This document shows positions 1 through 27,671 of a DNA stretch of 27,671 nt, piece by piece. The stretch spans positions 1 through 27,671 of IMG/VR virus record IMGVR_UViG_3300024505_000666; one strand, written 5' to 3'. Both the position numbers and the translations under genes were made by a program. Under the pieces are notes generated by a model. The model saw only the letters and a list, made by a program, of their open reading frames with translations, searched no databases and was not told where the DNA came from. Each line of letters opens with the position of its first letter. The stretch's first letter is position 1. Source of the DNA: a virus.

Positions 1-240
1 TTTCTCAACCTGGACAAGTACCTCGTCGCCCGCGAGAAGTTCGTCCAGACCGCCCGCAACGCCGCCGGCACCACGTTCGCCGTTCTGAAGGATGGCCAGT
101 GGTACGAGAAGGGCGACATGGGCTGGTGGGGTATGGTCGCCGACGAGAAGGATCAGGACGAGTGGAACGCTCAGTTCGCCAAGCTGATCGACGACCTGCC
201 GGAAGACACCCGACTGACCGTCGTGGACTGCCACATCTAA
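1..240 (+). CDS. Conserved phage protein, C-terminal part (5' partial)
   Basis: An open frame runs from the first base to TAA at 238-240, giving 79 residues with the true start outside the window. The visible part is rich in Trp, Asp and Glu and ends LTVVDCHI. The segment KDGQWYEKGDMGWWG (about residues 35-49) followed by a DEKD stretch resembles a family of uncharacterised proteins that I recall from many tailed phages. No catalytic motif is visible. It is followed at once by a strong intrinsic terminator, so it is the last gene of an operon that begins upstream. Function unknown; the reading frame itself is secure. Confidence 0.85.
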   Translation, partial: FLNLDKYLVAREKFVQTARNAAGTTFAVLKDGQWYEKGDMGWWGMVADEKDQDEWNAQFAKLIDDLPEDTRLTVVDCHI

Positions 241-243
241 CCC

Positions 244-267
244 GATGGGCTTCGGCCCATCTTTCTT
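244..267 (+). terminator. Intrinsic terminator after the first gene
   Basis: A perfect 7-bp stem GATGGGC (244-250) / GCCCATC (255-261) is closed by a TTCG tetraloop and followed by TTTCTT. It lies four bases after the stop codon of the upstream gene and before the next ribosome binding site. Confidence 0.85.
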
Positions 268-290
268 CATCCATCTATAGGAGAACTTTC

Positions 291-851
291 ATGAAACTGA
301 CCAAGTACGACCGCCAGGCCTTCGTCAAAGCCGTTCTGGCCGACATTCCGCAGATCGACTATCGAGAGCAGGCTCGCAAGCTCATTTATGAGGACTCGAT
401 CGACCAGCTGCCGAAGGTGTTGCAGGATGCGGCGCGTGACGAGAAGGCGAAGTCGTATATCCACACGACAAGCCATTACCTCAGTGCCTTCTACAACAGC
501 TTCACCGTCTTCGGACAGCGTTACCACGACTACAAGCCTTCCGACAAGATCAAGGCCAAGCTCGAGGAACTCACCAGGGCGCACGAGGCTCAAAAGGAAA
601 AGCTCGACGCTGTGGAGGCGAAGCTGACCGCCAGTATCGAAGCCTGCACAACGCTCAAGGCCGCCAAAGAGCGTCTGCCGGAATTCGAGAAGTACCTGCC
701 TGCGGACCGCACACCGGAGAAGGGCGTGTACCTGCCGGCCGTCGCCAACCTCGTCGCTGACCTGGCCACCCTCGGCTGGCCCAAAGACAAGGTCGCGCCG
801 AAGGAAGAAGCAAAGCGCGGCAAGAAGACCGCCGCTGTCGTTACAGCCTGA
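291..851 (+). CDS. Conserved phage protein, possible Nmad5-like
   Basis: 186 aa. The ATG at 291 follows a TATAGGAGA ribosome site at 276-284, which decides the start over upstream in-frame GTG codons. The N-terminus (MKLTKYDRQAFVKAV) and helical layout remind me of phage proteins labelled 'nucleotide modification associated domain 5'; this is recall with low certainty. Residues about 90-125 are Lys/Glu/Ala-rich and probably coiled coil (KAKLEELTRAHEAQKEKLDA). The C-terminal 25 residues are a basic tail (KEEAKRGKKTAAV). No enzyme motif is evident. It is probably co-transcribed with the HTH gene 17 bp downstream. Confidence 0.85.
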   Translation: MKLTKYDRQAFVKAVLADIPQIDYREQARKLIYEDSIDQLPKVLQDAARDEKAKSYIHTTSHYLSAFYNSFTVFGQRYHDYKPSDKIKAKLEELTRAHEAQKEKLDAVEAKLTASIEACTTLKAAKERLPEFEKYLPADRTPEKGVYLPAVANLVADLATLGWPKDKVAPKEEAKRGKKTAAVVTA

Positions 852-868
852 CCTGAAGGAGAGCCGTC

Positions 869-1093
869 ATGACCCAAGCAGAAGTCGTTCTTGCCGCTCT
901 CCATAAAGCACCGCTGACCTCGATGGAAGCCTTCGTCGAGTTCGGCATCACCCGCCTTGCGGCTCGAATCAACGAGCTTCGCAAGGCAGGCCACCACATC
1001 GAAACCATCCACAAGACGACGACCAACCGGCTCGGTGGACGATGCACATATGCCCAGTACGCCTTGCTTGCAAGCCCTGCGTCGGGTTCATAA
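869..1093 (+). CDS. Small helix-turn-helix DNA-binding protein (HTH_39-like)
   Basis: 74 aa, ATG after GAAGGAG. The body reads as one winged/helix-turn-helix domain: helix 1 QAEVVLAALHKAP, then LTSMEAFVEFGITRLAARINELRK (about residues 16-39) as helix-turn-helix, then GHHIETIHK and a wing ending in YAQYAL. This is the pattern I know from the phage HTH_39 family, where 'PLT..EA...GI.RLAARI.ELR..G' is typical. Likely a DNA-binding regulator; it is a candidate for binding one of the repeated operators here, but nothing in the sequence proves that. Its 3' end overlaps the promoter of the next operon. Confidence 0.85.
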   Translation: MTQAEVVLAALHKAPLTSMEAFVEFGITRLAARINELRKAGHHIETIHKTTTNRLGGRCTYAQYALLASPASGS

Positions 1094-1110
1094 CATAAGT
1101 CATCACTGAC
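1068..1110 (+). promoter_or_regulatory. Sigma70-like promoter with GTCA-N4-TGAC dyad
   Basis: TTGCAA (1068-1073), 17-bp spacer, TAACAT (1091-1096), then the dyad GTCATCACTGAC (1099-1110) covering the expected start site. The -35 lies inside the end of the HTH gene. First member of the recurring operator family in this window. Confidence 0.6.
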
Positions 1111-1123
1111 ACAGAAAGGCATT

Positions 1124-1291
1124 ATGCAATCGCTCGTCAACTTCTTTGGCCGACGCCGATTCAACTACATCGACACGATCGGCATCTTGGCGTTCGCCGA
1201 ACTCTGGGGAGCAAACCATCTGGTTCTCGCCCTGCTGGCGTTCTTTCTGATCTTCCTCGTGTCCGTCACGGTCGAGGGGAGGGTGCGCTGA
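1124..1291 (+). CDS. Small membrane protein
   Basis: 55 aa, ATG at 1124 after AGAAAGG. A basic N-terminus (FGRRRF) precedes a long hydrophobic stretch from about residue 18 to 50 (LAFAELWG, then LVLALLAFFLIFLVSV), enough for one or two inner-membrane helices, with a short charged tail. The stop overlaps the next start (TGATG), so translation is probably coupled. No family recognised. Confidence 0.75.
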   Translation: MQSLVNFFGRRRFNYIDTIGILAFAELWGANHLVLALLAFFLIFLVSVTVEGRVR

Positions 1292-1503
1292 TGCCGGACA
1301 TTTCGATGTGCGCCAACCGCACCTGCCCAAAGGCAAAGGACTGCTATCGCTTCAGAGCGATACCCAACCCGTACCGCCAGGCGTATTCGTCCTTCGCGCC
1401 CGACGAAAGCGGCCACTGCGGCTACTTCTCGCCGATCGAGGGCTACTCCGAGCAGTACCTGCAACCCTATCCGAAAGACAACAATGAGAATCATCGGACT
1501 TGA
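1291..1503 (+). CDS. Small Cys-rich, probably metal-binding phage protein
   Basis: 70 aa, starting on the ATG that overlaps the previous stop. Four cysteines occur as C7-N-R-T-C-P...C17 and C43 (MCANRTCPKAKDCYRF, then GHCGYFSP), a pattern that suggests a zinc or iron-sulphur site. It resembles small phage proteins with the 'CPxxxxCYRfxA.P...rQ.Y' signature that I recall as uncharacterised. Its last 20 bases overlap the exonuclease start at 1484. Confidence 0.8.
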   Translation: MPDISMCANRTCPKAKDCYRFRAIPNPYRQAYSSFAPDESGHCGYFSPIEGYSEQYLQPYPKDNNENHRT

Positions 1504-2077
1504 TACCGAAACCACCGGCCTGGAGCAAGAGAAGGGCCACCGCATCATCGAAATCGCCCTGCTGACCTACGACTTGGACTCGAGGGCGCTGATCGACAAG
1601 TGGGTACAGCGGATCGACCCCGAGCGCAGCATCGACCCTGGCGCGCAGGCCGCGCATGGCATCAGCTACTCGGAGCTCGTCGGTGAGCCGAAGTGGGAAG
1701 ACGTGGCTGAAGAAGTCGCTCGGCGTCTGAGTACGGCGGAGCTCCTGGTAGCGCACAACATGGGCTTCGACGGTCCGTTCATTGGCGCTGAGCTCCATCG
1801 GGTTGGCCAGGAAGTGCCTGACGTGCATAGCCTCTGCACGATGGAGAACGCCCGCTGGGCTTGCCCTGACGGTAAGTTACCTCGTCTTGGCGAGCTTTGC
1901 TTCGCGATGGGAGTCGATTACGACCCCGCCAAAGCACACGCCGCAGAGTATGACGTGAACGTCATGATGGACTGCTTCTTTCGCGGTCTGGAGCGTGGCT
2001 TCTACCAGCTGCCAAAAGCGCTTCGAAGCATGAGCGGCTTCAAGAACTGCCACGACGCACCGGCGGTCCCAGCATGA
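1484..2077 (+). CDS. DnaQ-like DEDDh 3'-5' exonuclease
   Basis: 197 aa. Exo I motif DTET (D7, E9) is followed by TGL. Exo II is HNMGFD with D96. Exo III is AHAAEYDVNVM with H152 and D157. These complete a DEDDh active site as in the DnaQ epsilon proofreading domain and RNase T, which use two metal ions to remove nucleotides from 3' ends. Length matches a stand-alone exonuclease domain, with no polymerase fused. It may act in proofreading, DNA repair or nucleotide recycling; substrate cannot be told. It overlaps its upstream neighbour by 20 bp and its downstream neighbour by ATGA. Confidence 0.93.
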   Translation: MRIIGLDTETTGLEQEKGHRIIEIALLTYDLDSRALIDKWVQRIDPERSIDPGAQAAHGISYSELVGEPKWEDVAEEVARRLSTAELLVAHNMGFDGPFIGAELHRVGQEVPDVHSLCTMENARWACPDGKLPRLGELCFAMGVDYDPAKAHAAEYDVNVMMDCFFRGLERGFYQLPKALRSMSGFKNCHDAPAVPA

Positions 2078-2283
2078 AGCCTCGCGCCAAGATTACAAAT
2101 GCCTACAAGGAAAAGTGGGCTGACGCACATGTCCTGATCGGTTTCTGCACGGCTCACGAAAGCCGCCCCGAACTGGTTGGCGAACGCATTCACACCAGCG
2201 CCATCTTGAAGGTCAAGGGCAATACGGTGGAGACGCGGAACACGATCTACGAAGTCGAGTGGGGCACCAATGAAGATTCCTGA
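2074..2283 (+). CDS. Conserved small phage protein, unknown
   Basis: 69 aa. The start overlaps the exonuclease stop (ATGA) and the end overlaps the next gene by 14 bp. The sequence alternates short strands (AHVLIGFC, SAILKVKG, IYEVEWG), suggesting a small beta-rich fold. No motif recognised. Tight coupling on both sides supports it being real. Confidence 0.75.
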   Translation: MKPRAKITNAYKEKWADAHVLIGFCTAHESRPELVGERIHTSAILKVKGNTVETRNTIYEVEWGTNEDS

Positions 2284-2623
2284 ACTCACTTGGCCAGACG
2301 ACACCAACGAAGTGGAGTGCGTCGGCTTCAGCGAGGCGCTCGTCTACGACCTGATCTTCGCCATCGACCACGATCGAGTGAAGGTCATCAGCAATGGCCG
2401 AAACGCCTGGTATCGCGACTGGACCTTCGACTTTCTTGGCTTTCGCTACACGGTGGAAGTGGAGGAGCTCAGCCAGGAGCTCGTACCCTACCGCATTCAA
2501 AAGATCGCTCGGCTTGGTGTGGACAACGACGGCAACACCATCGTCGATGAGAGCTTCACCAACCCCACATCCATGTACCCCGAACCTGCGCCCAAGTACG
2601 AAGGCGCATGGGGCTCATTCTGA
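2270..2623 (+). CDS. Unknown phage protein
   Basis: 117 aa, starting 14 bp inside the previous gene. It is acidic and aromatic-rich with predicted beta strands (DWTFDFLGFRYTVEVEEL, about residues 50-67) and a Pro-rich C-terminus (PEPAPKYEGAWGSF). No enzyme or binding motif recognised. Codon use matches neighbours. Confidence 0.78.
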   Translation: MKIPELTWPDDTNEVECVGFSEALVYDLIFAIDHDRVKVISNGRNAWYRDWTFDFLGFRYTVEVEELSQELVPYRIQKIARLGVDNDGNTIVDESFTNPTSMYPEPAPKYEGAWGSF

Positions 2624-2632
2624 AAGACAACA

Positions 2633-2788
2633 ATGGAACACTACTCCCGATTCATCGACTTCTGCATTCTGGCTTCATTCATCCATGCCGTGCCCGACAT
2701 GAGCAAGCGTTCGCGCCAAATTTGGAGCGTGGTGTGGACGTGTATGGCGGTCGTAGCCATCGGCATCATGATTTACAAAGGAGCCTGA
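2633..2788 (+). CDS. Small membrane protein
   Basis: 51 aa, ATG at 2633 ten bases after the previous stop. Hydrophobic segments FCILASFIHAV (about residues 10-20) and WSVVWTCMAVVAIGIMIY (about 31-48) flank the basic loop MSKRSRQ. A one- or two-pass membrane protein. An AAAGGAG ribosome site for the next gene lies inside its last codons. Confidence 0.65.
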   Translation: MEHYSRFIDFCILASFIHAVPDMSKRSRQIWSVVWTCMAVVAIGIMIYKGA

Positions 2789-2789
2789 C

Positions 2790-3176
2790 ATGCCCATCAA
2801 GTTCAAAGCCATCGAGCTTCAACGCGAACGAACCATGATTCCTACGCCTCGAGAGTTCGAGATTGGACCGAACCCAAGCTATCTGAACAGCCTGGTGACT
2901 GGCTGCTTCTCGCCGATCCTGCATCTGCCGCAGATCATCTTCCTCGGTGCCTTGTGGCCGTTCGTCAAGGCGATCTTCAACGCAATGGCGTTCATCTGCC
3001 TGTCGTTCTTTGCGGGCATCACCGGACGCGCCAACGGCTTCAGAGTCATCGGCATGCAGGAGCGTGAGTTGACGGCCGACGAGAAGGAGCTGGCGCTGCG
3101 CGACATGATGGCCGGCTCAGGCTACAAAGCAGTGCCGCTGGACACTTCACTGGCAAACAAGCAAGAACAGCAGTAA
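2790..3176 (+). CDS. Membrane-anchored phage protein
   Basis: 128 aa, ATG at 2790 after AAAGGAG. A polar N-terminal 30 residues is followed by two hydrophobic stretches, about 33-57 (LVTGCFSPILHLPQIIFLGALW) and 60-78 (KAIFNAMAFICLSFFAGITG). A cytoplasmic-looking acidic/amphipathic C-terminus follows (TADEKELALRDMMAGSG). Probably an inner-membrane protein. Last gene of the operon that starts at 1124. No family recognised. Confidence 0.8.
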   Translation: MPIKFKAIELQRERTMIPTPREFEIGPNPSYLNSLVTGCFSPILHLPQIIFLGALWPFVKAIFNAMAFICLSFFAGITGRANGFRVIGMQERELTADEKELALRDMMAGSGYKAVPLDTSLANKQEQQ

Positions 3177-3201
3177 GTCCTGCGTGCGCTTGTCACAATA
3201 C

Positions 3202-3213
3202 GTCATCGGTGAC
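3202..3213 (+). promoter_or_regulatory. Operator-like dyad GTCATCGGTGAC
   Basis: Perfect GTCA-N4-TGAC dyad, two bases after a -10-like CACAAT (3194-3199) and 19 bp before the next start codon. No good -35 is seen at 17 bp. Confidence 0.55.
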
Positions 3214-3232
3214 ATATAGCAAAGGAGCGCAC

Positions 3233-3697
3233 ATGCAAGCACACCCCGTCCCCAAAGTTGGCGACACCGTTGTCCTCAACGACAACGGCCTCGAACAAGT
3301 CTTCGGACGCAAGCACGGCCTGGCCCACATGAAGACCCTTCGGATGAAGGTCACGCATGTGGACTTTGATTCGCCGACGTTTCCCGAGCCGACCTACCCA
3401 ATGGAAGTGGACAACAAGGAGATCAGCGCCTACCTGATCGACCACCACTGCTTCGACATTGTGGAGTCGGCACCTGCGGTTCGCTACGAGGAGTGGAGCG
3501 GCACACACGGTCGTGGTGGCATTCAGCGAACGCTGGATCGCAACAACGCAGAGGACGCAGCCTTTCTCTCGGACGCTGTGACCATCGTGAACGACAACGG
3601 CAACGAGCGCCCGATGACGTTCGACGAAGCTGAGGCATTTGGCGTTCGTCGCATCGTCACCGCTCGGAAAATCATGCCCGAAAGCGACTGGTCATGA
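3233..3697 (+). CDS. Conserved phage protein, SH3-like N-terminus
   Basis: 154 aa. ATG 3233 is preceded by AAAGGAG at 3221-3227, preferred over an in-frame GTG at 3209 inside the operator. The N-terminus (VGDTVVLNDNGLEQVFG) looks like a small beta-barrel, and the segment DNKEISAYLIDHHCFDIVE is typical of a phage family I recall as uncharacterised. The C-terminal third (RTLDRNNAEDAAFLSD onward) is predicted helical. First gene of an operon running to 5579. Confidence 0.85.
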   Translation: MQAHPVPKVGDTVVLNDNGLEQVFGRKHGLAHMKTLRMKVTHVDFDSPTFPEPTYPMEVDNKEISAYLIDHHCFDIVESAPAVRYEEWSGTHGRGGIQRTLDRNNAEDAAFLSDAVTIVNDNGNERPMTFDEAEAFGVRRIVTARKIMPESDWS

Positions 3698-3831
3698 GCC
3701 GCAAGAAGAAGCGCGAGCCCAAGCGCCGCAACCCAGTCATTCGTCGGCTGATCGAGAACCCCAAGCGCAACGCAGGCGCGCACAAGCGCAAGCAGCCTAC
3801 CAAGCGCGATCAGCGAAGGATCGAGGAATGA
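3694..3831 (+). CDS. Very basic 45-aa phage protein
   Basis: Starts on ATGA overlapping the previous stop and ends overlapping the next start. About half the residues are Lys or Arg (for example SRKKKREPKRRNP), with a net charge high enough to imply nucleic-acid binding. Similar tiny 'RKKKREPKRRNP' proteins occur in other phages, as far as I recall, without known function. Confidence 0.75.
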   Translation: MSRKKKREPKRRNPVIRRLIENPKRNAGAHKRKQPTKRDQRRIEE

Positions 3832-4076
3832 TGACCGTCCGCGAACAGTACGAACGCCAGTGCAGAGTGGCGGCAAGCACCAGCGCCTTCTACAACACCA
3901 CGCTGGATGTAGTGCTCGTTTGGCACCGAAATGGCTCGCCATCCAGGGTCAGCATCCTGGGCAACGCCATCAGCCGTGCAGCGTATCGCGCCTGGAAAAA
4001 GGACGGCTCGAACGTGCGCCTTCTCTGCACCTATACCAACGGCCAACGTGACGCCGTGAAAGTGAGACTCGGATGA
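3828..4076 (+). CDS. Small phage protein, unknown
   Basis: 82 aa from the ATG at 3828; ATG 3831 is an equally possible start one codon later. Overlaps both neighbours by four bases. Basic, with a predicted central strand region (TLDVVLVWHRNG) and helix (AISRAAYRAWKKDG). No recognised domain. Confidence 0.75.
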   Translation: MMTVREQYERQCRVAASTSAFYNTTLDVVLVWHRNGSPSRVSILGNAISRAAYRAWKKDGSNVRLLCTYTNGQRDAVKVRLG

Positions 4077-4558
4077 ACATCTTCGCCCTTCATCGCAACC
4101 CAACCATCGCCGCGCAAATGGCGTGCGACAAGCATGTAGTGAAGATGATTGTGGAGAGCGCACAACTCTTGTCTGCCGTACTCATCAAGAACGGCCACGA
4201 GGCGCCCTACAAGCTCACCCACCAGCATCACCCTTGCACGATCTGGGCAGGCGAGACGGCGCACAACTACGCATGGCTCTGGCATCACGGCCAGGCGCTG
4301 TGCGAGGAGTACACCTATCGGTACGGGCGGCTGCACGCCACCTACCCGTACTTCAAGGGCTTGCTTCGCAACATGCCGAAGCTGCCACACAAGGGCCTGA
4401 CGCCATTCGCGCAGGCCATGCCCGAAGAGTTCCGCGATCCCAATCCGGTGATCGCCTATCGCAAGTTCTACATCGGCGCCAAAGCCCACTTCGCAACCTG
4501 GAAGCAGAGGCCGGAGCCGCTGTGGTTCACCCTGAAACAACCTGAACTGGAGGTCTGA
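4073..4558 (+). CDS. Conserved phage protein with CDKHVVKM signature
   Basis: 161 aa. The sequence CDKHVVKMIVESAQLLS (about residues 18-34), followed by LTHQHHPCTIW and a Trp/His/Tyr-rich middle (HNYAWLWHHGQALCEEY), is the signature of a family I have seen in many large phages with no assigned function. Conserved His, Cys and Asp could bind metal or form an active site. It is mostly alpha-helical. Such proteins sit in nucleotide-metabolism neighbourhoods, so a role in base or nucleotide chemistry is possible but unproven. Coupled upstream by ATGA; two-base gap to the next gene. Confidence 0.88.
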   Translation: MNIFALHRNPTIAAQMACDKHVVKMIVESAQLLSAVLIKNGHEAPYKLTHQHHPCTIWAGETAHNYAWLWHHGQALCEEYTYRYGRLHATYPYFKGLLRNMPKLPHKGLTPFAQAMPEEFRDPNPVIAYRKFYIGAKAHFATWKQRPEPLWFTLKQPELEV

Positions 4559-4560
4559 CT

Positions 4561-5121
4561 ATGGACAAAATCGAACCCAACATCACGCACGAGGTACGCC
4601 AGCATCTGCTGAACATGGGCTACGGCAGCATCACCAACTACATCATTCCTGGACTGTCGAGTCATCTGATCGCGGAAGACCCGCACTCCAGCCAGAAGAT
4701 TCGAATGTTCGCCAATCACCGCACTCAGGACATGCCGATCACGCCTCACAGCCATCGGTTTGACTTGGCCTGCATGGTGCTGCATGGCTCGGTGGAGAAC
4801 ACGATCTACGACGAATGGACCTATCCAGAACTGACGGACGAATTCATGGTCAGCAGGCTCGAGTACCAGGGCAATCCAGGCCAGTACAAGAAGGAGCAGG
4901 TTGCGGCCAAGCGGTTCATACGCAACACACGCCAATACACGGCAGGGCAGTGGTACTTCATGACCCACGACCAGATTCACTCCATCAAGTTCAGCAAGGA
5001 CGCGATGGTGCTGGTCTTTGAAGGCGACTCGAAGACGGACCAGACCTTGATCCTCGAGCCCTACGTGTTCGGTGAGGCCATTCCCTCCTTCAAAGTCGAA
5101 GACTGGATGTTTCAAGCATGA
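4561..5121 (+). CDS. Cupin-like beta-barrel phage protein
   Basis: 186 aa. The region PITPHSHRFDLACMVLHGSVEN (about residues 60-81), with histidines spaced as H..H...D, followed by strands and a second motif TAGQWYFMTHDQIHSI (about 126-141), resembles the two metal-binding motifs of a cupin barrel. It may bind Fe or another divalent metal; it could be an oxygenase or a non-catalytic barrel. Phage homologues are, to my knowledge, uncharacterised. ATGA overlap with the next gene. Confidence 0.82.
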   Translation: MDKIEPNITHEVRQHLLNMGYGSITNYIIPGLSSHLIAEDPHSSQKIRMFANHRTQDMPITPHSHRFDLACMVLHGSVENTIYDEWTYPELTDEFMVSRLEYQGNPGQYKKEQVAAKRFIRNTRQYTAGQWYFMTHDQIHSIKFSKDAMVLVFEGDSKTDQTLILEPYVFGEAIPSFKVEDWMFQA

Positions 5122-5579
5122 GCAAAGTGCCCTACATGTACCTGAATCGCCAGGGCATGAACATCGACCATGCCACCTGGCTGAAGCTGCTTGGCGACGA
5201 GAGTTATCGGATCGTCCGCGAGTTCGACAACGGCGTTGTCCAGATTCGCCTGATCTGGGTTGGCAAGCTCAATCGCGTCCAGCGTCAGTCATTCCGCGAA
5301 ACGTGGCCCGTCTACGAAATGCGGGTCATGAACTACAAGGCAGACGGCTCACTCGCTGCCGATCCGGTCGAAGACGGCAAGACCTTCCCCGACGAGGAGT
5401 CGGGCATCAAGGCATACGAGGAGTTTCTTCTCACCTGGACCGACTGTGAGCGGGACGACGAGAACAAGTTCGTCGAGGTGGACAACCACCTTGCGCCACC
5501 GCCACCACCGGACCCCGATGCTCCGACCTCGACCGAAGGCGTCAAGGGTTTGCCGGAAGACCTGGGCGCTGCCTGGTAG
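5118..5579 (+). CDS. Unknown phage protein with Pro-rich tail
   Basis: 153 aa. Globular N-terminal two thirds with alternating strands (VVQIRLIWVGKLNRV) and a helix (GIKAYEEFLLTWTDCE). From about residue 127 there is a disordered tail with a run of six prolines (APPPPPDPDAP) followed by an acidic end. Last gene of the operon before a 426-bp gap. Confidence 0.8.
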   Translation: MSKVPYMYLNRQGMNIDHATWLKLLGDESYRIVREFDNGVVQIRLIWVGKLNRVQRQSFRETWPVYEMRVMNYKADGSLAADPVEDGKTFPDEESGIKAYEEFLLTWTDCERDDENKFVEVDNHLAPPPPPDPDAPTSTEGVKGLPEDLGAAW

Positions 5580-6005
5580 GTACGGCGGCACTGCTGTATA
5601 GGCAGGGCTGGCACTTCATCTATTCAAGATTGGCGACAACTGGTCGCCAATTCCTTGATTGGCGCAGCTCCATGGGTGAGCCTGCGCTCACAAAATCCAT
5701 TCAAAACTGTCCAACAAAACCGATTGCATGTCCGCTTTCGGTCGAGTATTCGCGCACGCCGGCGCGCGTTTATTGGTTAGTTCCAAGCACGGCAGGTTTC
5801 CAATGATCTGTCCTGAGAAGTGCTTGTATGTCCTATCCGCACTGGTCAAAATTCAACCATCGACAAACGACATGAACGGAATGCACTGCGAAGGCGCTAT
5901 CAAATCTCCCAAGCAAAATGCTTGTTGTTCCAAAGTTCGCAAAGTACATTTCAATCATCGAATTTTCGATACCCATTCCTCAACTTTCAACGGAGATTTT
6001 TCCAA
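5580..6005 (+). promoter_or_regulatory. Non-coding leader region with hairpin and sigma70-like promoter
   Basis: No convincing gene lies here and the base composition is more AT-rich than the neighbours. A perfect 9-bp hairpin ATTGGCGAC (5629-5637) / GTCGCCAAT (5643-5651) lies near the 5' end without a clear T run. A promoter candidate TTGTTG (5922-5927), 17-bp spacer, TACATT (5945-5950) lies about 56 bp before the start codon at 6006. In-frame extensions upstream of 6006 lack a ribosome site and phage-like codon use. Confidence 0.5.
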
Positions 6006-6842
6006 ATGAGCAAGCAAGCCAAAGCCCCCAAGTCCGCCGACCTCGACACCTTCTTCCACATGATCGGTGTTCAGGACGCCCCCACCGCAACCAACGATGA
6101 CGCCTTGCTGTCCTCGATGCTCGGTGAGCTGATCGAGGAAGTCGATGAGCCCGCCAGTGTCGAGCCCGCTGCGCTCGAAGCCGCTGTCGCCGAGGTCGAG
6201 AAGGCCGAAGCGGTGCAGGGTCTGTACGCCGAGAGCGACACCGAAGCCGCTGTCGCCGAAGCTGACAAGCCCAGCACCGACCCTGAAGCCGCCACCGAGA
6301 AGGTCAAGAAGGCCAAGAAAGCGAAAGCCCCGAAGGAGCCGAAAGAACCGAAGGCGCCTCGCGTCACGTCCATCACGCACAAACCTGGCGACCGTCTGCT
6401 GGCGCTGCTGGGCGGCAACAAGGCGCTGCTGACCTTCTCGAAGGACGACGACACGATCGCTGCCGAGTCGCGTGCCGATCAGTTCATCGAGGCGATGAAC
6501 GACCGCGATGCCATCGCTGACAAGGTCAAGGACAAGGCCATCATGCTGCTGACCTGGATCGCATCGGGCAAGGACGTTGGCGCTCTGAACGAGGTTCTGC
6601 TTCGGACGTTCAAGGTGCTGTTCGAGCAGGGCGAACTGACCAGCGGCAAGAATGGCAACCTGCAGACCAACCTGCTGGCCAAGCCGTACAGCCCTGGCAC
6701 CGCAGCATCGCAGGCAAACCAGATGTTCATGCTGATGCCTATCCTCGGTGTCACGATGCGCGAGAAGGGCCGCATGGTGCTCAATCCGTCGAGCATCATC
6801 GGCGAGGCGATGAAGGTGAAGCTGGGCTACGCTGTCGCCTAA
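6006..6842 (+). CDS. Conserved phage protein with Ala/Glu/Lys-rich linker
   Basis: 278 aa. Residues 1-45 form a small acidic domain. About 45-120 is low complexity, first Ala/Glu/Val repeats, then a Lys/Pro-rich segment (KKAKKAKAPKEPKEPKAP). From about 125 a helical domain runs to the end (QFIEAMNDRDAIADKVKDKA, then LRTFKVLFEQGEL and LAKPYSPGTAASQANQMFM). The C-terminal domain resembles an uncharacterised phage family. It stands alone between its own promoter and a strong terminator with a long leader, the arrangement expected of an abundantly made protein. A nucleic-acid or scaffold-like role would suit the tail, but that is guesswork. Confidence 0.88.
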   Translation: MSKQAKAPKSADLDTFFHMIGVQDAPTATNDDALLSSMLGELIEEVDEPASVEPAALEAAVAEVEKAEAVQGLYAESDTEAAVAEADKPSTDPEAATEKVKKAKKAKAPKEPKEPKAPRVTSITHKPGDRLLALLGGNKALLTFSKDDDTIAAESRADQFIEAMNDRDAIADKVKDKAIMLLTWIASGKDVGALNEVLLRTFKVLFEQGELTSGKNGNLQTNLLAKPYSPGTAASQANQMFMLMPILGVTMREKGRMVLNPSSIIGEAMKVKLGYAVA

Positions 6843-6877
6843 GTCACCACTGAGAGGAGGGCGTAAGCCCTCCTTTC
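6843..6877 (+). terminator. Degenerate operator dyad and intrinsic terminator
   Basis: Directly after the stop codon lies GTCACCACTGAG (6843-6854), a one-mismatch version of the operator dyad. Then comes an 8-bp hairpin AGGAGGGC (6855-6862) / GCCCTCCT (6867-6874) with a GTAA loop and a short T run (6874-6876). Confidence 0.7.
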
Positions 6878-6916
6878 ACCAGAGGGCTTCACACGTTGGA
6901 GCTTTCTGGTGAAAGG
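6872..6916 (+). promoter_or_regulatory. 12-bp inverted repeat that buries a ribosome binding site
   Basis: CCTTTCACCAGA (6872-6883) is perfectly complementary to TCTGGTGAAAGG (6905-6916). The right arm contains the GAAAGGA ribosome site for the gene starting at 6923. The left arm shares three bases with the terminator stem, so the two structures compete. Confidence 0.6.
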
Positions 6917-6922
6917 AACACG

Positions 6923-7135
6923 ATGCACAACTTCGAATATGCCGAACGCGCCCAGATGCTTCGGATGCTTAATGAGCGGGCCTCATACAAGCACATGGCC
7001 TATCAGATGCAGCAGGCGCTGATGGCAATCGCGTCAGGCGATGGCGACGCGATGGTGATCGCACAACAGACTTTGGACAAACTGAGAAAGGAGTATGAAA
7101 ATGGATTTGAGCAAACTGGAACAAATGAGCACTGA
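6923..7135 (+). CDS. Small helical phage protein
   Basis: 70 aa, ATG 6923 six bases after GAAAGGA. Met/Gln/Ala-rich helices (RAQMLRMLNERASYKHMAY, QQALMAIASGDGDAMV) suggest a small all-alpha protein. No family recognised. It overlaps the next gene by 35 bp. Its ribosome site is buried in the inverted repeat upstream, so translation may be regulated. Confidence 0.75.
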   Translation: MHNFEYAERAQMLRMLNERASYKHMAYQMQQALMAIASGDGDAMVIAQQTLDKLRKEYENGFEQTGTNEH

Positions 7136-7451
7136 CGCCTTGCGCGCCATTCGTGACAAGGCAGTTGCCGTCCTGAACACGCGGCTGGACAACAGTCTTC
7201 GGTACGGAACGATCGCCAGCTTCAAAGACCGCAATGGCCAGCTCCGCTACATGCGAGTGGAGCGCGTGAGCGCCAAAAGCGTGAGTGGCGTCGAGTGCGA
7301 TCCGACCACGCATGGCGCCGTGAGCACCGTGAAGTGGAGGGTGTCGCAGAACCTCCTGACCGTGGTCGCGAACCCTGGCGTCAAGCCTGTCGCGCCCGCG
7401 AAACCATCGGTGCCGTATCGTCCGAGCAGCGTACCGGACAACGCCTGGTGA
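7101..7451 (+). CDS. Unknown phage protein
   Basis: 116 aa. ATG 7101 lies 7 bases after AAGGAG (7088-7093); the ATG at 7095 is too close to that site. N-terminal helix (LSKLEQMSTDALRAIRDKAVAVL), then beta-rich middle (RYGTIASFKDRNGQLRYMRV) and a Pro-rich tail (VAPAKPSVPYRPSSVP). Ends just before a terminator. Confidence 0.8.
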   Translation: MDLSKLEQMSTDALRAIRDKAVAVLNTRLDNSLRYGTIASFKDRNGQLRYMRVERVSAKSVSGVECDPTTHGAVSTVKWRVSQNLLTVVANPGVKPVAPAKPSVPYRPSSVPDNAW

Positions 7452-7456
7452 ACAAG

Positions 7457-7483
7457 AGCAGGGCCTCGAGTCCTGCTTTTTTG
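7457..7483 (+). terminator. Intrinsic terminator
   Basis: AGCAGG (7457-7462) pairs with CCTGCT (7472-7477) and is followed by a six-T run, immediately after the stop at 7451. Confidence 0.8.
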
Positions 7484-7610
7484 TTTCTCATTTCAGTCCA
7501 TGGACAGAATGAGCAATGCTGCATATATGGAGCATTAAGCCACCCAATGCGCGATATATGCATCATCGAGCGCCGGCAGGCTGACAGCTGCCGCTCACCA
7601 GATCGAGCGT
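7484..7610. other. Non-coding stretch with a TGCATATAT inverted repeat
   Basis: No gene is seen between the terminator and the structured element at 7611. TGCATATAT (7520-7528) is mirrored by ATATATGCA (7554-7562). The spacing is too wide for a simple operator, but it could be an AT-rich binding site. Confidence 0.4.
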
Positions 7611-7679
7611 AGAGCGGTTTCCAAGAGGTCGGTGATACCTGACCACCACCGACAAAACGAACGCGAGGCCGCTCTTTTT
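7611..7679 (+). ncRNA. Structured RNA candidate ending in a T run
   Basis: An outer 7-bp stem AGAGCGG (7611-7617) / CCGCTCT (7669-7675) encloses an inner 7-bp stem GTCGGTG (7628-7634) / CACCGAC (7647-7653). The element ends in TTTTT (7675-7679). It may be the 3' part of a small RNA or an elaborate terminator. I see no clear promoter directly upstream and no open reading frame. Confidence 0.4.
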
Positions 7680-7730
7680 AATCGGTCATCTCCAGCTGCT
7701 AGGCGACCTTGTGTCGGCTGTTGGCAATCA

Positions 7731-7768
7731 GTCATCGGTGACTTGCATGTCCATCAGTCATCGGTGAC
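7731..7768 (+). promoter_or_regulatory. Tandem GTCATCGGTGAC operators
   Basis: Two identical dyads at 7731-7742 and 7757-7768 start 26 bp apart. They are the only tandem pair in the window. The second is followed by TATCAA and then AAAGGAG before the start at 7807. Confidence 0.6.
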
Positions 7769-7806
7769 ACTATCAATGTCGATTTTGACAGCAAAGGAGA
7801 AACCGT

Positions 7807-8319
7807 ATGGGACTCGATATGTACGCCTACAAGGTCCGCGCCGACCTCGTGGGTGATGAACAGGTGGACATTCCCGCCTACAGCAACGCCCTCAAGGCCA
7901 TTGGCTTCACGCTTTGGTCGGATGAGGATTACGCCAACAAGTCCGACGAGGAAAAGCAAGCGTACTGGAAAGCGCGTGACGAAGCGGATGCGCGGGTGAA
8001 GTCCGAAGGCATCTACGACAGCGACTTCGCCTACTGGCGCAAGTTCAACCACCTGCATGGCTGGATGGAGCAGCTGTATCGCAGCAAGGGCGGTTCGGCC
8101 GATTCCTTCAACTGCGTCACGGTGCGGCTCATGCCTGACGACCTGGATCGGCTGCAGTCGCTGGCCGTCATGAAGGCGCTGGCACCCACTCAGGGCTTCT
8201 TCTTTGGCGGTGCTGAGCCATTCAACGACGAGGACAAGCAAGAGGTGCTGGACTTTGTCGCAAAGGCCCGTCAGGCGATCGCCGATGGCTACGTTGTCCT
8301 GTACGACTCCTGGTGGTAG
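7807..8319 (+). CDS. Conserved phage protein (FAYWRK..N.LHGWMEQLY family)
   Basis: 170 aa, ATG after AAAGGAGA. The N-terminus MGLDMYAYKV, the central FAYWRKFNHLHGWMEQLY (about residues 74-91) and GFFFGG near residue 137 are signatures of a family I recall from many phages and some bacteria, without an established function. Mixed alpha/beta. It stands as a single-gene unit controlled by the tandem operators. Confidence 0.9.
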   Translation: MGLDMYAYKVRADLVGDEQVDIPAYSNALKAIGFTLWSDEDYANKSDEEKQAYWKARDEADARVKSEGIYDSDFAYWRKFNHLHGWMEQLYRSKGGSADSFNCVTVRLMPDDLDRLQSLAVMKALAPTQGFFFGGAEPFNDEDKQEVLDFVAKARQAIADGYVVLYDSWW

Positions 8320-8353
8320 TTTACGAAAGCTGGTACTCCCTGCGTTCCCATCC

Positions 8354-8373
8354 TACAATAAGTCATCGACGAC
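8354..8373 (+). promoter_or_regulatory. -10 box plus operator dyad
   Basis: TACAAT (8354-8359), two bases, then GTCATCGACGAC (8362-8373), a slightly degenerate dyad. No good -35 is visible. Confidence 0.5.
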
Positions 8374-8389
8374 TTAAAAGGAGCAGATG

Positions 8390-8887
8390 ATGCCAGCTTT
8401 CCAAGACCTCACCGGGCAGCGATTCGGACGACTGGTTGTTCAGGAGCGATCCACGAACCAGGGCAAGTTCACGACATGGAAATGCCTTTGTGACTGCGGA
8501 CAGGAGACTGTCTCGCAGGGCAACAACTTGAAGTCCGGACGCTCAACCTCGTGTGGGTGCAACCGTGTCCGGCACGGACACTCGCGTGGACGAAACCAGT
8601 CGGCCACCTACCAGACCTGGCGCAACATGGTCCGGAGGTGTACCGACCCGAGCAACAAGGATTTCAAGAACTATGGCGCCAGGGGAGTCACCGTCTGTGA
8701 TCGTTGGCTCGAGTCCTTCGACGACTTCTTGGCTGACATGGGCGAGAAGCCTGATGGCATGACTATCGAGCGCAAGGACAACGACGGGTCTTACAACCCT
8801 GAAAACTGCAAATGGGCGACTCGCTTCGAGCAGCGCCACAATCGCCGAGATTCGGCTAAGTCACCCGTGAAGGAGAAGCAAACATGA
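8390..8887 (+). CDS. HNH-type homing endonuclease with zinc-ribbon-like N-terminus
   Basis: 165 aa from ATG 8390, which lies 6 bases after AAAGGAG; ATG 8387 is only 3 bases away. N-terminal [12 protein letters not shown] leads into a Cys cluster ([10 protein letters not shown], then TSCGC) typical of a zinc-binding module. The middle [16 protein letters not shown] and [13 protein letters not shown] precede [20 protein letters not shown] (about 125-144). This is the usual layout of phage-borne HNH/AP2-like endonucleases that nick or cut DNA and spread themselves. It sits between the operator and the next gene, to which it is joined by ATGA. Confidence 0.9.
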
Positions 8888-9447
8888 TCCTCGAACGAAT
8901 CAGCTCCGTCTCGGAGTCCAACACCTTCGTCGTCACGAGCGGCGCGCTGCGGGTCACGGACCCGTGCTACGACATGAATGCCTGGTGCAGTGGCCAGCTG
9001 GACAACGTCCGCAACGGCATCTGGCACGCCCACGTCGGCTACCACGAGGATGACGCAGGCTGGGGCACTCGCGTGGCCTACCTGCACATCGTCAGCATCG
9101 AGGCCGAGCGCCACTTCGATCACATGGCCGAGTTCGACTCCACCTGGGAGAACAGCGGCATCCACGTCGGTGTGGACTCGGGCCAGGCAGGCTTCTTCGA
9201 CCGAGCCCTGTTCAGCCAAGTCTGCGAAGCGGAAGCAGTCAAGGAGAAGTTCTACGACGAGGTCTGCAACCTGACCTTGGATGACAACCAGTGGGGCGTC
9301 CACTCGATCGGTGCCGTCTCCAGCAGCGGCTACGGCGATGGCAGCTACGAATGCCTGGTTCGTCGCGTCGATGGCCAGGTCGTCGAGGCCATCATCGTCT
9401 ACATCGCCGAGTACGAAGAAGAGGAAGAAGGAGAAGAAGATGCCTGA
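8884..9447 (+). CDS. DUF4241-like phage protein
   Basis: 187 aa. Signature elements are [12 protein letters not shown] (about residues 19-30), [33 protein letters not shown] (about 94-106), FYDEV, and [16 protein letters not shown] near 155. I recognise this as a widespread DUF4241-type family of unknown function. The C-terminus is a run of Glu ([11 protein letters not shown]). Overlaps the endonuclease by ATGA and the next gene by 8 bp. Confidence 0.88.
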
Positions 9448-9814
9448 ACAAATCGTGAAGACCAAGTTCTTCCATTTCAGCCAGAACAACTCTGGTGGAC
9501 GTTTCCACGTCGATGAATCGGTGGCGCACCACGTCATCATCGAGGCTCTGGACGCTATGCACGCCAACCAGCGGGCGACGGATGTTGGCATCTACTTCGA
9601 TGGCTGCGACAAAGGCTACGACTGCGACTGCTGTGGCGATCGTTGGTACGCCAAATGGAGCGACGATACGGGCGATGACGAGCCGCTGATCTACGACACG
9701 CCACCGCATGAGGCATCGGACATGTTCACGAAGGTCGGCGAGCCCATGTGCCACGTCTACTATCTGGACGGCACCAAGAAGTCCTATGTGAAGTTGGACC
9801 CTGCGGCTACCTAA
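9440..9814 (+). CDS. Conserved phage protein with Cys cluster
   Basis: 124 aa. The ATG at 9440 follows GAAGGAG within the Glu-rich end of the previous gene. The motif GYDCDCCGDRWYAKW (about residues 58-72) has closely spaced Cys that could bind a metal. An uncharacterised phage family by my recollection. Ends just before an operator-containing intergenic region. Confidence 0.82.
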   Translation: MPEQIVKTKFFHFSQNNSGGRFHVDESVAHHVIIEALDAMHANQRATDVGIYFDGCDKGYDCDCCGDRWYAKWSDDTGDDEPLIYDTPPHEASDMFTKVGEPMCHVYYLDGTKKSYVKLDPAAT

Positions 9815-9822
9815 TTGGCTAA

Positions 9823-9878
9823 GTCACCAGTGACCTTGTATGTCCAAGGTTCGCTGGTGACAATGAATCATCAGCAAC
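9823..9878 (+). promoter_or_regulatory. Promoter region with perfect and degenerate operator dyads
   Basis: GTCACCAGTGAC (9823-9834) is followed by TTGTAT (9836-9841), a 17-bp spacer, GACAAT (9859-9864), then ATCATCAGCAAC (9867-9878). The half-site GCTGGTGA (9853-9860) mirrors TCATCAGC (9868-9875) across the -10 box. It also pairs with the first dyad, giving a larger nested hairpin. Confidence 0.6.
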
Positions 9879-9897
9879 CACACGACAGGAGATCGAC

Positions 9898-10143
9898 ATG
9901 ATCCAGCTTCACTTCTGGAGAAAGCACCTGCCATCAGGCAGCGTGTACATCGGCACGTTCAACAACTCCCATGTGCCAGAACTGCAGTACCTCCAGCCTC
10001 ATGCGGCCGAGCGCGAGTGCAGGGCGGTGCTGGTCAGGTGGAATCGTGATCCGCTGAACACCGATTGGCTGTACGACTACATCGGCGTTCGCAACGAGGA
10101 AGTTGCCGAGTACGAAAGGAAGCAGGCATGCCTCTCCATCTGA
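9898..10143 (+). CDS. Small phage protein, unknown
   Basis: 81 aa, ATG after CAGGAGATCG. Aromatic and basic N-terminus (MIQLHFWRKHLPSG), central acidic/helical part and C-terminus EEVAEYERKQACLSI. No motif recognised. Overlaps the next gene by 16 bp, whose ribosome site (GAAAGGA) lies within it. Confidence 0.72.
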   Translation: MIQLHFWRKHLPSGSVYIGTFNNSHVPELQYLQPHAAERECRAVLVRWNRDPLNTDWLYDYIGVRNEEVAEYERKQACLSI

Positions 10144-10385
10144 CCATGACCGGCGTCTATGCCGGCACACCCATCTGCGGCTCCGCCCGTGAGCCGCACG
10201 ACGAAGGCGTCCACATGATCTACGCGCCACTGGACAACCCCGAGTGGCGAGCCAAGGTCTGCCCCGAGTGCCTCAAGGCGTACGTGGACAGCTTCGAGCC
10301 CGAAGAACTCGCCGGCCTGCCGGACGACCATTGGGTCAAACAGGCGGCAATGAAACCTTCCGATGACCAACCTGGGCTTTTCTGA
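10128..10385 (+). CDS. Small Cys-containing phage protein
   Basis: 85 aa. Cysteines at PICGS (about residue 18) and VCPECL (about 45-50) suggest a one-zinc knuckle, with a His between (EGVHMIY). C-terminal part is helical and ends DQPGLF. Resembles tiny zinc-ribbon proteins common in phages. No specific function. Confidence 0.75.
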   Translation: MPLHLTMTGVYAGTPICGSAREPHDEGVHMIYAPLDNPEWRAKVCPECLKAYVDSFEPEELAGLPDDHWVKQAAMKPSDDQPGLF

Positions 10386-10457
10386 TGCTGTTCGCCATCT
10401 GCTGCTGCGTGGCGTATGGCGTTCTGTTCGGAAGCTCGAAGTAGCCAACGCAGACGC

Positions 10458-10501
10458 TTGCACGTCCAACTGGCGCTGGTGAGAATTAAGTCACCAGCAA
10501 C
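10458..10501 (+). promoter_or_regulatory. Sigma70-like promoter flanked by a GCTGGTGA dyad
   Basis: TTGCAC (10458-10463), 17-bp spacer, GAGAAT (10481-10486), then GTCACCAGCAAC (10490-10501). A perfect inverted repeat GCTGGTGA (10475-10482) / TCACCAGC (10491-10498) encloses the -10 box. Confidence 0.6.
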
Positions 10502-10519
10502 GAAACAAAGGAGAACGCT

Positions 10520-10768
10520 GTGTCCTATAACTTCACTCTCAAGACCCATGTGGGCAAGTTCGAAGTCCAAATCGACCCGGTGGCCAGGTATGGCTACTTC
10601 GAGCACGAGGAGCTCGGCGACGAATATGGCGGTGGCCTGTGGTTCGACACCGACAAGGAGCTTCTGGACTACGACGGCGTGTACGACCTGCCCAAGAGCG
10701 TGAAGACCGCCATCGCAAACCTCGGATACAGCACAGCCGACATGGAGGCCGAATGCGCCTCCTTCTGA
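10520..10768 (+). CDS. Small acidic phage protein (GTG start)
   Basis: 82 aa. GTG at 10520 lies 6 bases after AAAGGAG and is the only start with a ribosome site. Beta-rich N-terminus (YNFTLKTHVGKFEVQID) and acidic, Tyr/Gly-rich middle (FEHEELGDEYGGGLWFD). The family is unknown to me. Overlaps the next ORF by 16 bp. Confidence 0.8.
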   Translation: MSYNFTLKTHVGKFEVQIDPVARYGYFEHEELGDEYGGGLWFDTDKELLDYDGVYDLPKSVKTAIANLGYSTADMEAECASF

Positions 10769-10947
10769 TTCACGGCGACATGGTCGCCATCTACGAGAAG
10801 AGGGAGCGACTGGCGGTTTTCGCCGGTGCCTCTCAACTCGATAACTCGTCCGCCGAGCAGCTTCGCTTGGCGTCTCGCAAATCCATTATGGAAACCCCTA
10901 TAGGAGAGAACAATGGCAACCAAGAAACGCCACCATCTGCGGCTTGA
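10753..10947 (+). CDS. Possible small phage protein
   Basis: 64 aa, ATG 10753 after GGAGG. Starts MRLLLIHGDMVAIYEKRERL, then a helix with SSAEQLRLASRKS. Its last 35 bp overlap the well-supported gene at 10913, and the final dozen residues are read through that gene's ribosome site, so the C-terminus looks unconstrained. Probably real but less sure than its neighbours. Confidence 0.5.
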   Translation: MRLLLIHGDMVAIYEKRERLAVFAGASQLDNSSAEQLRLASRKSIMETPIGENNGNQETPPSAA

Positions 10948-11092
10948 ACTCCACGAGTCGATCAGCGGAACGTACGAAGACCCGCTGTCCTTCGATGCCG
11001 TCTCGGAGCTTCAGGACTACCTGGAGAACGAGTTCAACAATCACGGCATCCGCGTCCACATGCAGATCGTGGAGGACATGGAAAATGATTGA
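10913..11092 (+). CDS. Small phage protein, unknown
   Basis: 59 aa, ATG 10913 after a strong TATAGGAGAG ribosome site (10891-10906 region). MATKKRHHLRLELHES, then a helical acidic body ending IVEDMEND. No recognised motif. Overlaps the next gene by 8 bp. Confidence 0.72.
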   Translation: MATKKRHHLRLELHESISGTYEDPLSFDAVSELQDYLENEFNNHGIRVHMQIVEDMEND

Positions 11093-11420
11093 GCACGCCT
11101 TTGCCAAGTGTCTGAAGACGTTCCTGCGTCACGCACACGGCCAGGTGGAGTATTTCCTGCCCTACGAGGGCAACCTGACCGCCAACAAGATCAAGCTCCT
11201 GACCGAGCGCATGACGGACAAGGTGGCCGACATGTACGTGCCACACATGACGAAGGCGCAGGTCAAGGCCGCAATCCACTCGCGCCTCTCAAGCGAATGG
11301 CTCACGGGTCGGGAGAAGGACGTGACGTTCGAGAAGGACGAGCATGGCACGTACACGATCAAAGGAGAGAACTGGTTCTTCATGGGCTGGAAAGCGGAAG
11401 ACTTCTGCATCGTTGAATGA
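11085..11420 (+). CDS. Unknown phage protein
   Basis: 111 aa, ATG 11085 inside the end of the previous gene, preceded by GGAGGA. N-terminal helices (EHAFAKCLKTFLRHAHGQV), then TANKIKLLTERMTDKVADMY and a beta-like C-terminus ending WFFMGWKAEDFCIVE. No family recognised. Confidence 0.78.
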   Translation: MIEHAFAKCLKTFLRHAHGQVEYFLPYEGNLTANKIKLLTERMTDKVADMYVPHMTKAQVKAAIHSRLSSEWLTGREKDVTFEKDEHGTYTIKGENWFFMGWKAEDFCIVE

Positions 11421-11428
11421 CGCCAACC

Positions 11429-11464
11429 TCACCGCTTGCTTGTCCTAAGTCAGCGGTGAACAAT
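11429..11464 (+). promoter_or_regulatory. Promoter with operator in the spacer
   Basis: TTGCTT (11436-11441), 17-bp spacer, AACAAT (11459-11464). The spacer holds GTCAGCGGTGAA (11449-11460), a degenerate dyad. TCACCGCT (11429-11436) and AGCGGTGA (11452-11459) form a wider inverted repeat. Confidence 0.5.
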
Positions 11465-11498
11465 AAAACCATGTTCAACGACACCACAGGAGTTTCTG

Positions 11499-11828
11499 AT
11501 GGATGCAACCAAGCGTGATGAATACCTGCGAGGCATCGCAGCGTCCGCCCCCGAGGTACAGGTCGATTGGCAGCGTGCTCGCCAGGCCATTCTGACCACC
11601 GCCTTCGAGCAAATCTGCAATCAGCAGGACTGGCGTGCGCCGATCAACGCCGTCGTCACTGTCCACGAGTACGACCCCATCGCCTTGAGCGTGTACGTGG
11701 AGGCGGTCAAGTACCACACCGGCACCGAGCCCAACACGTACGTCGTGGACGGCTTCAACGCCGAGACACGCATCGCCAAGTACCGAATCGTCAGCGAAGG
11801 CTACCGGCTCGGGCCGGCAGGAGCCTGA
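11499..11828 (+). CDS. Unknown phage protein
   Basis: 109 aa, ATG 11499 preceded by ACAGGAG. Helical N-terminal half (DATKRDEYLRGIAASAP, WQRARQAILTTAFEQI) and beta-like C-terminal half (INAVVTVHEYDPIALSVYVE). Nothing recognised. A 15-codon ORF from the ATG at 11471 overlaps the start and could be a leader, but it has little support. Confidence 0.78.
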   Translation: MDATKRDEYLRGIAASAPEVQVDWQRARQAILTTAFEQICNQQDWRAPINAVVTVHEYDPIALSVYVEAVKYHTGTEPNTYVVDGFNAETRIAKYRIVSEGYRLGPAGA

Positions 11829-11829
11829 C

Positions 11830-12027
11830 ATGAGTACAAGCAACGTCCGCAAAGTGACCAACCGGATCACTCAGATGATGGACGAGGGTCTTCTCGACCC
11901 CCGCGCCGTCGCCGATGCCTGTCTTTGCGCGATGAGCGAGGACGACGTGGCTCTCATGGCGCACAACGAGGAACTGTTTTTAGGAGAGGACGACGATGAA
12001 ACGGAAGAAGACGCTGACGAGGAGTGA
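11830..12027 (+). CDS. Small acidic phage protein
   Basis: 65 aa, one base after the previous stop. Helical N-terminal 45 residues (VRKVTNRITQMMDEGLLD, then ADACLCAMSEDDVALMA) and a strongly acidic tail (GEDDDETEEDADEE). Overlaps the next gene by 32 bp; the TTAGGAGAGG in its tail codes for part of that acidic end and serves as the next ribosome site. Confidence 0.75.
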   Translation: MSTSNVRKVTNRITQMMDEGLLDPRAVADACLCAMSEDDVALMAHNEELFLGEDDDETEEDADEE

Positions 12028-12334
12028 GCGCGAGGCGCTGGAGTCGTTCCAGGCCCTGCAGCGCAAGTGGGACACGATGCCCAAGTTTGCACGGACGCCG
12101 ATCGTGGCCAAGCCCTCGAGCGCCATCCCAGCCCTCACCACGCCGCCAGGCCGCAGCACGGGCAGGGAGCACAAGTCCCTGGACACCGGACACAACGGCG
12201 GCACCAAGCCGATTCACAGCCTGCGCTACACCGGCACCAAGCTGCTCGGCATCGGCGTGATGCACAAGTCCAACTCTGTACCTGTGTTCAAGGGCGAGGA
12301 CGCCATCGACATTGCACGAATGAGGAGAGGCTGA
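11996..12334 (+). CDS. Conserved phage protein, basic N-terminus
   Basis: 112 aa, ATG 11996 after AGGAGAGGACG. MKRKKTLTRSEREALESF opens a helix, then QRKWDTMPKFART (about residues 23-35), a Pro/Ser/Thr-rich middle and SLDTGHNGGTKPIHSL (about 61-76), followed by TKLLGIGVMHKSNSVPVF. I recall this pattern from other phage genomes as an uncharacterised family. Overlaps the next gene by one base (TGATG). Confidence 0.82.
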   Translation: MKRKKTLTRSEREALESFQALQRKWDTMPKFARTPIVAKPSSAIPALTTPPGRSTGREHKSLDTGHNGGTKPIHSLRYTGTKLLGIGVMHKSNSVPVFKGEDAIDIARMRRG

Positions 12335-12519
12335 TGAACGGCTACGCAGACGCCATCAACGCCGCGATCGAACAGGACCGCGAGCAACTTCGGGACTACG
12401 GACGACTGATGGCGCAGGCCCTCATTCCGCTGGCCGAACTCGAACCGATGCCCTTCGCGGATCGCCAACTGGTGCGCGAAGGCTACGCCCAACAACTTGC
12501 CGACTACCCCAATGGATAA
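12334..12519 (+). CDS. Small helical phage protein
   Basis: 61 aa, coupled to the previous stop (TGATG), preceded by GAGGAGAGG. All predicted helix: YADAINAAIEQDREQLRDYG, then LMAQALIPLAELEP. The stop codon lies inside the next gene's ribosome site. Function unknown. Confidence 0.72.
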   Translation: MNGYADAINAAIEQDREQLRDYGRLMAQALIPLAELEPMPFADRQLVREGYAQQLADYPNG

Positions 12520-12529
12520 GGAGAATCAC

Positions 12530-12712
12530 ATGAAGGACGAACCAACACACGCGGAAAAGCTCGCCACCTTGCGAGGTGAGGAGACGGGCTGGGGCTATTG
12601 GATCAGCGCACCGCCCGTGCCAACGAACCTCTGGTCGGACGAGGACTGGATTCGATTCATTGGCACCCGCTGGTATCGCAAGGCCTCGATCAAGTCACAG
12701 GATCAGTCATGA
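12530..12712 (+). CDS. Small Trp-rich phage protein
   Basis: 60 aa. ATG 12530 is 6 bases after AAGGAG (12518-12523); in-frame ATGs at 12497 and 12512 lack that spacing. Six tryptophans in 60 residues (TGWGYWISAP, LWSDEDWIRFIGTRWYRK). Unknown function. ATGA overlap with the next gene. Confidence 0.72.
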   Translation: MKDEPTHAEKLATLRGEETGWGYWISAPPVPTNLWSDEDWIRFIGTRWYRKASIKSQDQS

Positions 12713-12954
12713 ACGACTCGGAGCTACTGGCTCGCATCAAGGAGCTGGGCGCGTATCGCGATGTGAGGCTGCTGCAGGACGGCGCCATCATCGCCATCGG
12801 CGACCTGATGTTCACCCGAGCCATCTACATGGACGTGGACCTGAACGGCTGGGGCAGGCGCTTCTGCTTCGAGGACCGAGCCCTCGCCGACACCGAGTTC
12901 CAACGCCTCGAGAACGACGACCAGGAGCCAACGGGCTGGATCGCCAGGCGCTAG
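12709..12954 (+). CDS. Conserved phage protein (RRFCFED...GWIARR family)
   Basis: 81 aa. LMFTRAIYMDVDLNGWGRRFCFEDR and the terminal GWIARR are signatures I recall from phage proteins of unknown role. Mixed alpha/beta. Coupled by ATGA to the upstream gene. It closes the operon that starts at 11499. Confidence 0.82.
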   Translation: MNDSELLARIKELGAYRDVRLLQDGAIIAIGDLMFTRAIYMDVDLNGWGRRFCFEDRALADTEFQRLENDDQEPTGWIARR

Positions 12955-13007
12955 GGCACTTCAATGGCGAGATTCTCGGAATGCTACAAAGTCCAATGTG
13001 GGTTTTG

Positions 13008-13021
13008 CACAATAAATCATC
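13008..13021 (+). promoter_or_regulatory. -10 box and half operator
   Basis: CACAAT (13008-13013), two bases, ATCATC (13016-13021), aligned exactly as at the perfect dyads, but the right half (TGAC) is lost. AAAGGAG follows before the start at 13047. Confidence 0.4.
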
Positions 13022-13046
13022 GCACAAACAATCAAAGGAGAACGCG

Positions 13047-13265
13047 ATGATCTCAACGGAACGCAAAGCCCAACTCACAGACTTTGGCTTCTACGTCGAA
13101 GACATGGGCAAGGAGTACGGCCCTGACTTCGCCGGTCAGTACCGATGGATGCACCACCACACCATCGACTTCCAAGACGGTGAGCCGTCCTGCAGCGAAG
13201 ATGACGCCTGGAAAGACGCCGATCGCTTCGAGCGGAACATCACGAGCTCCTGGGGTACGAAATGA
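13047..13265 (+). CDS. Small phage protein, unknown
   Basis: 72 aa, ATG 13047 after AAAGGAGAACG. ISTERKAQLTDFGFYVEDMG leads into a His-rich patch (WMHHHTIDF, about residues 34-42) and acidic SEDDAWKDADRF. The HHH run could bind metal. Coupled by ATGA to the next gene. Confidence 0.75.
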   Translation: MISTERKAQLTDFGFYVEDMGKEYGPDFAGQYRWMHHHTIDFQDGEPSCSEDDAWKDADRFERNITSSWGTK

Positions 13266-13453
13266 CGCCCAAAGCTCAAGCCCATCTGGCAATGGAAGCA
13301 CTCGACGAGGCCTGCAACTTCATTCAGGACAGGCTCGGCGTCGAAACGGGTGACGCTGCGGCCATCTTCTTCTCAGGCACCACTTCCGAGCAGGTTCTTC
13401 GCGCCTTCGTCGAATACATCGGCCTGGAGCTGTCTCTGAAGGAGCCTTCATGA
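13262..13453 (+). CDS. Small helical phage protein
   Basis: 63 aa, starting on the previous stop (ATGA) and ending on the next start. Helical (AQAHLAMEALDEACNFIQDR, TTSEQVLRAFVEYIGLELSL). A common small phage protein layout; function unknown. Confidence 0.75.
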   Translation: MTPKAQAHLAMEALDEACNFIQDRLGVETGDAAAIFFSGTTSEQVLRAFVEYIGLELSLKEPS

Positions 13454-13671
13454 AGATCAGTCGCCGCCTACGTGAGCAGTTCCGCTTCTACGAGCGAAAG
13501 GGCTTCAGGGCGATTTCCATCGAGCCCAGCGGCCACCACGTCAAGGTCATGTTCGAAGGCGTGCCCAGGCCGTTCTACCTGACCGCGAACGCCACCGATC
13601 CCCGGTCCTACCTGAACAACGTGGCCGACCTGAAGAAGTTCGCCAATTCAAACAAGGAACGCAAGCGATGA
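13450..13671 (+). CDS. Small basic phage protein
   Basis: 73 aa, ATGA overlap. Strongly basic N-terminus (KISRRLREQFRFYERKG), beta-like middle (FRAISIEPSGHHVKVMFEG) and helical basic end (LKKFANSNKERKR). Possibly nucleic-acid binding. A 10-codon ORF begins on its stop and is not called. Confidence 0.75.
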   Translation: MKISRRLREQFRFYERKGFRAISIEPSGHHVKVMFEGVPRPFYLTANATDPRSYLNNVADLKKFANSNKERKR

Positions 13672-13700
13672 AGTCCGTCGATTTGCGTCCAAACGATTAA

Positions 13701-13712
13701 CTCACCACTGAC
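13701..13712 (+). promoter_or_regulatory. Operator dyad CTCACCACTGAC
   Basis: One mismatch from GTCA-N4-TGAC, placed directly after GATTAA (13695-13700) and 13 bp before the start at 13726, with AAAGGAA between. Confidence 0.5.
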
Positions 13713-13725
13713 AAAGGAAAGCCAA

Positions 13726-14148
13726 ATGCCTAAGATCATCAACGGAATCAAGTGCCGAACTCGCGAAGAAAGCCTGCGACACATCATGCGCCAGGCCAAA
13801 GCTAACAAGATCGGTCCCGAGCCGACCGATGCCACCCGATTCGACAACTGCCTGTACGAGTACGAGTCAGGCAACAACTGCGCCGTCGGCTGCCTGTTCA
13901 GCAAGGCGCAAATCAAGGACTTGAAGAAGCGCAGTCTCAATGGGATGTCCATCAAGTACATCACGGACATCGTCGGTCAGGCCAACATCGAAACCGTCAC
14001 CGGCATGAGCAAGAAGGAGCTCGGTCAGCTCCAAGAACTGCACGACCGAACGTTGGAGAAGTTCGACGTGAGAACGGCCAGAGAGCGCCTGATCGAGCAC
14101 TGCCAAAGAGAGCTGCAGGAGCTCGAAAGCCTGAAGGCCAAGGTATAA
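13726..14148 (+). CDS. Unknown phage protein with Cys residues
   Basis: 140 aa, ATG 13726 after AAAGGAAAGCC. The first 45 residues are basic (INGIKCRTREESLRHIMRQA). The middle has two Cys in NNCAVGCLFSKAQIKDL (about residues 50-66). The last 45 residues are a predicted coiled coil (LGQLQELHDRTLEKFDV, RELQELESLKAKV). No family recognised. Last gene before the long non-coding tract; a weak GGCAG-GAAA-CTGCC hairpin follows at 14165-14178. Confidence 0.8.
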   Translation: MPKIINGIKCRTREESLRHIMRQAKANKIGPEPTDATRFDNCLYEYESGNNCAVGCLFSKAQIKDLKKRSLNGMSIKYITDIVGQANIETVTGMSKKELGQLQELHDRTLEKFDVRTARERLIEHCQRELQELESLKAKV

Positions 14149-14280
14149 GAAACCCACACGAAATGGCAGGAAACTGCCTTTCGAATCGCAACCTCGAGGC
14201 CATGGAACGTAAGTTGTTGATTTTAAAGGCTTTTTCGACCAATCCACCTTCCTATAAGACTACTGCTTAAAAAATAAGCA

Positions 14281-14760
14281 ACCTATAAGGTCAAACCAGG
14301 AACCCACCAACCGAAGAACCAACGAACCGAAACGACCTTGGCCTGACCTCAGAACGACCACCAGAAGCGATCCAAACGACCAGACCGACCACCGACCGCA
14401 CCAACACCGGAAAACGTCTCAAAACGCGTTTTAAGACCTCGACCCCAAGAACCGCCCTTCCCGCAACAAGGAACAAGAACAACCTTCAGGAACTACTACA
14501 TACAGATATAGAAGGGCGACAAATTCCCCAACAAGTTCCCGCATACGGCAACAGGTCCGAAAAGAACGACAACGGCATCGACAACAACGAACACGGACAA
14601 CGACACGGAGAAGGAGAAGAATGATTGGAAGAAGAACAACACGGACACGAAGAACAAAGAGGAAGAGCGGAAAGAGGCGAAGCGGGAGAGAGTGGAAGAA
14701 CCCAAAAAAGGAGTGAAAGAAGAAAGGTAGGGGAGGGCGGAAGAACAAAGCCGAAAACCT
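14281..14760. other. T-depleted, A-rich tract
   Basis: By hand count only about 38 of 480 bases on the + strand are T, and only about 7 of 180 in 14581-14760. The 5' half is rich in AACGAC/CCAAC words; the 3' half is nearly pure purine (GAAGAA, GGAAGAG). The skew is far from the balanced composition of the flanks. Confidence 0.8.
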
Positions 14761-15024
14761 TAAGAGAAGGGCGGATGTAGTCCCTGCATCGTTTCATCCA
14801 TCTTTTGGCCAAAACCTTACAGGAAAAACTTCGGCGCGAAATGCCACACGCCAGGCCAATCTCCAATGCTGACAACAACTTAGCTCCATGGAGTCATCGG
14901 CGTTCAGGTACGGCGACAGGGTCGTACGTAGAGCCATGGAGTCGTTTTGCTGTACCGATGAAGGTTCGCAGGCCACGGAAAGCACCGGCCATGGAGCGTT
15001 CTCAGGCCACCGGCCATGGCTCTT

Positions 15025-15211
15025 CCTATAAGACTCCATGGAGCTTCCTATAAGGTTTCAAGGCCGTTTTTGGGCCTTTCTATAAGGTTGGAGCCTCCTA
15101 CGTATAAGTTTCCCTATAAGAGTCCCTATAAGGTTCCATGGGCGCTGTGTAAGGTTTGGCTCAACCATGCGGTTTGCGCCCTATAAGGTCTCCTATAAGG
15201 TCTCCTATAAG
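15025..15211 (+). repeat. Nine CCTATAAGG-type iterons with near-helical spacing
   Basis: TATAAG starts at 15027, 15049, 15081, 15103, 15115, 15127, 15182, 15194 and 15206, mostly within CCTATAAGG. The intervals are 22, 32, 22, 12, 12, 55, 12 and 12 bp, close to multiples of one helical turn. Two more copies lie at 14253 and 14284 (31 bp apart). CCATGG palindromes are interleaved. Confidence 0.85.
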
Positions 15212-15238
15212 AACGCTGAAAGTCCGTCTTCGGTCTGG

Positions 15239-15252
15239 TGTAATGAATCATC
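15239..15252 (+). promoter_or_regulatory. -10 box and half operator
   Basis: TGTAAT (15239-15244), two bases, ATCATC (15247-15252), in the same alignment as the promoter-operator units in the gene-dense part. AAAAAAGGA follows before the start at 15276. Confidence 0.4.
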
Positions 15253-15275
15253 GCAACACACAAAAAAGGACCGCG

Positions 15276-15518
15276 ATGAACATCCTAGACAACTGCTCGC
15301 TGACGGACGATGAAGCTGACCTCGCTGCCAAGATCATCGACCTGTTCGGAGACGGTGAGCATCCAGCACCGACCGAGCAGTCCATCTACTTCTTCACGCC
15401 CAACTACACGATCGAGTGCTTGGACGAAGCGATTCGCATCGGTTCTCCGAGCAAGTACATGGAACAGATCGTCGCGCTGAAAGCGAAGCTGGAACAACAC
15501 CAAGCTGCCTTCGTGTGA
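15276..15518 (+). CDS. Small phage protein inside the non-coding tract
   Basis: 80 aa, ATG 15276 after AAAAAAGGACCG; upstream in-frame starts lie in the repeats. Acidic and helical: SLTDDEADLAAKIIDLFG, then TIECLDEAIRIGSPSKY and EQIVALKAKLEQHQ. No motif recognised. Codon use is like the left-hand genes. Being alone between repeat arrays, it could have a role connected with this locus, but nothing proves it. Confidence 0.8.
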   Translation: MNILDNCSLTDDEADLAAKIIDLFGDGEHPAPTEQSIYFFTPNYTIECLDEAIRIGSPSKYMEQIVALKAKLEQHQAAFV

Positions 15519-15524
15519 GCCAAT

Positions 15525-15602
15525 GAACCGAGTTGCCAACCAGCTCGGTTCCGTTCACAGGTACGGGGCCATGGCAGTCAAACGCTCCATGGGCTTTTTT
15601 TT
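15525..15602 (+). terminator. Tandem hairpins ending in an eight-T run
   Basis: GAACCGAG (15525-15532) pairs with CTCGGTTC (15544-15551) right after the stop codon. A second stem formed by CCATGG (15569-15574) and CCATGG (15587-15592) is followed by GC and TTTTTTTT (15595-15602). Confidence 0.75.
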
Positions 15603-15651
15603 GCGTCGAAGCAGCCCTCGAGCTCCATGGGTGTGTCCATGGACTCATCGG

Positions 15652-15762
15652 AGTTGGGGTACGGCTGGGCCGAAGTAGGGCTGCCGGTCGGACGAATTTC
15701 AGGTACGGCAGGACTGAAGTTGGAGTACGGCTTGGCTGAAGTACGCACACCAGTAGGACGCG
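15652..15762 (+). repeat. Two degenerate 66-bp-period direct repeats
   Basis: The 45-nt units at 15652-15696 and 15718-15762 share about 33 of 45 bases, including AGTTGG, GTACGGCT, GAAGTA and GGACG. The start of the first unit also belongs to a 29-nt repeat (15637-15665) matching 14886-14914 at 25 of 29 positions. Confidence 0.7.
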
Positions 15763-15806
15763 GGGCACGCCCGCGCCCGCCGGGTGTCCATGGACGCCGC
15801 GCCAAC

Positions 15807-15881
15807 GCGGATGAGGATCGTCCGCGTCCAGGAAGCCGGATGAGGATCATCCGCATCCACGCCGAATTGCGGATCATCCGC
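15807..15881. repeat. Three tandem GGATSATCCGC-type dyads
   Basis: GCGGA...TCCGC hairpin at 15807-15825, CGGATGAGGATCATCCG at 15837-15853 and the near-perfect palindrome GCGGATCATCCGC at 15869-15881, about 30 bp apart. They share the core GGATCATCCGC or GGATCGTCCGC. Confidence 0.7.
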
Positions 15882-15891
15882 GTTTGGGTCT

Positions 15892-15945
15892 CCTATAAGA
15901 CATAAGACCAGTCTCCTATAAGACAGGAGATGGGTCTCCTATAAG
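15892..15945 (+). repeat. Three CCTATAAGAC iterons, 23 bp apart
   Basis: CCTATAAG at 15892, 15915 and 15938 with exact 23-bp spacing, separated by ACATAAGAC and ACAGGAGA words. The palindrome CTCCATGGAG follows at 15961-15970. Confidence 0.8.
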
Positions 15946-16077
15946 ACATAAGACAGGAGACTCCATGGAGCGCTCTCCTAGGAGACCCGTTTACATACAC
16001 CAGTTCCATGGAAAATGCTAATTGGGAATTCCAATCGTGTCCATTGAAAAATCCAATGGAGGTTTCCATACAAACTA

Positions 16078-16106
16078 TGGTTTTTCATCAAAACCAGCGT
16101 TATAAT
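16078..16106 (+). promoter_or_regulatory. Sigma70-like promoter of the AT-rich gene
   Basis: TGGTTT (16078-16083), 17-bp spacer, consensus TATAAT (16101-16106), about 58 bp before the start at 16164. Small inverted repeats (TCCATTG / CAATGGA around 16040-16061) lie just upstream. Confidence 0.55.
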
Positions 16107-16163
16107 TCTTTCACTGCAGCGATTTTGCTACAGTACAACAAACCAACTTTATAGAGGTTCAAC

Positions 16164-16790
16164 ATGAGCAAAGCAAACAAGACCACCAGCAAAACCACCA
16201 CCACCACCACCAGCGCGCAAGACCTGCAAAACGCAATTATCGAAGCATTCAAAATTCGAATTGATAATGCAGAAAATGACAATCAGCGCGATTATTTGAC
16301 AAAAGAAAAACGCTTTTTCGAAGATAAAAACGCTGAAATCATTATCGAAAAATCAATGCAATATATTGATTTTGCGCGTTTTGCAAATCAGATTAAAATC
16401 ACTGAAAAGAAAAATCGCGATTATCTCGCGCAGTATGTTATTAATAAAATTCGTCGTTTTGCATATGGTATTGCAAACAATACAAAATCGTTTATTGATG
16501 GTTATTCAAATTCGATTTTGTTTAATTTGTCTGAACTGCAAAATATGACGATGAAATCGCGTTTAGTTTCGCTTTCAAAATCTGCGGTATATCTTGAGAC
16601 AGAAAAGATTCAAGAAATTAAGCGTAAAATTAATGTTTCGCTGAATACCGCAGACACACAAGCGAGCAGCAGCAAACAAGCATTTATCTTCTTGAATATT
16701 ACAAACGGTCAAAAAGGTAAACGCGATGATGATATTGAATTCAAAGATAATGATACCGCGAATTTTGTAAAAGCGTGGTTCGTGCAATAA
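16164..16790 (+). CDS. AT-rich accessory gene, unknown function
   Basis: 208 aa, ATG after AGAGG. Base composition and codon choice (AAA, ATT, TTT, AAT) differ sharply from all other genes here, pointing to recent acquisition from an AT-rich source. The N-terminus is a Thr/Lys/Ser run (KTTSKTTTTTTSAQ), likely disordered. Residues about 18-160 are helical and charged (EAFKIRIDNAENDNQRDYLT, RFANQIKITEKKNRDYL), then QAFIFLNITNG and a polar end KAWFVQ. No transmembrane segment or enzyme motif recognised. It has its own promoter and terminator-like hairpin, as expected of a moron-type cargo gene. Confidence 0.85.
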   Translation: MSKANKTTSKTTTTTTSAQDLQNAIIEAFKIRIDNAENDNQRDYLTKEKRFFEDKNAEIIIEKSMQYIDFARFANQIKITEKKNRDYLAQYVINKIRRFAYGIANNTKSFIDGYSNSILFNLSELQNMTMKSRLVSLSKSAVYLETEKIQEIKRKINVSLNTADTQASSSKQAFIFLNITNGQKGKRDDDIEFKDNDTANFVKAWFVQ

Positions 16791-16802
16791 TAAATAAATA
16801 AT

Positions 16803-16836
16803 GAGATAATGCGATATTAGATTATCGCATTATCTC
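16803..16836. terminator. 14-bp perfect hairpin after the AT-rich gene
   Basis: GAGATAATGCGATA (16803-16816) pairs with TATCGCATTATCTC (16823-16836) around a 6-nt loop, 13 bp after the stop codon. AAAA follows on the + strand and few T, so it could serve as terminator, transcript stabiliser or binding dyad. Confidence 0.6.
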
Positions 16837-16870
16837 AAAATCAAATCACCACATAATGAGGTAAAAGAAA

Positions 16871-16948
16871 ATGAGCGATAAAACATTTATGAATTGTTTA
16901 TATATTATTGGTTTAATTGGTTTTATTATTATCTGGTTAACTAGATAA
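16871..16948 (+). CDS. Possible 25-aa membrane peptide
   Basis: ATG 16871 lies 9 bases after GAGG. The peptide MSDKTFMN is followed by LYIIGLIGFIIIWL and a final TR, a clean single hydrophobic helix with a polar N-terminus and Arg near the end. Same AT-rich composition as the preceding gene. Could be a small membrane effector; short length limits confidence. Confidence 0.45.
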   Translation: MSDKTFMNCLYIIGLIGFIIIWLTR

Positions 16949-17183
16949 TATAATACCGATTATTACGGAAGTCCTAGAAAAATTTTGGGACTATGGGAGC
17001 GCTCCCTTCCTCATTCCAGACCTCAAACTGACCTTCCTTATACCAGGGGCCGGCCTGGCAGGTCCAATCCTTATACATCCAAGCGGGGAGGGGATTCGCC
17101 ATTCGCGAATACCGAACGGGAAAGTGGGAACTGGAGAATGGGGACGTGGGCCTGGAATTTCCCGATTGGGATGTGATGAATCC
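16949..17183. other. Non-coding junction with minus-strand TATAAGGA motifs
   Basis: No gene seen. Composition returns from AT-rich to GC-rich near 16990. Read on the minus strand, TATAAGGA occurs three times (plus-strand TCCTTATA around 17036, 17068 and 17180), just beyond the 3' end of the minus-strand operon. A GGGAGCGCTCCC palindrome lies at about 16995-17006. Confidence 0.55.
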
Positions 17184-17558
17184 TTATACAGCCGCGAAGT
17201 GAGGTCGCAGCTTCTCCGCGAACAGAACGCGAACCCCGGCGGCTGTCGCCGCCGAGGTCATGTCGCGTGTACCTGCACCGCCTTCGAACGCGATGACCAG
17301 CTCTGGCTTGCCGTACTCGAGCATCAGACGATTCCTGACCGGACCCGCTCGGCTTCCGTGCTTCTTCCAGTCTGCAGGCACTCCGTAAGCGGTGCAACCG
17401 TCTTTCTGAGACGCCCATTGCTCTGCGAACGTGTCTGCACCTGACGCACAACCGTGGATGACCAGCGTGATCGCTTTCTTCGCGTGAATCGCTTCGAGCA
17501 CGAAGGTGACGAAGGTCGAGTCGGTGTAGTCCCGACCGCCACAGACCAGAACCCTCAC
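17184..17558 (-). CDS. SLOG-superfamily protein (DUF2493 / YspA-like)
   Basis: 124 aa. Rossmann-like signatures: MRVLVCGGRDY (residues 1-11), VIHGCASGADTFAEQWA (about 33-49), PADWKKHGSRAGPVRNRLM (about 61-79) and IAFEGGAGTRDM (about 89-100). These match the cpYpsA-related SLOG family, predicted to bind nucleotides or nucleotide-derived ligands; related SLOG proteins act in DprA, in cytokinin-activating LOG enzymes and in some defence systems. The exact ligand is unknown. Last gene of the minus-strand operon; overlaps its upstream neighbour by ATGA. Confidence 0.92.
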   Translation of the reverse strand: MRVLVCGGRDYTDSTFVTFVLEAIHAKKAITLVIHGCASGADTFAEQWASQKDGCTAYGVPADWKKHGSRAGPVRNRLMLEYGKPELVIAFEGGAGTRDMTSAATAAGVRVLFAEKLRPHFAAV

Positions 17559-17797
17559 AGCATGTTCTCGCTGGCGACAATCCAGACGGCTCGACCTCCG
17601 GTGAGCTCGAAGTCTTCGGTCTTCAGACGGATGTACGCCTGGCCCACCTGACCGGCGTTCTGCACGTAGCCCTGAATGCCCCAGGATCGAACCTCCGTGA
17701 CGACCACCATGCAGGCGCCGAATGTGTCCTTCTCAGGGTTCACCTGAACGATGTCGCCCACTTGGACCTTGTGATATGCGGGAATGGCGTCAGTCAT
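17555..17797 (-). CDS. Small beta-rich phage protein
   Basis: 80 aa. VQVGDIVQVNPEKDTFGACMVVVTEV and GQAYIRLKTEDFELTGGRAVWIV look like an SH3-like barrel, and I recall similar small proteins in many phages with unknown function. ATGA overlaps on both sides suggest coupled translation with the SLOG gene. Confidence 0.82.
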   Translation of the reverse strand: MTDAIPAYHKVQVGDIVQVNPEKDTFGACMVVVTEVRSWGIQGYVQNAGQVGQAYIRLKTEDFELTGGRAVWIVASENML

Positions 17798-18186
17798 GAC
17801 TTAGCCTCCAGAAGATGAAACGTCAGTGTCTCGTGGTTGTCGAAAGGTTGGATGAGGACGCTTCTCAATGCGTACCGTGCGTCGAGGCGGCTGGCGAACC
17901 ACTTCGAGAGCTGGCGATTGTCGTCCTGCAGCAGTCCAGGTGGCCAGCCCGTCTTTCCGCCCTTGATTCGGGCTTCGACGGTGCCGTCTCGAGCGTCGTG
18001 AGCCATGCAGCCCCGTTCGGCGCAACCGGGGTCGAGCAGAATGGTTTCGACAGCCTGCGGTTTCTCGAGCTCTTGGCAGAACTTCTCCCAGGCGGTCGGG
18101 CTGAATGCCACTGCTGCCTGGTACGGGCTGGTGCGGTGCCGATAGAACGTCGCCCCGCACGCTTTGGCGAGGTCTTCGACGTTCAT
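17794..18186 (-). CDS. Unknown phage protein
   Basis: 130 aa. MNVEDLAKACGATFYRHR, then FSPTAWEKFCQELEKP, a Cys pair CAERGCMAHD (about residues 54-63), and a C-terminal LLQDDNRQLSKWFASRLD helix. No family firmly recognised. Overlaps both neighbours by four bases, so it belongs to the four-gene operon 18476 to 17184. Confidence 0.78.
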   Translation of the reverse strand: MNVEDLAKACGATFYRHRTSPYQAAVAFSPTAWEKFCQELEKPQAVETILLDPGCAERGCMAHDARDGTVEARIKGGKTGWPPGLLQDDNRQLSKWFASRLDARYALRSVLIQPFDNHETLTFHLLEAKS

Positions 18187-18476
18187 TCTTCGTCTTTCAG
18201 CTGGGCGGCCAGCGCTTCCAGTTGATCCGCAGACAGCTTCGAGAGCTTCTTGAGGATGGCAGTCTTGCCGGTGCGGGAGCTGACCTTCTGCTCGCGCTTG
18301 GACTTGAGCGCTTCGATGAAGTCGGGCTTGTCAGTCAGCATGTCCAGCATGACTTCGATGACTTGGCCCTGGTTGAGCTTGTGGTTCTTGGCCAGATCAG
18401 CGACACGGTCTTGAATGGCGGGATCGAGGACGATCGCGGTGCGCTTGGCGGCGGTGGCTTTGACGTTTTCAGTCAT
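18183..18476 (-). CDS. Small ribbon-helix-helix-like DNA-binding protein
   Basis: 97 aa, start preceded by CTGGAGAAATC. The segment KRTAIVLDPAIQDRVADLAKNHKLNQGQVIEVMLDML (about residues 11-47) has the strand-helix-helix pattern of RHH repressors, with a basic strand. The second half is helical and basic (LKSKREQKVSSRTGKT). As first gene of its operon, downstream of a strong promoter, it may autoregulate; its operator is not identified. Confidence 0.75.
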   Translation of the reverse strand: MTENVKATAAKRTAIVLDPAIQDRVADLAKNHKLNQGQVIEVMLDMLTDKPDFIEALKSKREQKVSSRTGKTAILKKLSKLSADQLEALAAQLKDEE

Positions 18477-18514
18477 TTGTGATTTCTCCAGTTACAGCAA
18501 AAGATGCTGCGTGA

Positions 18515-18542
18515 ATTATAGCAATCCTTATACGAGAGTCAA
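18515..18542 (-). promoter_or_regulatory. Strong sigma70-like promoter (minus strand)
   Basis: On the minus strand TTGACT (18542-18537), 16-bp spacer, consensus TATAAT (18520-18515), about 39 bp before the start at 18476. The spacer contains TATAAGGAT, the same word as the iterons. Confidence 0.8.
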
Positions 18543-18552
18543 GGTACTGCCG

Positions 18553-18578
18553 AAAAAATGCCCGCGTAGGAGCGGGCA
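18553..18578 (-). terminator. Intrinsic terminator (minus strand)
   Basis: TGCCCGC / GCGGGCA 7-bp stem (18559-18565 and 18572-18578) with a 6-nt loop. On the minus strand it is followed by six T (18558-18553). It separates the 18829-18641 gene from the next promoter. Confidence 0.85.
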
Positions 18579-18640
18579 GGAGAGTCTGAAAGGAAACCAT
18601 GACAGGTCGAACGTAGTATACGCCCGACAGTGAGGGGTTT

Positions 18641-18829
18641 TCAGTCTTCGTCGATGATGAAGCCGATTTTTCGGGAGGACTCTTCTTCTTCCTCGTCTTG
18701 TGCGAGAAGCCCGTAGGGCATTTCCTTCAGGAACACCACTGCGAGCAGTGCCAGCGGATTGTTGGTGATGAGAAGTGCAATGACAATCAGACCGATGATT
18801 GCCAAATTCAGGAGTAGAGCGTGATTCAT
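18641..18829 (-). CDS. Small membrane protein with acidic tail
   Basis: 62 aa, start at 18829 preceded by GAAAGGCCGAC. A hydrophobic helix spans about residues 4-36 (LLNLAIIGLIVIALLI, then LALLAVVFL), followed by QDEEEEESSRK and ending IIDED. Likely inner-membrane. It has its own operator dyad between itself and the helicase stop codon. Confidence 0.8.
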   Translation of the reverse strand: MNHALLLNLAIIGLIVIALLITNNPLALLAVVFLKEMPYGLLAQDEEEEESSRKIGFIIDED

Positions 18830-18878
18830 GTCGGCCTTTCGCACAGTTTGTCGTACTGTAGCGGATTCCCGACACTCT

Positions 18879-18890
18879 GTCACGGGTGAC
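18879..18890 (-). promoter_or_regulatory. Operator dyad GTCACCCGTGAC (minus-strand unit)
   Basis: Perfect GTCA-N4-TGAC dyad touching the helicase stop codon and about 50 bp before the start at 18829, so it precedes a minus-strand gene just as the others precede plus-strand genes. Confidence 0.55.
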
Positions 18891-20441
18891 TCACCTTCCA
18901 AGCCCAAGTTTTTCATAGTCGAAGTCCTCCGAATCGCCCAGGATGTTCTCGGCGAAGCCTTCCGTGCTCTTGATGATGCTCAACCGCTGCAGGCTGTGAT
19001 CCTTGAGGTAGCGGTTGGAGTCGTCGAAGAAGTCCAGGATCAGGGCCACGTTCGGCCCACTCTTCTTGGCGCGCAAGCCGCGACCGATGCGCTGACGCAG
19101 CGCGACCTCGGCCTTGCCCCCGCCAGCCAGAATCACCAGACCGACAGCGGGCACGTCAACGCCCACGTCCAGAATGGTCGAACCGATCAGCACGTCGATT
19201 CGACCCGTGGCGAGCTTGTGCAGCGCGGCCTTGCGCTCCGACTGGTCGTTTTCCCCGTAGATGAACTCGGCGCGAATGCCGCCCTCGCGCAGCTTGTCCA
19301 GCAGCAGCTGACCGTGCGCTTTTTGCTGGATCAGCACCATCGTGGACAGACGGTTGCGGGCGGCTCGAGCACATTCGGCCACGATCAGGCGGTTGCGCTC
19401 GTCGTTGTTGACGATGCCCAGACGGTAGGCGGCCTGCCAGGGCGTGCCCCGCAGCAGCCCCTTGGGCTTTTCGGTCAGCTTGGCAATCTTGAAGATCGGC
19501 TTGGCCAGGATGCCTCGGTCGATCAGCAGCTTCTCCGTGACCTTGATGCCGATCGAGCCGAACGCGGCCATCAGGCGCATGTTCGATTCCTCGTCATCCT
19601 TCATGAAGGGCGTGGCGGTGATGGCCAGGCGGTAGTGAGCGTTCTTGCAGTGGCGAAGAATCTCGTAGTAGCTGTTGCCGGACGCCTCGTGCGCTTCCTC
19701 CCCGATCACGAACTCGAACTTCGAGAGCAGGCTGATCGTCTGGTTGCGGATGGCCACCTGGCGGTTCTGAACCTCGACCGGATCGTCCGGATTGGGCTCC
19801 TGCAGGCGCGAAATGAGAGTCTGAACCATGCCGACCGTCATTTTCTTGATGTAGGAGCGGCCCGACTCGTCGGTGAAGCCAAACTGACCGTCGCCGAGCA
19901 CCGAGCAGGGGATGCCGAGGTCTTTCTCGAACGTCTCCTTCATCTGGTACATCAGAATCGAGCGGGTCGTCAGAAAGAGGGTGGGCCGGTTGATTCGCAT
20001 GAACGCCAGGCGGGCGATTCGTGACTTGCCGCCCCCTGTGGCCACCTGAGCGATCATCGAGCCGTGCCGCACCAGTCGGTTGACCGTGTCCATCTGGTAG
20101 TCGTAACGCGGATCATCCTCAAACGCATCCACCTTCGGGTTCTCCGGCCCCAGCGGCAGGGGTAGCGGCTTGCGAACGCGGTGGACGGTCTTGCCCTGGC
20201 GGGTCAGGTGCGCCACCACGTAGTTCACGAACCCGGCGGGAAAGGTGGCTGTCCGGAAGTCGAAGAACGAGCTTCGGCCGTCCCAGTTGCCCATCTTGAA
20301 CGCGGCGGTGTGCTCCGCGCCCTCAACCTTATAGGAGAGCAGCGACTGCACATGAAGTTTCACATCACGCGGCGCTTCGTGCAGTTTTGCGATAGTTGCG
20401 TTGTAGGCGATGGTGACGGAGTTGGATGAAAAATTTGTCAT
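18891..20441 (-). CDS. UvsW-like superfamily 2 DNA helicase
   Basis: 516 aa. The N-terminal ~110 residues resemble the substrate-binding region of UvsW-type phage helicases (FKMGNWDGRSSFFD). Then DYQMDTVNRLV, motif I ATGGGKS (134-140), motif II GEEAHE (247-252, an EEAH variant of DEAH), motif III ITATP (274-278), motif V ILDVGVDVPAVG (423-434) and motif VI QRIGRGLR (450-457). Such enzymes unwind branched DNA and R-loops and support recombination-dependent replication and fork reversal in T4. Length matches UvsW. Start at 20441 is next to the divergent promoter; a 20-bp GTG or TTG extension is not supported. Confidence 0.93.
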   Translation of the reverse strand: MTNFSSNSVTIAYNATIAKLHEAPRDVKLHVQSLLSYKVEGAEHTAAFKMGNWDGRSSFFDFRTATFPAGFVNYVVAHLTRQGKTVHRVRKPLPLPLGPENPKVDAFEDDPRYDYQMDTVNRLVRHGSMIAQVATGGGKSRIARLAFMRINRPTLFLTTRSILMYQMKETFEKDLGIPCSVLGDGQFGFTDESGRSYIKKMTVGMVQTLISRLQEPNPDDPVEVQNRQVAIRNQTISLLSKFEFVIGEEAHEASGNSYYEILRHCKNAHYRLAITATPFMKDDEESNMRLMAAFGSIGIKVTEKLLIDRGILAKPIFKIAKLTEKPKGLLRGTPWQAAYRLGIVNNDERNRLIVAECARAARNRLSTMVLIQQKAHGQLLLDKLREGGIRAEFIYGENDQSERKAALHKLATGRIDVLIGSTILDVGVDVPAVGLVILAGGGKAEVALRQRIGRGLRAKKSGPNVALILDFFDDSNRYLKDHSLQRLSIIKSTEGFAENILGDSEDFDYEKLGLGR

Positions 20442-20448
20442 CAGGTGG

Positions 20449-20492
20449 TTGCCAAGTTCTTATATAAGGATTATAGTCCCGTCATCAGTGAC
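20449..20492. promoter_or_regulatory. Overlapping divergent promoters with operator
   Basis: Plus strand: TTGCCA (20449-20454), 17-bp spacer, TATAGT (20472-20477), then operator GTCATCAGTGAC (20481-20492) over the start site. Minus strand: TATAAT (20475-20470) with TGTTCA at 17 bp. The two -10 boxes share four bases, and the operator lies in the minus promoter's spacer. A TATATAAGGA word sits beside them. Confidence 0.7.
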
Positions 20493-20510
20493 TGAACAGT
20501 ATTGCCTCTG

Positions 20511-21170
20511 ATGAGCAAAATCAAACTAGAAACACGCAAGCCGTCCGAGCTTGCAGCAAACCCTTGGAACACCAACGTGGTGTCGCCGGAGAACCAGCAG
20601 AAGCTGGAAGAAAGCGTCAAGCGCTTTGGTATGTTCAAGCCAATCGTCGTGCGCGAACTCGACGGTGGCGTCCTGCAAATCATTGGTGGCCAGCACCGCT
20701 GGGAGGCTGCCCAAGCGCTTGGCCACACCGATGTGCCAGTCATCAACCTGGGTCGCATCAGCGACAAAAAGGCCAAAGAAATCAGCCTGGTGGACAACGG
20801 TCGGTACGGTGCCGACGACACCCTGCAGCTGGCGCACCTGCTGGAAGACATCGGGGTTGACGCGAACGAGCTGGCCAGCTTCATGCCGTATTCCGAGTCG
20901 GACTTCGCTTCGATCTTTTCGTCAGTCAATATATCGCTGGACGATCTTGATCTACCCGACGGGGATGAACTTTCCGCAAAAACTCCCAACTCAAAACCTG
21001 TGCAAACGCACCAGATCATGCGTTTCAAGGTTCCTGTCGATGACGTATCAGTCATCACTGACTTGATTGAACGAACGATGAAAGAACAGCGGTATGTGGA
21101 CGAAGATTCACTTTCTAATGCCGGAAACGCATTGGTCTTTCTCCTGTCCAAAGTCGCAGACGAGGAGTGA
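20511..21170 (+). CDS. ParB-N-domain protein 1
   Basis: 219 aa from ATG 20511; a TTG at 20502 is in frame but no ribosome site marks either. The ParB/Srx-type domain covers about residues 8-100: LAANPWNTN, LEESVKRFGMFKPIVVRE, then IIGGQHRWEAAQALG (57-71) and AKEISLVDNGRYG, matching the 'QHRW/GERR' nucleotide-binding box and 'LxDNxR' of phage ParB-like proteins. The rest is an acidic linker (DLDLPDGDE) and a small C-terminal domain. ParB-type domains can bind CTP, act as nucleases or pair with modification enzymes; which applies is unknown. First gene of the long operon. Confidence 0.88.
   Translation: MSKIKLETRKPSELAANPWNTNVVSPENQQKLEESVKRFGMFKPIVVRELDGGVLQIIGGQHRWEAAQALGHTDVPVINLGRISDKKAKEISLVDNGRYGADDTLQLAHLLEDIGVDANELASFMPYSESDFASIFSSVNISLDDLDLPDGDELSAKTPNSKPVQTHQIMRFKVPVDDVSVITDLIERTMKEQRYVDEDSLSNAGNALVFLLSKVADEE
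21051..21062 (+). promoter_or_regulatory. Intragenic GTCATCACTGAC dyad
   Basis: A perfect dyad identical to the one at 1099, inside the first ParB-like gene and about 110 bp before the next start. It is the only perfect copy I found within a coding sequence. Confidence 0.4.
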
Positions 21171-21174
21171 TGAC

Positions 21175-21345
21175 ATGGACAAGTTTCCTGAATGCGAAAG
21201 CTGCATGAACAAGGAACTGGACCCGTTCCAGTGCGACGACTGTGAAGACGCCTGCAACTTCGAGCCGTACGAAGAAGAGGAAGACGCCAGTGTCGAAGAA
21301 ATGAGCATTCAGGAATTTGTGGAATTCTGGAGAAACAGACAATGA
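21175..21345 (+). CDS. Small acidic Cys-rich protein
   Basis: 56 aa, ATG 21175 four bases after the previous stop; the preceding GAGGAG is its ribosome site. Cys at CESCM (about residues 8-11) and CDDCEDAC (about 21-28) could hold one zinc. It is followed by a Glu/Asp run (YEEEEDASVEE) and a helical end. Placed between the two ParB-like genes and overlapping the second by four bases. Confidence 0.75.
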   Translation: MDKFPECESCMNKELDPFQCDDCEDACNFEPYEEEEDASVEEMSIQEFVEFWRNRQ

Positions 21346-22013
21346 CAAAGAACGCGACCGGCACATTGCCTGGCCAGATCACGGTCTGGGCCATCGACAA
21401 GATTCAGCCCTACGAGCTGAACGCCAAGATTCACGACGACAAGCAGGTCGAGCGGATCGCCAAATCCATCAAGGAGTTCGGCTGGAGCCAGCCGATCGTG
21501 GTGGACAAGGGCGGCGTCATCATCGCGGGTCACGGCCGGCGCCTGGCCGCCATCAAGCTCGGTCTGGACAAGGTGCCCGTTTGGGTGCGCGACGATCTGG
21601 ATGCCGAGCAGGTGCGAGCGCTTCGCCTGGCGGACAACCGCGTCGCCATCGGTGACATCGACACCAGCTTGCTGCAGAAGGAGCTCGCCGACTTGGACTT
21701 TGACCTCAAGGGCATCTTTGACGCCAAGGAGCTCGAGTTCCTCGAGGCAGACCTGGGCGAATACAACCCTGACGCATTCGTCGAGGACATCGAGATCGAG
21801 GTCGAGAAGCAGACCAAGGAGTCGGCCAAGACGGTCGAGGAGACGGACGAGCGTGACGTGAAGATCGACAAGGCCCTGGGCTTCAAGACGATCAAGGGCG
21901 CCGATGAGCGCCACGTTGCGCGGTTCATGGCTCAGATCGAGGCCGAGATGGGAGCTGAGGGCGCCGAGGCTTTCGTCAAGTTCGTTCGCGGCGTCCTGGA
22001 GCCTCAGTCATGA
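21342..22013 (+). CDS. ParB-N-domain protein 2
   Basis: 223 aa. VWAIDKIQPYELNAKIHD, IAKSIKEFGWSQPIVVDKGG, VIIAGHGRRLAAIKLG (59-74) and RALRLADNRVAI (92-103) are a textbook phage/methylase-associated ParB domain with the GHGRR box. After about residue 110 there is a second acidic region (DPDAF-like NPDAFVEDIEIEVEKQ) and a helical C-terminus (ERHVARFMAQIEAEMGAEG). This second half is unlike ParB 1, so the pair may be partners and not recent duplicates. ATGA overlaps on both sides. Confidence 0.92.
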   Translation: MTKNATGTLPGQITVWAIDKIQPYELNAKIHDDKQVERIAKSIKEFGWSQPIVVDKGGVIIAGHGRRLAAIKLGLDKVPVWVRDDLDAEQVRALRLADNRVAIGDIDTSLLQKELADLDFDLKGIFDAKELEFLEADLGEYNPDAFVEDIEIEVEKQTKESAKTVEETDERDVKIDKALGFKTIKGADERHVARFMAQIEAEMGAEGAEAFVKFVRGVLEPQS

Positions 22014-22378
22014 GTGACGTATTCAATGGCCTGCCGCGTCGAATCAAGGTCGGGCAGTACACCTTCCGAGTGGTTGTCTCCAACGCGACAGAGCAGACCG
22101 ACCTGGATGGCTGTGACGGCCTCACGGACTTCACCAAGTTCCGCATCTACCTCGATGAGTCGCTGCACCGGCAACGCGCCGTGAACGTGGTCCAGCACGA
22201 GCTGATCCACGCGATCAACTGGGTCTACGGGGTCGATGACGGCGCCGAAGAGGAGCACATCACCACGCAGGTCACGAATGGCCTGGTGGAGCTCTGGATG
22301 AGCAATCCGAAGGTCGTCAACTGGTTCGTCAAGAACTTGCGCGCCATGAAGCGCGAGAACGCGAGGGACGACGAATGA
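22010..22378 (+). CDS. Zincin-like metallopeptidase (HELIH)
   Basis: 122 aa. The HEXXH motif HELIH at residues 63-67 (VVQHELIHAINWVYG), followed by an acidic EEEH (about 80-83) that may supply the third zinc ligand. The N-terminal part is beta-rich (KVGQYTFRVVVSN). It resembles short phage zincins related to the IrrE/SprT-like group. It could be a protease or a structural metal-binding protein. Coupled by ATGA on both sides within the ParB/ABC operon. Confidence 0.88.
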   Translation: MSDVFNGLPRRIKVGQYTFRVVVSNATEQTDLDGCDGLTDFTKFRIYLDESLHRQRAVNVVQHELIHAINWVYGVDDGAEEEHITTQVTNGLVELWMSNPKVVNWFVKNLRAMKRENARDDE

Positions 22379-22503
22379 ACGTGCCCATTCCTGTTCTGGT
22401 GCTGCTGTCGCTGATGGCCATTCCTGGCTTTCTGTTCACGCTGCTGTGGCTCTGGGCGACCGTGAAGCTGGCCATCATCTACTGGAAGGAAGGTGTGTTT
22501 TGA
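22375..22503 (+). CDS. 42-aa membrane peptide
   Basis: Starts on the previous stop (ATGA) and ends one base into the next start (TTTGA). Residues about 5-36 are hydrophobic (VLVLLSLMAIPGFLFTLLW), followed by KLAIIYWKEG. One or two membrane helices. Too short to assign; position directly before the ABC ATPase suggests it may anchor or partner it. Confidence 0.7.
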   Translation: MNVPIPVLVLLSLMAIPGFLFTLLWLWATVKLAIIYWKEGVF

Positions 22504-23162
22504 CCACCTACACCCTCGACAAGAAATTCCACTCGCATGTGGATCGCACCGATCGGGTGCTGGAGATTGCCGAAGCGTTCGGCCTGGGCCTGGACGACAA
22601 GACCTTCGTGGTCTTCGACAACCAGCCCATCGACGTGGAGCAGGGCGATGTCGTCTACATCACCGGCCAGTCGGGTTCCGGCAAGTCGCTCGCGCTGCGC
22701 GAGCTGAAGGCTCAGATGACGGCCAGCGGTCTGCAGGTCGCCGACGTAGACGAAGTGCCGCTCGACTCGAGCAAGCCGCTGATCGACCAGATTGGCGCCA
22801 CGACGGCCGAGGCGCTGACCTACCTCTCGATCGCCGGCCTGAACGACGCCTATCTGTTCGTTCGCAAGCCGCAGGAGCTCTCCGACGGCCAGCGGTATCG
22901 CTTTCGCCTGGCCAAGATCATCGAATCGGGCGCCAAAGTCTGGATTGCCGATGAGTTCCTGGCGGTGCTGGACCGCACGACCGCCAAAGTAATCGCCTTC
23001 AACCTTCAGAAAGTCGCCCGCAAGGTCGGCGCCACGCTGATGGTGGCCACAACCCATACGGACATGGTCGATGACCTGGCGCCGAACCTCTACATCGAAA
23101 AACGCTACCGGGAAAAGATCGAAATCGTTCGGACCCCGCAAGGCTACAAGGACAACGAATGA
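22500..23162 (+). CDS. Soluble ABC-family ATPase (COG2401-like)
   Basis: 220 aa from a TTG start at 22500, 7 bases after GGAAGG; upstream GTG codons lie in the neighbour and lack a site. Walker A GQSGSGKS (56-63), signature LSDGQ (127-131), Walker B VWIADE (147-152), D-loop LAVLDR and H-loop His186 are all intact, so it should dimerise and hydrolyse ATP. There is no membrane domain. DEFLAVLDRTTAKVIAFNLQ resembles the ABC half of fused ABC-acetyltransferase proteins. Its acyltransferase partner appears to be encoded 580 bp downstream. Confidence 0.92.
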   Translation: MTTYTLDKKFHSHVDRTDRVLEIAEAFGLGLDDKTFVVFDNQPIDVEQGDVVYITGQSGSGKSLALRELKAQMTASGLQVADVDEVPLDSSKPLIDQIGATTAEALTYLSIAGLNDAYLFVRKPQELSDGQRYRFRLAKIIESGAKVWIADEFLAVLDRTTAKVIAFNLQKVARKVGATLMVATTHTDMVDDLAPNLYIEKRYREKIEIVRTPQGYKDNE

Positions 23163-23476
23163 CCGATCAAGAAACCTTCGAACAAGTGATGCTGCGCTCC
23201 TGGAGTGAGGAAGCAGGAGGCGTCTCGTTCGCGCTTTTCTCTTCTCCCAACTGTGCGCCGTGCGGTCGCGTGAAGGCCGCCCTCGAGCGCCTGGAGAACG
23301 CCGGCGTGCTGCGCCATGAGGTGAGCTACATCAACGTGTACCACGCTGCTGCGGCCGCCATGAAGACCAACGTGCGCTCGGTGCCCGTACTGGTTCGCTT
23401 TGAGCAGGGCCGCGAGACAGGGCGCCTCACGGGCGATCAGAACGAGCCCAAGCTGCTGGATTTCATCAATGCCTGA
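23159..23476 (+). CDS. Thioredoxin-like protein (CAPC)
   Basis: 105 aa. FALFSSPNCAPCGRVKAALERL (about residues 24-45) with the redox pair C32-A-P-C35, then EVSYINVYHAAAAAMKTNVRSVPVLVRF with cis-Pro76. A thioredoxin/glutaredoxin fold, slightly compact, cytoplasmic (no signal peptide). Possible roles are donating electrons to a phage ribonucleotide reductase or to an enzyme of this operon. ATGA coupling to the ABC ATPase. Confidence 0.9.
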   Translation: MTDQETFEQVMLRSWSEEAGGVSFALFSSPNCAPCGRVKAALERLENAGVLRHEVSYINVYHAAAAAMKTNVRSVPVLVRFEQGRETGRLTGDQNEPKLLDFINA

Positions 23477-23744
23477 CATGAGCCTGACCGACGCGGCAAT
23501 CATCTTCCTGGGCGCCTACACGGTGGTGTTCCTGCTCGGGCTGCAGTCGCGCAACGTGGTCGCGGGTCGCTACGTGGCGGCCATGCTGACCTCGGCCGGC
23601 ATTTCACTGTCGCAGTTCATCTTCGTGAAGTACGCCGCCAGCGGATCGCTTGCGGTTCTGACTATCTCCACGATGGGCGGCTGCCTGGGCATCGCCAGCG
23701 CGATCTGGTTCTACAAGAACGTCATGGACAGGAAGCGCCGATGA
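23469..23744 (+). CDS. Small multi-pass membrane protein
   Basis: 91 aa from ATG 23469, or 88 aa from ATG 23478; neither has a good ribosome site, so the start is uncertain. Three hydrophobic segments: about 9-24 (AIIFLGAYTVVFLLGL), 34-55 (AMLTSAGISLSQFIFV) and 61-80 (LTISTMGGCLGIASAIWF), with a basic end (MDRKRR). Overlaps neighbours by 8 and 4 bp. I recall similar short proteins beside phage ABC/GNAT genes, but cannot verify this. Confidence 0.82.
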   Translation: MPDMSLTDAAIIFLGAYTVVFLLGLQSRNVVAGRYVAAMLTSAGISLSQFIFVKYAASGSLAVLTISTMGGCLGIASAIWFYKNVMDRKRR

Positions 23745-24658
23745 TCGACAACCAAGACATCCTGATCGAGCGCCGGCAGGTGCCCAAGAACCACATGCTG
23801 TCGCTGCTGCCCAACATCTACGTGGAGCGCGGCGACATCGACGACTGGAACCTGCTGCACGAGCTGCACTACAAGGCAGAAAGCCTGGGCATCGGACCGC
23901 GCATCTACCGCTGCGTGCTGGAAGAGGGCGGCCGGCGCCAAGTGATCGGCGTGGGCGTTATGACGGTGCCAAAGATGCTTCTAAGCGGCCGAAACGAGGT
24001 TTTTCGGCACTTGAAGCCCAATACGGGCGGCATGGACAGCCGTCTAATCAACCGCACTCGAGCCTATTGGATCAATGACCACGCCTGCACGAACAGCCGG
24101 CTGGTGCTGGACACGATGTACCGTGGCGCCGGCATCGCCTACCGCATGCAGAACATCATGATGCGAATGACTGGCTGCCAGGTGGTCGAGTTCCAGTCGT
24201 CGATGTCCAAGTTCAACCCGTTTGCCGCCAAAGCCGGTATCCGATTCACCAAGCCACGCCGTAGTGCCAACTACGAGAAGGGTGTCAAGTTCTTCCGGCG
24301 CTGGTTCGACTCCAATCCATCTGACTTCATGGGTGTGATGGCCGAACTCAACGCCATGCCGGCTGCCGTGCGTGCCAAGTGCGAGCGGGAGATGCGGGAC
24401 TTCTACTACGCCTGCTCGGCCCTGGAGAAGACGGGCAACGCCCGCTTCCGTGGTGAAGACCGCCGCGAGACGATGGAGGTCGGCTACCTGCTCAAGAGCC
24501 TGCAGCAGCTGGTTCTGGCCAGCCCGCTGTACGGGGTCTACATCAACCCCGACGCCAGTCCCGAGAAGGGCAAGAGCACGCTGCCGGCCCGCGTTCCGGT
24601 CATCGCTTTCGACAACCAACCCACCGACCAGCCTTTGGACTTGTCCAGGCTGCCCTGA
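23741..24658 (+). CDS. GNAT-like acyltransferase (acetyltransferase half of a COG2401-like pair)
   Basis: 305 aa. LLHELHYKAESLGIGPRIYRC (about 38-58), a strand VIGVGVMTVP, then SRLVLDTMYRGAGIAYRMQN (119-138), where RGAGIA (128-133) stands for the acyl-CoA-binding R/Q-x-x-G-x-G/A loop. VVEFQSSMSKFNPFAAKAGI (148-167) completes the GNAT pattern. The 'KFNPF..KAG' element is what I associate with the transferase part of fused ABC-GNAT proteins and with Mom-type DNA-modifying acyltransferases. About 130 further residues form a helical C-terminal domain of unknown role. The substrate could be DNA, RNA or protein. Confidence 0.8.
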   Translation: MIDNQDILIERRQVPKNHMLSLLPNIYVERGDIDDWNLLHELHYKAESLGIGPRIYRCVLEEGGRRQVIGVGVMTVPKMLLSGRNEVFRHLKPNTGGMDSRLINRTRAYWINDHACTNSRLVLDTMYRGAGIAYRMQNIMMRMTGCQVVEFQSSMSKFNPFAAKAGIRFTKPRRSANYEKGVKFFRRWFDSNPSDFMGVMAELNAMPAAVRAKCEREMRDFYYACSALEKTGNARFRGEDRRETMEVGYLLKSLQQLVLASPLYGVYINPDASPEKGKSTLPARVPVIAFDNQPTDQPLDLSRLP

Positions 24659-24661
24659 ACC

Positions 24662-24988
24662 ATGCATCTGACAGCCAAACAAATCGAACTCCTGAGCGTC
24701 ATCGGCAAGCGCAACGAAGACGGCGGCGCCACCGATCTCGACCAGATTCTCGAGCGGCTCTCGTACAAGCCGACCAAGCAATCCCTGCAGTTTTCGATCC
24801 GCGCCCTCATCGCCCATGGTCTGATCCAAAAGGACGCGCCTGAGAAGCGTAGGGGCCGCACCAGAACTCTCATTTCCCTCACCAAGCAGGGCCAAACGAT
24901 GATGGGTTCCGCAAAGCCCTCTCCGGCGTTTGTCGAGACCGAAGCCGACGATCTGCTGAGTGACATTGCTGAAATCCTCGAACCCTGA
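24662..24988 (+). CDS. Winged-helix-like DNA-binding protein
   Basis: 108 aa, ATG three bases after the previous stop. LTAKQIELLSVIGKRN, LDQILERLSYKPTKQSLQFSIRALIAHGLIQKD and RTRTLISLTKQGQTMM give the helix - recognition helix - wing order of MarR/PadR-like regulators. C-terminal acidic helix. A candidate regulator of this operon or of the late genes that follow. Confidence 0.78.
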   Translation: MHLTAKQIELLSVIGKRNEDGGATDLDQILERLSYKPTKQSLQFSIRALIAHGLIQKDAPEKRRGRTRTLISLTKQGQTMMGSAKPSPAFVETEADDLLSDIAEILEP

Positions 24989-25042
24989 CCCTGCGGGAAA
25001 CTGCGGGAATTTCCCTTTCCCTTCTATATATATAAGTAATAG

Positions 25043-25456
25043 ATGACTGAAGAAATGAAAGTAGATGAAGCGGCTGCGGGATTTCCCACCCCACGGGAAG
25101 TCGAAGAGCTGGCCCTCACAGTGGATGCTCAGATCATGAAGCTGCTCGGGCTTCGGTTCGAGATTCAGGACGACATCATCAAGGTCTGGGCTCCGGAGGT
25201 GGAAACGCCCGACGAGACCAACTGGATGTTCGGTGAGCGGTTCTCCTGCAACCTGGCCGAATCCATGAACGTGCTTGACGGGCTCAAGGTCGAGGTCGAG
25301 TTCTTCGAGGAAGACGGCTGGCATTGGGCTCGTGTGGTGTTCGGTGAAGAAGGCGAGCTCGAGACGGCCGAAGCGCCAAGCAAGGAGTTGGCCGGCGCAT
25401 TCGCGTGCTGTGCGGCATTGTTTGGCCGATCCGGAGGTAAGTCATGTGTGACTTGA
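25043..25456 (+). CDS. Unknown acidic phage protein
   Basis: 137 aa from ATG 25043; ATG 25058 is also possible because no clear ribosome site precedes either. An AT run (TATATATATAAG) lies just upstream. Residues about 30-110 alternate strands and acidic loops (FEIQDDIIKVWAPEVETP, LKVEVEFFEEDGWHWARVVF). Ends AACCAALFGRSGGKSCVT-like with three Cys. The stop codon overlaps the -35 box of the terminase promoter. Confidence 0.78.
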   Translation: MTEEMKVDEAAAGFPTPREVEELALTVDAQIMKLLGLRFEIQDDIIKVWAPEVETPDETNWMFGERFSCNLAESMNVLDGLKVEVEFFEEDGWHWARVVFGEEGELETAEAPSKELAGAFACCAALFGRSGGKSCVT

Positions 25457-25481
25457 CAATGTGTAGCAAAAATGATACAGT
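25453..25481 (+). promoter_or_regulatory. Strong sigma70-like promoter before the terminase genes
   Basis: Consensus TTGACA (25453-25458), 17-bp spacer, TACAGT (25476-25481). The best -35 in the window. Start site expected near 25488. Confidence 0.85.
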
Positions 25482-25536
25482 CGCCCAGAATTCAAGGCTA
25501 TCTCCTCTGGGCGTCTTCTCCACGCCCATTTTTTTT
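25482..25536 (+). terminator. Leader terminator and competing inverted repeat
   Basis: TGGGCGT (25508-25514) pairs with ACGCCCA (25522-25528), followed by eight T (25529-25536). An 8-bp repeat CGCCCAGA (25482-25489) / TCTGGGCG (25506-25513) uses the same GGGCG bases. The terminator lies only about 40 nt after the predicted start site. Confidence 0.8.
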
Positions 25537-25553
25537 GACCGAAAGAACGAGAA

Positions 25554-26201
25554 GTGACTGAGAAGGCAGAAAAACGCGGGATCAAGCCTGGAACCAAGAC
25601 GAAGGGCAAGCTCTCGGACAAGGCATGGGCCGAAGCCACGACCCTGTGGAAGCAGGGCGTGGTCACGCTCGAGGAACTGGCGGCCAAGTACGACCGTCAT
25701 CCCCAGTCCTTCGCCCAGTATTTCCGCCGGCGCGGCATCAAGAAGGGCCAGGACAAGGAAAAGATCGCCAAGAAGGTTGAGGCGGCCGTCGAGAAGCAGG
25801 AGCTCAACGACGCGCAGATCATCGCCGCTCGCATTCGCGAGACCAAGGAAGATCACTACAAGATGGCCAGCGGTCTGGCCAAGCTCACCTGGGCCGAGAT
25901 TCTCAAGGCCAAGCAGGACGGCGTACCCGTCGGAACCGCAATCAACAACCTCAAGGCGCTGGAGAGCGCCATGAACGTGCTCAAGAAGGCCCGCGAGGAG
26001 CGCTACAGCGTTCTCGGCCTGGATCGTCCGGACGCTATCGACGAGAACGACGTGCCGGAACTGGTGATCTCGGAGCTCACGGCCGATCAGATCGCCGCGT
26101 TGCGCGAGCGTTCGTTCCGCGAGATGGATCAGCTCGAGATCAACGGCGACATCGAGGATGTTCCGCCGGACGAGCCGGATGACGTGGTCGAGGAGTCCTG
26201 A
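25554..26201 (+). CDS. terS: Small terminase subunit-like protein
   Basis: 215 aa from GTG 25554 after GAAAGAACGAGAA. Residues about 20-62 form an HTH (KAWAEATTLWKQGVVTLEELAAKYDRHPQSFAQYFRRRGI), the DNA-recognition part of small terminases. It is followed by a Lys/Glu coiled-coil region (KIAKKVEAAVEKQELND), a helical oligomerisation region and an acidic end (PPDEPDDVVEES). Small terminases bind the packaging site and stimulate the large subunit. Position directly before the large terminase, with one-base overlap, supports the call; sequence alone is less certain. Confidence 0.85.
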   Translation: MTEKAEKRGIKPGTKTKGKLSDKAWAEATTLWKQGVVTLEELAAKYDRHPQSFAQYFRRRGIKKGQDKEKIAKKVEAAVEKQELNDAQIIAARIRETKEDHYKMASGLAKLTWAEILKAKQDGVPVGTAINNLKALESAMNVLKKAREERYSVLGLDRPDAIDENDVPELVISELTADQIAALRERSFREMDQLEINGDIEDVPPDEPDDVVEES

Positions 26202-27445
26202 TGGCATCAAAGGTCGGGCTCTCGCTACACCCCAAGCAGATGGAGGTCTACCGCAGCCAGGCGCGGTATCGCGTGGTCGTGGCCGGCCGACGCTGGGGTA
26301 AGACAGCCCTGTCTCGGGTGCTCATCATCAAGAAGGCCCAGAAAAAGAAGCAAAAAATCTGGTACGTGGCCCCCACGTACAAGATGGCCAAGCAGATCAT
26401 GTGGGTTGACCTGATGGACGCGATTCCTCGCAAATGGATTCGCAAGGTCAACGAAACCAGCCTGACGATCACGCTCATCAACGGCACCCGCATCGAGCTC
26501 AAAGGCGCAGACAAGCCCGACTCGCTGCGAGGCGTCGGTATTCACTTCCTCGTGCTGGACGAGTTTCAGGACATGGCCGAAGAGGTCTGGACGCTGGTGC
26601 TGCGCCCGACGTTGGCTGACACGGGCGGTCACGCGATCTTCATCGGCACCCCCAAGGCCTACAACTACCTCTACGAGCTGTACAAGAAGGGCCAGAACTC
26701 GGCGCTCAAAGCCGCCGGCGAGTGGGAATCCTGGCAGTTTCCGACCATCACGTCCCCCTTCATTCCGCTCGATGAGATCGAGGCGGCCAAGAAGGACATG
26801 GACGAAAAGAGCTTCCGCCAGGAGTTCGAGGCGTCTTTCGAGACCATGTCCGGCCGGGTGTACTACCCGTTCGACCGTCACACTCACGTTCAGCAGCTGG
26901 AGTTCAACCCGAAGCTGCCGATCTGGGTCGGTATGGACTTCAACATCGACCCGATGTCCACGGTGATCTACCAGCCTCAGCCCAATGGCGAGCTGTGGGC
27001 CATCGACGAGATCGTGCTGTTCGGCTCCAACACCGAGGAGGTCTGCGAGGAGCTGGAGAAGCGCTACTGGCGCAACCAGGCGCAGATCGTCATGTACCCC
27101 GACCCTGCCGGCGGCCAGCGCCAGCACGCTCGAGGCGAGACCGACATGGACATCCTGCGCGAGAAGGGATTCAAGCGCATCAAATACCGTCGCAAGCACC
27201 CGCTTGTGGCAGACCGCGTCAACGCGGTCAACCGGATGCTCAAGGACGCCAACGGAAACGTGCGGCTGCGTATCGACCCGAAGTGCAAGCACTTCATCAA
27301 CGCCCTGGAGCAGACGATTTACAAAAAAGGCACCCGAGAAGTGGATAAATCCATGGGTATCGAGCACTCGGCCGACGCCGGCGGTTACTGCATCGAGCTG
27401 GAATTCCCGGTACGCAAGGTCGAGATTGGCGGCTTGTCAATCTGA
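26201..27445 (+). CDS. terL: Terminase large subunit (packaging ATPase and nuclease)
   Basis: 414 aa. ATPase: Walker A AGRRWGKT (28-35), Walker B FLVLDE (116-121) followed by FQD, coupling motif GTP (149-151). RNase H-like nuclease: GMDFN with D246, YPDPAG with D301, HSADAGGY with D392. It cuts concatemers and drives DNA into the prohead at the portal vertex. Length matches short T4-unlike terminases such as those of lambdoid or P22-like size classes. No intein or intron visible. Confidence 0.97.
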   Translation: MASKVGLSLHPKQMEVYRSQARYRVVVAGRRWGKTALSRVLIIKKAQKKKQKIWYVAPTYKMAKQIMWVDLMDAIPRKWIRKVNETSLTITLINGTRIELKGADKPDSLRGVGIHFLVLDEFQDMAEEVWTLVLRPTLADTGGHAIFIGTPKAYNYLYELYKKGQNSALKAAGEWESWQFPTITSPFIPLDEIEAAKKDMDEKSFRQEFEASFETMSGRVYYPFDRHTHVQQLEFNPKLPIWVGMDFNIDPMSTVIYQPQPNGELWAIDEIVLFGSNTEEVCEELEKRYWRNQAQIVMYPDPAGGQRQHARGETDMDILREKGFKRIKYRRKHPLVADRVNAVNRMLKDANGNVRLRIDPKCKHFINALEQTIYKKGTREVDKSMGIEHSADAGGYCIELEFPVRKVEIGGLSI

Positions 27446-27456
27446 GGATTGACTAA

Positions 27457-27475
27457 GTCACAACTGACGTATAAG
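27457..27475 (+). promoter_or_regulatory. Operator dyad and TATAAG before the portal-like gene
   Basis: TTGACT (27449-27454) is followed by GTCACAACTGAC (27457-27468) and TATAAG (27470-27475). The dyad would sit in the spacer of a promoter with a short 15-bp spacing. Confidence 0.5.
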
Positions 27476-27487
27476 ATAGGAAAAATC

Positions 27488-27671
27488 ATGCCGACACTCC
27501 TGAAACCAGGCGAAGCGTTCGCCGTTGACCCCAAGTCCCCGATCGCGGGAGGCACCGTCGCGCCGCAGACTGACGACCAGAAGAAGCTGCGTGCGCTCAT
27601 CGAACGTCGGCACCCGGAGTACCACGAGTACAAGGACCACTGGGACTTCCTCAAGACACCTACGAGGGCGG
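27488..27671 (+). CDS. Portal-like protein, N-terminal part (3' partial)
   Basis: ATG 27488 after ATAGGAAAA; 61 codons visible. PGEAFAVDPKSPIAGG, then LRALIERRHPEYHEYKDHW and DFLK, the kind of start I recall from portal proteins, where 'W.FL.D.YEGG' follows. The last codons read KTPTRA, whereas the +1 frame reads TYEGG, so a one-base deletion near 27654-27658 is suspected. Position after terL supports portal. The portal forms the dodecameric DNA channel of the capsid. Confidence 0.7.
   Translation, partial: MPTLLKPGEAFAVDPKSPIAGGTVAPQTDDQKKLRALIERRHPEYHEYKDHWDFLKTPTRA

Follow-up and report, generated by a model that had tools for sequence, protein, structure and literature searches.

Neighbouring ABC ATPase and GNAT-fold genes of a phage operon as the probable halves of a DNA-base acyltransferase

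Mom of phage Mu (PF25680) is a proven DNA-modifying enzyme. It has the fold of the GNAT superfamily, is paired with ParB, and has no ABC ATPase. The RNA cytidine acetyltransferases NAT10/TmcA also bring an ATPase and a GNAT to bear on a base amine, but as one chain, with a helicase-type ATPase and an RNA substrate. ParB proteins are known, in addition, as fusions to DNA methyltransferases (phrog_498, PADLOC MTase_II). The closest described system is the COG2401-like ABC-GNAT of phages: as described in a jumbo-phage review (PMC7824862), Iyer et al. (2013, NAR 41:7635) predicted an ABC-coupled GNAT that acylates a DNA base, and Tenacibaculum phage pT24 is named there for the predicted system. 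The core idea pursued below is therefore prior art. The locus studied here resembles that system in its ABC-GNAT coupling and in a predicted, uncharacterised acyl modification of a base. It differs in that the two parts are separate genes, the GNAT has a longer helical C-terminal part, two ParB genes are present, and a thioredoxin often lies between ABC and GNAT.

The source is a 27.7-kb IMG/VR virus fragment of 27,671 nt, the whole of which we call the window. The module (22500-24658) lies inside a compact run of genes, from the first ParB gene through the large terminase gene (20502-27445), with the following features:

20502..21170, plus strand: ParB-like protein 1, 222 aa; PF02195 1.7e-13, phrog_723 1e-65; ParB_N only, without HTH_ParB
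21342..22013, plus strand: ParB-like protein 2, 223 aa; PF02195 2e-8, phrog_930 5e-87, phrog_498 'DNA methyltransferase' 2e-40, PADLOC MTase_II 1e-26
22010..22378, plus strand: SprT-like metallopeptidase-like protein, 122 aa, optional; PF10263 1.4e-4, below cut-off; in 38/71 split loci
22375..22503, plus strand: small membrane protein, 42 aa, optional; from sequence, without PHROG match
22500..23162, plus strand: ABC ATPase subunit, 220 aa; PF00005 42.2 bits, phrog_293 7e-47; motifs intact
23159..23476, plus strand: thioredoxin-like protein with a CAPC site, 105 aa, common but optional; PF00085 1.2e-7; between ABC and GNAT in 38/71 split loci
23469..23744, plus strand: small holin-like membrane protein, 91 aa, optional; phrog_7045 'holin' 3e-17; related ORF in 32/71 loci
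23741..24658, plus strand: predicted GNAT-fold acyltransferase subunit, 305 aa; phrog_886 1e-124, AF2 model, Foldseek, hhalign to fused GNATs
23846..23872, plus strand: W-x6-HY motif (W36, H43, Y44) in the GNAT subunit, without variation in either the split or the fused family
24098..24136, plus strand: predicted acyl-CoA pyrophosphate loop RLVLDTMYRGAGI, from alignment and sequence
24209-24238, plus strand: KFNPFAAKAG element of the 305-aa protein, from sequence
24662..24988, plus strand: winged-helix protein, 108 aa, conserved after GNAT; phrog_900 3e-25; in 70/71 split loci
25554..26201, plus strand: probable terminase small subunit or DNA-binding protein, by its position, which in nickie and RHEph10 is taken by 'DNA binding domain' genes; without significant Pfam match
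26201..27445, plus strand: terminase large subunit; PF17289 2e-8, PF03237 2.5e-8

Within the module, the ABC gene overlaps the thioredoxin gene (23159-23162), the thioredoxin gene overlaps that of the 91-aa membrane protein (23469-23476), and the latter overlaps the GNAT gene (23741-23744). The single operon with a thioredoxin and two membrane proteins described in an earlier sequence-only reading is thus present, but these additional genes are optional passengers. The thioredoxin, found in 38 of the 71 split loci, was ruled out as a core part. The SSU5-type phage-plasmids and their relatives (SSU5, nickie, RHEph10, BUCTxx99) keep the same ParB-ParB-ABC-(x)-GNAT order, with a small gene of DNA-binding type next and then, where the record extends, the terminase; the genes interposed in these four differ from those of the window, and thioredoxin was not identified among them.

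The ABC ATPase gene begins with a TTG codon preceded by GGAAGG, and the resulting N-terminus agrees with the starts in SSU5 and nickie. The sequence-only reading had called this ATPase complete, and our results agreed: PF00005 matched above its cut-off of 25 bits, and the Walker A (GQSGSGKS), signature (LSDGQ), Walker B (VWIADEF) and H-loop (TTH) motifs were all intact. The Pfam profile aligned only at positions 5-37 and 82-135, that is, at both ends; the unmatched middle indicates that the stretch from the Q-loop to the signature is short or divergent. The gene was under purifying selection (dN/dS 0.08-0.16 versus relatives), and phage pT24 was among its direct matches. PADLOC matches of the ABC protein (mad3, mad8) were dismissed as generic ABC similarity.

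The 305-aa protein matched nothing in Pfam or NCBIfam, produced chance matches only against PDB sequences, and was assigned to phrog_886 alone. The label of that family, 'ABC transporter ATP-binding subunit', is misleading for the GNAT. An AlphaFold model (pLDDT 85.6, pTM 0.78) had the strand and helix order of a GNAT, and every significant Foldseek match to it was an acetyltransferase, with NAT10 first (E 3e-4) and the tRNA-acting AtaT also in the list. TM-scores to NAT10 were low (about 0.26), so that the fold alone is common to NAT10 and the window GNAT. When profiles were compared with hhalign, the split GNAT aligned to the GNAT portion of the ABC-GNAT fusions found in phages (prob 93%, P 2.5e-7), and both the W-x6-HY motif and the CoA loop fell into register; the fused GNATs themselves match Pfam Acetyltransf_1 at 3e-9. 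An alignment of 51 sequences showed W36, H43, Y44, R120, V122, D124, R128 and G129 to be invariant. In the CoA loop, RGAGIA (residues 128-133), R128, G129 and I132 were invariant and A130, G131 and A133 nearly so, and the loop conforms to the R/Q-x-x-G-x-G/A pattern of the GNAT superfamily. This gene was also under purifying selection (dN/dS 0.06-0.16 versus relatives). Judged by its predicted structure, the 305-aa protein is a GNAT-fold protein, as the sequence-only reading had suggested for the protein with the KFNPFAAKAG element; AlphaFold, Foldseek and hhalign all led to GNAT.

We identified 264 relatives in IMG/VR and counted neighbours in 80 split loci, 71 of them with enough sequence (near-identical contigs were counted separately). 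An ABC gene lay upstream of the split GNAT in 71/71 evaluable loci, and at least one ParB gene in 68/71, with two in 65. The split form also occurred on 905 PLSDB plasmids (phage-plasmids), mostly from Klebsiella, Escherichia and Acinetobacter, and SSU5-type copies were present in 243 of 5,426 complete E. coli genomes, all on plasmids. The 264 viral relatives together with the 905 plasmids indicate that the module is not a chance arrangement.

Natural ABC-GNAT fusions numbered in the hundreds in phages, including more distant ones (Leptospira LE4, Pasteurella Pmp13, Gordonia, Nonlabens, Arthrobacter, Vibrio). Relatives in genomes numbered 431, and the best 80 of these mostly had ParB upstream again. 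Among 80 fused loci, a ParB gene ended within 800 bp upstream in 61, and a contig end cut five more; in each of the loci L152 and L237, one open reading frame covers ParB, ABC and GNAT. The predicted model of a fused relative formed one confident unit (pLDDT 91.6, pTM 0.86). The window thus has the elements of a phage ABC-GNAT system, namely the ABC motifs and an adjacent GNAT partner homologous to the fused GNAT. The natural fusions, the profile match and the GNAT topology of the model support the conclusion that ABC and GNAT form one functional unit.

The ParB proteins provided further context. By sequence, ParB2 of the window is closest to the ParB half of the ParB-DNA methyltransferase fusions, but the window has no methyltransferase domain, and its enzyme is ABC plus GNAT. 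Both window ParBs matched ParB_N only, without the HTH_ParB domain, and no adjacent ParA gene was annotated in the compared loci; the window locus does not qualify as a ParABS partition system. In fused systems we observed a tail of ~40 aa, either on ParB or as a free-standing ORF. A profile trained on the ParB tails of 61 viral fused loci matched 49/49 ParBs from cellular loci of ABC-GNAT type as well as both of the tested free-standing ORFs, and matched 0/16 sequences from Mom loci and 0/25 long ParB ORFs. In formyltransferase loci the tail was a free micro-ORF in 52 cases and on ParB in 17. Mom-linked ParBs often carried a CPxC tail instead (11/16). The fused-system tail was ruled out as a mark of split-system ParBs (0/130), and the CPxC tail was likewise absent from them. 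The C-terminal domain of ParB1 showed a weak resemblance to Mom-linked ParBs (L392, L400, L426; hhalign prob 58%, HMM E 0.0012 for one).

In two pairs of related phages, Mom takes the slot of the fused ABC-GNAT. One pair, within the Berryhillviridae, comprises the Arthrobacter phages EastWest and BarretLemon, one with ABC-GNAT and the other with Mom; they share ParB (50% identity), the upstream gene (62%), a DNA-binding gene (78%) and the sliding clamp (46%). The other comprises Porphyromonas phages 007a and 015a, with tail genes 86-98% identical, where ABC-GNAT plus a formyltransferase contrasts with Mom. In Komp_PAO1_1, a Mu-like phage (transposase, Mu Gam), a micro-ORF, ABC-GNAT and a formyltransferase stand behind the tail-fibre genes, which is the com-mom position of Mu. 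A scan led by ParB found Mom in 12/80 loci and ABC(-GNAT) in 5/80; its query came from Mom and ABC-GNAT loci, so these two classes are favoured and the remaining classes are not. Pfam scans of ten other loci from it revealed two ParB-N6/N4-methyltransferase fusions, two C5 methyltransferases, one Tet_JBP and one TET-associated glycosyltransferase (TAGT), the remainder of the ten sampled loci having Asn synthase, HNH or nothing further.

A relation of the window GNAT itself to Mom, for which the sequence-only reading had proposed a profile search, was not detected: PF25680 gave no match and hhalign returned nothing. The fused relatives scored 13.5-14.2 bits against PF25680 (cut-off 27.1; E 0.03-0.06) with an hhalign prob of 84%, reflecting a weak Mom-like stretch of W..HY type at the N-terminus. 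The Mom exchanges, like the donor genes described next, were seen among fused relatives rather than split ones; they bear on the window because both of its subunits are homologous to the fused protein. From gene neighbourhood, DNA-base modification is the best-supported function of the module. The earlier proposal that the phage modifies its DNA accordingly stands as the best contextual reading, given the Mom exchanges and ParB partners, but its general idea had already been published.

We scanned the genes behind fused ABC-GNATs with Pfam, and then scanned IMG/VR from each helper gene alone (near-identical contigs again counted separately). The helpers almost always directly followed ABC-GNAT. 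PanD aspartate 1-decarboxylase (PDB profile match 6e-24, G-S processing site retained) was found on 25 contigs, with ABC-GNAT immediately upstream in 23; one was cut by the contig end and one lacked it (23/24 evaluable). A CoA-transferase-III-like protein (PF02515 5e-8; PDB formyl-CoA transferase 7e-4, weak) lay behind ABC-GNAT in 31/31 evaluable cases, and a formyltransferase (PF00551 1e-8) in 78/78. The product of PanD is beta-alanine, and class III CoA-transferases produce acyl-CoAs; beta-alanyl-CoA thus suggests itself as the donor. The fused relatives probably use an unusual aminoacyl-CoA that the linked enzymes make or finish, and the formyltransferase may formylate a free amino group. 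None of the three donor genes was present in the window operon.

We propose that ABC and GNAT probably make up a single phage DNA-base acyltransferase between them, each forming one half, in a split version of the phage ABC-GNAT fusion. The proposal draws on computed results: the parts, their fold and obligate pairing, their homology with fused ABC-GNAT, and the interchange, behind ParB, of that fused form with Mom or further enzymes that modify DNA. It agrees with the earlier, independent prediction of Iyer et al. (2013). From sequence, fold and neighbourhood we infer which base is modified and with which group, that the substrate is DNA rather than RNA, and what ATP does. The ParB proteins would recruit the enzyme to phage DNA, where, by analogy with other DNA-acting ABC ATPases, an ATP-closed ABC dimer could hold or distort the duplex and present a base to the GNAT. 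The GNAT would then move an acyl group from acyl-CoA onto an exocyclic base amine, adenine N6 being the first candidate by analogy with Mom. Acylation would precede packaging and protect the phage DNA from restriction. More tentatively, and with rather less than even confidence, we suggest that ABC-GNATs form a large class of enzymes that acylate DNA bases, with donor cassettes that can be exchanged and a dedicated ~40-aa tail partner, and that the phage-plasmid lineage of the window is the split branch of this class. In some members PanD and the CoA-transferase-III-like protein would load beta-alanyl-CoA, and in others the formyltransferase would finish an aminoacyl mark, giving new DNA bases such as beta-alanyl-adenine; the tail may be the enzyme's dedicated partner, either on ParB or as a free micro-protein at the com position.

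Counted against the DNA-base reading were the lack of the tail in split-system ParBs, the lack of detectable Mom similarity in the window GNAT, the finding of Mom exchanges and donor genes among fused relatives only, and the fact that NAT10, the closest fold match in the PDB (with low TM-scores), acetylates RNA. That match, the appearance of AtaT beside it, and the textbook coupling of a P-loop ATPase with a GNAT in TmcA/NAT10 could instead indicate an RNA acyltransferase that acts on an exocyclic amine of tRNA or rRNA, as in ac4C formation, for host takeover or translation. We consider this unlikely: Mom occupies the ABC-GNAT slot in related phages, DNA-modifying enzymes partner ParB elsewhere, the module adjoins the terminase, and the ATPase of TmcA is helicase-like rather than ABC. 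For host DNA or RNA as the target, which had also been suggested from the sequence, we found no supporting evidence. Certain phage GNATs acetylate host proteins, such as Rac, which acts on RNA polymerase (as described in PMC7824862), and a protein acetyltransferase for host takeover, or a GNAT toxin with an ATPase chaperone, was therefore considered. It is a very improbable reading of this locus, given the invariant coupling to ABC and ParB, the dedicated PanD, CoA-transferase and formyltransferase genes of fused relatives, and the retention of the W..HY and CoA motifs across a very wide range of phages.

Two further readings assign the ATPase another role. The ParB genes, the terminase downstream in 67/71 split loci and the frequency of phage-plasmids among the carriers would suit an accessory of partition or packaging, in which ParB and ABC clamp DNA to segregate the plasmid or load the terminase, with the GNAT in a purely regulatory role. 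There is little chance of this being correct, however, since the locus has no ParA, the window ParBs match ParB_N without HTH_ParB, and ParBs of this family are elsewhere followed by Mom, methyltransferases, TET/JBP and TAGT. A transporter, with the ABC ATPase powering the small membrane proteins of the operon, agrees with the database labels, which call both ABC and GNAT 'ABC transporter'. We rejected this reading as scarcely credible: the operon contains no permease, bearing out the earlier description of a membrane-free ATPase; its membrane proteins are only 42 and 91 aa and are not constant; the middle part of PF00005 is without a match; and the natural fusion partners are GNAT and ParB. 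A DNA-base acyltransferase thus remained our preferred reading.

If this reading is true, a very widespread gene pair of phages and phage-plasmids, labelled 'ABC transporter', makes unknown DNA bases. The chemical route of aminoacyl-CoA donor, acyl transfer and formylation would then bear on the long-open origin of Mom-type marks, and also on restriction resistance, phage therapy and the reading of modified bases in long-read data. The donor helper genes and the ~40-aa tail are new to us, in comparison with Iyer et al. (2013) as described in PMC7824862, and a literature search on donor cassettes or the ParB tail found no paper. A search on COG2401 and MK0520 likewise found no relevant paper; the deposited annotation of Escherichia phage Cyrano over the GNAT match reads 'MK0520 protein, ABC-type ATPase fused to a predicted ...'.

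Directly 3' of ParB/ABC-GNAT, diverse phage contigs carried an operon in which the gene for PanD (aspartate decarboxylase) is paired with one for a CoA-transferase-III-like protein, and this operon was likewise present in a Thermoanaerobaculia genome (L240). A formyltransferase gene was found immediately 3' of ABC-GNAT, and a free ORF of 42–49 aa, similar to the C-terminal tail of ABC-GNAT-linked ParBs, lay directly 5' of ABC-GNAT. These features were located as follows (L-numbers denote compared loci):

L136:1796-2826; L127:3917-4895; L160:1975-2990; L299-L347: PanD/CoA-transferase-III-like operon
L010:1805-2452; L348:5128-5601; L350:5110-5727; L431-L510: formyltransferase
L348:3873-4001; L350:3852-4001: ParB-tail-like ORF

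In locus L160 (878-4138), a single PanD/CoA-transferase-like pair had an ABC-GNAT copy on each side (two copies), which suggests one donor serving two specificities.

In SSU5 relatives a DEAD/DEAH helicase precedes ParB; in the window the corresponding place is occupied by this ORF:

window:18891-20441, opposite strand (-): 516-aa ORF

Between both ParB genes of the window was a small Cys-rich ORF (21178-21345; CESCMNKELDPFQCDDCEDAC), which may be compared with the C-terminal CPxC tail of Mom-linked ParBs in other loci. In locus L419 (682-1485), a CPxC-tailed ParB was followed by an asparagine-synthase-like gene, possibly a further base-modifying partner. The T4-like Aeromonas phage PX29 encoded both systems in one genome:

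GU396103.1 36066-36950: Mom homologue
GU396103.1 53341-54282: ABC-GNAT fusion

The phrog_886 members in this analysis, including the window's protein (23741-24658), were GNATs and not ATPases, despite the family label ‘ABC transporter ATP-binding subunit’; this label has already propagated to deposited phage records. In Gordonia phage Fresco, the formyltransferase after ABC-GNAT bears the deposited annotation ‘tRNA-methyltransferase’, and in Porphyromonas phages the ParB-tail-like ORF is annotated ‘acr candidate’.
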